The notes under the pieces were generated by a model, which had not been told where the DNA came from, searched no databases, and worked only from the letters and a program-made list of their open reading frames with translations. 64,000 nt of DNA. Origin: Psychromicrobium lacuslunae (GTDB lineage Bacteria > Actinomycetota > Actinomycetes > Actinomycetales > Micrococcaceae). Position numbers and translations under genes: made by a program. How positions within the stretch are numbered: the first letter of the stretch is position 1; every line of letters begins with the position of its first letter. Below are positions 1 to 64,000 of the stretch, piece by piece. The stretch lies in assembly GCF_000950575.1 (NCBI RefSeq), contig NZ_CP011005.1:682001-746000 (forward strand), given 5' to 3'.

Positions 1-234
1 TGCTTCCCGGCTACCGCCTGGCGGAATTGCTGACCGAGGTGCTGGGAAGCGGCCTATTGTGCAAGTGGGCTAAATCAGCGGCTACCGCTTGGCAGCGATC
101 CGCTTCTGAAGCTGACTGATCACCGTCGCTTAGGGTGTGTTTGGTTCTCTAAGCCCGGCGTTCCGTGAGACAATGATCTAACGACCCGGTTGGGTCCGTG
201 AATGATCTGCCACTACCTGGTTGGTGATTGCTTG
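1..234. other. unassigned upstream region at window edge
   Basis: No gene is recognised here. One plus-strand frame is open from base 3 to a TGA at 117-119 (39 codons, containing the stretch YRLAELLTEVLG) and could be the 3' end of a gene lying outside the window, but it is too short to assign. The rest appears to be the upstream region of sigA. Confidence 0.3.
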
Positions 235-253
235 AGATTCCTTTGAGGAATCT

Positions 254-280
254 GGGAACAAGCAGGACGTTTCTGTAGTT
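254..280 (+). promoter_or_regulatory. candidate SigR/SigH-type (disulfide/heat stress) promoter of sigA
   Basis: GGGAAC at 254-259 is followed after exactly 18 nt by GTT at 278-280. This fits the GGAAT/C-N18-GTT pattern recognised by the SigR/SigH group of ECF sigma factors in actinobacteria. A perfect 8-bp hairpin (235-253, AGATTCCT / AGGAATCT, 3-nt loop) abuts it upstream. A separate TTGACA at 331-336 may belong to a housekeeping promoter, but no convincing -10 follows. In Streptomyces the principal sigma gene hrdB is known to have a SigR-dependent promoter, so the arrangement is plausible; its use here is inferred. Confidence 0.5.
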
Positions 281-393
281 CTATCTATAGACCCTTCAGG
301 TGGTGATCGCCGATTTAAGTGATCACGGACTTGACAGGGTCATAGTGGTGTTACGCGCAGGTGGCACCACAGAGAGCAGCAGAAAGGTACTCA

Positions 394-1770
394 GTGTCTC
401 CAACCGCACGTAAGGCCAGCACAGCCACCGTGAGCGCTACCCCCGAAGAACCTGCCAAGAAGCAGACGACAACTCGAACCAGCAATGCGCCGAAGGCTCT
501 TGTCACTCCGGCCGGACGGAAGCCCGCGGGCAAGGTAGTTCCCGTCGAGGAAGCCCCGGAGAAACTCACTCCGGCGAAGAAACGTGCCGCAACCGCAGCG
601 GCTAAGAAAACCACTGCCGACACCGAAACCCCTAAGGCCACCCGAGGCCGTAAGCCAAAGGCTGATTCGGAGAGCGAAGAGGCCGAGGTCAAGGTAGAGG
701 ATCTCGAAGTCAGTGAAGAGACTGAGGAACCGGAAGAAGTAACCGAAGAGGGCCTCGCAGAAGTCGCTGAAGTTGCTGAAGAAGCGACGGGCTCGGGTTT
801 TGTTTATTCAGACGCCGACGATGACGATGCGCCGGTCCAGCAGGTAATGTCGGCGGGTGCCACCGCTGACCCGGTCAAGGACTACCTGAAGCAGATCGGT
901 AAAGTGGCGTTGCTCAATGCGGAGCAAGAAGTCGACCTGGCGCTACGCATCGAGGCGGGCCTGTACGCTGAAGAAAAGCTGGCCGCCGATGACGGCAAAA
1001 TTGCCGAGAAGCTCAAGCGCGAATACCAGTGGGTTATCCATGATGGAAAGCGCGCCAAGAACCATCTGCTGGAGGCCAATCTCCGACTCGTGGTTTCGCT
1101 GGCCAAGCGTTACACGGGCCGCGGCATGCTTTTCTTGGACCTTATCCAGGAAGGTAACCTGGGCCTGATCCGTGCCGTCGAGAAGTTTGACTACACCAAG
1201 GGCTTCAAGTTCTCGACCTACGCCACCTGGTGGATCCGTCAGGCCATCACTCGGGCGATGGCTGATCAAGCTCGGACCATTCGTATTCCGGTGCACATGG
1301 TCGAAGTGATCAATAAGCTCGCCAGGGTGCAGCGCCAGATGCTGCAGGACCTGGGCCGTGAACCAACGCCGGAAGAGCTGGCCCTGGAGCTCGATATGAC
1401 CCCTGAGAAGGTGGTCGAGGTGCAGAAGTACGGTCGAGAGCCGATTTCCTTGCACACGCCGCTGGGTGAGGATGGCGACTCTGAATTCGGCGATCTGATC
1501 GAGGACTCGGAAGCCGTGGTTCCTGCCGACGCGGTGAGCTTCACCCTGCTCCAGGAGCAACTCCACTCGGTACTCGACACGCTTTCCGAGCGTGAAGCTG
1601 GCGTGGTCGCAATGCGTTTCGGGCTCACCGACGGGCAGCCGAAGACTTTAGACGAAATCGGCAAGGTTTACGGCGTCACTCGCGAACGAATCCGACAGAT
1701 CGAATCGAAGACCATGTCGAAGCTACGGCATCCTTCGCGTTCGCAGGTACTGCGCGACTACCTCGACTAA
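394..1770 (+). CDS. sigA: RNA polymerase principal sigma factor SigA (RpoD/HrdB)
   Basis: Primary sigma-70 factor directing housekeeping transcription. The N-terminal third is a low-complexity Ala/Lys then Glu-rich tail typical of actinobacterial SigA. Region 1.2 follows ([11 protein letters not shown]), then the nearly invariant region 2 ([49 protein letters not shown]), region 3, and region 4 with its helix-turn-helix ([20 protein letters not shown]). The frame is open from GTG 361, but GTG 394 is preferred because AGAAAGG lies about 7 nt upstream; this gives 458 aa. A strong hairpin terminator follows at 1888-1937. Identification is secure; only the start is uncertain. Confidence 0.97.
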
Positions 1771-1810
1771 AGCGAAAAGGTTTCCGTCCTACTTCGCCGC
1801 CCCGGTGCCT

Positions 1811-1876
1811 GAGTTCGCGGTTTAGTCTCGGATTCGCTAGTAATTACTAGCGAATCCGAGAGGGAACGCCGAACTC
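1811..1876. repeat. 66-bp palindromic intergenic repeat, family A copy 1
   Basis: A long imperfect palindrome whose outer arms are GAGTTCGCGG and its approximate inverse ending GAACTC. The inner arms CTCGGATTCGCTAGTAA and TTACTAGCGAATCCGAG form an almost perfect hairpin. Related copies lie at 16030-16083 (inverted) and 51119-51184. It sits just after the sigA stop and before the main terminator. Confidence 0.85.
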
Positions 1877-1887
1877 AACGGGAACGT

Positions 1888-1937
1888 CTTAAATGGCTGA
1901 GGCCCACACCAAGCGGTGTGGGCCTCAGCCATTTAAG
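1888..1937. terminator. strong bidirectional hairpin terminator
   Basis: A perfect 23-bp stem with a 4-nt AAGC loop (arms 1888-1910 and 1915-1937; core GGCTGAGGCCCACACC) lies between the convergent sigA and DUF7455 genes. The outer AAATGG/CCATTT ends supply an A-tract before and a T-tract after the stem on either strand, so it can terminate both transcripts. Confidence 0.9.
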
Positions 1938-1939
1938 CT

Positions 1940-2164
1940 CTAGTCGTCTACTAGCACTGGATCCTTTTCCAGCAGCCGGGAGGTCTCATCATGCCATTCC
2001 GAGGAAAGTGGCTTGAGCGTTGCTTCCACGGCGCGGGCGTGGTGTCCGCAGAAAAGTAATTCCCCACCGGAGGATTCCAATACAACTCGGACGTAGGCCT
2101 GAGCGCCACAGCGGTCGCATCGGTCTAGTGCATTGAGTTCACGACTTACGGTTGCGGTTGTCAT
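1940..2164 (-). CDS. DUF7455 family small protein
   Basis: A 74-aa protein of unknown function from a small actinobacterial family often found beside sigA. It has a probable metal-binding pattern, CDRCGAQA near residue 16 followed by LFCGHHAR near residue 38 (CxxC plus CxxH), suggesting a small zinc-ribbon fold; this is inferred. The start is well supported by GAGGAGG 6 nt upstream of the ATG. It converges on sigA across the 1888-1937 terminator and is divergent from parE. Confidence 0.85.
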   Translation of the reverse strand: MTTATVSRELNALDRCDRCGAQAYVRVVLESSGGELLFCGHHARAVEATLKPLSSEWHDETSRLLEKDPVLVDD

Positions 2165-2334
2165 GATTGTCCTCCTCTTAACTCTTCATGTGGTGCGATA
2201 TACCAATACAACCATTATTCGTGGCAAAACCGTCCCAGGCTGGCCATCCTTTCGCTCTGCGCGTATTGCAATTTGATAACCCTCTTGAGCGTCAGAGGAG
2301 TATTCGATGGCCCTCCCCGGTGAAACAGGGCTCT

Positions 2335-2555
2335 CGATGGGGCAAACTGTCCCTGCCCATCGAAACACCTCATTCGCCGGGCTCTGCTGGGGCCCTCAGC
2401 GTGGGGCCCGAAGTTCGGGGCCCTCGGAATGGGGCCACGCGTTCAGGGGACCCGCGGCGAGGCACGAGCTGTGGGGAGAACGTGGGGATAGCGTCTATCT
2501 TCCTCCCGAACTCCGGTCGTACCTCCCGAAGTTCGGGGCCCTCGGAAGATAGACT
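2335..2555 (+). repeat. about 220-bp GC-rich repeat element, family C copy 1, ending in the parE promoter
   Basis: This fills most of the 397-nt gap before parE. It is clearly homologous to 54945-55165: both begin TGGGGCAAAC, share GCGAGGNACGAGCT and GGGGATAGCG cores, and contain two internal copies of TTCGGGG...CCCTCG (here near 2413 and 2531). The last six bases, TAGACT (2550-2555), form a -10 box 6 nt before the GTG of parE. No real coding sequence is apparent in it. The remainder of the gap (2165-2334) holds only the DUF7455 leader. Confidence 0.85.
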
Positions 2556-2561
2556 TATGCG

Positions 2562-4673
2562 GTGGCTCAGCAGAATTCGGACTATAACGCGCGGCACCTT
2601 TCTGTCCTCGAAGGCTTAGAAGCGGTCCGCAAGCGGCCTGGCATGTATATCGGCTCCACCGACTCCCGGGGCTTAATGCACTGTCTTTGGGAGATCATCG
2701 ATAACTCGGTTGATGAGGCCTTGGCTGGCTTCGGACAGAACATTAAGGTAATCCTGCACAAGGACAATTCAGTCGAGGTGCATGACGACGGTCGTGGCAT
2801 TCCGGTCGATATCGAACCTAAGACCGGCTTGAGCGGCCTCGAAGTGGTGATGACCAAACTGCATGCCGGCGGTAAGTTCGGCGGTTCTTCCTACGCTGCC
2901 TCTGGTGGTCTGCATGGCGTCGGCGCCTCGGTGGTCAATGCACTATCGTCCCGACTGGACGTGCAGGTAGATCGCGGCGGCAAAACCTACCAAATGTCTT
3001 TTCGGCGCGGCGAGCCAGGCATTTTCAAGGACGCTGGAAAGAACCTCAGCCCGACCGCGGTCTTTGAACCTTTTGTGTCGAAATCGGTGCTCGAGGTTGT
3101 TGGCAGCACAAAGCGCGGCGTCACCGGCACCAGGACCCGATACTGGGCGGACCGCCAGATCTTTACCGCTGACGCCAAATTCTCCTATGACGATTTGATC
3201 TCCCGAGCTCGACAGACCTCGTTTTTGGTGCCCGGACTTAAAATCACCATCCGCGATGAACGAGGTTTGGCCGGCACTCCCGGTGAAAGCGGCCCGCACG
3301 AAGAGGTTTTCCACCATGATGGTGGTATTTCGGAGTTCGTCGATTTCCTCGCTGCTGATGCGCCGGTGACAGATATTTGGCGCCTGCACGGCACCTCCAG
3401 TTTCAAAGAAACCGTGCCGATGCTGGATGCCAACGGTCATATGGCCTCCACCGAAGTGCAGCGTGACTGTGAAGTAGATATTGCCTTGCGCTGGGGGATT
3501 GGCTACGACACCACGATGCGCAGCTTCGTGAACATTATTGCCACCCCCAAAGGCGGCCGACACCAAGAAGGCTTCGAGCAAGCGCTGCTAAAAACCTTCC
3601 GCAAGGTCGTTGAAGCAAATGCTCGAAAGCTCAAGGCCGGTAATGACAAAATCGAGAAAGATGACGTTCTGGCTGGTCTCACCGCGGTGCTAACCGTGCG
3701 TCTGGCGGAACCTCAGTTTGAGGGACAGACCAAAGAGGTGCTCGGCACGCCCGCGGTGCGTGCCATCGTCGCCAAGGTGGTGGAGCAGGAAATCACCGCG
3801 AAACTCACTTCGAGCAATCGAAATGACAAAGCGCAGTCCGCCCTGCTGCTAGAAAAAGTTGTTTCGGAGATGAAATCGCGAATCTCCGCCCGGGTGCATA
3901 AGGAAACTCAGCGTCGTAAGAATGCGCTGGAGACCTCGTCACTGCCCGCTAAACTGGCCGACTGCCGTTCCGATGATGTGGCACGCACCGAACTATTCAT
4001 CGTCGAGGGTGATAGTGCCCTGGGCACGGCACGGCTAGCCCGTTCCTCGGATTTTCAGGCGCTGTTGCCGATTCGCGGCAAAATTCTGAATGTGCAAAAG
4101 GCCTCGGTGGGGGACATGCTCTCCAACGCCGAATGCGCGGCCTTAATCCAGGTGGTGGGTGCCGGTTCGGGCCGGTCCTTTGACCTAGAAGCTGCCCGTT
4201 ACGGCAAGGTGATCCTGATGACCGATGCCGACGTCGACGGCGCGCACATCCGCACCCTGCTGCTTACTCTGTTCTTCCGCTATATGCGACCGATGATTGA
4301 CGCGGGGCGGGTTTTCGCCGCGGTGCCGCCACTGCACCGGGTCGAGGTGATCAACCCGGGTCAGAAGGCTAACGAACTGATTTACACCTACTCCGAGCAG
4401 GAATTAAAAACCCTGCTGGCCGGATTACAGAAGAATGGCAAACGCTACAAGGAGCCTATTCAGCGGTATAAGGGCCTGGGCGAGATGGACGCGGATCAGC
4501 TAGCCGAAACCACGATGGACCCGCGGCATCGCACCTTGCGACGGGTTACCGCTGAAAACGCCGCGATGGCGGAAACCACTTTCGAACTATTGATGGGTTC
4601 GGATGTCGCGCCGCGCAAGGAGTTCATCATTGCCGGTGCTGCCGATCTGGATCCCGAACGTATCGACGCGTGA
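2562..4673 (+). CDS. parE: DNA topoisomerase IV subunit B (type IIA topoisomerase ATPase/Toprim subunit)
   Basis: ATP-hydrolysing subunit of a type IIA topoisomerase that decatenates or relaxes DNA together with ParC. The 703-aa protein has the GHKL ATPase domain (EIIDNSVDEA, DDGRGIPV, GLHGVGASVVNAL), the transducer domain, then Toprim (EGDSALGTAR, PIRGKILNV, MTDADVDGAH) and the C-terminal QRYKGLGEMD signature. ParE rather than GyrB is chosen because actinobacterial gyrBA lies at the origin, while a second pair lies near sigA, as here with parC at 16087-18687. The start is GTG 2562, with TAGACT six bases upstream and no Shine-Dalgarno, so the mRNA is probably leaderless. Confidence 0.93.
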   Translation: MAQQNSDYNARHLSVLEGLEAVRKRPGMYIGSTDSRGLMHCLWEIIDNSVDEALAGFGQNIKVILHKDNSVEVHDDGRGIPVDIEPKTGLSGLEVVMTKLHAGGKFGGSSYAASGGLHGVGASVVNALSSRLDVQVDRGGKTYQMSFRRGEPGIFKDAGKNLSPTAVFEPFVSKSVLEVVGSTKRGVTGTRTRYWADRQIFTADAKFSYDDLISRARQTSFLVPGLKITIRDERGLAGTPGESGPHEEVFHHDGGISEFVDFLAADAPVTDIWRLHGTSSFKETVPMLDANGHMASTEVQRDCEVDIALRWGIGYDTTMRSFVNIIATPKGGRHQEGFEQALLKTFRKVVEANARKLKAGNDKIEKDDVLAGLTAVLTVRLAEPQFEGQTKEVLGTPAVRAIVAKVVEQEITAKLTSSNRNDKAQSALLLEKVVSEMKSRISARVHKETQRRKNALETSSLPAKLADCRSDDVARTELFIVEGDSALGTARLARSSDFQALLPIRGKILNVQKASVGDMLSNAECAALIQVVGAGSGRSFDLEAARYGKVILMTDADVDGAHIRTLLLTLFFRYMRPMIDAGRVFAAVPPLHRVEVINPGQKANELIYTYSEQELKTLLAGLQKNGKRYKEPIQRYKGLGEMDADQLAETTMDPRHRTLRRVTAENAAMAETTFELLMGSDVAPRKEFIIAGAADLDPERIDA

Positions 4674-4723
4674 GGTCGAGAGCTGCGAGCCAGCCGGGGC
4701 AGACAGCAGTCCAGACGTCGTTG

Positions 4724-5446
4724 CTAGCTTCGGGCCAGTACGATCAGCTCGCGGTTCCCGGCCACCGGCTCTCGCTGCCAGCCGCCATAGATCTGTTCAA
4801 CGCTGAAACCAGCGGCTTCTAGATCGGCGGTCAATCGTTCCGCGCTGCGGAAGACTAAAGCGCTGCTCTGGGTTTCGGTGGAACCGTCGGGCAGAATGCG
4901 GTACTCGGTGAGGTTTACCAAGCCATCGGCGACCGGTTCGGATTCCAGCCAGGATTCCAGCAGGTAGCCATCGGAGAGTTGTTGGGTTTCCCTGGTCTGT
5001 TCTGGGTTCCAGGTTTCCCACGCTCTGGCCTCCGGGTTCCTCGAGTCGAAGGCGAGTCGCCCGCCGGGGCGTAGCGCGCGATGCAGGTCACGCAGGGTTT
5101 GCTGCCAGCCGGCCTGGTCAGTGATGTGCTGTGCGACATGCGCAGTCATTACAGCGCTATCGAAGGCTAGCTCAGGGATTTGCGCCGAAGTGCCTTCGAT
5201 CCAGGTCACCTGCTCAGCCCCGGGCTTCCGGCGTGCGGCGGCCAAAGCTCCGCTATCCGGATCGACACCGTACACTTGGTGGCCAGCCGCGGCCAGTGCC
5301 AGCGTCAAACGTCCGGTCCCGCAGCCGAGGTCGAGTACTCGGCTGGCCGACTGCTGATTGACGAACTCGAGAAAGAAGTCATCGTCCGCAGCCCACAGGT
5401 TCTGGGCGTCATAGAGTTCAGCGAGTTGTTCGTCGTTGGTTGCCAT
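4724..5446 (-). CDS. class I SAM-dependent methyltransferase
   Basis: A 240-aa Rossmann-fold methyltransferase. It has the SAM-binding motif I VLDLGCGTGRLTLALA near residue 36, an acidic motif II residue in VYGVDPD, and the post-core LRPGGRLAFDSRNP. The substrate cannot be predicted. On the minus strand a TAGACT box (5453-5458) sits 6 nt before the ATG with no Shine-Dalgarno, indicating a leaderless transcript. It converges on parE. Confidence 0.85.
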   Translation of the reverse strand: MATNDEQLAELYDAQNLWAADDDFFLEFVNQQSASRVLDLGCGTGRLTLALAAAGHQVYGVDPDSGALAAARRKPGAEQVTWIEGTSAQIPELAFDSAVMTAHVAQHITDQAGWQQTLRDLHRALRPGGRLAFDSRNPEARAWETWNPEQTRETQQLSDGYLLESWLESEPVADGLVNLTEYRILPDGSTETQSSALVFRSAERLTADLEAAGFSVEQIYGGWQREPVAGNRELIVLARS

Positions 5447-5647
5447 CTGACCAGTCTAAGCAGCAGTGGGTTGAGTCTCCGCTGACTATTGACCCGGGTT
5501 ACTTTATTGTTCGGTAGCTGACTTAGTGATTCGCCACTGACGGCGTGCTAACGAGCAAAAAACCGGCAAGAAGCGGAAGCGTGAGCAGAGAACTGAACAC
5601 TTTACGAAGAATAAACACTCATGCCCCTAGGCTAAAGTGATAAGAAA

Positions 5648-5665
5648 TCTCAAATTAATTTGAGA
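5648..5665. promoter_or_regulatory. perfect 18-bp AT-rich palindrome
   Basis: TCTCAAATTAATTTGAGA is self-complementary. It lies in the 246-nt gap between the stop of the M56 peptidase gene and the start of the methyltransferase gene, both on the minus strand. It could be an operator, or a terminator of the M56 operon since TTTCTTATC follows on the minus strand. The rest of the gap (5447-5647) shows nothing else recognisable. Confidence 0.45.
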
Positions 5666-5692
5666 GAGTAAATCTACCGCATTTGAATATTT

Positions 5693-6685
5693 TTACCAGA
5701 GTGTCGGCAGCACTAAGAGTGCGGTGGGTGCGGCCAGTAGCAGGGCCGAAAGGAGTAAGATCCCAGCCCGGCCGATTTGGCCCAGTGGGGGTTGCGGATG
5801 CAGTAAGCGCTCAAGTCGTGCCGCGGTTGCGTCCTCGGGGGCCGGTAGCACATTGTCCGGGGTGGCGTTAGACGGAGTTAGACCAGCCTTTCCTGCAAGA
5901 GGCGGTTCGGTATCTAAGCTGGTGGTGCCCGAGGCGACCAAGGCGATGGAACGAACCAAAGTTGGTTCCGCGACCACCCGAAGTGCCGCATCATCGGCCA
6001 GCATTTCGATCAGTTCATTGACTGAGCGTTGCGCCAGCTTTGAGGTGGGGAGCCACGGCAATGCGGATTTCCAGGCTGCAAAGGCCCAGAGCAACAGGTG
6101 GTGGCGTTGTAAAAGATGGGTGTTCTCGTGGGTGAGTACCGCTTGCAGTTCCTGGGATGAAAGCAAGTTTAGAAGCCCGTCCGAAAGCACTGTCACCGAG
6201 CGTGCGCCGCCAGGCAGGCAGTAGGCCACCGGCGCTGCGTGATTAATCACCACCGTGCCGGGTTGTTCTGCGGGGGAGGAAAGCAGCAGCAATAGTTCTC
6301 GGTGGCGGCGACGTTGCCGGGCGATTCTGAAATAGGTTAGGGCCAGGGTGAAAAGCAGATGGGCTCCAAGCAGTGCGGCCGCACTGAGCGCGAAAGCATG
6401 CCAGAACAAGAGGCCCTCAACGGAGCCATTGAGAAAAACGATCCGAAACAGTCGCTCCAGTGCGGACAGCAGATTGTCTCCTAAAGGAGCCAGTCCCCAC
6501 GTCAGCATGGCGCCGATCATCGACAGGCCGCCGGCCAAGCCGATTGCTTGCCAAAGAATCATCGCGGTGGCTGGGGAGCGGCGCGGCCAGCGGGCCCGAG
6601 AGAGCAGTATTGGGGCAGGCCAAGCAAGGATGACGGCGAGTGCGGCTAGTGCCCAGGCGGTAATGGTGAGCGGGTCGGTGCCCAT
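5693..6685 (-). CDS. M56-family (BlaR1-like) membrane metallopeptidase
   Basis: Integral-membrane zinc peptidase of the BlaR1/MecR1 family. It is 330 aa with several hydrophobic segments, an HENTH zinc site (HExxH type) at residues 186-190, and a downstream Glu in NELIEMLADDA that can supply the third ligand. It lacks the long extracellular penicillin-sensor domain of BlaR1, so the inducing signal is unlikely to be a beta-lactam. The gene follows the BlaI-type repressor by 11 nt in the same operon. By analogy it would cleave or inactivate that repressor; this is inferred. Confidence 0.88.
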   Translation of the reverse strand: MGTDPLTITAWALAALAVILAWPAPILLSRARWPRRSPATAMILWQAIGLAGGLSMIGAMLTWGLAPLGDNLLSALERLFRIVFLNGSVEGLLFWHAFALSAAALLGAHLLFTLALTYFRIARQRRRHRELLLLLSSPAEQPGTVVINHAAPVAYCLPGGARSVTVLSDGLLNLLSSQELQAVLTHENTHLLQRHHLLLWAFAAWKSALPWLPTSKLAQRSVNELIEMLADDAALRVVAEPTLVRSIALVASGTTSLDTEPPLAGKAGLTPSNATPDNVLPAPEDATAARLERLLHPQPPLGQIGRAGILLLSALLLAAPTALLVLPTLW

Positions 6686-6696
6686 GAACTAGCAGT

Positions 6697-7068
6697 CTAG
6701 TCCTGAGTGTGGCCTAAAAGCTTGCGCAGCGCCTCGGCTTCGTCTGCCGAAACTGAGCCGATGAAGCGAGCTAAAACAGCTTCCCGATCCGGAGCTGAAC
6801 CTAGTACCTCATGCATTAGCTCGGCGGTATGTTCTTCTCTGCTGGTGACCGAGCGGTAGCGGTGCGGGCGGATGTCGCGTTCACGCTCCACTAGACCCTT
6901 TTTCTCCAGCCGTGAGAGCACGGTCAGCACGGTGGTGACCGCAAGTTCTTTGCCATGCGAGGCGGTGGATTGAGTGAGCAGATCGCGCAGTTCATTGGCA
7001 GTCAACGGGGCTGGCTGTTGCCAGAGCAGATCCATCACTGAGCGCTCCAGGTCACCAAGCGTTGCCAT
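6697..7068 (-). CDS. BlaI/MecI/CopY-family transcriptional repressor
   Basis: A 123-aa winged-helix repressor. The N-terminal DNA-binding part (LGDLERSVMDLLW, TVLTVLSRLEKKGLVERE) is characteristic of the Penicillinase_R family, and the C-terminal half is the dimerisation helix. AAAGGAC precedes the ATG by 6 nt. It is transcribed with the M56 peptidase and divergently from cydABDC. The 131-nt intergenic region carries three BlaI-like palindromes, so both autoregulation and control of cytochrome bd are likely. Confidence 0.92.
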   Translation of the reverse strand: MATLGDLERSVMDLLWQQPAPLTANELRDLLTQSTASHGKELAVTTVLTVLSRLEKKGLVERERDIRPHRYRSVTSREEHTAELMHEVLGSAPDREAVLARFIGSVSADEAEALRKLLGHTQD

Positions 7069-7130
7069 ACCAGTCCTTTTATCCAGCAGAAAGTTTTCTA
7101 GAACTTCAAGGATAGCCTCTAAAGGCCAGT

Positions 7131-7191
7131 TTCTACAATCCGTAGAAAACGTTCTACACTGTGTAGAAGAAGAGTTCTACACGACGTAGAA
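7131..7191. promoter_or_regulatory. three BlaI-type operators in the blaI-cydA intergenic region
   Basis: Three 17-bp sites lie in a row. TTCTACAATCCGTAGAA (7131-7147) and TTCTACACGACGTAGAA (7175-7191) are near-palindromes, and TTCTACACTGTGTAGAA (7152-7168) is a perfect palindrome. They are spaced 21 and 23 bp apart, about two helical turns. The third overlaps the cydA ribosome-binding site (AAGGGAG, 7192-7198). Half-sites CTAC/GTAG with a TACA/TGTA core match what BlaI/MecI/CopY proteins bind. A degenerate TTCTAGAA at 7096-7103 may be a fourth. Confidence 0.85.
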
Positions 7192-7202
7192 AAGGGAGCA
7201 TG

Positions 7203-8774
7203 ATGGAAGCCCTCGACATCGCCCGCTGGCAATTCGGTATCACCACTGTTTACCACTTCCTGATGGTGCCACTCACCATCGGTCTTGGCCTACTAGTGGC
7301 GGTATTACAAACCTGCTGGCTGCGCACTGGCAAGGCCGAATATCTACGGATGACCAAGTTCTGGGGCAAGCTTTTTCTGATCAACTTCATCCTGGGCGTG
7401 GCCACCGGCATTGTCCAAGAATTCCAATTCGGCCTGGCCTGGAGCGAATACAGCCGTTTTGTCGGAGACGTTTTCGGCGCACCACTCGCGATGGAAGCAC
7501 TACTCGCATTTTTTCTGGAATCGACCTTCCTGGGGCTGTGGATCTTTGGCTGGAAGAAGCTACCGGCGAAGATCCATCTCGCTTGTCTCTGGATCGCAGT
7601 GCTTGGCTCAGTGGTGAGCGCCTATTTCATCTTGGTGGCCAATTCGTGGATGCAGCACCCGGTCGGCGTTGAGGTGATCAATGGCAGGCCGCAGATGGTC
7701 GACGCCTGGGCCGTTTTTACCAATAACACCGCTTTAGTTGCCTTTCCGCACACCATTTTCGGCGCTCTCGCCGTCGCCGGTGGCTTCCTGCTTGGCATTT
7801 CCTGGTACCACCTCTGGAAGCGCCGCCAGCTGGGCATCGATACCGTCGATGAGAAGAAACGCGTCATCGTAGGGGAGTCGCCGGAGCACCCGGGGCGGGA
7901 CAAGACCGACCATAAGGTCTGGCTACGCGGGCTGCGGATCGGCGCGGTGGTGGCGATGGTCGCCTTTGCTGGTACCGCCATTAGCGGTGATTTACAGGGC
8001 AAGCTGATGTTCGAACAACAACCCATGAAAATGGCCGCAGCAGAGGCAGCCTGCCAGAACGGTACCAGTTTCTCGGTGCTCTCCTTTGGCGACGTCGGCA
8101 GTAGCAACTGTAATGATGTGGTGGCCGTGATCGAAGTGCCCGGCTTGCTCTCCTTCCTGGCACACGGAGACTTCAACACCGAGGTCAAGGGTGTTAGTTC
8201 GCTGATCCCTGAGTATCAGGCGAAATACGGCAGCACACTGCCAAATAATCCAATCTACGGCGACCGGGCCGGGCAGCCGATTCAGTACGTCCCGGTGATG
8301 GCGGTGACCTACTGGGGATTCCGGATGATGATTGGCTTTGGTGGGTTGGCAGCTTTTGCCGCCTTCGTCGCCCTGATCATCGCTCGAAAAGGCACGGTGC
8401 CTTCATCGAAGTGGTTGATGCGACTTGCGGTGCTCGGAATCTTGGCTCCCTTCGGGGCCAACTCGGCTGGTTGGATCTTTACCGAACTTGGTCGTCAACC
8501 TTTTGTGGTGGCCCCGAATCCACAAATGGATGGCATTGATCCGGTCTTTATGTTCACCGCCGCCGCCGTTTCACCGGGAGTAAGCGCGGCGGAACTGATC
8601 TTCTCGCTAGTGGCTTTCACCGCTGTTTATGGGGTGCTGCTAGTCGTCGAAGTCGCCCTCTTAGTGAAGTACATCCGCGGCGGAGTGCCCTCGGCCATGC
8701 CCGAGCTGATCGAGAAAAAGGATTCGGATCAATCGCAGAAGGACGACGACGATGTACTCGCCTTTGCTTACTAA
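7203..8774 (+). CDS. cydA: cytochrome bd ubiquinol/menaquinol oxidase subunit I
   Basis: Haem-bearing subunit of the bd-type terminal oxidase in the cytoplasmic membrane, which oxidises quinol and reduces O2 with high affinity. The N-terminus MEALDIARWQFGITTVYHFL carries the conserved haem-ligand His. Multiple membrane spans and the GRQPF motif (GRQPW in many homologues) follow. Two ATGs are adjacent. The second, at 7203, is preferred for spacing from AAGGGAG and for the family-typical N-terminus, giving 523 aa. First gene of cydA-(small frame)-cydB-cydD-cydC, preceded by BlaI operators. Confidence 0.97.
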   Translation: MEALDIARWQFGITTVYHFLMVPLTIGLGLLVAVLQTCWLRTGKAEYLRMTKFWGKLFLINFILGVATGIVQEFQFGLAWSEYSRFVGDVFGAPLAMEALLAFFLESTFLGLWIFGWKKLPAKIHLACLWIAVLGSVVSAYFILVANSWMQHPVGVEVINGRPQMVDAWAVFTNNTALVAFPHTIFGALAVAGGFLLGISWYHLWKRRQLGIDTVDEKKRVIVGESPEHPGRDKTDHKVWLRGLRIGAVVAMVAFAGTAISGDLQGKLMFEQQPMKMAAAEAACQNGTSFSVLSFGDVGSSNCNDVVAVIEVPGLLSFLAHGDFNTEVKGVSSLIPEYQAKYGSTLPNNPIYGDRAGQPIQYVPVMAVTYWGFRMMIGFGGLAAFAAFVALIIARKGTVPSSKWLMRLAVLGILAPFGANSAGWIFTELGRQPFVVAPNPQMDGIDPVFMFTAAAVSPGVSAAELIFSLVAFTAVYGVLLVVEVALLVKYIRGGVPSAMPELIEKKDSDQSQKDDDDVLAFAY

Positions 8775-8850
8775 GACCACCCAGCAGAAGACCACGCAGC
8801 ACAGGATCACACAGCGCAGGATCTCACAGCACAACGGAGAGGACGAGTAG
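8752..8850 (+). CDS. possible 32-aa small protein between cydA and cydB
   Basis: An ATG-initiated frame that starts inside the last codons of cydA and stops 2 nt before the cydB ATG. GAAGG lies about 9 nt before its ATG. The product is Gln/Thr/Arg-rich (contains KTTQQKTTQHRITQRR) and built on a 15-bp repeat. It is not hydrophobic, so it does not resemble CydX-type subunits. It may be a real peptide, a device coupling cydB translation to cydA, or only repeat-derived linker DNA. Confidence 0.3.
   Translation: MYSPLLTKTTQQKTTQHRITQRRISQHNGEDE
8774..8833 (+). repeat. four imperfect 15-bp tandem repeats in the cydA-cydB gap
   Basis: Units AGACCACCCAGCAGA, AGACCACGCAGCACA, GGATCACACAGCGCA and GGATCTCACAGCACA follow one another exactly. 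The period is a multiple of three and keeps the overlapping small frame open. Confidence 0.75.
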
Positions 8851-8852
8851 TC

Positions 8853-9851
8853 ATGGAGACGCTACCCACCATTTGGTTCATCCTGATCGCCGTGCTCTGG
8901 GCCGGGTACCTTTTCCTGGAAGGCTTCGACCTCGGCGTCGGGATGCTGATGAAGCTCTTCGCCCGGGAAAACCGTGAGCGTCGAGTCTTGCTGAACACGG
9001 TCGGCCCGGTGTGGGACGGCAATGAGGTCTGGCTGATTACCGCGGTCGGTGCGATGTTCGCCGCCTTCCCGCGCTGGTATGCCGCCTTGCTCTCGGCGCT
9101 TTACCTGCCGATGATCCTGGTGCTGTTGGGCCTGATCTTCCGGGCGGTGGGCTTCGAATACCGTGGCAAGGTGAACTCTGAGCGTTGGCGGAGTGGCTGG
9201 GACTGGGCGATTTTCGGCGGTTCCTTGATCTCGGCTTTCGGCGTCGGCACCGCTTTGGTGCTCACGAGCACCGGTCTACCGCTGAACGCCAACGGGGATC
9301 GGGTCGGCGGCGCTTTCGCCTGGTTCAACGGTTACACCCTGCTCGGTGGAGCCGCTGTGGTGTTGTTCTGCTTGATTCAAGCCTTGGCCTTCTTAGCCCT
9401 CAAAACGGACGGTTTATTGCGTGCCAGAGCTCGTCGCCTCTTCGCCCGCTGGGCCCCGGTTGCCCTGCTACCGCTGTTGCTCTGGGCGGTGCTGGTCGGG
9501 GTGGGCGGCGCGAAGCTGATTGGCTGGTTGGCTATCGCGGTGGCCGTGCTGACTGCGGTGGCCGCCGTGCTTGCCGCTCGGCGAGGGCGTGAAGGCTGGT
9601 CATTTATTTCGCTGGGGGTTTTCCTGCTCGCTGTGGTGGGGAGCATTTTCTACAATTTGTACCCCAGGGTGCTGCCATCGAGTCTTTCGGCGAGCTTTGA
9701 CCTGACCATTCAGAATGCCTCATCCTCGGCCTACACCCTTGGCTTGATGAGCGTGATCGCTTGCTTTGGCGTACCGCTGGTGTTGGCTTATCAGGGCTGG
9801 ACCTACTGGGTGTTCCGGAAACGGATTAGCCCGGCAAGCATTCCGGCATGA
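8853..9851 (+). CDS. cydB: cytochrome bd oxidase subunit II
   Basis: The second membrane subunit of cytochrome bd, structurally required for haem insertion and quinol oxidation. It is 332 aa with the family N-terminus (WFILIAVLWAGYLFLEGFDLGVGML), the GPVWDGNEVWLIT loop and eight or so hydrophobic spans. GAGAGGACGAG precedes the ATG. It lies 78 nt after cydA and overlaps cydD by four bases (ATGA). Confidence 0.96.
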   Translation: METLPTIWFILIAVLWAGYLFLEGFDLGVGMLMKLFARENRERRVLLNTVGPVWDGNEVWLITAVGAMFAAFPRWYAALLSALYLPMILVLLGLIFRAVGFEYRGKVNSERWRSGWDWAIFGGSLISAFGVGTALVLTSTGLPLNANGDRVGGAFAWFNGYTLLGGAAVVLFCLIQALAFLALKTDGLLRARARRLFARWAPVALLPLLLWAVLVGVGGAKLIGWLAIAVAVLTAVAAVLAARRGREGWSFISLGVFLLAVVGSIFYNLYPRVLPSSLSASFDLTIQNASSSAYTLGLMSVIACFGVPLVLAYQGWTYWVFRKRISPASIPA

Positions 9852-11524
9852 GCGGGCAAGCCAAGATGAAATCGAAAGTGAGCCCGCAACGGCGAGCGGT
9901 CCGGAACCCGATGGGTATTGCGCTGCCCGCCGGAACGCTGCCCAAGCTCTACCTGTTGGGTTTGCTAGGCGCGTTGAAGGCCACCGCTATGGTGATTTTC
10001 GCGGATGGCCTGGCCCGAGCCTCGGTAGCAGTTTTTAACGGCCAACTACCGACTGGCTGGATTGCGCTGGCCGCGCTCGCAGCGCTGTTGCGTGCACTCG
10101 TGGTCTGGGGAATTCAAGTGCTGGCGCAGCGGGCCGCGCTGGGCGCGAAAGAGGCCCTCCGGGCCGAGCTGGTGCAGCGCTGGATGCACCACGGCGGGGC
10201 GCAGGGTAGCTCGCCGGTGTTGGCCACGCGCGGCTTGGACGCGCTCGATGGCTACTACACACAGTTCTTGCCGGCGTTGGTCAGTGCCGTGACGGTGCCA
10301 CTGATTATTGGCATTCGGATTCTGAGCGCCGACTGGGTCAGTGCGCTGATCATTGTCTTGACCGTGCCGTTGATTCCACTCTTCATGGCCTTGATCGGTT
10401 GGCACACTCAGGACAAAGTTGCCGAGTCCGCAGGCGCGCTCTTGCGGCTTTCCCAACACCTGGTGGAACTGGCCCGGGGGTTACCGGTGCTGGTCGGCTT
10501 AGGACGTTCGGCAGCGCAGCGGGCGGCCCTGAAGGAACTGGGGGAGCAGTATCGTAGCGGCACAATGCGGACGCTACGCACCGCTTTCCTCTCCGCGCTC
10601 GCCCTCGAACTGATTGCCACCCTTTCGGTAGCCGTGGTGGCAGTTTTCGTTGGGGTGCGTCTGGTTTACGGACAGTTGGGCTTGGAAACGGGACTTCTGG
10701 TGCTGATCTTGGTGGCTGATTGTTATTTGCCATTGCGCGAGGTGGGCAGCGCTTTTCACGCCAGCGACGACGGGCGTGAGGCGATGCGTCGGGCCCAGCT
10801 GGTACTGGACGAACCTCCTCGGCGAAGCCTGCTCGAAGAACCTGGCAGCGCCGAATCGCCAGCACACGGCGAGCCTCGGGAGCAGCGTCCAGTGCGCGTC
10901 AAGGATCTGAGCGTTCAATTCCCGGGACGGCGAGAGGCGACGATTTCCGGCCTCAGCTTCGAGGTAAAAAGACACTCAGTGTGTGCGATTTCGGGGCCGA
11001 GCGGCTGCGGCAAATCCACTGTACTCAACGTGCTGGCCGGTCAGCTGACGGCGGCCACGGAGCGCGCCGAGGCCGAGGAAGTCGAGGAAGTCGAGGAACC
11101 TGAGCAGCTATTGCTCAGTGGCAGCGTCACCGGCGTCGACCCGGAACGGTTGGCTTGGCTGCCGCAGCAAGCGCGCAGCACAGAGTCAACGGTCGCCGCC
11201 GAGCTGCAGCTCTGGGGTGCTAGAGATATCACCGGCTTACTAGAGCGGGTCGGTCTCAGCGGCAGCTCAGCTCAGCATCCGGCGACCCTGAGCCCGGGAC
11301 AGTTCCGTCGACTCGCGCTGGCCCGGGTGCTGGCCAGAGTTGAGCAGGGGGCCGAACTGGTGCTGGCGGATGAACCGACCGCCCATGTTGACCAAAAGTC
11401 GGCGCGACTAATTGAAGAAGCCTTGATCGGGCTACGGGACCGCGCCACGGTGCTGCTGGTCAGTCATGACCCCGTATTGCTCGGCTGGGCTGACCAGCAA
11501 GTGCGCTTGGCGGAGCGACGATGA
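9848..11524 (+). CDS. cydD: thiol reductant ABC exporter subunit CydD
   Basis: One half of the heterodimeric CydDC ABC transporter, which is needed for assembly of cytochrome bd and exports cysteine/glutathione in E. coli; the physiological thiol in this organism is unknown. The 558-aa protein has an N-terminal six-helix transmembrane domain and a C-terminal ATPase with Walker A SGPSGCGKST (about residue 381), signature-like SPGQFRRLALARVLA and Walker B LVLADEPTAH. An Ala/Glu-rich insertion (AEEVEEVEEPEQ) follows Walker A. Overlaps cydB and cydC by ATGA. Confidence 0.93.
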   Translation: MSGQAKMKSKVSPQRRAVRNPMGIALPAGTLPKLYLLGLLGALKATAMVIFADGLARASVAVFNGQLPTGWIALAALAALLRALVVWGIQVLAQRAALGAKEALRAELVQRWMHHGGAQGSSPVLATRGLDALDGYYTQFLPALVSAVTVPLIIGIRILSADWVSALIIVLTVPLIPLFMALIGWHTQDKVAESAGALLRLSQHLVELARGLPVLVGLGRSAAQRAALKELGEQYRSGTMRTLRTAFLSALALELIATLSVAVVAVFVGVRLVYGQLGLETGLLVLILVADCYLPLREVGSAFHASDDGREAMRRAQLVLDEPPRRSLLEEPGSAESPAHGEPREQRPVRVKDLSVQFPGRREATISGLSFEVKRHSVCAISGPSGCGKSTVLNVLAGQLTAATERAEAEEVEEVEEPEQLLLSGSVTGVDPERLAWLPQQARSTESTVAAELQLWGARDITGLLERVGLSGSSAQHPATLSPGQFRRLALARVLARVEQGAELVLADEPTAHVDQKSARLIEEALIGLRDRATVLLVSHDPVLLGWADQQVRLAERR

Positions 11525-13155
11525 GACTACTGTTTTCAGTACTTCGACCGTGGCGCCCGGCGTTTTTGCGCTCTGTGCTTTTCGGCAGCCTGGCCAGCGC
11601 GGGCGCCCTCGCGCTGACCGCGCTTTCGGGCTGGTTGATTGTCCGAGCCAGCCAGCATCCACCAGTGCTCTATCTTCTAGTCGCCATGGTGGGCGTTCGA
11701 TTTTTCGGTCTGCTACGTGCCATCAGTCGATACCTGGAGCGTTTGGCCTCACACCATGCCGCTTTCGATGCGGCTAACCGACTGCGGCTACGGCTGTGGG
11801 ACGCGCTGACGCTCAGCCTGCCACGACGTCGCGAGTTGCAGCGGGGTGACCAAGTGCTTTCTTCCTTGGTGGGCAAGGTCGACTCGCTACGCGATCTGCT
11901 GCCCAGAGTCGTGCTGCCGCCACTTAGTGCGATCTTGACCAGCGCGGGTGTGCTGCTCACCACGGTGCTGATCCTGCCGCAGGCCTGGCTCTGGCAACTT
12001 ATCGTCTTGCTAATCGCGGTGTTGGTGGCACCCGGCGTCGCCTTGCTCGCCGACCGTCGTGCCAGTAGCACCGAGCTGAGGCAGCGCGAGACGATGCTCA
12101 GCCGACTTACCGTGCTGCTCGCGGCCTCCGCCGAGCTTCGGGTCAACCGAGTGGAAGCAGCACCGCTGGACGAACTTGAACGCTATGATCGGGCGGCAAC
12201 AAAGCATGCCTCCAGGAGTGTCTGGGCGCAAGGCAGCGGGATTGCGCTGCTCACCGCCGTGGCCGGCCTGGGCGCCTTGGGCATCCTGATGATCGGCGCA
12301 CCGGCCGTCGGCCAAGGGCAAGTGCCTGCCGAGGCGCTGCTGGCCTTGGTTTTGCTGCAATTAGGTCTGATTGACGTTTTTGCGCCGCTCAGCCAATCAG
12401 CGATCGGGCTTCCGGCGTTGCTCAAAGCACTCGGTGAATTCCGAACTGAGACCCAGCAATCCGCTCTGGCTAAGCTGCCCACGGCGCCCGCCGGTGTGGC
12501 AGTTCAAGCCAATGACCTAAGCTTCGGCTGGACGGAGAAGGCGCTCATTGAAAAGCTCTCCTTTGAGCTCCCGGTGGGGGACTGGCTTACCGTGAGCGGG
12601 CCGAGCGGAACGGGTAAATCTACCTTATTGGCGGTCTTGCTGGGCTACCTTGAACCACTTTCCGGTAGTTGTGCGGTAAACGGCAGAATCGCTTGGTGTC
12701 CGCAGCAGGCGCACCTTTTCGACTCCACCGTGCGAGGCAATCTGGCGCTGGCCCGGGAACGCCAGCAGCCGCCCAGTGAAGAGCAGATGCTGGCAGCCCT
12801 CGAACGTGTCGGCCTTGGACCCCTACTCGCGGAGTTGCCATTGGGGCTGGACACCCGAATTGGGTCCGCTGGTAGCCAGCTCTCCGGCGGACAGCAGCAA
12901 CGCTTGGCGGTGGCCCGTGCATTACTCACTGAGGCCGAGATCGTCTTGCTCGATGAACCTGCCGCGCATTTGGACGTTGCCGGTGCGGAGGAGTTAATGG
13001 CAGATTTGCGGACCGGCTTGACCGGGCAGACAGTATTGCTGATTTCACACCGTGAGCAGGACCGGGCCGCGGCTCAGTTACTCCTTGAGTTTGACGGCAG
13101 TCAGACCGCCCAGCTCAGCGGTACCAGGGTGCTTCGTGAAGGCGCGATGAGCTAG
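11521..13155 (+). CDS. cydC: thiol reductant ABC exporter subunit CydC
   Basis: Partner of CydD. The 544-aa protein has an N-terminal membrane domain, then Walker A SGPSGTGKST (about residue 360), Q-loop WCPQQAHLFDSTV, signature LSGGQQQRLAVARALL and Walker B IVLLDEPAAHLD with switch His. It is the last gene of the cyd operon, starting on the ATGA overlap with cydD. No clear terminator is seen in the 43-nt gap to the next gene, which has its own -10 box. Confidence 0.93.
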   Translation: MRLLFSVLRPWRPAFLRSVLFGSLASAGALALTALSGWLIVRASQHPPVLYLLVAMVGVRFFGLLRAISRYLERLASHHAAFDAANRLRLRLWDALTLSLPRRRELQRGDQVLSSLVGKVDSLRDLLPRVVLPPLSAILTSAGVLLTTVLILPQAWLWQLIVLLIAVLVAPGVALLADRRASSTELRQRETMLSRLTVLLAASAELRVNRVEAAPLDELERYDRAATKHASRSVWAQGSGIALLTAVAGLGALGILMIGAPAVGQGQVPAEALLALVLLQLGLIDVFAPLSQSAIGLPALLKALGEFRTETQQSALAKLPTAPAGVAVQANDLSFGWTEKALIEKLSFELPVGDWLTVSGPSGTGKSTLLAVLLGYLEPLSGSCAVNGRIAWCPQQAHLFDSTVRGNLALARERQQPPSEEQMLAALERVGLGPLLAELPLGLDTRIGSAGSQLSGGQQQRLAVARALLTEAEIVLLDEPAAHLDVAGAEELMADLRTGLTGQTVLLISHREQDRAAAQLLLEFDGSQTAQLSGTRVLREGAMS

Positions 13156-13198
13156 GCGGGGCTGTTCGGGTTCGCGGTCGAGCCGATAGGCTAAAAGG

Positions 13199-14185
13199 AT
13201 GAGCGATCCCTTGCACCTGCTGGCACAAAACCCTTTCGAACTGACCTTCCGGCCGATCACCGTCGAGGATCTCGATGAGTGGTATGCGTTGGTCCTGCGG
13301 ATCTTCGAAGCCGAGAAACCGGTCTGGCACGAACAGCGGGAGGACCTGCAGAACGCCCTGAATTCCACTAAGAACGACCCACGTTTCGATACCGTGATTG
13401 GCTTTGACCAGCAAGGCGTCGCCCGAGCTTTTGCCCGGGTCTCGAAAAACCCTGAGGGTGAGAAAGCTTATCTCTTCGGCGGAGTCGATCCGTTGTGGCA
13501 ACGTCGTGGGATCGGCAGTGCGCTGCTCGGTTGGCAGCAGGCACAGGCAGCCCGTCGGTTTGAGAGCGATGGCCAAAGCCCGGTGGTGGTCAGGAAGTTT
13601 GCCGATCAGAGCAATCTTGCCGAGCTGGCGCTCTGCGACTCCGCCGGTTACTCGGTAGTGCGTTATTTTGCTGAGATGCGGCGGCCGCTCGCCGACCCGA
13701 TCCCAGAGATTCCGCTCGACGAAGGCCTGGAACTCAAGACCTTCAGCTCGGAGCTGTCCGAGCAGGTTCGGCTGGCACATAATGAAGCTTTTGCTGATCA
13801 CTGGGGTTCTGAGCCTCGAGACCAGGAGTCCTGGGGTTTTCTGATCGACCACCCGCATATGCGGGCGGATTGGAGCACAGTGGTTATTGACACCGCCAAC
13901 GGGGAAATCGCTGGCTATCAAATCGCCAATTACGATCCTGAAGTGTTGCAGACGCACGGTCGGAACGAGGGGTACACCGAGCTATTGGGCGTGCGCCGGG
14001 CCTACCGGGGCCGCAGAATTGCCGCAGTCTTATTGGCCGAGGCGATGCAACGCTTCAGCGCTTCGGGGATGGATTGGGCCGCTCTCGATGTCGATACCGA
14101 GAACCCTACTGGCGCCTACGGACTGTACGAGCGGCTTGGCTACCAGCCGCACAACCGTTCAATGGCCTACGACAAAGAGCTTTAG
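13199..14185 (+). CDS. tandem GNAT-family N-acetyltransferase
   Basis: A 328-aa protein made of two GNAT folds. The first has the acetyl-CoA loop PLWQRRGIGSALLGW (about residue 100). The second has LGVRRAYRGRRIAAVLLAEAM (about 265) and the terminal ENPTGAYGLYERLGYQ. The double-GNAT layout resembles mycothiol synthase (MshD), but the substrate cannot be assigned. TAGGCT (13187-13192) lies 6 nt before the ATG with no ribosome-binding site, so the transcript is probably leaderless. It converges on the DinB gene with no intergenic gap. Confidence 0.85.
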   Translation: MSDPLHLLAQNPFELTFRPITVEDLDEWYALVLRIFEAEKPVWHEQREDLQNALNSTKNDPRFDTVIGFDQQGVARAFARVSKNPEGEKAYLFGGVDPLWQRRGIGSALLGWQQAQAARRFESDGQSPVVVRKFADQSNLAELALCDSAGYSVVRYFAEMRRPLADPIPEIPLDEGLELKTFSSELSEQVRLAHNEAFADHWGSEPRDQESWGFLIDHPHMRADWSTVVIDTANGEIAGYQIANYDPEVLQTHGRNEGYTELLGVRRAYRGRRIAAVLLAEAMQRFSASGMDWAALDVDTENPTGAYGLYERLGYQPHNRSMAYDKEL

Positions 14186-14704
14186 CTAGCCGTTGACGTC
14201 GTGCAAATGATGCACCACATCGTGTAAGAAGTATCCGGAAAGCGTCTCAATGGTGAAGACTGAGCCATTGCTGCGACGGCCGGTGCGCTGCCACTGCTCG
14301 GGACGTATCGCCGCGAAGCCCGCGGCTATCTCCCGACCTGCACTCAGTAGCTCGGCGCTGACCTGCTCGGGATCTTGTTGCGCGTAGTGTGAGTCGGCTG
14401 CGGTTTGGTCCTGATCCCAGTTCTCAAAGAGCGGGTCATCGTGGCGCAACATTAAGTTGAGGCGCTGATCAAAAATGCTGAAGACGTCCCGCACATGGCA
14501 GCCGTATTCCAAATCCGACCAGCGCTGCGGATCGCGACGTTCGGCAACCTCAGGGCGGCGCAAGACGGCACGCCAGCGGGGCAATAGCTCAGGCAGACTG
14601 CTCGCCGTGGTGGCGGGGGTGACGCTGCCTGCTTCGAAGCCACACTCCGGGCAGGGGCGCTGCAAAACCCAGGTCCAATCCTTCTCATCAGGGGTGATCG
14701 TCAT
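14186..14704 (-). CDS. DinB-superfamily (mycothiol-dependent enzyme-like) protein
   Basis: A 172-aa four-helix-bundle protein of the DinB/mycothiol maleylpyruvate isomerase superfamily. The putative metal ligands are the His in LEYGCHVRDVF (about residue 70) and those in YFLHDVVHHLHDV at the C-terminus. An N-terminal CPECG adds a possible zinc or redox pair. The reaction is unknown. TAGACT (14711-14716 on the minus strand) is 6 nt before the ATG, indicating leaderless expression. Confidence 0.8.
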   Translation of the reverse strand: MTITPDEKDWTWVLQRPCPECGFEAGSVTPATTASSLPELLPRWRAVLRRPEVAERRDPQRWSDLEYGCHVRDVFSIFDQRLNLMLRHDDPLFENWDQDQTAADSHYAQQDPEQVSAELLSAGREIAAGFAAIRPEQWQRTGRRSNGSVFTIETLSGYFLHDVVHHLHDVNG

Positions 14705-14747
14705 GAGGGTAGTCTAGGCACAGACCGACTCTCAGCAGGAGCCTGCC

Positions 14748-15068
14748 ATGCCTTATCTTTTCCTCGGCTTAGCGATCGCCAGCGAAATCGTAGCCACCTC
14801 ACTACTCAAAGTCTCCGACGGCTTTTCCAGACTGTGGCCCTCGGTCGGCGTGGTGCTCGGCTATGGTGTGTCGTTTTATGCGCTGAGCCTGGCGTTGAAG
14901 AACGTGCCAGTGAGTACCGCCTATGCGATCTGGTCGGGCGTTGGCACAGCGGTGATCGCGGTGATTGGTTTTTGGTTTTTCAAGGAGCCGCTGTCGCTGA
15001 CCAAAATCATCGGTATCACCCTGATCGTGGCCGGAGTCGTGGCGCTGAACCTCGAGGGAGGACACTAA
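14748..15068 (+). CDS. small multidrug resistance (SMR/EmrE-type) efflux protein
   Basis: A 106-aa inner-membrane exporter with four transmembrane helices, normally a dimer driven by proton antiport. The N-terminal LGLAIASEIVATSLLKVSDGF contains the essential Glu of TM1 (about residue 13), followed by YAIWSGVGTAVIAVIGFWFFKE. It exports cationic lipophilic drugs, or guanidinium in the Gdx subgroup; the subgroup cannot be fixed here. AGGAG lies 7 nt before the ATG. No guanidine riboswitch is recognisable in the 43-nt upstream gap. Confidence 0.92.
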   Translation: MPYLFLGLAIASEIVATSLLKVSDGFSRLWPSVGVVLGYGVSFYALSLALKNVPVSTAYAIWSGVGTAVIAVIGFWFFKEPLSLTKIIGITLIVAGVVALNLEGGH

Positions 15069-15174
15069 AACTTCCAGTCACTTCCAAGGAAATTTCTCAT
15101 CAAAAGGGCGTTGAAATTGCACTTCGGGTGGGAAAATTGGCTCGACGACTCCCTCTCAACTGCAAGGAATTTCA

Positions 15175-16047
15175 GTGTCCCGTCGACTTTTTTCCGAATT
15201 GCACCCAGTGACGTATGCCATTTCGGTACAAAAAATGCGTTTCATTCGAAGAGTTCATAACTGGGTGCACAGAGCTAGTTTCGCTCGCCAGGACCATTCC
15301 CAGGAGTTGCCGGTACTCATCTATCGGCATAACTCATTGATTCGCCGAACCCTCGGGAATACCGCCACGGAATTGCAGGACAACAAGGCGGTGAGCTTGG
15401 GAATTGCCGCTCCGAAAGTTGACCGGGTAGTGATTCGTCCCGGTGAAACATTCTCTTTTTGGCGACTATTGGGTACCATTTCCCGTTCTAAAGGCTACCG
15501 CGACGGTGTGGTGATTAGCGCTGGCCGTGCGGAATCTGGTGTCGGCGGTGGCATGTGTCAGTTCACTAATCTGATTCATTGGATGGTTTTGCACAGCCCG
15601 TTGACCATTGTGGAGCATCACCATCATGGTGAATTCGACCTTTTTCCGGATTTCAACCGTCAGATTCCTTTTGGCACCGGCACGTCAATTGTGCAGAACT
15701 ATCTTGACTACAGATTCCGCAATGATACCGAGCAAAGTTTTCAACTGCTGATCTCGGTCACGGAAGAGTACCTCCGCGGCGAATTGCGGGCCGACTCAGC
15801 TCTGCCATTGAAATACCACGTACGGGAAAAGGACGCCTATTTTTATCGATCAGCGGGCAAGGTGTACCGGCACAATAAAGTGACCCGGACCGCCACAGAC
15901 CGGCGCACCGGGAACCAGGTGTTGGACGAACTGCTGTTAGAGAACGACGCCGTGGTCTGCTACGACCCTGCGTTGATCAATTCCCCGATCTTGGACGAGC
16001 GCCCGTACGCCAATCTCGAGTTCGTGGAAGAGTCTCGAATTCGTTAG
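15175..16047 (+). CDS. VanW family protein
   Basis: A 290-aa VanW-like protein. VanW is an accessory protein of VanB-type glycopeptide-resistance clusters with unknown biochemical role; homologues occur widely without resistance genes. The family core is visible: SELHPVTYAISVQK at the N-terminus, RPGETFSFWRLLG, and SAGRAESGVGGGMCQFTN. No vanA/B/H/X homologue is nearby, so it is an isolated gene. GTG 15175 has AAGGAA about 8 nt upstream. The last few codons lie inside a palindromic repeat (16030-16083). Its wording looks more AT-rich than its neighbours. Confidence 0.9.
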   Translation: MSRRLFSELHPVTYAISVQKMRFIRRVHNWVHRASFARQDHSQELPVLIYRHNSLIRRTLGNTATELQDNKAVSLGIAAPKVDRVVIRPGETFSFWRLLGTISRSKGYRDGVVISAGRAESGVGGGMCQFTNLIHWMVLHSPLTIVEHHHHGEFDLFPDFNRQIPFGTGTSIVQNYLDYRFRNDTEQSFQLLISVTEEYLRGELRADSALPLKYHVREKDAYFYRSAGKVYRHNKVTRTATDRRTGNQVLDELLLENDAVVCYDPALINSPILDERPYANLEFVEESRIR

Positions 16048-16083
16048 TAATACTTAGCGAATTCGAGACTAAACCGCGAACTC
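16030..16083. repeat. palindromic repeat family A copy 2, acting as shared terminator hairpin
   Basis: An inverted copy of 1811-1876. Arms GTCTCGAATTCG (16032-16043) and CGAATTCGAGAC (16058-16069) pair perfectly around an AT-rich loop, followed by TAAACCGCGAACTC. It lies at the junction of convergent vanW-like and parC genes and supplies the last codons and stop of the former. A terminator role is inferred. Confidence 0.8.
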
Positions 16084-16086
16084 GCG

Positions 16087-18687
16087 CTAGAGCAGGGTGG
16101 GTTGGCTATCGTCTTCGGTCGGGGGAGTGTTGGCCGGTGCCGGTGCCGGTGCCGGGGTTGGCTCGCTCGGAGCGGGGTCGGCACCGGTAGGGTTTGGCTC
16201 GCTCGGCTCGAAGCTGGAGAGCGAGGGCCCGATGGCGTCAATCGACTGGGTCAGCGGGATGCCGGAGCCGTCGCGCCGACCGTGTTCCACCGGCAGTGAG
16301 CGGGCGACTCCAGCGGCGGAGGCGGCTTTTGCTGGTCCATGACCCGCCCAGCCCAGCAGCAACACGTCTTCGCCCTTGAGGAATCGATGCGCCCGGACGC
16401 CGCCGGTGGCCCGACCCTTGACCGGGTACTCAGTGAAATCGCTGACTTTGGCTGACCCCGATGAGGTGCCGGGAAGCGCCCCGCTCGCACTGGCTACGGT
16501 GACCACCACGGCGGAGGGATCCCCGGCTGGAACCACGGTGAAACTGATCACCGAGTCGCCGGCGCCGAGCTTAATGCCAGCCATCCCCGCCGCTGTGCGG
16601 CCTTGCGGACGAACCGCATTACCGGCAAAACGCAGGAGCTGGGCAGTAGCGGTCAGGAAGACCAAATCATCGTCGTCCTTCGCCGGGGCGGCGCCGATCA
16701 CTCGGTCGCGGTCCTTCAGCGAGATGATCTCCCAATCTTCGCGGTTCAGCGGGTATTCCGGGGTGACTCGCTTGACCACTCCCTGTGCGGTACCTAGAGC
16801 GATGATCTGGTCAATCGGTACAAAGGTGACCAAGGTTTCGCCCTTGAGCAATGTGATGAATTCCTTTGCGGGAACGCCACCGGCGAGGTTCGGCAGCCCG
16901 GCGGCGGGTGCCAGGGCTGGCATATCCACCACCTGTAGTCGCAACATCCGACCAGCGGAGGTGACCGCGCCGACTTCACCACGCGCCGTGGTCGCGATCA
17001 CCGCGCGGAACACGTCATGCTTGTTTCGGGTGCCGTTATCTTGCAAAGGTTCGCGGCCGGTGGTGCGGGCGATCTGACCGGAGCTGCTTAGCAATACCCA
17101 ACACGGATCATCAGCCACTTCCAGAGCCAGCGGCGCAGCTTTGCCGCTTGGTGTCGTCATCGCCTTCATCGCGTTGGCAGTGCTGGCGGAAATCGCCTCG
17201 GATTCCAGCAAAACAGTGCGCCGCGGCGTGGCGTATTTTGCCGCTATCTCGCCCAGTTCGCTGGAAACCAGCTCACGCAGCACCTGTTCGGAGCCGAGGA
17301 TACGCTCCAGCTCGGCGATGGCCTGATGCAATTCTTCCTGCTCTTTTTCCAGTTCCAGGCGGGAGAACTTGGTCAGTTGACGCAACTGCAGATCCAGGAT
17401 GTAACGCGCCTGAATATCACTCAGATCGTAGATTGCGATCAGTCGCTCACGGGCCGCTGCGGCGTCGTCCGAGGAACGGATGATTTGGATCACCTCGTCG
17501 ATATCGACGATGGCAATCAAAAGCCCCTCAACCAGGTGCAGCCGATCTTTCTTTTTGCCCAGCCGGAATGCCGTCCGGCGACGCACCACATCAATGCGGT
17601 GCGCTACATAGACCCGGAGTAACTCCAGCAGCCCCAAAGTCTGTGGCTGACCGTCAACCAAGGTGACGTTATTAATGCCGAAAGAGTCCTCCATCGGCGA
17701 GAACTTATAGAGCTGCTGCAAAACCGCCTGCGGGTTGAAACCATTCTTGAGTTCGATCACCAGGCGCAGCCCATGGTTGCGGTCGGTGAGGTCGACAATA
17801 TCGGAGATGCCCTGCAGTTTCTTGTTATTGACGGCGTCCTTGATCTTTTCGATCACTTTTTCCGGCCCGACCGTGTAAGGAAGCTCGGTCACCACCAGCC
17901 CGGTGCGGCGGGCAGTGAGCTGCTCCACCTCCACCTTGGCGCGGGTTTTGAAGGAACCTCGCCCGGTCTCATACGCCTCCCTGATGCCGCTCAGCCCGAC
18001 AATGCGCCCGCCGGTGGGTAAGTCGGGCCCGGGCACAAAGCGCATTAGATCATCGAGAGTAGCCTCCGGCTCGGCAATTAAATGCTGGGCGGCGGCAATA
18101 ACCTCACCGAGGTTATGCGGTGCCATATTGGTGGCCATGCCGACCGCAATGCCGGTAGCGCCATTGACCAGAAGATTAGGGAAAGCTGCGGGCAGCACCT
18201 CGGGCTGGGTGAGTTGATTATCGTAGTTGGGCACGAAGTCGACAACGTCCTCGTCGAGGTGGTCGGTCAGCGTCAACGCCGCCGCCGCCAGCCGGGCCTC
18301 GGTGTAACGCGGAGCGGCTGGACCGTCGTCGAGCGAGCCGAAGTTGCCGTGCCCATCGATCAGCGGCAGCCGGAGCGAGAAGTCCTGAGCCATTCGTACC
18401 ATGGCGTCATAGATCGCGGCATCACCGTGCGGGTGCAGCTTGCCCATTACCTCGCCCACTACCCGGGCGCTCTTGACGTGGCCGCGGTCCGGACGAAGCC
18501 CCATCTCGCTCATCATGTAGAGGATGCGACGTTGCACGGGTTTGAGACCATCGCGGGCATCGGGGAGTGCCCGCGAATAGATCACCGAGTAGGCATATTC
18601 GAGGAAAGAGCCCTCCATCTCCCGTGATACATCGATATCAATGATGTTCTCGACGAAGGGATCGTCCGGTGGCGTGCGCCTAGCCAT
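16087..18687 (-). CDS. parC: DNA topoisomerase IV subunit A (type IIA topoisomerase breakage-reunion subunit)
   Basis: DNA-cleaving partner of ParE (2562-4673). The 866-aa protein has the winged-helix breakage-reunion domain with the catalytic Tyr near residue 128 ([10 protein letters not shown]), the quinolone-determining [17 protein letters not shown] region at 85-101, a coiled-coil tower, and a C-terminal beta-propeller. A Pro/Ala-rich low-complexity tail of about 50 residues ends the protein. The position equivalent to E. coli GyrA Ser83 is Ala. AAGGA precedes the ATG. About 11 kb including the cyd genes separate it from parE. Confidence 0.93.
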
Positions 18688-18760
18688 TGCTGCGTTGTCC
18701 TTAAAGTACTGGTGCCAAAGCTGAAAGCCATCACGATGAGGTATCAGTATTGTTGAGTCT

Positions 18761-21385
18761 ATGGTGATTCAGCCCGGGGAAGACGGATATCCACACCATT
18801 GGGAAGCCGATGTCGTGCTGCGGGATGGTGCTACTGCACATTTACGCCCCATTGCGGCCAGCGATGCGGACGCAGTGCAATCCTTCCATCAGGGGCAGTC
18901 TGAGCAGTCCATTTACTTGAGATTCTTCACCTACCGGTCCTCATTGACCGAAAAAGAACTGCGCCGCTTCACCCAGGTAGATTACCGCGATCGAGTCGCC
19001 TTCGTGATCACTGTCGCCGGGGCGATCATCGGCATTGCGCGCTACGACCGGCTCGCCGATCCTCAACTGGCCGAGGTCGCTTTTAATATTGCTGACGCCC
19101 ACCAGGGCCGTGGCCTGGGGTCGATCCTGCTGGAGCACCTTGCCGCTGCGGCTCGGGAAAACGGCATCAGCAGATTCACCGCGGAGGTATTGCCGGAAAA
19201 TCGGAAGATGCTCACCGTGTTCGCTGAGGCCGGCTACGAGGTGAGCAGGCACTTCGATGACGGTGTGGTGAGCTTGAGCTTCGATATTGACCCCACCGAA
19301 CGCTCCCGCGAGGTGATGGCCTCCCGAGAACACCGCGCCGAGGCACGCAGCATTGAAGGCTTGCTTTCGCCGTCTTCGGTGGCGGTGATCGGAAAGGGAC
19401 GGTTGGCCAAGGAAATGCTGCAGCACCTGCGCGCAGGCGGCTATCCCGGGACGATCAGCGAAGGACTTGGCGAGCCAGTGGACCTGGCAGTCATCGCAGT
19501 GCCCAAGGCTGAGGTCTCCGCGGTGATTAACCGTTGCGGGCAGGCCGGGGTTAAAGGCGTGGTGGTGCTGACCAGTGGCTTTGCCGACGACGGCGATACC
19601 GGCCTGGCACTGCAACGGGACTTGGTCCGGCAGGCCAGGGAACACGGCATGCGGTTGATCGGTCCGGCCTCACTTGGCGTGGTTAACACGAAGCTGCCGT
19701 TGAACGCCTCGCTTGCCACCGGCCTGCCGCGTTCCGGAAAGTTGGGTTTGTTCAGCCAGTCAGCGGCAATCGGGGTCTCGCTTTACACTTCGATTGCGCG
19801 TCGCGGTTTGGGAGTCTCAACGATCGTCTCAGCGGGCAGCCGGGCGGATGTCTCGGGCAATGACCTGCTGCAGTACTGGGAAGACGATCCGGAGACCGCA
19901 GTCTGTGCGATGTACTTCGAGTCGATTGGCAACCCGAGAAAATTCTCCCGCTTGGCTCGCAGGCTGGCCCGCAATAAACCGGTGATTTTGGCGAAATCCG
20001 ACACCTTGGGTCTGCGTCTGCCGCCGGGGCACGCGGTGCGCACCACCCAAGCACCGGCCGGGGCGCTTGATGCCATGTTGCGGCAGGCGGGCACTATTCG
20101 GGTGAAGAACATCGACGAGTTGGCAAATATTGCGCAAATAGCGGTCAGCCAGGCGCTGCCAGCCGGTCGAGGGCTGAGCGTGTTCAGTAATTCGCTCGCC
20201 TTGGCACGGGTGGTGGCCGATGCCGCTGAGGAGTCCGGCCTGGTGGTGGTGGAGACGGTGGCCGACCTGGCACATCAGCAGGAATCGGCGGAGGCGCTGA
20301 AAAATCTCAAGGAACGCCTACTAAGCACCCTGCACCGACCGGATGTCGACTCGGTGATGGCGACTCTGATGCCGGCCCGAGGTCTTGATCTGGAAGAACT
20401 CGGCGTCAACGCCATTGCCGAGGTGCTGGCAGAGTGCGCGCAACAAACCGCTAAACCGGTGATCGCCGCGTTCAGCGGCATTTTGGACCCTGCGGTCAGC
20501 GTTGAGGGGGTGATTCGCACCGAGCACGGTGAGCTGCCGTGTTTTTCCAGCCCGGGCGGTGCGATTACCGCGCTCGCGGCGGTAGTGCGGTACGCGGAAT
20601 GGCTGCATCGCGACCAGGGCTCCTTTGACCAACCTGAGGGCATTGACCCGGAGGGTGCACGCGCTTTTCTCGACCAGCTCCTCACCGAGGTGCACGGCGC
20701 TGAACTGCTGACCCTTAACGCCGAGCAAACCTTGAAACTGCTGAGCTACTACGGCATTGAGGTGTTGGAATCGGTGACTTTTAGCAGCGAGCAGGAGGCT
20801 GTGACGGCCGCCGAACGGCTCGGCTGGCCGGTTGCCGTGAAAAGTTTTGACCCGGCGCTGCGGCAGCGCATTGACCTGGGCGGGGTACGGCTCAATATCG
20901 GCGATGCTGAAACGCTGAGACGAGAAATCAGTCATATGCGTGAATCACATGGCGGAGGGGAAACCGCCCTGCTGGAGGTACAGAGGATGGCGCCTCTCGG
21001 CCAGGCTTGCACGCTCAGGGCGATTGAGGACCCCTTGCTGGGGCCGGTGGTGTCCTTCGGGGTTTCCGGGGATGCGGTGAATCTGCTGGACGATTGGGCG
21101 CACCGAGTGCCGCCACTATCTAGTACCGATATTTCCGAGTTGGTCCGTGCGCCGCGGGCTGCCGCTAAGCTCTTTGGCTATCAGGGACTGCCAGCGGTGA
21201 ACATCGAGGCCTTGGAAGACTTGGTGGCCCGGCTCGCTGTGCTCAAGGATGAACATCCAGAAATAGCTTCGGTATCTTTCAATCCGGTGCTGGCTGGAAC
21301 GCGAGCATGCACGGTTCTCTCGGCGACCATACAACTCGGAAATGCTGCCCAGCGCACCGATAGCGCTCGCCGTGCAATGGCTTGA
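18761..21385 (+). CDS. Pat-like GNAT / acyl-CoA synthetase (ADP-forming)-like fusion protein
   Basis: An 874-aa protein. An N-terminal GNAT domain ([33 protein letters not shown]; residues 1-190) is fused to a CoA-binding domain, succinyl-CoA-ligase-like domains ([32 protein letters not shown]) and a C-terminal ATP-grasp-like domain ([23 protein letters not shown]). This matches protein lysine acetyltransferases of the Pat/PatA group with the GNAT domain first, as in Streptomyces. It would regulate acyl-CoA synthetases by acetylation; the target is inferred. TATTGT lies 7 nt before the ATG (leaderless). Confidence 0.87.
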
Positions 21386-21430
21386 ACCGTGGGTTAGGCA
21401 GCGGCGCAGCTTTCTGGAAAAATAACAGGA

Positions 21431-22117
21431 ATGAATGCTTTCCGAGCTGGCGGCTCGCACATCGAGCAAGGCCAAACGCTGGAACAAGCCTTACAACGCG
21501 CTGGTTTCTACCCCTTGCTGGTCGGTGATGTGATTGAGGAAGCACTTGATGGAAGTCCTTGTATAGCTCATCTTGCCCATCTCGAAACGCATTTCGATCA
21601 GACCGAGGTGCACCGGCACATCACCGTTCTAGCGCTTACCGAGGAATTGCTGATCATCGCCCATGTTGACGATCAGCAACTCGATGAACAGGGCGAGCAT
21701 GTGGTGGCCCAGATTTCCACCGAAACCGTGCCGGTCCGGCAAATCCGTTCGGTGGTGCTGAATTATCTTTACACCCAACCCCAGGATTACAAACCGTCAG
21801 ATCCAGTCCGAGAGCTGACACTTTCGATTGGCTGGTCCGGTGGCCAGCGGCTCGATATTGGCCCGGCAGCCTGCGGTGACCCCCAGTGCGAAGCCGATCA
21901 CGGCTATACCGGAACTATCACCCACGAAGACATTGCGCTGCGAATCAGTGCGGAAGCCGACGGGTTGATCGCTGTGCAGGACGCCAAGATCTTTGCCCGC
22001 GCTCTGCGCTCGGCGAACTCCCGCGCCTTGGCCGCCGGTTCGAGCGCAGAGCTCAGTCCGTCCCGGAGCGAGACCACCGGGCGTGGCAGCCGCTTCGGCC
22101 GTAGTCAGCATCGTTAG
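21431..22117 (+). CDS. DUF5998 family protein
   Basis: A 228-aa actinobacterial protein of unknown function. It has a mixed alpha/beta core (THFDQTEVHRHITVLALTEE, IRSVVLNYLY, LTLSIGWSGGQR) and a Ser/Arg-rich, probably disordered tail. A CGDPQCEADHGYTG segment (about residue 155) could bind metal. The next gene, a phosphatase-superfamily enzyme, starts 4 nt after its stop, so the two are probably co-transcribed. Confidence 0.8.
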   Translation: MNAFRAGGSHIEQGQTLEQALQRAGFYPLLVGDVIEEALDGSPCIAHLAHLETHFDQTEVHRHITVLALTEELLIIAHVDDQQLDEQGEHVVAQISTETVPVRQIRSVVLNYLYTQPQDYKPSDPVRELTLSIGWSGGQRLDIGPAACGDPQCEADHGYTGTITHEDIALRISAEADGLIAVQDAKIFARALRSANSRALAAGSSAELSPSRSETTGRGSRFGRSQHR

Positions 22118-22121
22118 AGCA

Positions 22122-23300
22122 GTGACAGAGTTACCGAAGTGGCCGGGGTACGGCGAGAGCGGCAGTAGCGGATCAATTAGCCGGGTGCTAAGCAGCGCCG
22201 CTGCGGCGTTGGGCGTGCCCGGCTTTGAAAACACCCTCAGACTGCCAGCCGGGAACCGGATCGTCGTGGTGCTAGTTGATGGGCTCGGGGCCGCGTTGCT
22301 GAAGCGCAATCTGGCACATGCCCCGTTCCTGCGCTCGGTGATCAGTGGCGGCGCTAGCCATCGGATCATTAACTCAGCTTTCCCCTCGACCACAGCGAGT
22401 TCGCTGAGCAGTTTGGGTACCGGTCTGGCCCCCGGCCAGCATGGCATGGTTGGCTATGACGTGCTTGATCCAGAACAGGACAAGATCGTCAATCTGCTGG
22501 GCGGCTGGGACGCTAAAGTCGATCCACTGCGCTGGCAAGATCAGCCAACGGTATTTGAAAAGATCTCGGACTTGCTGCCGGTGGCGACCATTAGCTTGCC
22601 GAAATTCGCCAACTCAGCGATGACCCAGGCGGCGCTTCGGGGCAGCCAATTCATTCCCGCTGCCTCGGTGCACGCTCGGACCACAGCTGCCGCAGATTTG
22701 CTGGCCAATCAGAAACGTGCGCTGCTGTACTTCTACTGGTCGGAGCTAGACAAGGCGGGGCACCGCTACGGCGTTAACTCGGCGCAATGGGAGTTCGAAC
22801 TCGCCGAGCTGGACGCGGCGATGCGTCGGCTGCATCAACAACTTCCTGCCGGTACCCAGTTAGTGCTGACCGCCGATCACGGCATGATTGACGTACCGGA
22901 ATCTGCACGGATCGACTATTCGGCAAGTCCGGAACTCATCGACGGAGTACGTCACACCGGGGGGGAGCCGCGCCTGGTTCAGCTCTACCTGGAACCCGGT
23001 GCAGACCGTGAAGCACTCAGGGCTGCCTGGGTGCAACGCTGGGGTAACCGAGCTGCGATCTTTAGCCGCGACGAGGCGATAGCCGCCGGTTACTTTGGCC
23101 AAGTGCGTGCCGAGATCGCCCCCCGGATCGGTGACTTACTTATTGCCGCCCTTGAACCGGTGGCCTTTTACGACACCAGAAGGACTCGTCCGACCGCGCT
23201 TGAGGTGGTGGGGCAGCACGGCTCCTTCACGAAGGCGGAGCGTGAGGTTCCGTTATTGCAGATCCCGGTGGCCGGTAAGACCACGAAGAACGTTAGGTGA
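22122..23300 (+). CDS. alkaline phosphatase superfamily / nucleotide pyrophosphatase-phosphodiesterase
   Basis: A metal-dependent phosphohydrolase of the type I phosphodiesterase/nucleotide pyrophosphatase family. VVVLVDGLGAALL holds the first metal Asp. INSAFPSTTASSLSSLGTG supplies the nucleophile Thr or Ser. YFYWSELDKAGHRYG and LTADHGMIDVP supply the remaining Asp/His ligands. The frame is open from 21993 inside the preceding gene, but GTG 22122 is chosen because it follows that gene's stop by 4 nt and gives a normal 392-aa protein. The natural substrate is unknown. Confidence 0.88.
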   Translation: MTELPKWPGYGESGSSGSISRVLSSAAAALGVPGFENTLRLPAGNRIVVVLVDGLGAALLKRNLAHAPFLRSVISGGASHRIINSAFPSTTASSLSSLGTGLAPGQHGMVGYDVLDPEQDKIVNLLGGWDAKVDPLRWQDQPTVFEKISDLLPVATISLPKFANSAMTQAALRGSQFIPAASVHARTTAAADLLANQKRALLYFYWSELDKAGHRYGVNSAQWEFELAELDAAMRRLHQQLPAGTQLVLTADHGMIDVPESARIDYSASPELIDGVRHTGGEPRLVQLYLEPGADREALRAAWVQRWGNRAAIFSRDEAIAAGYFGQVRAEIAPRIGDLLIAALEPVAFYDTRRTRPTALEVVGQHGSFTKAEREVPLLQIPVAGKTTKNVR

Positions 23301-23309
23301 GGTATACCG

Positions 23310-23999
23310 ATGGCTGAGCTGGTTTTCTACTCCGGCACGATGGATTGCGGTAAGTCAACGCTGGCCCTGCAACTGAACCATAACCACAGTGCTCGCGGCC
23401 GGGCTGGCCTGCTATTCAGCTGCAATGACCGGGCCGGGGATTCCACCATCTCCTCCCGGCTCGGCCTGCAAACTGGTGCTATCGAAGTCGAGCCCGAGAC
23501 CGACTTCTGGGAGCAGGTGGTGTTGCGACGCACTCACGGTGCGGCCCTGGATTATTTGATATGTGATGAGGCGCAGTTCTACCAGCCAGTCCAGATTGAG
23601 CAGTTGGCTCGGTTGGTAGATGAGATGGAGATTGATGTTTTTGCCTTCGGCATCACCGCCGATTTCCGGACCCGGCTCTTCCCCGGTTCGCAGCGCTTGA
23701 TCGAATTGGCTGATCGGGTGCATGTTTTGCAGGTTGAGGCGTTGTGCTGGTGCGGCCGGCGAGCCACCCATAATGCTCGAACCGTCGACGGCGTCATGGT
23801 GGTTGAGGGTGACCAGGTGGTGGTTGGCGATGTGGCCAATGCGGCGCCCGAAGACAGTGTTGGCTATGAGACGCTCTGTCGACGGCACTATATGCGCCGG
23901 GTCACCGCGCACAGCGCGAATCAGCTTGCCGAAAAAGACCAGCTTTTACCCTTTGACGTCTCTGACCTTGAAGTCTGCGCCGTTCCGCCGAAGCCCTGA
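23310..23999 (+). CDS. tdk: thymidine kinase (type II)
   Basis: Phosphorylates thymidine with ATP in the pyrimidine salvage pathway. The 229-aa protein has the P-loop SGTMDCGKST near the N-terminus, the catalytic DEAQF (about residue 89), ADFRTRLFPGS, and a zinc-binding lasso with CWC (near 147) plus CRRH. A short Pro-rich tail follows. It lies 9 nt after the phosphodiesterase gene and is probably transcribed with it. The gene two operons downstream (dut) also serves dTTP metabolism. Confidence 0.95.
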   Translation: MAELVFYSGTMDCGKSTLALQLNHNHSARGRAGLLFSCNDRAGDSTISSRLGLQTGAIEVEPETDFWEQVVLRRTHGAALDYLICDEAQFYQPVQIEQLARLVDEMEIDVFAFGITADFRTRLFPGSQRLIELADRVHVLQVEALCWCGRRATHNARTVDGVMVVEGDQVVVGDVANAAPEDSVGYETLCRRHYMRRVTAHSANQLAEKDQLLPFDVSDLEVCAVPPKP

Positions 24000-24047
24000 G
24001 TACGGTAATTTGCGGGCAGAAACCGCAGCGCCTCAGCTACTCACTAG

Positions 24048-25292
24048 CTAGTTATCGGATTTGGTGCCGAACACAATCTCGTCCCAGCTCGGCACGCTGG
24101 AACGTTTTGGTTTCACCGGTTGCCGACGTTCGGCTGGTTCCTGCTCAGTTTCCTCGACCTGTTCCTCGGGCTGTTCCTTGGCCTTCGGGGCCTGGCTGCG
24201 CTGAGCGGCGTCGGCGGGTAGCCGGATTTCTCGCGTGTTGCTGCTCACCGGACCAAAGAGGCCAAGCGGATCATCGCTGCTCTCTGAATCGGTTTCTGCC
24301 GGTGCTGGTGCCAAGCTGAGCGGCGGGAAGAACGAGGGTTGACTGGGCTCATCCGCACCCTCCTTCAATTCGGCTGTTTCGTCCGGCTCTGTAGCCTCAG
24401 CAGATTCGGTGGCACGGGGGTGTGCTGCAGGTACTCCTTCACTGAGCAGCAAAGCCAGCGCATCATCATCCTCTTCCACCACTCCGAGCCGTTGGCCTCT
24501 TCTGGAGCGCAACAGATCGAGCAAGGACTCCGAGTCATCGCCCGCACCGCTCACTTCCTCTGCCACCTCAGGCCCTGCTTCATGAGGTTCTTCCGAGTTA
24601 TCAGTTTCGATATCGAAAGGACGGTCGGCTACGGCCGACAGCCGACGGGCTGGTAGCGGTGAATCCAGCGGGGCGATTTCGCTCAACACCTGCGCCCAGC
24701 GGTTCGCGTTCTGGAGACTTTTGCGGGAGGGCTGGTAAATCCATTGCGCCGGGGCAGGCTCGCCAATTCCGGTGGCTTCAGCCGAACTCGCCTCGAAATC
24801 TGCGCTCACGGTCCAGCTGCCATCGGCGCGACGCCAAGCATCCCAGCTCGCGGTGGCGGGATCGATGCCGAGCGCGGTTAAACGATGCGAGACCATCTCC
24901 GCCAAGCTGGCCGGTTCGTCGCCAAAGGCCGAACGGCAACCGTCGTGCCCTGGGATGGCATCGGCTACCTGCACCTGTCGAGCCTGCTGAGCGACATATT
25001 CACGCTCAGCCAGTACGGGACCTTCGTAGCGTTGAATGTGTTCGAGCGGGGCGCCGGAAGCGTCAGAGATTTCTTGAGCGCTGGCGCCGCCTCTAATCCG
25101 TTGCTGGATCTCTTTGGGGGAGAGGCGAGTGGCGCTGGTGTCTTCATTCATCGTTATCGCTCCACGTGTTGTGCGGGACGAGGCAACGCGCAGGGCTTCA
25201 TCAATCCGCAGCCGGTAAATTTCGCCGCCTGCGCCGCTGAGCAATAAATGCTCCCCGTCGTCATGAACTCCCACCAATCGCAGATCCTGCAT
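24048..25292 (-). CDS. sepH: septation protein SepH (DUF3071)
   Basis: Actinobacterial cell-division protein that binds FtsZ and stimulates its assembly. The 414-aa protein has the conserved N-terminal domain (MQDLRLVGVHDDGEHLLLSG) with a helix-turn-helix-like region (LSPKEIQQRIRGGASAQEISDASG, about 55-80). A long acidic, Pro-rich disordered region follows, then a short basic C-terminal patch (KRSSVPSWDEIVFGTKSD) conserved in the family. It converges on tdk across a 48-nt gap. Confidence 0.92.
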   Translation of the reverse strand: MQDLRLVGVHDDGEHLLLSGAGGEIYRLRIDEALRVASSRTTRGAITMNEDTSATRLSPKEIQQRIRGGASAQEISDASGAPLEHIQRYEGPVLAEREYVAQQARQVQVADAIPGHDGCRSAFGDEPASLAEMVSHRLTALGIDPATASWDAWRRADGSWTVSADFEASSAEATGIGEPAPAQWIYQPSRKSLQNANRWAQVLSEIAPLDSPLPARRLSAVADRPFDIETDNSEEPHEAGPEVAEEVSGAGDDSESLLDLLRSRRGQRLGVVEEDDDALALLLSEGVPAAHPRATESAEATEPDETAELKEGADEPSQPSFFPPLSLAPAPAETDSESSDDPLGLFGPVSSNTREIRLPADAAQRSQAPKAKEQPEEQVEETEQEPAERRQPVKPKRSSVPSWDEIVFGTKSDN

Positions 25293-25697
25293 GCCCGTCT
25301 CACCCGCTTAATATTTGCTACTGGAATCCACGCACCAGCTCAAGGAAAACTCTGCCACCGAAAGTCCCGGATTACCACGACCGGCGCGGGCGTGGCGGAT
25401 GTTGTATGGTGGCTTAGTCCTCTTGGTGGCGGACAATGCTGTGGGGACAGCAGCGGGGGCTAAAATCATTGATTTTGCTGTGATTTCTCCCAGCGCATGC
25501 TGGGTTGTGAGGAAAGTCACGGGGGATTATGGCGCTTAAATTGGCATTTGTGAAGAATTTGCGCAAAAATCACCCGGTACCGGGCACAAAATCGCAGCTC
25601 ATGACGTTTGAACTGTGAGGCACCAAGGGGGCCTGAGTAGGAATGCGTATCACTGAGCATCAACTAAGTATCAAGACCGGAGCGTGAGCATAGAATT
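25293..25697. other. 405-nt intergenic region between sepH and the DUF4193 gene
   Basis: The divergent promoter region of sepH and the DUF4193 gene. No coding region, strong palindrome or recognised riboswitch was seen. Short open frames on both strands look like chance frames. Confidence 0.5.
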
Positions 25698-25997
25698 ATG
25701 GCGACTGATTACGATGCGCCGCGGAAGACCGAAGACGACCTCAGCGAGGATTCAATTGAGGAATTGAAGTCCCGCCGTACCGACAAACAGTCGGCGGTTG
25801 TTGATGAGGACGAGGCCGAAGCGGCGGATAGTTACGAGCTACCGGGTGCGGATCTGTCTGGTGAGGAGTTGCTTGTCCGGGTACTGCCCGCACAAGCCGA
25901 TGAATTCACCTGTTCTTCCTGCTTCCTGGTACGGCATCGTTCACAGATTGCACGGGAGAAAAACGGCCTGCTTTATTGCAAGGATTGCGAAGGCTAA
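25698..25997 (+). CDS. DUF4193 family protein
   Basis: A 99-aa conserved actinobacterial protein of unknown function. The N-terminus MATDYDAPR and the acidic middle are typical of the family. The C-terminal half has CSSCFLVRHRSQIA and YCKDCEG, i.e. two CxxC pairs forming a likely zinc ribbon. In M. tuberculosis its homologue also lies in the sigA-dut neighbourhood. It ends 1 nt from the convergent DUF3093 gene. Confidence 0.9.
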   Translation: MATDYDAPRKTEDDLSEDSIEELKSRRTDKQSAVVDEDEAEAADSYELPGADLSGEELLVRVLPAQADEFTCSSCFLVRHRSQIAREKNGLLYCKDCEG

Positions 25998-25998
25998 A

Positions 25999-26472
25999 TC
26001 ACTCCACACTTTCCGAGGCGGCTAGGGCAGCGACAAGCTGTTCTGGTCGCCTCGTCGAGGTTAACCAATAAGGTGTGGGATCGGATTCATCGGTGATGAT
26101 TATTTTTACTACCGGCGAAATCCAGCCGCGTAGGCACAGGAATGCCAAGCCGTTTAACTGGGGCCCCCGCTGAGCAAAGGCTGCATCGCCGCGATAGGCG
26201 GTCGCTTCGCCGATGAATTTGCGTTCAATGCTGGCCCTGCCAACTGTCACGGTCTGTGCAGTGACCTCGATCCGTGGTGTGCTACTGATCAGGAAGGCCG
26301 CTTGCAGTAGAAAAAGTACGATGGCGGCGATATATCCGGCGAGCAGGCTGATCGGGGCCAGGATGAGAATACCGGCCGCTGAAATCCCCAGCGCAATCAG
26401 CCAAAGCCAGGGTGAGGGCCAGAGTTTTTCGGTGTAGCTTGGCGTCATCGATTCAGCGGGAGTCTGCGGCAT
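25999..26472 (-). CDS. DUF3093 family membrane protein
   Basis: A 157-aa protein with two closely spaced hydrophobic helices (LWLIALGISAAGILILAPIS and YIAAIVLFLLQAAFL, residues 22-66), followed by a cytoplasmic or extracytoplasmic beta-rich domain with the family motif LCLRGWISPVVKI. Function unknown. It is divergent from dut and convergent with the DUF4193 gene. Confidence 0.87.
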   Translation of the reverse strand: MPQTPAESMTPSYTEKLWPSPWLWLIALGISAAGILILAPISLLAGYIAAIVLFLLQAAFLISSTPRIEVTAQTVTVGRASIERKFIGEATAYRGDAAFAQRGPQLNGLAFLCLRGWISPVVKIIITDESDPTPYWLTSTRRPEQLVAALAASESVE

Positions 26473-26634
26473 AGAGTCAGCTTGTCACTTTTTCTACCGT
26501 GCTGCGAATTTGTGCTGCCGGGTTCGGCTGGGCGGCCCGGTGGAATGGTAGCAGTCGGAGGCCGGTAATAGCTTTGCAGGCTAGAGTATTTGGCGAGACA
26601 GATATCTCAGCTCAGTTAATATATGGAGGTCACG

Positions 26635-27120
26635 GTGTCCCAGGGAACGCTCCCGGTGCAATTGAAAATACTCGATCCGGGGCTTGAGCCGCCTAGCTAC
26701 GCGCATCCCGGAGATGCCGGTGCGGATCTGAGGGCTCGCATCGATGTCGAGATTGCACCCGGCGAGCGGGTGCTGGTGCCCACCGGAGTAGCTATCGCCT
26801 TGCCTGAGGGCTTTGTCGCCTTGATCCACCCGCGATCCGGGCTGGCCACCAAGCACGGCTTGACCATTGTGAACGCACCGGGCACCGTCGACGCCGGCTA
26901 TCGCGGCGAGATTGCGGTCACGCTGCTCAATACTGATTCACAGCAGCCGATTAGCCTTTCCCGGGGCGATAGAATTGCACAAATGGTGATCCAACGTGTC
27001 GAATATGCGCAATTCATCCCGGTTGATGAACTGCCGGAATCGGTACGTGGTGCTGGGGGATTTGGTTCCACCGGCGGATTCACCCCCACTGTAGACAACC
27101 AGCCTTCCGGCAAGGAGTAA
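26635..27120 (+). CDS. dut: dUTP diphosphatase
   Basis: Hydrolyses dUTP to dUMP, preventing uracil incorporation and feeding dTMP synthesis; homotrimeric. All five motifs are present: [45 protein letters not shown] and the C-terminal [11 protein letters not shown]. An ATG at 26623 is in frame, but GTG 26635 has GGAGG 5 nt upstream, giving 161 aa starting [10 protein letters not shown]. The DUF3710 gene starts 3 nt after its stop (operon). Confidence 0.96.
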
Positions 27121-27123
27121 GCC

Positions 27124-27933
27124 ATGGTTTTCGGGCGCGGTAAGCGATCAAAATCTCAGTCCAGTTCCGATACTGACGAACTCACAGCGAATGCTGAGAA
27201 TCAAACAGCAGAAGATGCCGCCGAGTCCGCAGAGGACGAAGCAGGTGCTGAGCAGTCAGAGGTTGAGCAGTCAGCGGAACGCGTGGTGGATCCCCTCGAC
27301 GAAATTTATGATCGTCAAGCACACGGACCTTTTGACGAAGACGAAGTCGAAGAACCAGAAGGCTATCTGAACCTCGGTGCCTTGCTGATAAAGTCCCACC
27401 CTGGGCTCCAATTGCGCCTAGAGGTTGAGGAAAGCACTCAGCGAGTGATTGCGGTGACCCTCGATTTGGATGGTTCTTCACTTCAGCTGCAGGGCTTTGC
27501 GGCGCCGCGTTCGGAACAGCTTTGGCCAGAGATCCGGGAGCAGATTGGCGACTCGGTGGAATCGCAGGGCGGCAATGTCGAGGAACTCGACGGCACGTTT
27601 GGACCCGAGGTGCTGGCAAAGCTCCCTGCTGAGGCCGCTGATGGCAGTAAGGGCTATCGGGTCGCTAGATTCATTGGCGTCGATGGTCCGCGCTGGTTCC
27701 TGCGTGGTGTGCTGGGCGGCCCAGCGGCGTTGGAAATTGAGGCAGCGAGCGATCTAGAAGCGCTGTTCCGCAGCGTTATTGTGGTTCGTGGCGACTCTCC
27801 GATGCCGCCTCGGGATCTGCTGCCGTTAGTGCTGCCGAAGGATGCGGTGGCAGAACCTGGCAACGGCCCGGCTAAGCCTGCGCCAGGGTTGTCGGCCCCC
27901 GAGCGTGGTCCGGAGATCACCGAGATTGGGTAA
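27124..27933 (+). CDS. DUF3710 family protein
   Basis: A 269-aa actinobacterial protein of unknown function encoded directly after dut, as in mycobacteria. The N-terminus is basic (MVFGRGKRSK) and then strongly acidic. The conserved core runs from about residue 55 to 235 (GPFDEDE, RFIGVDGPRWFLRGVLGGPAAL, IVVRGDSPMPPRDLLPLVLP). The stop overlaps the proposed start of the OB-fold gene. Confidence 0.88.
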   Translation: MVFGRGKRSKSQSSSDTDELTANAENQTAEDAAESAEDEAGAEQSEVEQSAERVVDPLDEIYDRQAHGPFDEDEVEEPEGYLNLGALLIKSHPGLQLRLEVEESTQRVIAVTLDLDGSSLQLQGFAAPRSEQLWPEIREQIGDSVESQGGNVEELDGTFGPEVLAKLPAEAADGSKGYRVARFIGVDGPRWFLRGVLGGPAALEIEAASDLEALFRSVIVVRGDSPMPPRDLLPLVLPKDAVAEPGNGPAKPAPGLSAPERGPEITEIG

Positions 27934-28327
27934 TCCAGCGGCTAAAACCGAGCTGAGCACGATTAGCCAGTTGCCGGAACGGGGCCGGGCGCTGGCACGT
28001 GGCTACATTGCCTCGATCACGATTCGCCCGGTCAATGAGTCGCCCGAGTTCTCTGCCATCGTCACCGATGTCGATAAGTATGCGCCAGGACAGCGTGCTG
28101 AACGAGCGCTTGAGCAGAAATCTCAGAAAGCGGCAGGCCAGAAGCCTGCTCGGGAGCGGAGCCGGCTTCGATTGGTCTGGCTCGGCCAGCGGCATGTGCC
28201 GGGCATCGACGCCGGCACCGAGGTGCGTTTTGAGGGCATGGTCGCTTTCCGCGATGGTCTACCCACTATTTTCAATCCTCGCTATGAGATCATCGGCAAA
28301 CCAGAATTTCAGGAGTATTCCTCGTGA
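27926..28327 (+). CDS. OB-fold nucleic-acid-binding domain protein
   Basis: A protein of about 133 aa that looks like a single OB fold (ALARGYIASITIRP, SRLRLVWLGQRHVPGI, TEVRFEGMVAF, PTIFNPRYEII). Proteins of this kind occupy the same place between DUF3710 and DUF3159 genes in related bacteria and may bind nucleic acid; the function is unproven. The frame is open from 27842, but a TTG at 27926 overlapping the preceding stop is the most economical start; GTG 27905 is the alternative. Confidence 0.75.
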   Translation: MGNPAAKTELSTISQLPERGRALARGYIASITIRPVNESPEFSAIVTDVDKYAPGQRAERALEQKSQKAAGQKPARERSRLRLVWLGQRHVPGIDAGTEVRFEGMVAFRDGLPTIFNPRYEIIGKPEFQEYSS

Positions 28328-29109
28328 CCGAAACGCAGCCCACTCCGGAACGACCTGAGCAGCCGGAGAGAACCGGGCAAGCTGCGCAAACTGAGCAGCC
28401 TGCCGAGCAGGCCAAAGAACTCAGCTTTGCCCAGTTGGCAGAGAGCTACGCGGCTAATTCCGGCTTGACCCGAAACGAGCACGGGCACATCGACCTGATG
28501 AAAGCCGTCGGTGGTTGGCGCGGACTAGCGGAGACGCTTTTGCCTGGGCTGGTGTTCCTGGTGAGCTTCATGATTTGGCAGCAGCTCACGGTGTCGATTA
28601 TCGCCGCCATCGTGGTCGGAGTAGTTTTCACCGCACTCAGATTGCTGCAAAAGGGCAGCGTTGTGCAAGCTTTTTCCGGTTTGGTAGGCATTGCAATTTG
28701 TGCCTTTTTCGCTCGCAGCACCGGCAATGCCCTTGATTACTATGTGCCGGGTTTCCTGATCAACATTGTCAGCATCGCCGTAGTGGGACTTTCACTCATT
28801 TTACGTTGGCCGATTACCGGCCTACTGTTTGGCTTCATCCGCGGCGAAAACCTGAGCTGGCGTGCCAAGCCGGAGCGGCGTCGAGCTTATATGTTGGCGG
28901 GATGGATCGTGCTGGCACTTTTTGTGCTTCGTTTGGCAGTCCAGGTGCCGCTCTACTTGGCCGAGAACTTGGCGGCACTCGGCGCCACCCGGTTAGCCAT
29001 GGGGGTTCCGCTCTATGCGCTGGCGCTCTGGCTAGCCTGGATGGTCTCCCGGCCCGCTGCGGCTGAACCTAGTCCTGCTGACCCCGCTGCGGAGCCAACA
29101 GCGACCTGA
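28324..29109 (+). CDS. DUF3159 family membrane protein
   Basis: A 261-aa protein starting on the GTGA overlap with the previous gene. A Gln/Glu-rich cytoplasmic N-terminus of about 40 residues is followed by the family domain with about six transmembrane helices (LLPGLVFLVSFMIW, GLVGIAICAFFARSTGNA, YVPGFLINIVSIAVVGLSLIL, MLAGWIVLALFVLRLAVQ). Function unknown, possibly a transporter or channel. Its last 41 nt overlap the convergent ceoC gene. Confidence 0.88.
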   Translation: MTETQPTPERPEQPERTGQAAQTEQPAEQAKELSFAQLAESYAANSGLTRNEHGHIDLMKAVGGWRGLAETLLPGLVFLVSFMIWQQLTVSIIAAIVVGVVFTALRLLQKGSVVQAFSGLVGIAICAFFARSTGNALDYYVPGFLINIVSIAVVGLSLILRWPITGLLFGFIRGENLSWRAKPERRRAYMLAGWIVLALFVLRLAVQVPLYLAENLAALGATRLAMGVPLYALALWLAWMVSRPAAAEPSPADPAAEPTAT

Positions 29110-29743
29110 GCTCGTCCTCGGCGGCAATGGTAGTGATGAAGAATAATTCATCGCCGCCGTCAATCACGTCATCGAGGCTTGGCGTGATGGGTGCTTCGTC
29201 CCGCAGAATGGCGACCAGGGTGGAGTCGGCAGGCCATTCGATGGAGCCAACCGTGGAACCGAGGAGCGGGGAATCTTGGGGCATGGTGAACTCCACCAGC
29301 GACGAGACCCCGGTTTGCAGAGTAAGCAGTCGGACCAGATCGCCGATTTCCACTGCCTCTTCAACTAGTGCGGTCATCAGCCGTGGCGTGTTCACCGCGA
29401 CGTCGACGCCCCAGGAGTCGTCGAACATCCAGTCGTTTTTAGGGTTGTTCACCCGGCCGACAGTGCGCCCGACGCCGAACTCGGTTTTCGCCAGTAGCGA
29501 GACGACCAGATTCACCTTGTCATCACCCGAAGCGGAAACCACTACGTCCGCCTCGTCGAGTTTCGCCTCACGTAGCGTGCTGATCTCGCAAGCATCGCCT
29601 ACTAGCCACCGAGCGCCGCGCAGCCCGCTGCGACCGATCACCTCGGGCTTGGGATCGATCAGCAAAATATCGTGCCCGTGGGAAAGTAACTCGCGGGCAA
29701 TGGAAGAACCGACGCTGCCCGCACCGGCAATCACGACTTTCAC
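29069..29743 (-). CDS. ceoC: TrkA-type potassium uptake regulatory protein CeoC
   Basis: Cytoplasmic regulator of K+ uptake. The 224-aa protein has an N-terminal Rossmann RCK/TrkA-N domain (VVIAGAGSVGSSIARELL, GxGxxG) binding NAD(H) or nucleotide, and a C-terminal TrkA-C domain (about 140-220). It overlaps the paralogous upstream gene by 4 nt. The pair corresponds to ceoB-ceoC of M. tuberculosis. Confidence 0.9.
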   Translation of the reverse strand: MKVVIAGAGSVGSSIARELLSHGHDILLIDPKPEVIGRSGLRGARWLVGDACEISTLREAKLDEADVVVSASGDDKVNLVVSLLAKTEFGVGRTVGRVNNPKNDWMFDDSWGVDVAVNTPRLMTALVEEAVEIGDLVRLLTLQTGVSSLVEFTMPQDSPLLGSTVGSIEWPADSTLVAILRDEAPITPSLDDVIDGGDELFFITTIAAEDELRSLLAPQRGQQD

Positions 29744-30414
29744 TCTGACTCCTTCGCCGGGGCGGTACCCAGGACGTGTTCAATTTCGGCACGCCGTGCA
29801 ACGTCGAGCATGACATGCACGGTGTCGCCCTGCTGATAGCTGGTCTCGTGATTGGGCAGAATGCCCTCACCGAAGCGGGTCAGGTAGGCCACGCGGACGC
29901 CGCTGAGCTTTTCCAGGTCTTCCAGACTGCGGCCGATCCAGCCGTCATGAAGGGAGACTTCGCTCAGAATCAGACGCCCCGAGGCTTCCCGGAAATCACC
30001 GGCGATGCTCTGCTCGGGCAGAATGCGGCGTAATACCTGATCGGCGCTCCAGCGCACCGCTGCGACCGTGGGGATCCCGAGCCGCTGGTAAATTTCGGCG
30101 CGACCCGGATCGTAGATTCTTGCCACTACATGCTCCACGTGAAAGGTCTCCCGCGCGACGCGGGTGGCCAATACATTGGAGTTATCGCCGCTGGAGACCG
30201 CCGCGAAGGCGTAAGCCTGCTCGATATCGGCTTGTTTGAGGGTCTCCCGGTCGAAGCCGATTCCGGTGACCTTACGGCCGCTGAAGTTCTTCCGCAGCCG
30301 CCTGAACGCCCGGTCATCTTGGTCGATGATGGCGACAGTGTGGCCGGAGTCTTCCAGCGTGTGAGCCAGTGTGGCGCCAACCCGGCCACAGCCCATGATC
30401 ACGTAATGTGCCAC
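29740..30414 (-). CDS. ceoB: TrkA-type potassium uptake regulatory protein CeoB
   Basis: A 224-aa paralogue of the downstream gene: TrkA-N with HYVIMGCGRVGATLAHTLE and NSNVLATRVARETF, then TrkA-C. It starts at GTG with AGAAGAGA upstream. It is divergent from the KimA-like importer at 30524, so these two subunits probably regulate that transporter. No TrkH/KtrB pore gene is nearby. Confidence 0.9.
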   Translation of the reverse strand: MAHYVIMGCGRVGATLAHTLEDSGHTVAIIDQDDRAFRRLRKNFSGRKVTGIGFDRETLKQADIEQAYAFAAVSSGDNSNVLATRVARETFHVEHVVARIYDPGRAEIYQRLGIPTVAAVRWSADQVLRRILPEQSIAGDFREASGRLILSEVSLHDGWIGRSLEDLEKLSGVRVAYLTRFGEGILPNHETSYQQGDTVHVMLDVARRAEIEHVLGTAPAKESE

Positions 30415-30523
30415 TGGATCTCTTCTTTCTCGGTTCGGTCAATTGCTCGATGAGACCCGGGCGAGTGAGAACGCACGAGAGGCATCGCAGCCAATTGTAG
30501 GCATAGATATGTAGAGTAATGAC

Positions 30524-32500
30524 GTGCTGACCTTTCTCAACGCCCTGAAACGGGTTGTGGTGGGCAGGCCGTTCCGTAATGACCGGCTCGCTCACACCCT
30601 TTTGCCGAAGCGAATTGCGCTGCCGATCTTTGCCTCGGATGCGCTTTCTTCGGTGGCTTACGCGCCCGATGAAATCTTGCTGACGCTGGCTTTGGCGGGA
30701 GCAGCAGCGGTGACTATTTCGCCGCTGGTCGGCCTGGCGGTGATGATTGTGCTGATCACCGTGGTCGCTTCCTACCGGCAGAATGTGCATGCTTATCCTT
30801 CCGGTGGCGGTGATTACGAGATCGCAAACACCAATCTGGGCAAATCGGCTGGCTTGACGGTGGCTTCGGCGTTGCTGGTGGACTATGTGCTCACGGTGGC
30901 AGTGTCGATGTCCTCGGCAGCTAATTACCTCACCTCGGCGATTCCCGGGTTACATGGCACCCAGGCTTGGATAGCGGTGATCGGCGTAGTGGTGCTGGCT
31001 TTGGTCAACCTGCGTGGCATTAAAGAAGCAGGTAGCGTTTTTGCGGTGCCGACGTATATCTTCATGGTCTGCATCCTGGGGATGACGGCGGTCGGCATTT
31101 TTCAGGCGATTACCGGTAATCTTGCTCGGGCGCCCAGTGCGGCCTTCGAGATTGTCCCGGTGCCAGAGTACGAACAGGGCATTGTTGGGCTGGCCGGAGC
31201 GTTTCTGCTACTCCGGGCGTTCTCCTCCGGCGCGGCCGCGCTGACCGGTGTTGAGGCGATTAGCAATGGTGTGCCGAACTTCCGTAAACCGAAATCCAAG
31301 AATGCTGCCACCACCTTGCTGCTGCTCGGGGCCATTGCGGCAGCCATGCTGGCCGGTATTTTGTACCTGGCGAACGCCACCGGCGTGCATATTGTGCAAG
31401 ATCCCGCCAAGGAGTTCTTGGTCAATGGCCAACCGCTGCCCGAAGGTTATGTGCAGAATCCGGCGATCAGCCAGATCGCCCAAACCATCTTCGGAGCGGG
31501 CTCGATTCCGTTCTTTATCATTGTCGCTGCCACCGGTGTGATCTTGGTCTTCGCCTCAAATACCGCGTTCAACGGCTTCCCAGTGCTGGCCTCAATTCTG
31601 GCCCAGGACGGTTATCTGCCGCGGCAGTTACGCACCCGTGGCGACCGGCTGGCCTACAGCAATGGTGTGCTGGCGCTGGCCGTTGGGGCAATCATCTTGA
31701 TCATCGCCTTCAATGCCGATGTCACCAAGTTGATCCAGCTCTATATCGTCGGGGTGTTTATTTCCTTCACCGCGAGTCAGCTCGGCATGATCAGACACTG
31801 GGGGAGAGCGCTCAAGCTGGTCAAAGACCGGCCAGCCAAACTGCGCATCATTAAGTCACGGACCATTAACACCATCGGTTTCCTGATGACCTTGACCGTT
31901 TTGGTGATTGTGCTGATTACCAAGTTCGAACAGGGCGCCTGGATTGCCTTGCTGGCGATGGCGGTGCTTTTCCTGGTGATGGGCAGCATCCAAAGGCACT
32001 ATAACAATGTGGCCCGCGAGCTTGCGGTGGACGAGGATGCCTCGCCGCGCGCCCTGCCGACCAGGGTGCATGCGGTATTGCTGGTATCACATGTGCGTAA
32101 ACCAGTGCTGCGAGCGTTGGCCTTCGCTCGGGCCTCTAGGCCGTCTCAATTGGACGCCATCACGGTCGATATTGACTCCGAGGAAACCGAGAAGACGGTA
32201 GAAACCTGGGAGAAGCTGGAGATTCCGGTGCCATTGACGGTGCTGGCCAGCCCTTATCGGGAAACCGTGACGCCGATCATGGAGTACGTGAAGAACATTC
32301 GCCGTGACTCACCACGCGATCTGGTGGTGGTCTACATCCCCGAATATGTGGTGGGTAAGTGGTGGGAGCAGCTAGTACATAACCAAACAGCGCTGCGGAT
32401 CAAGACTCGTTTGCATTTCGAACCAGGTGTGATGGTGGCCAGTGTGCCGTGGCAACTTGCCTCTTCCGAGGCTGCGCGTCGTTCGCAGGAGCTGCTCTAG
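30524..32500 (+). CDS. KimA-like potassium importer / APC-superfamily permease
   Basis: A 658-aa integral membrane protein with about 12 transmembrane helices and a soluble C-terminal domain of about 180 residues. It matches the KUP-type importer KimA (YdaO) of Bacillus in signature positions: FASDALSSVAYAPDEIL, SYRQNVHAYPSGGGDYEIA and LLVDYVLTVAVSMSSAANYL. Its place next to ceoBC supports K+ import. TAGAGT (30512-30517) lies 6 nt before GTG 30524, so the mRNA is leaderless and there is no room for a c-di-AMP riboswitch such as controls kimA in Bacillus. Directly followed by the RNA methyltransferase gene. Confidence 0.87.
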   Translation: MLTFLNALKRVVVGRPFRNDRLAHTLLPKRIALPIFASDALSSVAYAPDEILLTLALAGAAAVTISPLVGLAVMIVLITVVASYRQNVHAYPSGGGDYEIANTNLGKSAGLTVASALLVDYVLTVAVSMSSAANYLTSAIPGLHGTQAWIAVIGVVVLALVNLRGIKEAGSVFAVPTYIFMVCILGMTAVGIFQAITGNLARAPSAAFEIVPVPEYEQGIVGLAGAFLLLRAFSSGAAALTGVEAISNGVPNFRKPKSKNAATTLLLLGAIAAAMLAGILYLANATGVHIVQDPAKEFLVNGQPLPEGYVQNPAISQIAQTIFGAGSIPFFIIVAATGVILVFASNTAFNGFPVLASILAQDGYLPRQLRTRGDRLAYSNGVLALAVGAIILIIAFNADVTKLIQLYIVGVFISFTASQLGMIRHWGRALKLVKDRPAKLRIIKSRTINTIGFLMTLTVLVIVLITKFEQGAWIALLAMAVLFLVMGSIQRHYNNVARELAVDEDASPRALPTRVHAVLLVSHVRKPVLRALAFARASRPSQLDAITVDIDSEETEKTVETWEKLEIPVPLTVLASPYRETVTPIMEYVKNIRRDSPRDLVVVYIPEYVVGKWWEQLVHNQTALRIKTRLHFEPGVMVASVPWQLASSEAARRSQELL

Positions 32501-33811
32501 ATGGAGCTAGCCGAAGTTACCGTCGGTGCGGTCGCGCACGGCGGGCATTTTGTCGCGCGGGATCAGGGTCGGGTCATTTTTGTCAGGCACGCGCTACCCG
32601 GTGAGCGGGTGCGGGTGGCGTTGCGCGAAGCGGCCGAGGGGGACCGGTTCTGGCGCGGCGATGTGGTTGAGGTGCTGGAGTCGGCGGCGGCCCGGCGTGA
32701 GCACTTCTGGCCCGTGGCAGATTCGCTGAAGGCCTATTCTGATGGTGTTTTGCCCGTCGGCGGGGCCGAATTTGGCCATATTGATCGCAGTTTTCAACGT
32801 GAGTTGAAGCAGCTGGTGCTGACTGAACAGTTGCAGCGTTTGGCCGGTTTGGAGCGGGTTACCGAGGTGGAAGAGGTGCCGGGAGAGAGCGCCGACGGCT
32901 TGGCCTGGCGCAGTCGAACTGGTTTCGCGGTTACCCCTGATGGTCGACTCGGCATGCATGCGCACCGTTCGCACCAGGTAGTAGCTGTGCAAGACATGCC
33001 GCTCGCAGTGTCCGGCATCCGGGAGCTATCCTTTTGGGACCTTGATTTTAGTGGCCTGGAGCGAGTGGAAGTGGCCGCACCGACCTCCGGTGATGGCCCG
33101 TTGGTGTTGCTGGCCGGCGCCAAGGCGGCAGCGAATCGGGTTGCTGTGGAGCTCCCTGAGGAGGTTTCCGCGGCGCATTGGGATCCGGAGCGCTCGCGAG
33201 TCTCCGCCTTGCGCGGACGTCCTTGGCTGCGGGAAGAAGCGTTGGGGCGCGAATTCAGGGTCAGCGGGGATGGCTTCTGGCAGATTCACCGGAAGGCGCC
33301 TGAGACCTTGGGTGGCGCGGTGCGAGGGATGCTCGAAGGGTTTTTGCGGCCGGGTGCGCGGGTAGCGGATTTGTATGCTGGCGCTGGCTTGTTTAGCGGG
33401 CTGCTTGCCGACGCCGTCGGGGTTACCGGTGAGGTACTCTCGGTGGAGGGCTCCCCGGTGACCTCAAAGGACGCGGTCCGAAACTTCGATGGTGAGCCGC
33501 AGGTGCTGGTGCGGCCCGGCCGGGTGGAGCGGGTACTGGCTGCCGCGGCGCGTTCCGGTTCAGCGGGTAGTCAGCTCGACGCGGTGGTGCTCGACCCACC
33601 ACGGGCCGGGGCGGGTAAGAATGTGGTGCGGCAAATCGTCGCCAGCGGGCCGCGCGCGGTGGCTTATGTGTCCTGCGATCCGGCGTCGTTCGCTCGGGAT
33701 GTCGGCTACTTTGCTGCCGCGGGCTGGCAGCTGGCTGAGTTGCGGGCCTTCGATTTGTACCCGCATACGCATCACCTAGAAACCGTGGCGTTGCTGGTGC
33801 CGGGGACGTAG
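32501..33811 (+). CDS. TRAM-domain class I SAM-dependent RNA methyltransferase (TrmA/RlmCD-like)
   Basis: A uridine-C5 methyltransferase of the TrmA/RumA family acting on rRNA or tRNA. The 436-aa protein has an N-terminal TRAM domain (TVGAVAHGGHFVARDQGRVIF), then a SAM domain with VADLYAGAGLFSGLLA, VVLDPPRAGAG and the catalytic-Cys motif YVSCDPASFARD. No cysteine cluster for an Fe-S centre is seen between TRAM and the catalytic domain. The ATG follows the stop of the KimA-like gene immediately, so translation is probably coupled. Confidence 0.88.
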   Translation: MELAEVTVGAVAHGGHFVARDQGRVIFVRHALPGERVRVALREAAEGDRFWRGDVVEVLESAAARREHFWPVADSLKAYSDGVLPVGGAEFGHIDRSFQRELKQLVLTEQLQRLAGLERVTEVEEVPGESADGLAWRSRTGFAVTPDGRLGMHAHRSHQVVAVQDMPLAVSGIRELSFWDLDFSGLERVEVAAPTSGDGPLVLLAGAKAAANRVAVELPEEVSAAHWDPERSRVSALRGRPWLREEALGREFRVSGDGFWQIHRKAPETLGGAVRGMLEGFLRPGARVADLYAGAGLFSGLLADAVGVTGEVLSVEGSPVTSKDAVRNFDGEPQVLVRPGRVERVLAAAARSGSAGSQLDAVVLDPPRAGAGKNVVRQIVASGPRAVAYVSCDPASFARDVGYFAAAGWQLAELRAFDLYPHTHHLETVALLVPGT

Positions 33812-33903
33812 CATCCGGCTAAGGATTGGATCTTGAGCAGGGGCGAGCTACTCAAGCCAGAGCAGAAGGCCTGCCCAGGGTTTTTTACAGCAGAGATCGT
33901 TAC

Positions 33904-35271
33904 CTAGACCCGAAAGTAAAGATTCCGTCGTGGTTTCTGTTCCGGGTCGATCCAGGGTGGTGGCAGGAACTCTGGAATACCTGCCGTTATCTGCAGTTTC
34001 CATTCCTCTTGGTGGATCAGATGATGATGCCTGTTGCAGAGTAACGCTCCATTGCTGACCGCGCTTTCGCCGCCACGACTCCACCAATTCACATGATGAG
34101 CCTCGCACCAGCCGGCCGGGATGGTGCATTCAGGGAAGCTGCAACCACCGTCCCGGCTTAGCAGAGCCGCGCGCTGCCCGGGGCTGAATAGCCGACGTTT
34201 GCGACCGAGGTCGAGGACTTCACCGTGACCGCCCAGCAGCACCGGGATGACCTCGGCATCGCAGGCAATTCGGCGAATAGTCTGCGGCGGCACCGGGCCC
34301 GTGAACTGCTGTTTTGCCGTGCCACTGTGCTTGAGCTGGCCGAGCAACTCTTGGTAACCGATGGTGACGTGGACCTGAGGTCGCTGGCCGCCGGTCGCGG
34401 GGAGCTGGCTGGTGCTGAGTGCGGCACCGAGGGCGCTGACTAAGGCATCTAGTTCGCGTTGAGCCCGACTGCGAGAATCGATTGCCTCCGCGGATCGGTT
34501 GACGCGAGGGTTGCTGCCAGCGTTCAGCACGGTGAGTAACGTCTCGGTCTGAGACTGGTCGGCAAAAATCTTGAAGAGGGTCAGCCCCCGATGTTCACGA
34601 TCCTTGAAGATTCCTTGCCGATGCCGCAACTCGGCCTCGTCTGGAAGCGTGCCGTCTTGATCGATGACGGTATCCCAGCGCCGAATAATGGTGCGCAGGA
34701 AATCGATGTCATGATCTCGCATGGTGCGGACGAGGCTTTTCTCCATATCAGCCAGTAGCTCCGTGCGGTGCAGATTGGCGGCAGTGGCATCTTCACCCGC
34801 CCGAACAGCAGCGGTGAGGTTTGCAGAGGTTTTCACGCTTGCCTCTTCTAAGGCTTTGACCGCGACGCCAGCGGTGCGGGAATCAACGGTGCCAGTCCGC
34901 ACTAGTTCGGCAAGATTATTGAAGGGTGGATCGAGGGGAGCGGCGGTCAATGACCGGCTGGGGAGTAATTGCGCGGCAAGTTCGATCCGCCGACGCGCTT
35001 CGGCCCGGGTGATCTGTAGCCGAGCCTGCAAGAGCTCGCCTGGTTTGCTTTTGGCTTCGATATTGAGATTCTGTTCGACGGCCTGGGCAACCAAAAGCTG
35101 AGCATATTCGGTGAGGTGATGGATTTGCTCAACCATCGTCGCGGTTTTCAAAGTTTCCGCTTCGGATAATTGTGAAAGACGAAATGTTTCACCGGAGATC
35201 CAATTGCTGAGCAATTGGTGGATGCGCTCCAATTCGACCTGAGTCGTCTCGGGTATTAGTAGCGCTTCCAT
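33904..35271 (-). CDS. HNH endonuclease with DUF222 domain
   Basis: A 455-aa protein of the DUF222-HNH (13E12-repeat-like) family, which is expanded in actinobacteria and often linked to mobile DNA. DUF222 covers roughly residues 30-330. The C-terminus has an HNH nuclease site, CSFPECTIPAGWCEAHHVNW then LLCNRHHHLIHQEEW, with the Cys and His ligands intact. A perfect TATAAT (minus strand, 35278-35283) lies 6 nt before the ATG, giving a leaderless start. It marks the left edge of the accessory region next to the IS array. Confidence 0.9.
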   Translation of the reverse strand: MEALLIPETTQVELERIHQLLSNWISGETFRLSQLSEAETLKTATMVEQIHHLTEYAQLLVAQAVEQNLNIEAKSKPGELLQARLQITRAEARRRIELAAQLLPSRSLTAAPLDPPFNNLAELVRTGTVDSRTAGVAVKALEEASVKTSANLTAAVRAGEDATAANLHRTELLADMEKSLVRTMRDHDIDFLRTIIRRWDTVIDQDGTLPDEAELRHRQGIFKDREHRGLTLFKIFADQSQTETLLTVLNAGSNPRVNRSAEAIDSRSRAQRELDALVSALGAALSTSQLPATGGQRPQVHVTIGYQELLGQLKHSGTAKQQFTGPVPPQTIRRIACDAEVIPVLLGGHGEVLDLGRKRRLFSPGQRAALLSRDGGCSFPECTIPAGWCEAHHVNWWSRGGESAVSNGALLCNRHHHLIHQEEWKLQITAGIPEFLPPPWIDPEQKPRRNLYFRV

Positions 35272-35373
35272 ATGAAAATTATACTAGAAAATAGTTTCGA
35301 AGAGAAGGGTTATATCGATAAATAATAGAATATATGTATTGGATATCTGCTTTAGTGAAGTAAGCTCGACTTT

Positions 35374-36336
35374 ATGGGTTCCGCTGGTGATGACGTGGTG
35401 GCTGGTGTTGATTATCCGGCTGATTTTGGGCAGTTTCAGGACTGGTTCAGCACTGATGAGGCGTGTTTTGAGTATTTAGCTCACCTGCGGTGGCCTGATG
35501 GCTTTGCTTGCCCTCGGTGTGCTGGTCTGGACGCGTGGGCGACCGCTAGTGGTTTGTGGATGTGTCGGAATTGTGGGAGACGGACATCGGTCACGTCTGG
35601 AACATTATTTGATCGGACGAGAACACCGTTACGGACGTGGTTCGCTGCGGTTTGGTTTGTCACGGCTCAGAAGAACGGAGTCTCGGCTCTCGGATTGCAA
35701 CGCGTTCTGGGGCTGCGTTCCTACGAAACCGCGTGGGCGTGGATGCACAAACTCCGTAGGGCGATGGTCATGCCAGAGCGAGAGCTCCTTGGCGGCACAG
35801 TGGAGGTTGATGAATCTTATATCGGGGGCATTAGCCGTGGTAAAACCGGGCGATCTACCGACAAAGTGCCGGTGATGAGCGCCGCTGAGAACCTGGGTCG
35901 TAACCGTATCGGGCGGATCAGGATGGAACCAACAACGCCAGAATCGCTACCGTTGGTGAAATTCGCTCAAAGAGTCATAGTGGCTGGGTCAGTGATCAAA
36001 ACTGACGGAGCCCAAGAACTCCGGCGATTGGGAAACCTGGGGTTTCAGCACAAGTTCTACACTCAGCTAGGCTCGAGCACCCCAGCCCATATTGATCTGC
36101 CCGCGGTTCATATGGTCGCTTCGCAACTCAAACGCTGGATGCTAGGTACCATGCACTATGGAGCGTCATCCGATCATTTCGGCTACTATCTTGACGAGTT
36201 CACGTTCCGCTTCAATCGTCGCGCGGCAAACAGTCGCGGACTGCTTTTCTACCGTCTTCTCCATCAAGCCGTGCGCACAGAACCGAGACCTCTCAACGAG
36301 TTGGTTAGCTCCGAGAACAACAAATACCTGAAATAA
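35374..36336 (+). CDS. IS1595-family transposase
   Basis: An apparently intact 320-aa DDE-type transposase. It has an N-terminal zinc ribbon (FACPRCAGLDAW, WMCRNCGRRTSVTSGTLF), a first catalytic Asp in VEVDESYIGGISRGKTGRS, a second in VIKTDGAQELRRL, and the VASQLKRWMLGTMHYG segment where family members usually carry an Asn or Glu in the third catalytic position; here Gln stands in SQLKRW. Starts 40 nt inside the left end. The passenger DUF1232 gene follows by 16 nt. Confidence 0.93.
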   Translation: MGSAGDDVVAGVDYPADFGQFQDWFSTDEACFEYLAHLRWPDGFACPRCAGLDAWATASGLWMCRNCGRRTSVTSGTLFDRTRTPLRTWFAAVWFVTAQKNGVSALGLQRVLGLRSYETAWAWMHKLRRAMVMPERELLGGTVEVDESYIGGISRGKTGRSTDKVPVMSAAENLGRNRIGRIRMEPTTPESLPLVKFAQRVIVAGSVIKTDGAQELRRLGNLGFQHKFYTQLGSSTPAHIDLPAVHMVASQLKRWMLGTMHYGASSDHFGYYLDEFTFRFNRRAANSRGLLFYRLLHQAVRTEPRPLNELVSSENNKYLK

Positions 36337-36352
36337 GAAAAGGAAGATCCTG

Positions 36353-36763
36353 ATGGATTGGTGGGAGATTGTTCTAGGCATAGTGATCAGCCTCGCGGTG
36401 ATCTATCTCGTCTTACTCTTAGCCGTCTGGATTTACGCACGCCGCCACCCCGAAACCATCGGGTTCAAAGACGCGCTCAGGCTTTTACCCGACCTGCTCC
36501 GAGCTATCAGAAGAATCACAGCAGATAAAACAGTCAATACCGCAGTAAGAGTGAAGTTAACCCTCTTGCTGATCTATCTCATCTCGCCGATCGACCTGGT
36601 CCCGGACTTCCTCCCCGTGATCGGCCACGCTGATGACATCATCATCGTAGCCATTACTCTCCGCTCAGTCATTCGCTCCGCAGGCCCCGAACTGCTACGC
36701 CGCCACTGGCCCGGCACGCAACCCGGCCTCACCGTTATCGAACGACTGGCCGGCATCCACTAA
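36353..36763 (+). CDS. DUF1232 (YkvA-like) membrane protein, IS passenger gene
   Basis: A 136-aa protein: an N-terminal transmembrane helix (IVLGIVISLAVIYLVLLLAV), then the DUF1232 domain with KLTLLLIYLISPIDLVPDFLPVIGHADD, the family signature. Function unknown. It lies in the same direction as the transposase, 16 nt downstream and inside the element's inverted ends, so it is a passenger gene. Confidence 0.9.
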   Translation: MDWWEIVLGIVISLAVIYLVLLLAVWIYARRHPETIGFKDALRLLPDLLRAIRRITADKTVNTAVRVKLTLLLIYLISPIDLVPDFLPVIGHADDIIIVAITLRSVIRSAGPELLRRHWPGTQPGLTVIERLAGIH

Positions 36764-36839
36764 AAACACCAACTTCACTCAAGCAGATACCCAGTATATA
36801 TGTATTAGGTGTCTGCTTTAGTGAAGTCGTCTAGTTGTT

Positions 36840-37791
36840 ATGGGCGATGCTGAGCGTGTTGTGGTGGCTGGCGTTGATTATCCGGCGGATTTCGGTCAGT
36901 TTCAGGATTGGTTTGGCGCGGATGAGGCGTGTTTTTAATATCTAGCAGCGCTCAGGTGGCCTGCTGGTTTCCTTTGTCCGCGGTGTGCTGGCCAGGATTC
37001 ATGGGCCACCGGCAAGGGTTTGTGGATGTGCCGCAATTGCGGGAAACGGACGTCAGTCACATCAGGTACTTTGTTTGATCGGACGAGGACGCCGTAACGG
37101 ACGTGGTTCGCTGCAGTGTGGTTCGTCACCGCGCAGAAGAACGGCGTCTCAGCGCTAAGATTACAGCGAGTGTTTGGTTTGAAGTCGTACGAGACGGCGT
37201 GGGCATGGATGCATAAACTCCGTCTGGCCATGGTCATACCAGAGCGGGAGCTGCTCAGCGGCACGGTCGAGGTCGACGAGTCGCATATCGGGGGTATTAG
37301 CTGTGGTAAAACGGGACGCTCCACCGAGAAAATACCGGTAATGATCGCCACCGAAAACCTGGGAAGGAACCGGATTGGTCGGATCAGGATGGAACCCCCA
37401 CCGCCAGAATCATTACCCTTGGTGAAATTCACTCAACGAGTGGTTGAACCGGTTTCGGTGATCAAAACCGGAGCCCAGGAGACTAGCCCACCTTGGCTAC
37501 CGGCATAAGTTCAATACTCAGCTAGGCTCCAACGCCCCGGCACATGTCGATCTGCCTGCAGTGCACATGGTCGCTTCCCAACTCAAACGTTGGATGATCG
37601 GCACCATGCACTACGGAGCCTCTAGCGATCACTTCGCCTACTACCTCGACGAGTTCACCTTCTGATTCAACCGCCGCACCTCGAACAGCCGCAGGCTGCT
37701 GCTTTACCGGCTGATACACCAAACAGTACGCACCAGCCCACACCCTTTGAAGGGCCTAGTCAGCTCTGAGAACGCAAAATATCTGGACTAA
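36840..37791 (+). pseudogene. IS1595-family transposase pseudogene
   Basis: Colinear with the intact transposase at 35374-36336 but inactivated. A stop interrupts the N-terminal part (TTTTTAATAT where the intact copy reads GTTTTGAGTAT), a second stop replaces the Leu codon in the FDRTRTP-L segment (near 37096), a frameshift lies near 37490 and another stop near 37663 (TTCTGATTC). The middle (37116-37508) is still open and retains VEVDESHIGGISCGKTGRS. Confidence 0.92.
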
Positions 37792-38186
37792 GAGCGCTCT
37801 AAGTTGCTCCGTTGAATGTACTCGATGATGTTGCCATCGGGGTGACGTGCAATAAGACGTGGCCCGTTAGGTCCGGGGGTTGGCCCCTCAAGTAGCGCAC
37901 CGCCAGCCTCAGAAATCGCCGCTTCGACGAGAGAGATGTCACGAACGGCAATCGTTGCAGTGTGGGACCTTACTTCCTCATCGGCGCCCTGGATGAGGAG
38001 AAACGAACCGATCTTAGCTAACTGAATATCACGGAATCCAAAACGGTGAGGATCCCCTCCGCCAGAAAGCTGCTGATATAGAGGCAAAGCTGCATTCAAG
38101 TCCTCAACATAGACACGTGCGACGACTTCCACAATATTCGAATCAGATTCACTCACGTCAACCAATAACAGCCGACTCAGATCCAT
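37788..38186 (-). CDS. VOC-family (glyoxalase/bleomycin-resistance-like) protein, IS passenger gene
   Basis: A 132-aa single-domain VOC protein (VVARVYVEDLNAALPLYQQLSGG, IGSFLLIQGADEE, IARHPDGNIIEYIQ). The C-terminal Glu of the last motif is a typical metal ligand. The substrate is unknown; relatives include glyoxalases and drug-binding proteins. It lies antisense to the dead transposase, their ends overlap by 4 nt, and it is inside element 2, so it travels or travelled as a passenger. Its upstream region runs into the right IS end. Confidence 0.85.
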   Translation of the reverse strand: MDLSRLLLVDVSESDSNIVEVVARVYVEDLNAALPLYQQLSGGGDPHRFGFRDIQLAKIGSFLLIQGADEEVRSHTATIAVRDISLVEAAISEAGGALLEGPTPGPNGPRLIARHPDGNIIEYIQRSNLERS

Positions 38187-38340
38187 TATTCCGTGTTACA
38201 TCACTCAAGCAGATACCCAATATATAGATACTGATTATCTGCTTGAGTGAGTTAAGCTAACTGTTTTAAGTTTGCTTGGTCACGTTGGCCTGAGGGTATT
38301 TGGATTTTGAACACACCAACTTCGCTGACGACACTCGCCC

Positions 38341-39039
38341 CTAGCCTGCATCCACGCTCAGCCTGTCGCCCATGCTTACGAGGCCGGGATTGGTGACTTC
38401 TGCATACATCGCGAGGAACATTTCTCGCTCTGAGGCGAGTGGTTTGAGCCACCGCCCAGATGCTACAGCTCCGTCCTGATCGATGTCGATCATTCGGCAA
38501 CGAGGTGTTCGCTCGACTATCCGCAGACTTACGCTGCCGATTGCGACTGTTTGACCAACCCAAGATTCCTCGACGAAGGGTTGATCGGACGAGAATACTA
38601 TGTTCACTCGAAGGCGGCGCGGATCGGAATTGATACCCCAGCGATCTGCGCACCAATCTAGAGTAGCGGTACTGATCAGCGACACTGCACCCATGTCCTG
38701 ATGGGGGACTTGGGATTCAGGGGTCACCCGCATAGCGGCGCCCATCTCATGGCTGAGATCCCGATCTAGCGCGGGATCGCCAACGGTCCACGATCTACCT
38801 GTCACGTTATTGACGACTATGATGCCGGGTGCCGTGGTTTTTGCCCGGTATCTGAAAACTTGATCATGTCGGCGAAAGCGGCGCGTGTTCTTCCCAGACG
38901 CGAAGTGGCCCTCGTCGTCTTCGACGGCATACCACCGGTCCCCACTCACTCCTCGACTGTCCAACTCGACAGACTCTAGGGCCTCCCCGCCCATCGCTTT
39001 GACCGGGTAACGTCGAAGCATTACTACCTTCATGTCCAT
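38341..39039 (-). CDS. MOSC-domain protein, probable IS passenger gene
   Basis: A 232-aa protein with an N-terminal MOSC beta-barrel (MLRRYPVKAMGGEALESVELDSRGVSGDRWYAVED) and the core MOSC motif with a conserved Cys (VERTPRCRMIDIDQDG, about residue 183). MOSC domains bind molybdenum cofactor or sulfur, as in mARC and YiiM-type reductases of N-hydroxylated bases. TACAGT on the minus strand lies 6 nt before the ATG at 39039 (leaderless). It sits between an IS end and a transposase fragment, as the other passengers do. Confidence 0.87.
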   Translation of the reverse strand: MDMKVVMLRRYPVKAMGGEALESVELDSRGVSGDRWYAVEDDEGHFASGKNTRRFRRHDQVFRYRAKTTAPGIIVVNNVTGRSWTVGDPALDRDLSHEMGAAMRVTPESQVPHQDMGAVSLISTATLDWCADRWGINSDPRRLRVNIVFSSDQPFVEESWVGQTVAIGSVSLRIVERTPRCRMIDIDQDGAVASGRWLKPLASEREMFLAMYAEVTNPGLVSMGDRLSVDAG

Positions 39040-39144
39040 GTCCGAACTGTAGCCACGGCCTAAAGCAGGGGCAACTTACAGCCAGTGTCAGCACCTGAGT
39101 CAGCTCAGGAGAAGTAGTGGCCATTTTCCGAACCAACCAGTGCT

Positions 39145-39426
39145 ACCAGGGCGGACTAGTATGAACTGCCTGATGGGGTAGCCGGTAGAACAGTAGGCCC
39201 CGTCTGTTGGCATAGTGCCAAGCATCCCGCGCTCGAGCACAGAAGCAATCATCTGCACTGCCGGAAGATCAACATGGGCCAGCGTGTTCGATCCAAGGTG
39301 AGTGCAGGACTCATTCCGATAGCCAAGCTTAGCCAGGCGCCTAAGCTCCTGGGTCCCGTCATTCTTAGTTATCGACCCCGGCTCAAATACACGCTGAGCG
39401 AACTTCGCCCGCGGTAGCGACTCCGG
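39145..39426 (-). pseudogene. IS1595-family transposase remnant (C-terminal part)
   Basis: Matches the intact transposase from PESLPLVKFAQ (about residue 190). The segments AKFAQRVFEPGSI, TQELRRLAKLGYRNE and LAHVDLPAVQMIAS are readable. A deletion with frameshift follows, after which GLLFYRLPHQAVHTSP continues in another frame. The N-terminal part and the C-terminal tail are missing. Confidence 0.88.
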
Positions 39427-40036
39427 ATGCGCGGCGCCAGTCATACTCCATTTGCCTCGCGGTGGCTAAGGCGAGATCGGCGCCGCCGCATACCTCGACG
39501 AGGTGCAAGGCCAGGTCAATCCCGGCAGAGATGCCGCCGGAGGTGAAGATGTTCCCGTCGCGTACCCAGCGATGATTTGCCTCAACCTGCAGTGAGGGCC
39601 AGCGACGTTGCAGTTCGGCCTGATCTTCCCAATGGGTAGTTACTCGTTGGGTGGTTAGTATTCCGGCGGTTGCCAGCAGGAACGCGCCAGTGCAGACCGA
39701 GGCTAGCAGTGGCGTTCGATTCGCGGCATGTTGCAGCCAGTTGATCGTTTCATCGTCCCTCTCAGCGTCGTCGGTCACCCCGCCAGCCACTAATAACACG
39801 TCGAACTCTGTGCCCTCTGCAAAGGTCGAATGGCTCCGGAGTACGAGCCCGCCCCTAGCGCTGACCTCTAGTTCTTTGGCAATCATTGAAACCTTGAAGG
39901 GCTCCGACTTCCCTCTGCCGTGGCTGACTCGATTGGCGACCGAGAAAACCTCGAATGGTCCGCAGCAATCAAGTACTTCGACCTGGTCAAAGACGACAAT
40001 GCCGACGCGCTGAGCGGGGCTGACTGGGGTGCTCAT
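39383..40036 (-). CDS. DJ-1/PfpI-family protein with IS-derived 3' end
   Basis: A 217-aa class I glutamine-amidotransferase-like protein of the type fused to AraC domains in GlxA-like regulators, here without a DNA-binding domain. The nucleophile elbow Cys is in LLASVCTGAFLLATAG (about residue 116). The fold's usual end, ALATARQMEYDWRR, is followed by about 15 residues (GVATAGEVRSACI) read from the IS remnant in another frame, so the native C-terminus has been replaced. Activity is probably retained. Divergent from the MarR gene. Confidence 0.87.
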   Translation of the reverse strand: MSTPVSPAQRVGIVVFDQVEVLDCCGPFEVFSVANRVSHGRGKSEPFKVSMIAKELEVSARGGLVLRSHSTFAEGTEFDVLLVAGGVTDDAERDDETINWLQHAANRTPLLASVCTGAFLLATAGILTTQRVTTHWEDQAELQRRWPSLQVEANHRWVRDGNIFTSGGISAGIDLALHLVEVCGGADLALATARQMEYDWRRASGVATAGEVRSACI

Positions 40037-40090
40037 AATCTAAGTATTAGCCATCGGCACAAGGTCGGCACTTCGGGTAAGTTTGACAAC

Positions 40091-40113
40091 TTAATTTAAG
40101 TAGCTTAAATTAA
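40091..40113. promoter_or_regulatory. MarR-type operator overlapping the marR promoter
   Basis: Perfect 10-bp arms TTAATTTAAG and CTTAAATTAA are separated by TAG. The palindrome covers the region between a TTGACA -35 (40083-40088) and a TAAATT -10 (40106-40111, 17-nt spacing). It sits where a bound MarR dimer would block both this gene and the divergent DJ-1 gene. Autoregulation is inferred. Confidence 0.75.
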
Positions 40114-40118
40114 TGCTC

Positions 40119-40544
40119 ATGGCTGATCTTGGACATCTTTTGCACGACATTGTGATGCATATGGACAGGGATGCGGATGCGCGCCTGTCGCCGTTAGGGC
40201 TTACTCTTCGTCGTTTTGTCGCGATGACCGTGATTGCTGAACACCCGGGCATCACCTCGCGGCAGCTGGCCGCACCGCTCGGCATTAGCGAACCTGCCGT
40301 TAGTCAGGCGCTCAAGCCGCTCGCGGCAAGAGAGTTGATCTACGACGCTTCACCGCAAGGCTCAGGGCGCTCAATCAATTGGCAACTCAGTTCCGAGGGC
40401 GAACGCCTCTTTAGCGAGGCGCGCGACCGGCTGGGTAATGATTTCGACGATCTGGTCCGTCGGACCGGTCTCAACCCCGATCTGCTAGCCGGTCAGCTTC
40501 AAAGCATTCTCAACGAACTCAAGAAACCCATAGGGGAGAAGTGA
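40119..40544 (+). CDS. MarR-family transcriptional regulator
   Basis: A winged-helix dimeric repressor of about 141 aa. The recognition region is GITSRQLAAPLGISEPAVSQALKPL (about residues 45-70), with wing sequence SGRSINWQLSSEGERLF. ATG 40119 rather than ATG 40113 is preferred because it lies 7 nt after the TAAATT -10 box (leaderless) and is not inside the operator palindrome. The DUF998 gene overlaps its stop by one base. Confidence 0.87.
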   Translation: MADLGHLLHDIVMHMDRDADARLSPLGLTLRRFVAMTVIAEHPGITSRQLAAPLGISEPAVSQALKPLAARELIYDASPQGSGRSINWQLSSEGERLFSEARDRLGNDFDDLVRRTGLNPDLLAGQLQSILNELKKPIGEK

Positions 40545-41149
40545 TGGCAATCATCTGGCCGATACTGGCTAGCTTATTTTTTGCGGTGCGACTGGTGCTC
40601 ATGGTCGCCCTGCACCTGGTTCCTAGTGGCTATCATCCGATCAAACACGCTTTCAGCGATTATGCGGTGGGGCCAACCAAGAGACTCGCGGCGCTAGCCT
40701 CGTTCTCGAACACCTTGGCCTGGTGTGCGTTGGCGGTCGCTATTGCCAGCTGGCCAGGGGAGTGGTCTTATCGGGGCGCTGCTGTTTTTCAGCTCGTCGC
40801 CTTAGCGGTGCTCTCCGTTGCGGTGGTCTTCGTGCCGACCGACCTTGAAGGCGAGAAACGCTCGATCCGCGGCGTGATCCACTATGCGGTGGCCATTGCG
40901 ACCTTTGCCTTGGCCTACTCGCTGACCGGCGATACCGCGCGCTGGTCAGCCGGTTTCGCTCCCGACTGGCTGTCGGGAAGCCTCACTGCGCTGAGCTGGC
41001 TGGCCTTAGTCGGGCTGATCGCACTCTGCGCGGGCCTGGTGCTGCCGCTGCTGCGGCCTTACTTCGGCGGTCTTGAGCGGATATTTCTGTTCTCAATCAC
41101 GGTGTTTTATCTCCTGCTCAGTATCGCCCTGACGTTCTTTCGAACGTAA
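40544..41149 (+). CDS. DUF998 family membrane protein
   Basis: A 201-aa protein with six predicted transmembrane helices; function unknown. The conserved family segment GYHPIKHAFSDYAVGPTKRLAALASFSN lies after the first helix. GGGGAGA precedes ATG 40544 by 5 nt (GTG 40541 is an alternative). It is co-transcribed with the MarR repressor and is the probable target of its control. Confidence 0.85.
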   Translation: MAIIWPILASLFFAVRLVLMVALHLVPSGYHPIKHAFSDYAVGPTKRLAALASFSNTLAWCALAVAIASWPGEWSYRGAAVFQLVALAVLSVAVVFVPTDLEGEKRSIRGVIHYAVAIATFALAYSLTGDTARWSAGFAPDWLSGSLTALSWLALVGLIALCAGLVLPLLRPYFGGLERIFLFSITVFYLLLSIALTFFRT

Positions 41150-41218
41150 CTGAGGCTCAGCTCACAGCTGGTCTCAAGTTCGTCCACGAACGAGGGCAAC
41201 CGCAGATCTTCAATCTGG

Positions 41219-42649
41219 TTATTCCTGGGGTTCCGCTGCCCAAGCAAGTTCGGAGGCGCCCAGCGGTTCGCCTGCGGTGCTGAATTCAGGTCGATAGTTT
41301 GAATACCGAATTTGGCTGGGCAGGTAACTCACACTGCCCCAACTGCCAGCAATCTTCTGTAGTCCTGGCACCGGACCGGTCAAGGACGGCCGTGGCAGGT
41401 CCTGAACTAATTCAGGCTCGAAAAGTCCCAAGCTTTGGACCCACATGCTCATCCGAGCCAGATCCACCTGCACGGTGTAGCTTCCGCCGTCTCGTTCGCG
41501 TCGGCGTAACGCTTCAACTGCACCAGCGGCACCTAGCAAGGCAGCGAGATAGTCATTGAGCAGATGGGTTGGCGGTAACTGCGGTGCCTGTGAGCTCCCC
41601 TCCTCGGTTGCGATTCCGGTGGCAGCGCAGACCGGCTGATCGAATCCACGCCGTTGCGCCCAGTCCCCAGCTATGCCCCAGCTGCGGACGTTGAGCACGA
41701 TCAGCCCAGGCCGTCGCGCGATCAGCTGTTCGACGCCGAAACCTTTACCTTCAAGGCCCAGGTAGCTATTCACGAAGAGGTCAGCATCCGCCAGCGTTGC
41801 CCAGAACTTCTCGACATCGGCTGGATCGGTAAGATCGCAGAACGCCGAGCGTTTCCCCAAACCGGTATCAATGATCATCGCATTGGGATCCGGGCGAGAG
41901 GGCTTGGAAAGGTGGAGGACCTCGGCGCCGTGCTCAGCCATGATCCGGCTGGCAATTGGCCCCGCAATCACATGGGTGTTGTCGAGCACCCTCACCCCAC
42001 TCAGCGGCGCCGAAGGCTGCTGGCCGGACTGTCGCGGACCAGGGCGCGGAGCATCTGCGACCTTCTGGACCGTGACAAGCGGAGTATCCAACAGGTAGCG
42101 GCCTTGGGGGTGGTCCTGCCATTCCCGCTGGCTGCGCACCACGGCGGCCGCGCCGCCGAGTCGGGATATCTCCTCCTCTAATTCGAAGGCATCGCGTTCG
42201 CTGACGGCCTGCGCTATTGCGGAGTGAGTCGGCGCGCAATCCAGCGCCGAGCAGACCACGTCCCGAAGATGAGGGTAGCTAAGCACCAGATGGATGAAAC
42301 GATTCTCGCGGGCCCGATAGAACGCGGTGTTGCTGAAAAGCTTGGGGTCTTCGGCAAGTTCGAGCACACTGACCCCATTGACAGTGGTGAAAAATGGTGC
42401 GGAAAGTTGCCTGATAGCCTCTTCGACGCGCACCTCGATGTGCTGTGGCGCACCGCCGCGTTGCCGCCAAAACACGGCTAGTTCGGCCCCCAGCGCCGCC
42501 AGCGCTGCAGCACTTGCATCGCCTAATCGATGTACGGAAGGCGCCACCGGATCGGAACCAATAATGCGGATCTCACCCGCGGCGTCGGACTCGGTGAAAT
42601 CGAGCGCTGCCAGTACCTGACTGAGCGCGCTCACTTCGAAATTACTCAT
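41219..42649 (-). CDS. family III CoA-transferase (CaiB/BaiF-like)
   Basis: A 476-aa CoA-transferase. The C-terminal part carries the family core: LSGVRVLDNTHVIAGPIASRIMAEHGAEV, DLTDPADVEKFWATLADADLFV, and RRGFDQPVCAATGIA, whose Asp is in the position of the catalytic aspartate. The N-terminal 190 residues are a degenerate second CaiB-like half. The acyl substrate is unknown. It is divergent from an IclR-type regulator across a 108-nt gap with a palindrome, so it is probably controlled by it. Confidence 0.85.
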   Translation of the reverse strand: MSNFEVSALSQVLAALDFTESDAAGEIRIIGSDPVAPSVHRLGDASAAALAALGAELAVFWRQRGGAPQHIEVRVEEAIRQLSAPFFTTVNGVSVLELAEDPKLFSNTAFYRARENRFIHLVLSYPHLRDVVCSALDCAPTHSAIAQAVSERDAFELEEEISRLGGAAAVVRSQREWQDHPQGRYLLDTPLVTVQKVADAPRPGPRQSGQQPSAPLSGVRVLDNTHVIAGPIASRIMAEHGAEVLHLSKPSRPDPNAMIIDTGLGKRSAFCDLTDPADVEKFWATLADADLFVNSYLGLEGKGFGVEQLIARRPGLIVLNVRSWGIAGDWAQRRGFDQPVCAATGIATEEGSSQAPQLPPTHLLNDYLAALLGAAGAVEALRRRERDGGSYTVQVDLARMSMWVQSLGLFEPELVQDLPRPSLTGPVPGLQKIAGSWGSVSYLPSQIRYSNYRPEFSTAGEPLGASELAWAAEPQE

Positions 42650-42732
42650 CCTGTGCTCTCAATTCTCTCAGCATTACCAGCGGAACCTGGCTCTGCACAG
42701 TCAACCGCTGAGTCCAGCAACTCGTTCTATCG

Positions 42733-42748
42733 ATCCGAATATTCGTAT
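42733..42748. promoter_or_regulatory. palindrome in the CoA-transferase/IclR divergent promoter
   Basis: ATCCGAATATTCGTAT is symmetric except for one mismatched pair and has a perfect CGAATATTCG centre. It overlaps the TATAGT -10 box (42746-42751) of the IclR gene. Candidate autoregulatory IclR site. Confidence 0.55.
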
Positions 42749-42757
42749 AGTCAGGAA

Positions 42758-43471
42758 ATGATGAGCCAGCGCGCAATAGCCCGAGCAGACCGCATCCTCG
42801 ACCTTCTGGCACGTTCGAAGATGCCGCTGACCCTTGACCAAATCTCCTCGGCGCTCGAGCTACCGCGAAGCACAGCCTTCGACCTGCTCGGAGATTTGCT
42901 CTCCACGGGCTTCCTACAGATATCGGCACATCGATATTCCTTCGGCTCTCGTGTTTCGATGTTGCAGACCCTCGCTGAGAGCACGACAGTGCCGGCGGTG
43001 AGTCACCCAACGTTGCTGGCGATAGCCCGTGAATCGGCCTGGGCGGTGGCACTGGCGGAAATTGCTGGCCCGGTGCTGCTCTATGTGGATCAAGTGGGGG
43101 TCCGCGGACCGGGACGACTAAGCCGGATTGCCGATCTGCATTTGCCCAGACCGGTGCTGCAGACCGCAGCGGGCCGAGTAATTTTGGCGAATATGCCAGC
43201 CGAGGTTCGCCGACGCATGCTTCACGGCGCGGCCTCCGCCGAGCAGCAGAAAGAGTTCCGCGCAAAAGCCAGCACGATCCGCCGGAATGGCTATCTCTTC
43301 CACGAGACCGGTTTGATCCCCGGTCTCAGCGCTTTGGCGGTACCCGTCCCGGCCGCCTTAGACGGCGTGGTGAATTCCGCCGTCGTGCTGTTCATGCCAC
43401 GCGGCTCGACTGGCGGGAGACAGCGCGTGCGGGAAGTTGTGGCGCTAGTCCAAGACCATTTGCGGCAGTAG
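42758..43471 (+). CDS. IclR-family transcriptional regulator
   Basis: A 237-aa regulator: N-terminal winged helix (ADRILDLLARSKMPLTLDQISSALELPRSTAFDLLGDLL) and C-terminal effector domain (VALAEIAGPVLLYVDQVG, PVLQTAAGRVILA, LSALAVPVPAALDGVVNSAVVLF). An open frame extends back to 42530 inside the divergent gene, but ATG 42758, 6 nt after TATAGT, is the natural start. It probably responds to a small carboxylic acid and controls the adjacent CoA-transferase; this is inferred. Confidence 0.88.
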   Translation: MMSQRAIARADRILDLLARSKMPLTLDQISSALELPRSTAFDLLGDLLSTGFLQISAHRYSFGSRVSMLQTLAESTTVPAVSHPTLLAIARESAWAVALAEIAGPVLLYVDQVGVRGPGRLSRIADLHLPRPVLQTAAGRVILANMPAEVRRRMLHGAASAEQQKEFRAKASTIRRNGYLFHETGLIPGLSALAVPVPAALDGVVNSAVVLFMPRGSTGGRQRVREVVALVQDHLRQ

Positions 43472-43569
43472 ATGCAGCAATAAGTATCGTGCTGAAACTT
43501 CACTCGCTGGTGCTCAGCTGTGGCACGTTCTACAGCAGATTCTTAGCCTCACTTCGTAGTTTGGTGGAG

Positions 43570-44418
43570 ATGAGCAAATCAGATCTTGTTGGCCGCAGAG
43601 ATGCCCTCACCCTCATTGGTCTTAGCGGCTTGGGACTTGGTGGGGTGGGATTGGCCGGCTGCGCGGGAGTGCCAGGGAACGACGAGCCGGGGAGCTCGAC
43701 ACCTTCGGCTCGCCGAACGAGCCCTGATCCTTCCACTACGACAACCAGCACGACAGCCAGCCCGACAAAGAGTGCCACCAGTAGCCCGACCGGTCCAGCG
43801 GCAGCTGAGCCCGATTTCCAGCTACCAGCCGCTAAACGAGGCCTGGTTCCGGTGCTTACCCGGGTACCAACAAAGCAACCGGTGGTTTTTCTCAGTATTG
43901 ATGACGGCGTGACCAAGCGAGCTGAAGCGCTCGCGGCGCTGCAACACTATGGCTATCCGGTGACGATGTTTCTGACTAAGAACACCATTCAGAACGACCC
44001 GGAGTATTTTCGGGGCTTTCAGGCCTTAGGCAATCGAATCCAAAACCATACGGTGAGCCACGACACCACCATGTGGGCCAAACCCTTCGCCTATCAGTAT
44101 GCCGAAATCAAGGTCATGCAAGATTACGCACAAGAGGCTTTTGGCCGGGCTCCCACGCTTTTCCGACCTCCCGGCGGGCGCTATTCGAAGGCGACGCGAC
44201 GAGCCGCGGGCCAAGCTGGCCTTAAAGCCATTATTGACTGGGAGGCCTTGGTTAGCGGCGGTCAGATGCAGTATCAAGTCGGCGCAAAACTGCGTCCCGG
44301 AGATATTGTCTTGATGCACTTCCGGCCCGAATTCGAAGCTGACCTCAAGGCCTTTCATCAGGCTAGGCTTGAGGCCGGCCTCAAGGTGCAGCGGCTCGAT
44401 GATTTCCTCGGCGTCTGA
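43570..44418 (+). CDS. polysaccharide deacetylase family Tat-lipoprotein
   Basis: A 282-aa secreted NodB-fold enzyme. The N-terminus has a twin-arginine motif (GRRDALTLIG) and a lipobox LAGC near residue 32, predicting a Tat-exported, membrane-anchored lipoprotein, followed by a Ser/Thr/Pro linker. The catalytic domain has FLSIDDGVTKRA (catalytic Asp), NHTVSHDTTM (metal His pair), FRPPGGRYS and LMHF. It probably deacetylates a cell-wall glycan. ATG 43570 has a TAGTTT box 7 nt upstream; the longer frame from 43489 would bury the signal peptide. Confidence 0.87.
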   Translation: MSKSDLVGRRDALTLIGLSGLGLGGVGLAGCAGVPGNDEPGSSTPSARRTSPDPSTTTTSTTASPTKSATSSPTGPAAAEPDFQLPAAKRGLVPVLTRVPTKQPVVFLSIDDGVTKRAEALAALQHYGYPVTMFLTKNTIQNDPEYFRGFQALGNRIQNHTVSHDTTMWAKPFAYQYAEIKVMQDYAQEAFGRAPTLFRPPGGRYSKATRRAAGQAGLKAIIDWEALVSGGQMQYQVGAKLRPGDIVLMHFRPEFEADLKAFHQARLEAGLKVQRLDDFLGV

Positions 44419-44446
44419 GTGAAACCGATCGAGTAATCTCTTTGCT

Positions 44447-44893
44447 ATGACCCAACAAATCGCACCACTCAGCGCCGAGACCAGCCAATACCTCGATTCG
44501 ATGCGGGGGTGGATTGCCGGGCACCTCCCTGAGGAGAGTCGCGCCGAGTTCGCTTCTTCGGGCGTCAAGCTCCAAGTGTTGGCGGCAATGTTGAACAATG
44601 GCTGGGTCGGGCCGGAGAACACCTGGGAGCTTCACGCCATGGGGGCTGTCTTTGGGGATGCTCTGGCGCAGGAACTTGAGCTTGAGTGGGTACAGGTTAG
44701 CGATGAATATGGCACGGATCCGGCGGTCCGAGTGCCCGGTAGCACGGTGCTCAGCTTTCCACTCACGATCATTGCCAAAAGAGTTGAGCAACAGAGCATG
44801 GGGGATGTGTACGAGTTGTTTGGTGCCGCCATGCAGGGCATCCTCGACGCTGCTCACAGGGCAGATGCCGATACCGGGCAAGCAGGACAGTAG
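44447..44893 (+). CDS. DUF3806 family protein
   Basis: A 148-aa protein of unknown function. The family segment is WELHAMGAVFGDALAQELELEWVQVSDEYGTDPAVRVPGSTVLSFP, probably a small alpha/beta fold. TAATCT (44434-44439) lies 7 nt before the ATG (leaderless). Its stop overlaps the GTG of the NUDIX gene by one base. Confidence 0.75.
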   Translation: MTQQIAPLSAETSQYLDSMRGWIAGHLPEESRAEFASSGVKLQVLAAMLNNGWVGPENTWELHAMGAVFGDALAQELELEWVQVSDEYGTDPAVRVPGSTVLSFPLTIIAKRVEQQSMGDVYELFGAAMQGILDAAHRADADTGQAGQ

Positions 44894-45462
44894 TGCGAGA
44901 TGACGTGGAAGTCGAACCTCGCTGGCACACTACCGGACAGCAGGAGCTTTACCGTGGCTGGATGACTTTGACCGGGCATACCGTGCTGCTGCCGGATGGC
45001 AGCAGCACCAGCTACGAGGTGGATAGCAGCGTGCCGTTTGCCGTCGCTACGCTGATCTACGACGGTGAGCAGGTTTTCCTGAGCCGGCAATATCGGTATC
45101 CCATTGACCAGTGGATCTACGACCTTCCGGGAGGCGGCGGTGAACTGGGGGAGGAACCAGTGGAGGCCGCGCGTCGAGAGGTGGAGGAAGAGCTTGGCCT
45201 GATTCCCGAAAATCTGCGACCTTTACATGTGTTTTTCTCCAATCCAGCGCGGGCTGCTTGGCCAACCCATCTCTTTTTCAGTACTTCGGTCTCCCAGGGG
45301 CAAGCGCAGAATGATCCGATCGAGCAGGTTCGATTGGCCAGGATGACGCTCGAGGAGCTTGATTTACTGATTTTCCAGCGAAAGATTATTGATCCGTCAT
45401 TATTGGTGGCGCGCACCATGGCAGCGGCAACCGGATTGATGCCCGTGGTGCGGTCGTGGTGA
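44893..45462 (+). CDS. NUDIX hydrolase (ADP-ribose pyrophosphatase-like)
   Basis: A 189-aa pyrophosphohydrolase. The NUDIX box GGGGELGEEPVEAARREVEEELG is complete (about residues 82-104) and preceded by YRYPIDQWIYDLPGG, as in ADP-ribose pyrophosphatases. The true substrate is not determined. GTG 44893 overlaps the stop of the DUF3806 gene, suggesting coupled translation. Confidence 0.9.
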   Translation: MRDDVEVEPRWHTTGQQELYRGWMTLTGHTVLLPDGSSTSYEVDSSVPFAVATLIYDGEQVFLSRQYRYPIDQWIYDLPGGGGELGEEPVEAARREVEEELGLIPENLRPLHVFFSNPARAAWPTHLFFSTSVSQGQAQNDPIEQVRLARMTLEELDLLIFQRKIIDPSLLVARTMAAATGLMPVVRSW

Positions 45463-45560
45463 CTCACTCGAGTTCACTCCCACGTCTCAGTTGAAGTCAC
45501 TAAACATCCCTCCTGGGACTGATGTCGGCTCCGCCCGGCTCGCATAGAGTTATTTCCATC

Positions 45561-48080
45561 ATGAGCAGCCAAAAGACGATGCCGAGCCGCGCCGAAACGA
45601 AGAACACCGCCCGGCTCGTGGCGATCTCCGACGCCAAACGACAGCTTTCAGAATCTGGCGATGATCTGATCACCAGTGGGCTGACCGAAGCCCAAGTAGC
45701 CCGGCGTCTTTCGCTGGGGCTGGATAATGCGGTTCCGAATGAATCCAGTCGGAGTATCGCGCAGATTTTGCGGGCTAATCTGGTCACGCTTTTCAACATT
45801 GTGCTCGGTGCTTGCTTCATTGTGGTGCTGCTGGTCGGCGAATGGAAAGACGCGCTGTTCGGCGTCATTGTGATTGCCAATGCGGCGATCGGGGTGATTC
45901 AGGAATATCGCGCCAAGCGCACCCTAGACCGCTTGGCGGTGCTGAACGCGCCGCACGCCCGGGTGCTCCGGCAGGGCACGGACGGCCAGAGCAGCCCCAG
46001 GGAAGTCGCCGTCGCTGAGGTGGTCTATCAGGACGTGCTGGTGCTACGCACCGGCGATCAAATTCCGGCCGATGCCGAAGTGCTCAGCGTTGAGGGCTTG
46101 GAAGTCGACGAATCACTGCTGACCGGTGAATCCGACCCGATCGATAAGCAGCCCGGCGACGAGGTGCTCTCCGGCTCGGCGGTGGTTTCCGGCTCCGGCA
46201 CAGCCCGGGTGCAACGCATTGGCGTAGAATCTTTCGCCTCGAAGCTGACCGCCGAGGCTAAGCGTTTCTCGATGGTCAATTCCGAGATTCGGAACTCTAT
46301 TAATAAGATCGTGCTCTACATCACCTGGGCGCTCGTTCCGTTAGTGCTGCTGGTGATCAACGGTCAGATGCAAGCCAAGGGTGGCTGGGCGCACGCCTTT
46401 GAAAGCGGGGCCTGGAAAGAAGCAGTTGTCTCGGCGGTCGCCTCCATTGTGGCGATGATCCCGGAAGGTCTGGTATTGCTGACCAGCATTTCCTTTGGCC
46501 TGGCCGCCGTCACGCTGGCCCGCCGCCAAGTGCTGGTGCAAGAGCTCCCGGCAGTCGAAGGCCTAGCTAGGGTGGACATTGTCTGCCTGGACAAGACCGG
46601 CACGCTCACCGAGGGCGAGATTATTTTTGATGCCGAGTATCTGCTCAACGAGCAGGCCGGCTGGCGGCAGGTCCTCGGCTGGATCGGTGCTGACGAGAAC
46701 GCCAACGCCACCGCCGCCTGCTTGCGCCCGCAATACACCGCTGCCACCGTGCAACCGGACCTCAAGGTGCCATTCAATAGTGCGCGCAAATGGAGCGCCT
46801 TAAGTTTTGCCGCGACCGAAGGCGCCGAGCAGCCCCAAGGGAGCTGGGTTTTCGGCGCGCCGGAGATGGTGCTGAACCACGACGTCGAAAGCCACCAAGC
46901 CACGCTAGCCCAAGCGGGTGAACTGGCAGAGCAGGGCCTGCGAGCCCTGATTCTGGCGCACAGTGCACAGCCCCTAAGCGCTGAAGAATTACCCGCAGAC
47001 CTGCAAGCGGTAGCGATTCTGACCTTCCGTGAGAAGGTCCGCCCTGATGCTTCCGAAACGCTTGCCTACTTCCGCGAGCAAGAGGTTAGCCTTCGGGTGA
47101 TCTCCGGCGACAACCCACGCACCGTGGCAGCGGTGGCCCGCGAAGTCGGCTTCGAGAACGTCGGCCAAGGCTACGATGCCCGGCAACTACCGGAGGACAT
47201 CGACGAGCTGGGCGAGGTACTCGAACGGGAGCAAGTGCTGGGTCGGGTCACCCCGGAACAGAAGAAAGCGATTGTGCTCGCACTGCAAAAACGCGGTCAC
47301 GTGGTGGCGATGACCGGTGACGGGGTGAACGACGCGCTCGCCTTGAAGAATGCTGATATTGGTATTGCGATGGGCTCAGGTGCTGCAGCGACCAAGGCGG
47401 TGGCCAGACTGGTATTGCTCGATGGGCAGTTCTCCCGGATGCCTGGCGTGGTGGCCGAAGGCCGTCGGGTGATTGCCAACGTGGAGCGGGTGGCTAATCT
47501 GTTCCTGACCAAGACTGCGTACGCGATCATCATCTCGCTGTTCATTGGCATAGTGCTCTGGCAATACCCCTTCCTTCCTCGCCAGCTATCGATCATTTCT
47601 TCGCTCACCATTGGTATTCCGGCCTTCTTCCTCGCGCTTTTGCCGAATAAGCGGCGTTACCAGCCCGGTTTCCTGCGCCGAGTGCTGCTTTTCTCGGTAC
47701 CCACCGGAGCGATTATCGCCGCCTGTATTGTGGCGATTTACAGCTTCTCCCGGGCGTTCCCAGACCCCGCGCTGAGCGCAGATGCGCAGATCGAGGCAAG
47801 CCGTACGGCCACTACGGCAGCGGTATTGCTGATCGCGCTTTGGGTGCTCGGCACCTTGGCCCGGCCATTCGACCGTTGGCGGGCTGCGGTGGTCGCGGCC
47901 ATGCTCCTCGGTTTGGTGTTGGTGCTCGCGGTGCCTTTTGCCCGCGACTTCTTCGCGCTACAGGTGCCGACTGGCACCTTACTGGCGGGTACCATTGGAA
48001 TAGTTGTTCTAGGCTGTGCGGCGGTTGAAATTCTCTACCGAATCCTCAAACGCCGTGGTGCCGTCTCGGAAAGGGAGTAG
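45561..48080 (+). CDS. cation-translocating P-type ATPase (CtpE-like)
   Basis: An ATP-driven cation pump of the P-type family, 839 aa. It has N-terminal LTEAQVARRLSLGLDN, the actuator loop LLTGESDPI (about residue 184), transmembrane PEGLVLLTSISFGL, the phosphorylated Asp in DKTGTLTEGE (about 343), hinge MTGDGVNDALALKNADIGIAMG (about 584) and six C-terminal helices. The pattern is closest to CtpE, the Ca2+ transporter of mycobacteria; the ion is inferred. ATG 45561 is preferred over 45522 because TAGAGT (45545-45550) lies 10 nt upstream. Confidence 0.9.
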   Translation: MSSQKTMPSRAETKNTARLVAISDAKRQLSESGDDLITSGLTEAQVARRLSLGLDNAVPNESSRSIAQILRANLVTLFNIVLGACFIVVLLVGEWKDALFGVIVIANAAIGVIQEYRAKRTLDRLAVLNAPHARVLRQGTDGQSSPREVAVAEVVYQDVLVLRTGDQIPADAEVLSVEGLEVDESLLTGESDPIDKQPGDEVLSGSAVVSGSGTARVQRIGVESFASKLTAEAKRFSMVNSEIRNSINKIVLYITWALVPLVLLVINGQMQAKGGWAHAFESGAWKEAVVSAVASIVAMIPEGLVLLTSISFGLAAVTLARRQVLVQELPAVEGLARVDIVCLDKTGTLTEGEIIFDAEYLLNEQAGWRQVLGWIGADENANATAACLRPQYTAATVQPDLKVPFNSARKWSALSFAATEGAEQPQGSWVFGAPEMVLNHDVESHQATLAQAGELAEQGLRALILAHSAQPLSAEELPADLQAVAILTFREKVRPDASETLAYFREQEVSLRVISGDNPRTVAAVAREVGFENVGQGYDARQLPEDIDELGEVLEREQVLGRVTPEQKKAIVLALQKRGHVVAMTGDGVNDALALKNADIGIAMGSGAAATKAVARLVLLDGQFSRMPGVVAEGRRVIANVERVANLFLTKTAYAIIISLFIGIVLWQYPFLPRQLSIISSLTIGIPAFFLALLPNKRRYQPGFLRRVLLFSVPTGAIIAACIVAIYSFSRAFPDPALSADAQIEASRTATTAAVLLIALWVLGTLARPFDRWRAAVVAAMLLGLVLVLAVPFARDFFALQVPTGTLLAGTIGIVVLGCAAVEILYRILKRRGAVSERE

Positions 48081-48095
48081 TTGCGCGCGGCGCTT

Positions 48096-48113
48096 AGTTA
48101 GGAGCGCCTAACT
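48096..48113. promoter_or_regulatory. inverted repeat upstream of acnA
   Basis: AGTTAGG, loop AGCG, CCTAACT: a perfect 7-bp inverted repeat between the P-type ATPase stop and acnA. It may be a short terminator-like hairpin or an operator. The TTAGG/CCTAA half-sites recall DtxR/IdeR boxes, but the spacing is shorter than that consensus. Confidence 0.4.
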
Positions 48114-48166
48114 GGCAACTGGACCCCCTCGAGACAAAGATAAAAGCGAGGCGAGAGGAGACTGTA

Positions 48167-51037
48167 GTGACTTCTACAGCGGGGAATACAGGTAATACAG
48201 ACAGCTTCGGATCCAAGGGCGTTCTAGATGTCGCCGGGACCGAATATGAGATTTTTCGTTTGAATGCCGTTGAAGGAGCGAAAAGCCTGCCCTTCAGCCT
48301 GAAGGTATTGCTGGAAAACCTGTTGCGCACCGAAGATGGTGCGAACATCACCGCGGATCACGTCCGCGCATTGGCTAATTGGGATCCCAGTGCCCAGCCC
48401 AACACCGAAATTCAATTCACCCCGGCCCGGGTGATTATGCAGGACTTCACCGGCGTGCCCTGCGTGGTCGACTTGGCCACCATGCGTGAAGCCGTCAAGG
48501 AGCTCGGTGGTGACCCGACCCGGGTCAACCCCCTAGCACCCGCCGAACTGGTGATCGACCACTCGGTGCAGATCGACGTCTTTGGCAACGCTGGCGCGCT
48601 AGAGCGCAATATGGAGATCGAATACCAGCGTAACGGCGAGCGCTACCAGTTCCTGCGTTGGGGCCAGACCGCTTTTGACGACTTCAAGGTCGTCCCGCCG
48701 GGAACCGGCATCGTGCACCAGGTGAACATTGAATACCTGGCTCGCACCGTCATGACTCGCGAGGTAGATGGCAAGCTGCGCGCTTACCCGGACACCTGCG
48801 TTGGCACCGACTCCCACACCACCATGGTCAACGGCCTGGGCGTGCTGGGCTGGGGCGTCGGCGGCATTGAAGCCGAGGCAGCGATGCTCGGCCAGCCAGT
48901 GTCGATGTTGATCCCGCGCGTTGTCGGCTTCAAGCTGACCGGTGGCATCCCCGCCGGCGCGACCGCTACCGACGTCGTACTGACCATTACCGAGATGCTG
49001 CGTAAGCACGGTGTGGTCGGCAAGTTCGTGGAATTCTACGGCGACGGCGTGGCCGCTGTGCCGTTGGCAAACCGGGCCACCATCGGCAATATGAGCCCGG
49101 AATTCGGTTCCACCGCGGCAATGTTCCCGATTGATCAGGTCACCCTTGACTACCTGCGCTTGACCGGTCGCTCCGAGGAGAGCTTGGCGCTGGTGGAGGC
49201 TTACAGCAAGGAACAGGGCCTCTGGCACGATCCTTCGCACGAGCCGAAGTTCTCCGAGTACTTGGAACTGGATCTTTCCACCGTGGTGCCCTCGATCTCC
49301 GGACCGAAGCGCCCGCAGGACCGCATTCAACTCAGCGACGCCAAGGAGCAGTTCCGCAAGGATCTGCACAACTACGTCAAGCCGGTTGCCGATGATGGCA
49401 GCGTTGACGAGGCACTGGAGGAGAGCTTCCCGGCTTCCGATTCGCCGTCCTTCGCCGCCGACGCGAACAGCCACGTGCATGACAGTGCTCGGCCGATGAA
49501 TAAGGAAACTCTCTCCGCAGCGAATGGCGCTTTCGGCCGTCCCTCGAAGCCCGCCCCGGTGACGCTTTCCGACGGTCGTCAGTTCGAACTCGACCACGGC
49601 GCGGTGACCATCTCCTCGATCACCTCCTGCACCAATACCTCGAATCCCTCGGTGATGTTGGCGGCAGCGCTGCTGGCGCGCAATGCCGTCGATAAAGGCC
49701 TGACCTCGAAGCCGTGGGTGAAGACCTCGCTGGCTCCGGGTTCCAAGGTGGTCACCGACTACTACGACAAGTCGGGACTGACCCCATACCTCGAGAAGCT
49801 CGGCTTCTACCTGGTGGGTTATGGCTGCGCCACTTGCATCGGTAACTCCGGACCCTTGGAACCGGAGATTTCCGAGGCCATTCAGTCAAACGACTTGGCT
49901 GTCACCGCGGTGCTTTCCGGTAACCGTAACTTCGAAGGCCGCATCCAGCCCGACGTGAAGATGAACTACTTGGCTTCGCCGCCGCTGGTCATCGCTTATG
50001 CCTTGGCCGGTTCGATGGACTTTGACTTCGATACCGATCCGCTCGGCACCGATGACTCCGGTAAGGAAATCTTCCTCAAGGACATCTGGCCGACGCCGAC
50101 CGAAGTTCAGTCGGTGATCGACTCCTCGGTTGATCAGGACATGTTCATCTCCAGCTACGCTTCAGTGTTTGAGGGCGACGATCGCTGGAAGGCGCTCTCG
50201 ACTCCTGAGGGCGACACCTTTGCTTGGGCGGAGGATTCCACCTACGTGCGGAAGCCACCGTACTTCGAGGGCATGAAGGCGCAGCCGGAACCGGTTTCGG
50301 ACATTACCGGTGCCCGGGTGCTGGCCAAACTGGGCGATTCGGTCACCACCGACCACATTTCTCCGGCCGGTTCCTTCAAGTCGGACAGCCCGGCCGGTAA
50401 GTACCTGCTGGAGCATGGCGTGGACCGCAAGGACTTCAACTCCTACGGCTCGCGGCGTGGCAACCACGAAGTGATGATCCGCGGCACCTTCGCGAACATC
50501 CGTTTGCGGAACCAGCTGCTCGCCGATGCTAACGAGGGCAATGGCGTTGAGGGTGGCTTCACCCGCGACTTTACCCTCGACGGCGGTCCGCAGTCGACCA
50601 TCTACGACGCCTCGGTGAACTACCTGGCCGCTGGCACCCCGCTGGTGGTGCTGGCCGGTAAGGAATACGGTTCGGGCTCCTCGCGTGACTGGGCAGCCAA
50701 GGGCACCGCGCTGCTCGGCGTCAAAGCAGTTATCGCCGAAAGCTACGAGCGTATTCACCGCTCGAACCTGATCGGCATGGGCGTGCTGCCGCTGCAGTTC
50801 CCGGAAGGCGAGAACGCTGCCACCCTGGGCTTGGACGGCACCGAGTCCTTCTCGGTTGAGGGCGTTACCGCTCTGAACGAGGGAACCACTCCGAAGACGC
50901 TCAAGGTCACCGCGACCAAGGAAGACGGCAGCACCAAGTCCTTCGACGCTGTGGTCCGCATCGACACCCCAGGTGAAGCCGATTACTACCGTAACGGCGG
51001 CATCCTGCAGTACGTGCTGCGGCAGATCTCCGCGTAG
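48167..51037 (+). CDS. acnA: aconitate hydratase A
   Basis: TCA-cycle enzyme interconverting citrate and isocitrate via a [4Fe-4S] cluster. The 956-aa protein is of the long AcnA/IRP type with the cluster Cys in [14 protein letters not shown] (about residue 487) and [12 protein letters not shown] (553, 556). The large N-terminal domain has [20 protein letters not shown] and the C-terminal swivel domain [19 protein letters not shown] 48167 is supported by GAGGAG about 9 nt upstream. A clear terminator follows at 51048-51090. Confidence 0.97.
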
Positions 51038-51047
51038 GGCTTTACCG

Positions 51048-51090
51048 AAGGGCTCCGCCCGCCGTCCACAGTGACGGTGGCGGAGCCCTT
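51048..51090 (+). terminator. rho-independent terminator of acnA
   Basis: AAGGGCTCCGCC (51048-51059) pairs with GGCGGAGCCCTT (51079-51090), with an inner CCGTC/GACGG stem. It is followed by TTTCGCGTT. It starts 11 nt after the acnA stop. Confidence 0.88.
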
Positions 51091-51118
51091 TCGCGTTCCC
51101 CCAGCGATTCCCTCGCGC

Positions 51119-51184
51119 GAGTTCGCGGTTTAGTCACAAATTCGTCAGTAATTACTAGCGAATCCGAGAGAAAACCACGAACTC
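51119..51184. repeat. 66-bp palindromic intergenic repeat, family A copy 3
   Basis: Same orientation and length as 1811-1876, with the same GAGTTCGCGGTTTAGT start and CAGTAATTACTAGCGAATCC centre. The left inner arm has diverged (ACAAATTCG instead of CTCGGATTCG), so its hairpin is weaker. It lies between the acnA terminator and the GyrI-like gene. Confidence 0.85.
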
Positions 51185-51205
51185 AGCGAGGAATCGGACG
51201 GACCC

Positions 51206-51496
51206 TTGGAAGTTTGCTTACCGATCCAGGAACTGCCGGCCCAACTCGTCAGCGGCCACATTGCCCCCCACGATCCAGAGGTTAGGGCCTACGCTTTGGC
51301 CGGCGAAAGTTTCGCCTCGGTAGAGGTCAGCGGCGCGGAGACTTCTTATCCAGCGATCCTGGCCGCCTATGACCAAGTGTGTGAGTGGATTGAGAACGAA
51401 GGCAAACAACGGGTGGGCCGGCCGCGGGAGACCTGGCACGCCTTGCCCTGGGCGGAAGAACCGGCCAGAATGACTATTTCCTGGCCCTACGCTTAG
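51206..51496 (+). CDS. GyrI-like effector-binding domain protein, probable fragment
   Basis: A 96-aa frame resembling the C-terminal half of a GyrI/AraC effector-binding domain (VEVSGAETSYPAILAAYDQVCEWIEN, GRPRETWHALPWAEEPARMTISWPYA). It starts at a TTG without a clear ribosome-binding site and lies 22 nt after a palindromic repeat. It is therefore either a very short free-standing domain or the remains of a longer gene whose 5' part has been lost. Confidence 0.55.
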   Translation: MEVCLPIQELPAQLVSGHIAPHDPEVRAYALAGESFASVEVSGAETSYPAILAAYDQVCEWIENEGKQRVGRPRETWHALPWAEEPARMTISWPYA

Positions 51497-51611
51497 CCAT
51501 AAAGTAGTCGGCAAAGGGCTGCGGCTTGAACACCATACGGCAGTCCTTTGTCGGCTCGGCGACGAACTAGCAGTAGAATCGAAGCTGCAGAGGGATAGAA
51601 AGTGAGGATCA

Positions 51612-53597
51612 ATGGGACTTCTGGAGACTATCCAGCATCCGGCTGATCTAGCTCGGCTTAGCGATGAGCAGATGACTCAGCTCGCGCAGGAGATCAGAGA
51701 TTTCTTAATCAGCAATGTCGCCCAGACCGGCGGTCATCTTGGCCCCAATCTCGGGGTCGTCGAACTGACCCTGGCGATCCATCGAATCTTCGACTCGCCG
51801 AGGGACTCTATTGTTTTTGATACCGGCCATCAATCGTATGTGCACAAACTTGTCACCGGTCGGCAGGACTTTTCCACGCTACGCCAGCAGGGCGGTTTGT
51901 CCGGTTACCCCGAGCGTGCCGAGTCGATTCACGACATCGTGGAATCCTCGCACGCTTCTTCCTCGCTCTCCTGGGCGGACGGTATTTCCCGCGCCCGGCA
52001 GCTGAACGGCGAAGGTGATCGCTACGTGGTGGCGGTGGTCGGTGACGGCGCGCTGACCGGCGGAATGACTTGGGAGGCACTCAATAATATTGCCGCTGAT
52101 AAGCACCGCCGTGTGGTGATTGTGGTCAATGACAACGGCCGCTCCTATGCTCCGACGGTTGGCGGCTTCGCCGATTATCTTCGCTCGCTGCGCCCCGCCA
52201 TTGATTCGGTGCGCACCCATAAGGCTTATGAAGAAACCCTGGACTGGACCAAGCAGAAACTGCAGCACGGCGGCGTCTTGGGCCAATTCATGTATAAATC
52301 TCTGCACGCCGCGAAAAAGGGCATTAAAGATTGGTGGGCACCTCAGGGGCTCTTTGACGATCTCGGCCTGAAATACATTGGCCCGGTGGACGGCCACGAC
52401 CAGAAGGCAATGGAGTCAGCGCTGCTGACCGCCAAGAACTATGCCGGGCCGGTGATCGTGCACGCGATGACCGATAAGGGCCGCGGTTATGCGCCCGCGC
52501 GCGCTCACGAAGAGGATCAGTTCCACGCGGTCGGCGTGATCAACCCGGAGACCGGTTTACCGCTCGGCGCGGAGAGCGCCAAGTCCTGGACCTCGGTGTT
52601 CGCCGAGGAGATCGCCGACATCGCCGATGAGCGAAAAGATTTGGTGGGCATTACCGGGGCAATGCTGATCCCGGTCGGACTGAACATTTTTGCCGAACGT
52701 CACCCGGAACGAGTTTTCGACGTCGGCATTGCCGAGCAGCACGCGCTAACCAGCGCCGCCGGGATGGCCTACGGTGGACTCCACCCCGTGGTGGCACTCT
52801 ACGCAACCTTCTTGAACCGAGCCTTTGACCAGTTGCTAATGGATGTCGCCCTGCACAAGGCCGGGGTCACCGTGGTGTTGGACCGGGCCGGGGTGACCGG
52901 TCCTGACGGGCCGAGCCATCACGGCATGTGGGATCTGTCGATGCTGCAGATCATCCCCGGGCTGCACTTGGCCGCCCCGCGTGATGCCACTCGGCTGCGC
53001 GAGGAATTACGTGAGGCTGTGCAGATTTCAGACGCGCCGTCGGTCCTGCGTTACTCGAGGGGGAACGTGGGAGCCGAGGTTGAGGCGATTGAGCGTCTCG
53101 AGGACGGCGTCGACGTGCTGGCGCGGCGGCCCTCTGGCTCGACCGAGAACGACGTACTAATCGTCTCGGTGGGCGCAATGAGTGAACTCGCCTTGCAGGT
53201 TTCCAATTTGATCGGTGCGCAGGGCATTTCCTCCACAGTGGTCGACCCGCGCTGGGTGCTGCCGGTACCGACGTCGATTATTGACTTGGCCGCTCAGCAC
53301 CGAATTGTGATCGTAATTGAGGACGGCGTACGAGCCGGCGGAGTGGGCTCTCGAATCCGGCAGGAAATGCGGGCCGCAGGTGTGGACACCGCGCTCAACG
53401 AGGTTGGTTTGCCGGTGGAGTTCCTGGCGCACGGTAGCCGCGGTGAGGTGCTGGAGCGAGTCGGGCTGACCGCCCGGCAAGTAGCGCACGACGTCGTTGG
53501 TCAAGTGCTGGGCACGAAGGTGCCGTTCGCTAGGCCGCTGCCGAGTGCCGATGGGGTTAGCGACCAGACGCATACCGGCCAGCTGCCCAAGTCATGA
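51612..53597 (+). CDS. dxs: 1-deoxy-D-xylulose-5-phosphate synthase
   Basis: First enzyme of the non-mevalonate (MEP) isoprenoid pathway; a thiamine-diphosphate enzyme condensing pyruvate and glyceraldehyde 3-phosphate. The 661-aa transketolase-like protein has [32 protein letters not shown], the TPP motif [16 protein letters not shown], and C-terminal [15 protein letters not shown] and [28 protein letters not shown] precedes the ATG. It overlaps the first DUF402 gene by ATGA. Confidence 0.97.
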
Positions 53598-54238
53598 CAG
53601 AAAAAGCACAGGCTGGGGCTGCGGGAGGCAGTGCCACTGCGATGCCCGATGAGAGCGACGTCCGTGGCCAGCAGGTTTTCAGCCCGGTCCCAGGCGATTT
53701 AGTGGTGGCTCGCAACCGCAAATGGGACGGCTCGCCGCACTGGGTGGTACCGGGACGTTATCTGGGTTCCGATGAGTTCGGGCACTGGATCCACCAGCCC
53801 GCTGGGTCCTTTGTCTCAAAGCCCGGTTCGGGGTTCATCGCCGCTTCGCAGGCAGCACTTTTGGTGCCGTACTCGGGGGAGTGGGTGGCCACTTTTTATG
53901 ACGCCGCGCATCCCAATGGCTGCACACTTTACGTCGACCTGGTCACCGATATTGCCTGGGGAGCGCTCGACCGGGACAACGGCTGGGAACTCACGCTGAT
54001 CGATATGGATCTGGATGTAGTGACCGCGCGGGGCCGCACCTGGGTGGATGACGAAGACGAATTCGCTGAGCATCAAGTCCGGTACGGCTACCCAGCGGAG
54101 ATGATCACTGGTATCCAAGCTGAGTGTGATCGGATTTACGCCGAGGTGCTGGCCGGTCAAGCACCTTTCGATGGCCGAGAGGCCGTGTGGTTTGAACGGG
54201 CGGCTTCGACGGCTGATTGCAGTTCGAAGCCGGGGTAG
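53594..54238 (+). CDS. DUF402 family protein (copy 1)
   Basis: A 214-aa protein of the DUF402/FomD-like fold, a family that includes nucleoside phosphohydrolases. A disordered N-terminus is followed by the core ([68 protein letters not shown]) with the conserved acidic residues. It starts on the dxs stop. A paralogue follows after 70 nt. Confidence 0.85.
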
Positions 54239-54308
54239 CCGGACAGTTCGATCTCAAGACGAAGCATGCCATCGCGAGCGCCCGCCGCCTGTCGCTTAGG
54301 CTGAGGTA

Positions 54309-54902
54309 ATGGCTGCTGATCAATTTCCTGATTTCACTCAAATCGAACCCGGCACGCTGGTGGTGCTTCGTTATCGCAAATACAACGATTTTCCGCATTG
54401 GGTAGAGCCGCTGAGATTTCTCGGTGTAGATGAACTGGGTGCTTGGCTGTTCCGACCCAAGGGAAGCTTTATCTCGCGGCCGGACGGAGCGGCGTTTACA
54501 GATGCCGATGAGATCATCGCTGTCCCTAGTTCCGTAGATCATGTGGCGACGCTCCGACCGGAAACTATGATTGGCAAGTTCAGCATCTATGTCGACGTGG
54601 CTACCAATCTTTCGTGGAAACTTTGCTGGTTCGGCTGGGAGTTACACGCCATCGACATGGATCTCGATGTAATCAGTTTTGAAGAGACCGATGGGCCTCG
54701 TACGGCTATCAAAGATCAGGATGAGTTCGCGGAGCACCGAGTCGAATTCGGCTACCCCGCTGAGCTGGTCACCGAAATGGAGACGGCTGCCGATCGGATA
54801 CTGACGCAGGTTTTGGCTGCCGAGGGAGCTTTCGACGGCAGGGCCGGACGCTGGCTAGCGAAAGCGCGAGACGAAGCCGCCGAGTGGGATACGGCCGAGT
54901 AA
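54309..54902 (+). CDS. DUF402 family protein (copy 2)
   Basis: A 197-aa paralogue of the preceding gene with the same core (LVVLRYRKYNDFPHWVEPLRFLG, IYVDVATNLSW, LHAIDMDLDVISFE, DQDEFAEHRVEFGYPAELV), so it is probably a tandem duplication that has diverged. Unlike copy 1 it has its own promoter: TAGGCT (54297-54302) lies 6 nt before the ATG, implying leaderless expression. Confidence 0.85.
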   Translation: MAADQFPDFTQIEPGTLVVLRYRKYNDFPHWVEPLRFLGVDELGAWLFRPKGSFISRPDGAAFTDADEIIAVPSSVDHVATLRPETMIGKFSIYVDVATNLSWKLCWFGWELHAIDMDLDVISFEETDGPRTAIKDQDEFAEHRVEFGYPAELVTEMETAADRILTQVLAAEGAFDGRAGRWLAKARDEAAEWDTAE

Positions 54903-54944
54903 GAGCAGCACCACAACTGAGCAGCCGTACTGAATAGAGTCCTT

Positions 54945-55165
54945 CGGTGGGGCAAACCATCCCTCCCCACTGGAAGCCCCGATTCGGTGGGGGCTGCTAA
55001 TTGAAGAACCGATAGCGGGAGGCGGGTTCGGGGCGGGGCCCTCGCGGTGGGCCCACTGGCCGAGGGACCCGAAGCGAGGAACGAGCTTTGGGAAGGCCAA
55101 GGGGATAGCGCCTACCCCGCTCCCACCCCTCACCAGTTCGGGGCGGGGCCCTCGCGGGATAGGCT
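54945..55165 (+). repeat. about 220-bp GC-rich repeat element, family C copy 2, ending in the aldo/keto reductase promoter
   Basis: Homologous along its length to 2335-2555 and in the same orientation relative to the gene behind it. Internal TTCGGGGCGGGGCCCTCG copies occur near 55028 and 55137, and conserved GCGAGGAACGAGCT and GGGGATAGCG lie between. It ends with TAGGCT (55160-55165), a -10 box 7 nt before the ATG. Confidence 0.85.
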
Positions 55166-55172
55166 TGGAAAT

Positions 55173-56150
55173 ATGACTGATTTTCGCCGTTTGGGCAATT
55201 CTGGACTTGTTGTTTCTACCGTCGGTTTAGGCTGCAATAACTTGGGTAGGCCGGGGACTCCGACCGAATCTCAGCAGGGTACCGACGCCGTCATCCACGC
55301 CGCGATCGACGCCGGTGTGACGCTTTTTGACGTCGCCGATGTTTATGGTGCCACCCCCGGGCTGAGCGAGGAACGGCTCGGCAAAGCTCTCGAGGGCAAG
55401 CGTGACGACGTCATTATCGCCACCAAATTCGGCATGGACCTGAAAGGTGCCAACGGCGTTGATTGGGGTGCCCGTGGTTCGCGGCGCTACATTGTCAAGG
55501 CCGTCGAGGCTTCGCTGCGTCGGCTCAATACCGAGTGGATTGACCTCTATCAGTACCACACCCCGGACGGGGTCACTCCGATCGAGGAAACCCTCGCCGC
55601 GCTGGACGAGCTGGTGCGCTCCGGCAAGGTCCGCTACCTGGGCCACTCCAATCGCACCGGCTGGCAGATTGCCGAGGCCGCTTACGAGGCGCAGATCGGT
55701 GGCTTCGCCCCGTTTATCTCCGCGCAAAACCACTACAACTTGCTGGATCGCCGCGCTGAGCTGGAGGTGATCCCGGCGGCCGAGACTTTCGGCGTCGGCG
55801 TGCTGCCGTACTTCCCCTTGGCTAACGGCCTGCTGACCGGCAAATACGCAGATGGCAAGGCTCCTGAGGGCAGTCGGCTCACACACTCGCGTACAAATTT
55901 GCTGGACAAAGTGGATTGGGCACAGCTCGGCGCTTTCAGCAGTTTCGCCAAGGATCGTGGTCTGAGCGAACTGCAGGTGGCCTTCTCCTGGCTGGCAGCC
56001 CAGCCCGCCGTCGGCAGCGTGATTGCCGGGGCCACCAAGCCCGAGCAGATTCAGGCCAATGCCGAAGCCGCTTCGCATATCTTCAGCCCCGAGGACTTGG
56101 CCGAACTTGATGAGATCTTCCCGCGCACTCCGAAGGTAGCGCTCTTCTAA
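55173..56150 (+). CDS. aldo/keto reductase
   Basis: A 325-aa NADPH-dependent TIM-barrel oxidoreductase. It has the catalytic tetrad Asp/Tyr in LFDVADVYG (about residue 55), Lys in IIATKFGMD and His in YQYHTPDG, and the C-terminal NADPH-binding SVIAGATKPEQIQAN. The substrate is unknown. An open frame extends back to 55047 inside the repeat element, but ATG 55173 gives the family N-terminus (FRRLGNSGLVVSTVGLGCN) and is preceded by TAGGCT. Confidence 0.93.
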   Translation: MTDFRRLGNSGLVVSTVGLGCNNLGRPGTPTESQQGTDAVIHAAIDAGVTLFDVADVYGATPGLSEERLGKALEGKRDDVIIATKFGMDLKGANGVDWGARGSRRYIVKAVEASLRRLNTEWIDLYQYHTPDGVTPIEETLAALDELVRSGKVRYLGHSNRTGWQIAEAAYEAQIGGFAPFISAQNHYNLLDRRAELEVIPAAETFGVGVLPYFPLANGLLTGKYADGKAPEGSRLTHSRTNLLDKVDWAQLGAFSSFAKDRGLSELQVAFSWLAAQPAVGSVIAGATKPEQIQANAEAASHIFSPEDLAELDEIFPRTPKVALF

Positions 56151-56163
56151 ACCATCCCAGTGA

Positions 56164-56222
56164 TCGAGTGTCGAGATACCGGGGTAAAATCGACGTTTTA
56201 AGCCCCAGATCTCGACACTCGA
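56164..56222. repeat. palindromic repeat family B copy 1
   Basis: Outer arms TCGAGTGTCGAGA (56164-56176) and TCTCGACACTCGA (56210-56222) pair perfectly. The inner GGGG / AAAA and TTTT / CCCC tracts continue the stem. It lies between the aldo/keto reductase and the histidine kinase and may terminate the former. Confidence 0.85.
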
Positions 56223-56258
56223 CGGGGGAGTAGCGCGGAGAGGCCTCGGAGGACGGAA

Positions 56259-57950
56259 GTGGAAAAACGGAGCGGGGCATCGAATGATCGACGTCGGCAG
56301 CCGCGCACCGCGTTTTCGACCCGTTTGCTTTGGCAACAGATCTTGGTGGTGCTGTCCGTGGTGCTACTCGCCAGCGGAGTCTCTGGCTGGCTCAGCTACC
56401 AGCGGCTTAGCGCCGAGATCGGTGCTAAGGCGCTCGCGGTGGCCCAGTCGATTTCCGAAGACAGCTCGATTCGGACTGCGCTCAGCCAAGCCAAGGGAGT
56501 GATCCCGGCACAACCCGTGCTGCAGGGTGGCATCGTTCAGAAGATCGCCGAAGCAGCGCGTGAACGAACCGGCGCGCTCTTTGTCGTGGTCGCAGACCGG
56601 AACGGGCTACGGTGGGCGCATCCGGAGGAAGCCGAACTCGGCAAACACGTCACCACCAGCCCTGAGGGGCCGCTCAGCGGGCAAGAAATCATTGAGACCG
56701 AGAACGGCTCTCTGGGCTCCTCGGTGCGCGCTAAGGTGCCATTACGGGGCGTTGACGGTGGCATCGTCGGCGAGGTAAGTGTTGGCTACTCCACCCAGGA
56801 AGTGATCGACGAAATTGGTGAATCGGTGCTGCCGATCCTCGGCGTCGGCGCTCTGTCCCTCTTGCTCGGCGTACTGGCCACCGGTGCCTCACTGCGTAAC
56901 CTGCGGCGTCGCACCCGCGGCCTGGAGTTGGAGGAAATCAGCACTCTGGCGCAAAACCAGGAGAGCGTGCTGCATGGCGTCGACGAGGGCGTGCTAGGTC
57001 TGGATGCGGACCACCGAATCACCGTCTGCAATGACAAAGCCCGCGAGCTCTTAAGCCTGGACGATCCAATCGGTAGGCTCTTGGAGGAGCTAACGCTGCC
57101 CGAGGGCGTGACTGAACTGTTGGAGCAAGATTCCGATCAGAGCGTGCAAGTTGTCTTCAATGAACTCGTACTGTTGGTGAACGCACTTAAAGTGGTGCGC
57201 GGGAATCATGATCTGGGTTGGGTGCTGATGGTTCGTGATCGGCGCTCCGTGCAAGCCCTCAGTCGGCAGCTGGAGGCAGTTTCCACCCTTTCCTCGGCAC
57301 TTCGAGCGCAACGCCACGAATTCGCCAATCGGCTGCACGTGGTGACCGGCTTGGTGCAGCTCAATCAGACCGACGCCGCCCTCGATTATCTACGTGAAAG
57401 CCTGGCAACCGGGCCGCTGAATTATCCGCTGGAGAACTCGGAACTGGTTACCGATACCTATTTGGCTGCGTTCCTCGGGGCAAAGAGTACCCAGGCCGCT
57501 GAACGCGGAGTTGCGCTGCGAGTCGGCAGCGGTACGTTGGTGCAGTACCCGGTTCGGGACGCTCAGAATGCCACCGCGGTGCTTGGGAATCTGGTAGATA
57601 ACGCGATCACCGCAGCGGTGCACGGCAGCAATAGCGAACGCTGGGTGGAGGTTGAGCTGCTGAGCGATCGAGCCGCGCTGGTGGTCACCGTCGCGGATTC
57701 CGGCGACGGCGTGCGGCAAGCTGACCAAGCGGAGATTTTCGCCGAAGGCTTTACCACCTCGAACCGGCAGGCTAGCTCCACTGGCCGTGGCGAGGGGATT
57801 GGCCTGGGACTGGCGCGGCAACTGGCCAGGATCGACGGCGGCGACCTAGTGCTGCTCGAATCGGGTACGCTGGGTGGCCCTGGGGCGGTCTTCATGGCTA
57901 GGTTAAAAAAGGTATTGGAGCGAACGGAGGGCGCTGAAGGTGACGACTGA
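56259..57950 (+). CDS. sensor histidine kinase, citrate/C4-dicarboxylate (CitA/DcuS) type
   Basis: A 563-aa membrane sensor. One transmembrane helix near residue 30 and a second near 195 bracket an extracytoplasmic PAS-like ligand domain (TGALFVVVADRNGLRWAHPE, VSVGYSTQEVIDEIGE). A cytoplasmic PAS domain follows, then the H-box RAQRHEFANRLHVVTGLVQL (His about 351) and an ATPase domain (NLVDNAITAA, GRGEGIGLGLARQLA). GTG 56259 has GGAGG 8 nt upstream. It overlaps the response regulator by 11 nt. Confidence 0.92.
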   Translation: MEKRSGASNDRRRQPRTAFSTRLLWQQILVVLSVVLLASGVSGWLSYQRLSAEIGAKALAVAQSISEDSSIRTALSQAKGVIPAQPVLQGGIVQKIAEAARERTGALFVVVADRNGLRWAHPEEAELGKHVTTSPEGPLSGQEIIETENGSLGSSVRAKVPLRGVDGGIVGEVSVGYSTQEVIDEIGESVLPILGVGALSLLLGVLATGASLRNLRRRTRGLELEEISTLAQNQESVLHGVDEGVLGLDADHRITVCNDKARELLSLDDPIGRLLEELTLPEGVTELLEQDSDQSVQVVFNELVLLVNALKVVRGNHDLGWVLMVRDRRSVQALSRQLEAVSTLSSALRAQRHEFANRLHVVTGLVQLNQTDAALDYLRESLATGPLNYPLENSELVTDTYLAAFLGAKSTQAAERGVALRVGSGTLVQYPVRDAQNATAVLGNLVDNAITAAVHGSNSERWVEVELLSDRAALVVTVADSGDGVRQADQAEIFAEGFTTSNRQASSTGRGEGIGLGLARQLARIDGGDLVLLESGTLGGPGAVFMARLKKVLERTEGAEGDD

Positions 57951-58593
57951 TTTCCGAGTGCTAGTGGTCGACGACGACTTCCACGTGGCGCGACTGCACC
58001 GAGATTACGTCAACACGGTGCCGGGTTTTATCGCCCTAGAGCCGGTGGGCAGTGCCGAGTCGGCGCTCCGAGCGATCTCCACGCTGCGGCCGGATCTGGT
58101 GCTTATCGACATTTTCTTACCGGACCGCAATGGATTGGATTTGCTGACCGAGCTCGACCTGGATGCCATGGTGCTCAGCGCGGCGGGGGACGCCGAGTCG
58201 GTGCAACGCGCCCGACGTCGTGGCGCCCTGGGCTACCTGATCAAGCCTTTTGAGCCGGAGTTATTGACCGCGAAGTTACGTTATTACGCGCGTTACCGAA
58301 AGCTGCTCGCTTCCAGCAGTTCTCTCGACCAAGAACTGGTGGAACGCGCATTGCGTCAGCTCTCCGGTGCCGAGGCCGCCAAGAAAACCCGTTCGGTGAC
58401 CGAACAGGAAATCAGAAGTGCCTTGCAGCGGGCCGGTGGCGAACACCGCACCGCACTGGAAGTGGCCCAGGAGATCGGTATCTCCCGGGCCACCGCACAA
58501 CGCTATCTTTCGGTGTTAGTCGAGGAAGGCGCAGCAAGCGTTTCGCTACGCTACGGTGCCACTGGGCGACCGGAACATCACTACTCTTCCTGA
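57940..58593 (+). CDS. response regulator, CitB/DpiA/DctR type
   Basis: A 217-aa regulator with an N-terminal receiver domain (VLVVDDDFHVARLHRDY, phospho-acceptor Asp57 in LVLIDIFLPDRNGLDLL, Lys in YLIKPFEPE) and a C-terminal helix-turn-helix (TALEVAQEIGISRATAQRYL). Partners of this kind activate dicarboxylate or citrate transporters, but no such transporter gene is adjacent, so the target lies elsewhere. Confidence 0.92.
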   Translation: MTTDFRVLVVDDDFHVARLHRDYVNTVPGFIALEPVGSAESALRAISTLRPDLVLIDIFLPDRNGLDLLTELDLDAMVLSAAGDAESVQRARRRGALGYLIKPFEPELLTAKLRYYARYRKLLASSSSLDQELVERALRQLSGAEAAKKTRSVTEQEIRSALQRAGGEHRTALEVAQEIGISRATAQRYLSVLVEEGAASVSLRYGATGRPEHHYSS

Positions 58594-58617
58594 CCCCAAA
58601 CTGGCTCCAAATACCAC

Positions 58618-58678
58618 GTCGAGTGTCGAGATAATGGGGTTATTCCGAGGTTTTAAGCCCCAGATCTCGACACTCGAC
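58618..58678. repeat. palindromic repeat family B copy 2
   Basis: Arms GTCGAGTGTCGAGA (58618-58631) and TCTCGACACTCGAC (58665-58678) with inner GGGGTTA and TTTTAAGCCCC tracts; the right half is identical to copy 1. It lies between the convergent response regulator and fadB genes, where it probably acts as a bidirectional terminator. Confidence 0.85.
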
Positions 58679-58695
58679 AGTGGGTAAAAGAGGGG

Positions 58696-60855
58696 CTAGA
58701 CCGGCCTAGAAGCCTGGCCTGGGGCGTGGAATCGCTTGCCATTGACCCGCTCGGAAGCGCCGACTCGGTCAAGGTACGGCGTAATGCCGCCCAAGAACAT
58801 CGGCCAGCCGGCACCCAGAATCATGCAGAGGTCGATATCCTCGGGACCGGCAACCACACCTTCGTCCAGCATCAGACCGATTTCCTCGGCCAGCGCATCC
58901 TGGGTGCGAACGAGTAGTTCTTCACCGCTGATCGGACTATCACCGAACTCTAGGAGATCGAGAGTGTCCTGTGGCACGAACGGCTTGCCGTCCTCGCCAA
59001 TCTCCCAGATGCCCTTCTTCCCGGCGTCAATCAGCCGCTGCTGATTTTGAGACACCCAGAAGCGGTCGCCGAAGGCAGCATGCAGTGATTCGGAAACGTG
59101 TAGCGCCACCGGCACGCCGACCATGGCCAGCAGGGTGAACGGCGTCATTGGCAAGCCCATTGGCTTGAGCGCGGTATCGGCGGTGCGCGCATCGGTGCCC
59201 TGATCGAACGCTTCAGCCACCACCCCCATCAGCCGCAAGAGCACCCGGTTGACCACGAAAGCTGCGGCATCCTTGACCAGCACAGCGTTTTTGCGCAGCG
59301 CTTTAGCGGTCTCAAAGGCGGTGGCAAGTACGGCGTCGGAGGTTTTGGGCGCCCGCACGATCTCCAGCAGCGGCATGACCGCGACCGGGTTGAAGAAGTG
59401 GAAGCCAACCAGCCGCTCGGGGTGTTTGAGATCCTTGGCCATTTCGGTGACCGAGAGCGAAGAGGTATTGGTCGCCAGAATGCAGTCCTCGGAGACGATC
59501 TCTTCGAGTTCGGCAAAGACGTCCTTTTTGACCTGCAACTCTTCAAAAACTGCCTCGATCACGAAGTCAGCATCGGCGAATGCCTCTTTGGAGACTGAGC
59601 CGGTCACTAAGGCTTTGGTGCGGTTCGCAGCGTCCGGGGAGATCCGCTTCTTAGCTAACAACTTATCGACTTCGGCGTGCACATAGCCGACGCCCTTATC
59701 CACCCGGGCCTGGTCAATATCGGTCATCACTACCGGCACCTTGAGTTGACGGGCAAAGACCAACGAAAGCTGGCTAGCCATCAGCCCGGCACCGACCACG
59801 CCAACCTTGGTCACCGGCTTGGCCAGCGACTTATCCGGTGCACCGGCCGGGCGCTTAGCCCGCTTCTGCACCAGATCCAGGAAAGCGTAGACGGTGGCGT
59901 GGAACTCATCCGTCTGCATCAAATCGCCGAGCGCCTCAATTTCAGCGGCGGCCGATTCCTCTTTGCTCCAGGTTTTACCCTTTTCCAATAGCTCGACCAC
60001 GCGCAGCGGGGCCGGTGCGGCATTGGAGGTCTTCGCCTTGACGATTCCCTTAGCGGTGGCCACCGCTTGATCCCAAGCAGCTGACTGCTCCTCGGTGAGT
60101 GGATCGGAGACCGCGTTCGGGCGTTCCACCGTGATTTCACCCGAGAGCACCTTGGCTGCCCAGGCGATTGACTGTTCGAGGAAATCAGCGGGCTCGAACA
60201 AAGCATCGGCAATGCCGAGCTTGAAGGCCGCCGGTCCGGAGGTGGTGCGGTTGTTATTCAGTGCGTTCTCCACCATCACCTTGACGGCGTTCTCCGGGCC
60301 GATCAAGCGCGGCAGTAAGTAGACGCCACCCCAGCCTGGAACCAGACCGAGGAAGGCCTCTGGCAGTGCTAGCGCGCCGGCAGCCGTCGAGACGGTACGG
60401 TAGTTGGCGTTCAGCGCGATTTCCAGACCGCCGCCAAGAGCGAGGCCGTTAATGAAGACAAAGCTGGGTACGCCGAGGTTGTTCAAGGTGCGGTAGACGT
60501 CATGGCCGAGCTGGGCCATCCAGACGCCGTTTTCGCGTGCCTTGAGGCCTTTTACCGCGGACAAGTCTGCACCGGCCACCAGGAAGTAGGGCTTCCCGGT
60601 CACGCCGACGCCGATGATCTCGCCGCGGGCGGCCCGCTCACGCTGCTCTTCGAGCAGGGTGCCGAGTTCCACCAGGGTGTTCGGCCCGAGTGTGGTCGGC
60701 CGTTTATGGTCGAGCCCGTTGTCCAAGGTGATCAGCGCGAAGGTGCCGATCTTCTTGCCCTGGGAGTCAGCGAGTTCCAGGTCCTTCAGGTAGGAGTGGG
60801 TGACTATCTCGTCGGGGAACAACTCGGTTAGCTGGGAGAAATCTTTCGCGCTCAT
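58696..60855 (-). CDS. fadB: fatty-acid oxidation complex alpha subunit (enoyl-CoA hydratase / 3-hydroxyacyl-CoA dehydrogenase)
   Basis: Carries out the hydration and NAD-dependent dehydrogenation steps of beta-oxidation. The 719-aa protein has an N-terminal crotonase domain (PYFLVAGADLSAVKG, LALGGGLEIALNANY, PEAFLGLVPGWGG), a linker, and a dehydrogenase with VGVVGAGLMASQLSLVFA (about residue 350), VIEAVFEELQVKKDVF, HFFNPVAVMPLLEIV and C-terminal 3HCDH repeats. Its ATG overlaps the thiolase stop by 4 nt. Confidence 0.94.
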   Translation of the reverse strand: MSAKDFSQLTELFPDEIVTHSYLKDLELADSQGKKIGTFALITLDNGLDHKRPTTLGPNTLVELGTLLEEQRERAARGEIIGVGVTGKPYFLVAGADLSAVKGLKARENGVWMAQLGHDVYRTLNNLGVPSFVFINGLALGGGLEIALNANYRTVSTAAGALALPEAFLGLVPGWGGVYLLPRLIGPENAVKVMVENALNNNRTTSGPAAFKLGIADALFEPADFLEQSIAWAAKVLSGEITVERPNAVSDPLTEEQSAAWDQAVATAKGIVKAKTSNAAPAPLRVVELLEKGKTWSKEESAAAEIEALGDLMQTDEFHATVYAFLDLVQKRAKRPAGAPDKSLAKPVTKVGVVGAGLMASQLSLVFARQLKVPVVMTDIDQARVDKGVGYVHAEVDKLLAKKRISPDAANRTKALVTGSVSKEAFADADFVIEAVFEELQVKKDVFAELEEIVSEDCILATNTSSLSVTEMAKDLKHPERLVGFHFFNPVAVMPLLEIVRAPKTSDAVLATAFETAKALRKNAVLVKDAAAFVVNRVLLRLMGVVAEAFDQGTDARTADTALKPMGLPMTPFTLLAMVGVPVALHVSESLHAAFGDRFWVSQNQQRLIDAGKKGIWEIGEDGKPFVPQDTLDLLEFGDSPISGEELLVRTQDALAEEIGLMLDEGVVAGPEDIDLCMILGAGWPMFLGGITPYLDRVGASERVNGKRFHAPGQASRPV

Positions 60856-62162
60856 GCTGTCGCCTCCTGTTGGTGGGTGCTGGCTTCGGTGGCGGCGTCT
60901 TGAGCGGACGATAAATCGGTAGACTGGGAGCCGTCAAAATGCGGGTTCTCCCAGATCACCGTGGCGCCCATGCCCAAGCCAATGCACATTGTGGTGATGC
61001 CGTACTGCACCGAGTGGTCCTCTTCGAATTGGCGAGCCAGCTGGTTCATCAGCCGGACGCCGGAGGAAGCAAGCGGGTGCCCAACGGCGATCGCACCGCC
61101 ATAGCGGTTAACTCGCGGGTCGTCGTCGGCAATGCCGAAGTAGTCCAGGAAGGAGAGCACCTGAACGGCGAAGGCTTCATTGATCTCAAACAGGCCGATA
61201 TCTTCAATGCTCAGGCCAGCGTTTTTGAGCGCCTTTTCGGTGGCCGGAACCGGGCCGATGCCCATCACCTCGGGCTCAACCCCGGCGAAGCCATAACTGA
61301 CCAGCTTCATCTTGACGGGGAGTCCGAGTTCTTCGGCGGCCTCGGAGGAAGCCAGGATGGCAGCAGTGGCGCCATCGTTCAGACCCGCTGCGTTACCGGC
61401 AGTGACTCGACCGTGCGGCCGGAATGGAGTGCGCAGGCCGGCTAGGTCTTCCATCGTGGTGCCGGGTCGAGGCGGCTCGTCGACGGTGTTCAGGTTCCAG
61501 CTATTTCCGGTGCTGACGCCCTCGGCGTTCTTCGGCTCAGCTTTGAAGGAAGCCACCGGCACCAGATCGGGTTGAATCTGGCCTTTGTCGTAGGCGGCGG
61601 CCAGTTTGTTCTGCGAATTCACCGCGTAACGGTCGGTGCGTTCTTTGGTGATTTTGGGGAATCGGTCGTGCAGGTTCTCCGCCGTATTGCCCATGTTCAG
61701 TGCTGCCGGGTCGACCAGCCGTTCCGACATGAAGCGCGGGTTGGGGTCGGTACCGGAACCCATCGGGTGGTGGCCCATATGTTCCACCCCGCCAGCGATC
61801 ACCACGTCGTAGGCACCGAAGCCAATGCCAGAGGCGGTGGTGGTGACCGCCGTCATCGCGCCGGCACACATCCGGTCAATTGCAAAACCGGGGACCGAGC
61901 GGGGTAAACCAGCCAGCAGCGCAGCGGTGCGCCCAATGGTCAGCCCTTGGTCACCGGTCTGGGTGGTGGCGGCGATAGCTACGTCGTCGATGCGCTCGGC
62001 GGGTAGCGAGGGGTTGCGTCGCATCAATTCCCGGATGCACTTGACCACCAGGTCATCGGCCCGAGTTGAGGCGTAGATGCCTTTTTCTCCGGCTTTTCCA
62101 AAAGGGGTTCTGACGCCATCAACAAAAACTACTTCACGGACTTGCCGTGCATTTGGGCTCAC
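60852..62162 (-). CDS. fadA: acetyl-CoA acetyltransferase / 3-ketoacyl-CoA thiolase
   Basis: Thiolytic last step of beta-oxidation; forms a complex with FadB. It is 436 aa when started at GTG 62162, which has AAAGGAG 6 nt upstream; the frame continues 19 codons further to an ATG without support. Active-site Cys99 lies in IDRMCAGAMTAV, with EINEAFAV, GHPLASSGVRL and the second catalytic Cys in MCIGLGMGATVIW. A long palindrome (62223-62250) lies 60 nt upstream. Confidence 0.94.
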   Translation of the reverse strand: MSPNARQVREVVFVDGVRTPFGKAGEKGIYASTRADDLVVKCIRELMRRNPSLPAERIDDVAIAATTQTGDQGLTIGRTAALLAGLPRSVPGFAIDRMCAGAMTAVTTTASGIGFGAYDVVIAGGVEHMGHHPMGSGTDPNPRFMSERLVDPAALNMGNTAENLHDRFPKITKERTDRYAVNSQNKLAAAYDKGQIQPDLVPVASFKAEPKNAEGVSTGNSWNLNTVDEPPRPGTTMEDLAGLRTPFRPHGRVTAGNAAGLNDGATAAILASSEAAEELGLPVKMKLVSYGFAGVEPEVMGIGPVPATEKALKNAGLSIEDIGLFEINEAFAVQVLSFLDYFGIADDDPRVNRYGGAIAVGHPLASSGVRLMNQLARQFEEDHSVQYGITTMCIGLGMGATVIWENPHFDGSQSTDLSSAQDAATEASTHQQEATA

Positions 62163-62222
62163 TTTAGCTCCTTTTATCGGCATTGTGCCAAGGCCTAGCG
62201 CAGCATAAAACTGCACCAATAG

Positions 62223-62250
62223 CTATATGCTACTCATGAGTAACATATAG
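62223..62250. promoter_or_regulatory. 28-bp palindromic operator upstream of fadAB
   Basis: CTATATG, one mismatch, the perfect core TACTCATGAGTA, one mismatch, CATATAG. The pattern suggests a TetR- or GntR-type dimer site controlling the minus-strand fadA-fadB operon, presumably a fatty-acid-responsive repressor encoded elsewhere. The rest of the 167-nt gap shows no other element. Confidence 0.75.
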
Positions 62251-62329
62251 TTTCAAACCCCTGCGGAATTAAAAGCTGAAGAAATTGTTTCGCACCTTGC
62301 TGCCTAGTCAAGACAGCCCTGCATAGCGG

Positions 62330-63706
62330 CTAGTTACTCGCTGAACCTTCGGCCGTGGCGTCCTTGTTTGGCAGCGGATCTGGGTGGTTGAAGGCCTCTA
62401 CTAGAAGCGGGGCAGTCAGCTTGATCTGCCAGCCCCGGGCGCCCAAATCGGCAAGTGCGGCAGCGATTGACTCCAACTCAAATAGCTCAGGTGGGCGCCA
62501 ACATAATCTGCGTAAGAAGTCCGGGGTGAGCAGGTTCTCTACTGGCAGCTTGAGATCCTTGGCGAGCGCAGCCAGCCGGGGACGGGCGGTCGCCAATCTG
62601 GCAGCCGCAGCAGGATCCTTATCCGTCCAGGCACGCGGCGGGGGCGGCGCATTGCTGGGCAGATGCAATGGCGGTAATTCTTTGAGAGCCTTTGCCTCAT
62701 TAATGGCGCGCATCCAGCGAGGTGCCTCCCGGTGCACTGCGCGGCCATTAAAGCCGGGCACCGCAAGCAGCTGAGGAATCGTATTCGGCATCGCTTTAGC
62801 GGCAACCACGATGGCCGAATCAGGCAGCAATCGGCCCGGGGCGACATCACGGTTCTGGGCCAGGGCGTCTCTTTCCTGCCAGAGCTGGCGAACCGCGGCG
62901 AGCTGACGCCGGTCCCGGAGCTGATGCACCCCGGAGGTGCGCCGCCACGGATCAACGCGAGGCGCTGGCGGTCCGACCTGCAGAATGGCATGGAATTCCT
63001 CATTGACCCATTCGAGCTTGCCATCAGCGGTCAATAACTCGACGAGTTCCTCGCGCAATTCGGCCAGCACCTCGACGTCGAGTGCGGCGTAGCGCAACCA
63101 GGGCTCTGGCAGCGGGCGAGTCGACCAGTCGGCGGCCGAATGTTCTTTGGCTAGTCCAAAACCCAGCAATTGTTCGACCACTGCGGCTAGGCCTACCTTG
63201 GGTAGCCCCGCGATCCGAGCAGCTAACTCGGTATCAAAGAGCGAGTCAGGCCACATCCCTAGGTCGTAGAGGCAGGGCAGATCTTGGCTGGCCGCATGAA
63301 GGATCCATTCCACGCCACGGAGGGCTTCATCGATGATTTTGAGATCCTCGAAAGGTTCCGGATCAATCAGCCAAGTGCCAGCGCCTTCCCGCCGAATCTG
63401 CACCAAGAAGGCGCGCTGGCCGTAACGGAATCCAGAAGCCCGCTCGGCATCAACACCCGCTGGTCCAGTGCCAGCCGCCAGGGCTTTAGCGGCCCGGGAT
63501 AGCCCTTCAGCGGTATTGATCACTAAAGGCACCCCGTCGCGGGGGGTGTCTAGTTCAATGACTTCGGGTATCTCGCTCAGATCAAGGTCAGCGATTTCGG
63601 CGCTTTCTGGACTCGCGGGGATAGCTTCGGGCTTCACCCTAGCTGTTCGCTGAGATCTATCCCGGCTGCGCTTCGTCGGGGAGTCCTGCTGGTCAGCTGG
63701 ACTCAA
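62330..63706 (-). CDS. rnd: ribonuclease D-like 3'-5' exonuclease with HRDC domain
   Basis: A DEDD exonuclease involved in RNA 3'-end processing. It has a basic, disordered N-terminus, then the exonuclease domain with GVDAERASGFRYGQRAFLVQI (first DE pair), FDTELAARIAG and YAALDVEVLAEL, and a C-terminal HRDC domain (REAPRWMRAINEA). An open frame reaches 63787, but that overlaps the DUF3000 gene by 85 nt. TTG 63706, overlapping the DUF3000 stop (TTGA), gives 458 aa and is preferred with moderate confidence. Confidence 0.87.
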   Translation of the reverse strand: MSPADQQDSPTKRSRDRSQRTARVKPEAIPASPESAEIADLDLSEIPEVIELDTPRDGVPLVINTAEGLSRAAKALAAGTGPAGVDAERASGFRYGQRAFLVQIRREGAGTWLIDPEPFEDLKIIDEALRGVEWILHAASQDLPCLYDLGMWPDSLFDTELAARIAGLPKVGLAAVVEQLLGFGLAKEHSAADWSTRPLPEPWLRYAALDVEVLAELREELVELLTADGKLEWVNEEFHAILQVGPPAPRVDPWRRTSGVHQLRDRRQLAAVRQLWQERDALAQNRDVAPGRLLPDSAIVVAAKAMPNTIPQLLAVPGFNGRAVHREAPRWMRAINEAKALKELPPLHLPSNAPPPPRAWTDKDPAAAARLATARPRLAALAKDLKLPVENLLTPDFLRRLCWRPPELFELESIAAALADLGARGWQIKLTAPLLVEAFNHPDPLPNKDATAEGSASN

Positions 63707-64000
63707 CTGCGCCGCCGATGAGGTAACGCGCTGACCCCTTCGGGCAGCGGTGGTAGCCCGGCAAAGGTGCACACCATATCTGACCAAGCTTCAAGGTGAT
63801 CTTTCATCTTTTCATCTTCCGGCGTCCAGGAAGCCCTGAGCTCAATGTCAATCGAATCAGGACGACCAGCCAAGGAGCCATAGCTCTCGGAGAGAATTCG
63901 GGTTGCAGTACCTCCGGCTGCGCGATACCGCGCACCGTGGCTTTCCAATGCTTCGACCAGCCAGGTCCAAGCGACCGAGCCGAGCATCGCGTCGGTGCCG
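63703..64000 (-). CDS. DUF3000 family protein, partial (5' end outside window)
   Basis: The C-terminal 98 codons of a conserved actinobacterial protein of unknown function (LGSVAWTWLVEALESHGARY, GGTATRILSESYGSLAGRP, IELRASWTPEDEKMKDHLEAW). The frame stays open to the window edge, so the start lies beyond 64000. It precedes the ribonuclease D gene and overlaps its proposed start. Confidence 0.85.
   Translation of the reverse strand, partial: GTDAMLGSVAWTWLVEALESHGARYRAAGGTATRILSESYGSLAGRPDSIDIELRASWTPEDEKMKDHLEAWSDMVCTFAGLPPLPEGVSALPHRRRS

Follow-up and report, generated by a model that had tools for sequence, protein, structure and literature searches.

The window, the whole 64,000-nt stretch of Psychromicrobium lacuslunae DNA analyzed here, contains an end-to-end array of three IS1595-type units (35338 to approximately 39432). 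Two units are complete (units 1 and 2) and one is truncated (unit 3), and neighboring units are separated by single 8-bp target copies. The array lies on the promoter side of a DUF222-HNH endonuclease-like gene of the 13E12 type (33904..35271, minus strand), whose start codon is 59 nt from the target copy. The product matched Pfam DUF222 (5.3e-29), and its HNH_2 (0.0042) and HNH (0.017) matches both fell under the cut-off. Between this gene and the array is a LexA (SOS) box-like sequence (35285..35300) that matches 13 of the 16 positions of the published motif, TCGAAMRYWTGTTCGA. Because this box is intact 29 bp nearer the gene, the array sits beside it and not in it. A LexA-like box was also found upstream of the same HNH gene in congeners, with 14/16 matches in G003 and G002 and a best score of 11 in G004. 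The site occupied by the array is itself a weak box; its right flank has been lost, so no 16-position score can be given, and the 12 nt that survive on the left agree with the motif at 10 of 12 positions.

Unit 1 (35338 to 36795) is flanked on both sides by the 8-bp target copy ATATATGT (8/8 identical; left copy at 35330..35337) and bounded by inverted repeats at 35338..35361 (plus strand) and 36772..36795 (minus strand). It encodes an intact 320-aa IS1595-family transposase (35374..36336, plus strand; Pfam DDE_Tnp_IS1595, 1.2e-22; NCBIfam IS1595, 5.1e-52) with an N-terminal zinc ribbon (Pfam Zn_ribbon_IS1595, 7.5e-13), a domain present in all IS1595 groups except IS1016. Unit 1 thus combines the DDE_Tnp_IS1595 domain, N-terminal zinc ribbon, and 8-bp target duplication expected of the family. 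D, D, H, and K are conserved in 10/10 aligned transposases; a catalytic D-D-H..K pattern is a mark of the ISSod11-like IS1595 subgroup, a candidate placement for these elements. The cargo is a 136-aa DUF1232 protein (36353..36763, plus strand; Pfam, 1.7e-12). Proteins of this kind are common, occurring in 21 of 119 other family genomes; at seven of those 21 loci, no ends with up to three mismatches were detected in the 3.4–3.7 kb examined.

A single copy of ATATATGT (36796..36803) is common to units 1 and 2. Unit 2 (36804 to 38221) has inverted repeats at 36804..36827 (plus strand) and 38198..38221 (minus strand) and a dead transposase gene with stops and a frameshift (36840..37791, plus strand), 76% identical to that of unit 1 across 1005 aligned bases. 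Antisense to it lies the cargo gene for a 132-aa VOC/glyoxalase-like protein (37788..38186, minus strand), a weak label given the Pfam Glyoxalase match (E 0.009; 16.8 bits versus a cut-off of 20.6). The target copy between units 2 and 3, ATATAGAT (38222..38229), agrees with ATATATGT on the left of unit 2 at 6/8 positions. Unit 3 is inverted, and its surviving end, which begins at 38230 and adjoins unit 2 (38230..38253, plus strand; score 19.9), is on the cargo side of the transposase, equivalent to a right end. Its 232-aa cargo protein (38341..39039, minus strand) has MOSC and MOSC_N domains (Pfam, 3.8e-16 and 1.9e-8), and the MOSC assignment is sound. The transposase remnant (39100..39432, minus strand) has lost the residues before about 187 together with the outer end; it is 54% identical to transposase residues 187–276, shows more residues by eye in a second frame, and reaches into the 3′ end of a DJ-1-like gene. 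Between 39001 and 45600, no site resembling an end scored 6 or more.

The ends, target copies, transposases, and cargo genes confirm the three-unit, end-to-end array of the earlier note, with the contents in the order it gave: intact transposase with DUF1232, dead transposase with antisense VOC, and inverted remnant with MOSC. Its description of shared ends holds for both ends of units 1 and 2 and for one end only of unit 3, and its view of the cargo genes as passengers of IS1595-type elements was upheld, though unit 3 has an end at just one of its two sides. Outside the array, the genome yielded no further copies of the element and no further ends with two or fewer mismatches.

The array block is missing from the corresponding stretches of 6/6 congeners. 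In all six, the two genes that border the block (TrmA-like and the one at 45522) are 0.05–1.9 kb apart, and the transposase, DUF1232, VOC, and MOSC proteins had no match between them in any. The earlier note had held that VOC and MOSC would be chromosomal neighbors if they were fixed here in relatives lacking an IS. This was not borne out; since the six congeners lack the block, the two genes are not fixed neighbors. The wider search for the ends that the note proposed found them in only 13 of 395 family genomes, and the cargo differs between loci. An exact-junction pattern (AAGCAGATA, 6–36 nt, TATCTGCTT), which is blind to degenerate ends such as those of G042 in the same sample, matched the window alone among 396 genomes of the order. 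The same pattern matched 93 stretches in viral contigs, which were taken for chance palindromes, judged by the spread of their spacings as a set and not one by one. The transposase had no relative in viral contigs and none in phage records at E 1e-30.

The array and the relatives of its element were compared as 38 units and 30 loci, with L113 (a one-base shift) counted among the units and outside the loci. Loci without two ends were dropped from the 28 of one set (L019, L029, L032, L033, L036, L037, and L038), as were those in a second set with one clean end, a degenerate pair, or a contig edge (L101, L104–L109, L111, and L112); L120 and L121 were dropped as the same as L012 and L028. Identical 8-bp target copies flank 28/38 units, compared with 1.6% when copies were re-paired across loci; imperfect copies were seen at window unit 2, L022, L025, L028 unit 1, L102 A, and L113. 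Seven of the 38 units, all in relatives, have no transposase by a single tblastn query at E 1e-3, and five of these are joined to other units. End-to-end stacks with single-copy junctions occur at 6/30 loci (the window, L012, L017, L028, L099, and L102). The outer target copies of L012 are identical and the inner one is different, and one pair of units evidently moved as one. The suggestion that such loci can collect cassettes is therefore supported by 6/30 loci, though stacks are rare.

Cargo varies between loci. At E 1e-3, blastp linked one pair of the 25 cargo proteins compared, a set that includes picks from L029, L032, and L101, which have only one clean end each. The relatives carry methyltransferase, LD-carboxypeptidase-like, hydrolase, rhodanese, Imm8, S1-domain, lipoprotein, and unknown genes. 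On this varied cargo, stress or detoxification was rejected as a common theme, and the corresponding proposal of the earlier note is unsupported for the cargo as a class.

A DUF222-HNH (13E12-type) gene is present at 17/30 loci, window included, and absent at 13. All 17 read away from the insertion (nine to its left, eight to its right), and the open frame lies within 65 nt in 15. Ten of the 17 proteins built the search profile and so match it by construction; independently, Pfam assigned DUF222 to eight and HNH to two more (L031 just under the cut-off), with L025 outside the scan. Pfam gave no DUF222 or HNH family for L012, L015, L016, L021, L030, or L099, and an HNH-like motif was seen by eye in L015, L016, L021, and L030. 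When the empty target sites were compared with TCGAAMRYWTGTTCGA, 23/29 matched at 12 or more of 16 positions (mean 13.2), a level reached by 0.074% of random 16-mers from the same loci (mean 5.1). The six sites that score 9–11 were retained in the counts and all belong to the ATTG/ATTA/GTTG-end subgroup, which is that of the window. In four relatives from proteobacteria whose target copies are clean, the score is 2–7 of 16.

These data make it likely that the array was built by repeated insertion of IS1595-family transporter transposons, three of which are now stacked, and that they belong to an actinobacterial clade that mostly inserts into LexA-box sequences. Each unit would consist of a transposase and one passenger gene between shared ends, and related but different elements would have repeatedly entered the 8-bp target copy next to one already resident, on the side of the DUF222-HNH gene that holds its promoter. 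The transposase may recognize the LexA-box palindrome directly or via bound LexA. In the window, unit 1 alone could still make transposase, and units 2 and 3 would have decayed in place.

A preference for any short palindrome or structured promoter region, with the LexA likeness arising from the sampling of DUF222 promoters, is unlikely. The targets are indeed palindromic, the ATTG/ATTA-end subgroup often sits on weak boxes, and 5/6 stacks have middle junctions that score 4–9. However, specific bases are conserved in an alignment of 22 sites, where position 3 is G and position 5 is A in 22/22 and position 14 is C in 21/22 (the exception is the window row, in which the end of unit 2 supplies the right flank), and sites without a DUF222 neighbor match as well, with 10/13 reaching at least 12/16.

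Junctions in the TCTG-end subgroup restore the core GAACNNNNGTTC, which may leave the host gene with its operator and provide the transposase with one. The core is restored at both junctions in only 8/27 loci. We rejected restored LexA boxes as a general cause of stacking; one of eight middle junctions keeps the core (L017) and the other seven score 4–9, and restoration fails to explain 5/6 stacks, the window's among them, because these sit in the non-restoring subgroup. Perfect cores number 27–130 per genome (eight genomes), and chance reuse of a preferred site could be part of stacking.

An origin of the stack in homologous recombination or in tandem duplication of a single element, with the cargo replaced afterwards, is improbable. 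Among the relatives, G106 has three identical 1686-bp units (0 differences), two of which have one common target copy, and these could also arise by duplication. The middle target copy of L017 is reverse-complemented, which fits inversion between the outer ends, and inversion between IS ends is a mechanism described in PMC3004938. In the window, however, the DNA of units 1 and 2 differs by approximately 24%, and their cargo genes are unrelated. Unit 3 is inverted and has diverged further, and neighboring units are set apart by one spacer of target size. The idea that VOC and MOSC are ordinary chromosomal neighbors caught between IS copies is very improbable and was rejected on the congener comparison (both are absent from the locus in 6/6). 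In its favor, MOSC is an ordinary gene class, unit 3 lacks a far end so that MOSC is end-bounded on one side, and the block absent from congeners exceeds the array in size. Against it, the VOC gene lies inside two matching ends, the MOSC gene is flanked by a transposase remnant and by an end, as is the cargo of complete relatives, and both are rare in 119 other family genomes (VOC 0/119 at E ≤ 1e-15; MOSC 1/119 at E 1e-50, with no ends with up to three mismatches in the 3.4–3.7 kb examined there).

We read the stacked insertions as the work of a LexA-operator-homing clade of passenger-carrying IS1595 transposons, able to stack on their own target copy. This suggests a jumping-gene family that favors one kind of address, at which gene cassettes can accumulate. 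SOS control of these elements is putative. A broader proposal is tentative: the clade may home to LexA operators, chiefly those of 13E12-type DUF222-HNH genes, one subgroup may restore the operator and place its transposase under SOS control, and the cargo-diverse units that pile up there might form a transposase-based, SOS-timed counterpart of the integron. If true, a clade that lands in SOS operators by HNH-endonuclease genes would link gene capture with DNA damage, and it would account for the way in which a small transposon reaches a low-harm address. Two questions become testable: the basis on which such transposases select regulatory palindromes, and the role of 13E12-type HNH genes. The LexA-box-like targets beside DUF222-HNH genes are new here and were missing from the earlier note; full-text searches covering few subscription papers gave no paper in which LexA or SOS boxes are the target of an IS1595 element.

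Passenger-carrying IS1595 elements are already known. IS1595 transporter IS (tIS), such as tISCpe8 and MTnSag1, carry passenger genes within their ends and have 8-bp target copies (PMC8101967, PMC5704250). The array resembles them in its IS1595 transposase, its 8-bp target copies, and passengers inside the ends, the last seen in complete units 1 and 2, with one end in unit 3. Unlike these tIS, the clade described here has stacked units joined through a single target copy, units that lack a transposase, cargo that changes by locus, and targets that match LexA boxes. Mobile insertion cassettes hold cargo between transposon ends without a transposase (PMC6304161), for example with Tn3-family ends in Xanthomonas. 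The 7/38 transposase-less units of the relatives are similar, but the ends here are IS1595-type and five of the seven are joined to other units; each of the three units in the window contains a transposase, whole or decayed. Casposon insertion into the target copy of a resident element gives tandems in vivo, and the same paper notes such tandems for many IS elements (PMC10359463); insertion into the element's own target copy is the same, whereas the integrase and target are unrelated to those of this array. Integron integrase promoters carry a LexA site, according to PMC8876359, and the gathering of gene cassettes at one site is alike in outline. The array differs in relying on a transposase, inverted ends, and 8-bp target copies, its SOS control is only inferred, and no integrase family matched among seven proteins (those of the array and its neighbor). 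Tn7560 (ISApl4), an IS1595-family compound transposon, has IS1595-type elements enclosing larger cargo (PMC12561309); it belongs to the IS1016 subgroup and has directly oriented copies, and the accessible part of its description mentions no stack or LexA target. A 39.6-kb element with larger cargo, comparable to Tn7560, was also seen.

The three units are stacked end to end in the window (positions 682001-746000 of contig 1, in a 3.6-Mb genome), as the earlier note had claimed. In unit 1 (35338-36795), a DUF1232 gene lies 16 bp beyond an intact 320-aa transposase of the IS1595 family; the features tested agree with membership of that family. In unit 2 (36804-38221), stops and a frameshift interrupt the transposase, which has 76% DNA identity to unit 1 across 1005 aligned bases. 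The antisense gene reported with this dead transposase was recovered, overlapping the terminus of the dead frame, but its identity as VOC is weak (Pfam Glyoxalase, E 0.009). Unit 3, starting at 38230, is inverted: its cargo-side end is followed by the MOSC gene and then by a transposase remnant (residues 187-276, 54% identity; further residues in a second frame), which is fused with the 3' end of a DJ-1-like gene. The inverted ends read ATTG-GGTATCTGCTT...TGAAGT, with variants. Ends common to all units had been proposed; this holds for units 1 and 2, whereas unit 3 has one end only, and a search for its outer end found none. Both flanks of unit 1 are ATATATGT, one target copy lies at the junction of units 1 and 2, and the copy at the junction of units 2 and 3 is ATATAGAT. 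Searches of the rest of the genome found no second element copy, no further transposase domain and no additional end at ≤2 mismatches. A single isolated end-like match, allowing up to 3 mismatches, is located at 30225 in the window.

The refuting condition, VOC and MOSC fixed at this locus in relatives without the element, was tested by locus comparison and was not borne out: neither gene had a match at E 1e-8 in the stretches read from all six congeners. These stretches also gave no match to the transposase, DUF1232, DJ-1, MarR or the following genes at that threshold. In all six, the flanking genes (TrmA-like and the gene at 45522) are only 0.05-1.9 kb apart, and in three the HNH gene separates them. 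What the congener stretches lack, 35.3 to 45.5 kb, thus exceeds the array: beyond it, window positions 39383-45500 (DJ-1, MarR, a membrane protein, a CoA-transferase-like gene and more) are likewise absent. Among 119 other family genomes, VOC had no match at E 1e-15, MOSC had one at 1e-50, and DUF1232 was common (21 genomes); no element ends were found near the seven DUF1232 loci and the MOSC relative that were checked.

Related elements were collected at 28 loci in one scan of named genomes, and in a check across the family the end pattern occurred in 13 of 395 genomes, compared with none for the reversed pattern used as a control. In many relatives, cargo sits between the transposase and one end: methyltransferase, LD-carboxypeptidase-like, alpha/beta hydrolase, rhodanese, Imm8, DUF2199, S1-domain, lipoproteins and unknowns. 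A single pair among 25 cargo proteins (from loci L011 and L032) is related at E 1e-3. Some elements are cargo-free (for example, L015 and L023), and 7 of 38 units show no transposase (L012 unit 2, L017 unit 2, L028 unit 1, L098, L102 A, L102 B and L103). On the Sinomonas atrocyanea plasmid pSA01, typed as mobilizable, one unit (L110 / L218, 2011-3528) carries an Imm8 immunity-type cargo, and its transposase is not listed in the gene table consulted.

Of 38 units from the window and relatives, 28 are flanked by identical 8-bp target copies, versus 1.6% when left and right copies from different loci were re-paired. The consensus of 22 aligned sites is T[C/A]GAACA[T/C][A/G]TGTTC[G/T]A, and GAACNNNNGTTC is present in 11. 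The SOS box published for M. tuberculosis is TCGAAC(N)4GTTCGA, with a longer version of the motif that ends in TCGAAMRYWTGTTCGA (PMC4181829); for Streptomyces it is tCGAAC-N4-GNNCGa (PMC9380542). Scored as matches out of 16 to TCGAAMRYWTGTTCGA, 23 of 29 empty sites reached at least 12 (mean 13.2), compared with 0.074% of random 16-mers from those loci (mean 5.1). Elements with ATTG, ATTA or GTTG ends account for all six sites below 12. Of six plasmid relatives from proteobacteria (43-49% identity), four had clean target copies, and these scored 2-7.

Seventeen of 30 loci have a DUF222-HNH gene directed away from the insertion, with an open frame that starts ≤65 nt away in 15; no match directed toward the insertion was found within 4 kb. 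These genes lie on the left in nine cases and on the right in eight, the near-even split predicted for a palindromic target. Sites without a DUF222 neighbor reached 12 in 10 of 13 cases. Pfam gave DUF222 at the window, L014, L018, L026, L027, L028, L034 and L102, and HNH at L031 and L100. One Humibacillus genome has four insertions (L015, L016, L021 and L030), each next to a gene that shows an HNH-like motif but goes unrecognized by Pfam. For M. tuberculosis, HNH genes of the 13E12 family are treated alongside the LexA regulon (PMC4181829), and the RecA-dependent genes after mitomycin C include five putative HNH endonucleases (PMC8151990).

The window array starts 59 nt from the DUF222-HNH start codon. 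The surviving part of its target, TAGAATATATGT, matches 10 of 12 motif positions, and a stronger box (13/16, at 35285-35300) remains between gene and array; therefore, the window array exemplifies the rule only weakly, as does its subgroup (ATTG/ATTA/GTTG ends). Upstream of the same HNH gene, congeners G002 and G003 have a 14/16 box and no element, and the best box in G004 is 11/16.

Six of the 30 loci (window, L012, L017, L028, L099 and L102) hold stacks with single-copy junctions. Overall, stacks are rare: the window was the only match to an exact-junction pattern in 396 order genomes. Five of the six, including the window, fall outside the TCTG subgroup, and five have a DUF222-HNH neighbor, compared with 12 of 24 other loci. 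All six reuse an 8-bp copy next to an end. In L102, the second three-unit stack, the copies run ACACAGAT, ACACATAT, ACACATAT, then ACACATAT at a one-base shift at the far end. Both outer copies of L012 are ACTGAGTT and the inner is ACACATGT, so this pair most likely moved as one. In L017 the inner copy matches the outer one in reverse complement, the outcome expected from an inversion between the outer ends, a mechanism reported for IS ends (PMC3004938). L099 (3215-8331) comprises three identical 1686-bp units, two with a common target copy and the first 51 bp off with a different target. Part of the stacking may reflect chance reuse of a preferred site: the eight genomes counted contain 27-130 perfect cores each, and because real targets are often imperfect, any estimate of the excess over chance would be rough. 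Reuse of the 8-bp copies resembles the tandem insertion into a target copy demonstrated for a casposon; according to the same paper, many IS elements have been reported to form such tandems (PMC10359463).

Element positions, copied target sequence and carried genes are observed directly; the transposase, we infer, would recognize either the box itself or bound LexA. Of 27 loci, eight with TCTG ends (L014-L018, L030, L031 and L034) show GAACNNNNGTTC at each junction, and two more (L021 and L023) at just one. Restoring GAACNNNNGTTC at these ends would keep the host operator and give the transposase a box some tens of bases ahead of its start; from element end to first start codon is 35 nt in L014 and L018. 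Judged from sequence, the transposase would be under SOS control only if LexA binds the restored box. The main reading, that the stack grew by repeated insertion of related elements from a clade mostly targeting LexA boxes, is probable. The bolder one, in which this clade homes to LexA operators, the transposase of one subgroup is SOS-timed and cargo units pile up as a counterpart of integrons, is tentative, and we consider it somewhat improbable. Seven of eight middle junctions score just 4-9 against the box motif, which opposes box-driven stacking, and we therefore weighted this bold reading, and slightly the main one, lower. Passenger-carrying IS1595-family members are already known (PMC5704250, PMC8101967); the new part is the proposed LexA-box homing beside DUF222-HNH genes, which full-text literature searches did not find.

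The same IS1595-type ends also bound a 39.6-kb element that occurs in two genera (L114-L116 in genome G335 and L117-L119 in G175), the copies being 98% identical over 39,729 bp. Its 8-bp target copies are perfect in each genome and different between them, and no plasmid record covered 80% of a 17.2-kb piece. Transposase is present only as fragments at the ends, and the element carries metal-transport ATPases, a multicopper oxidase, sugar enzymes and a universal stress protein.
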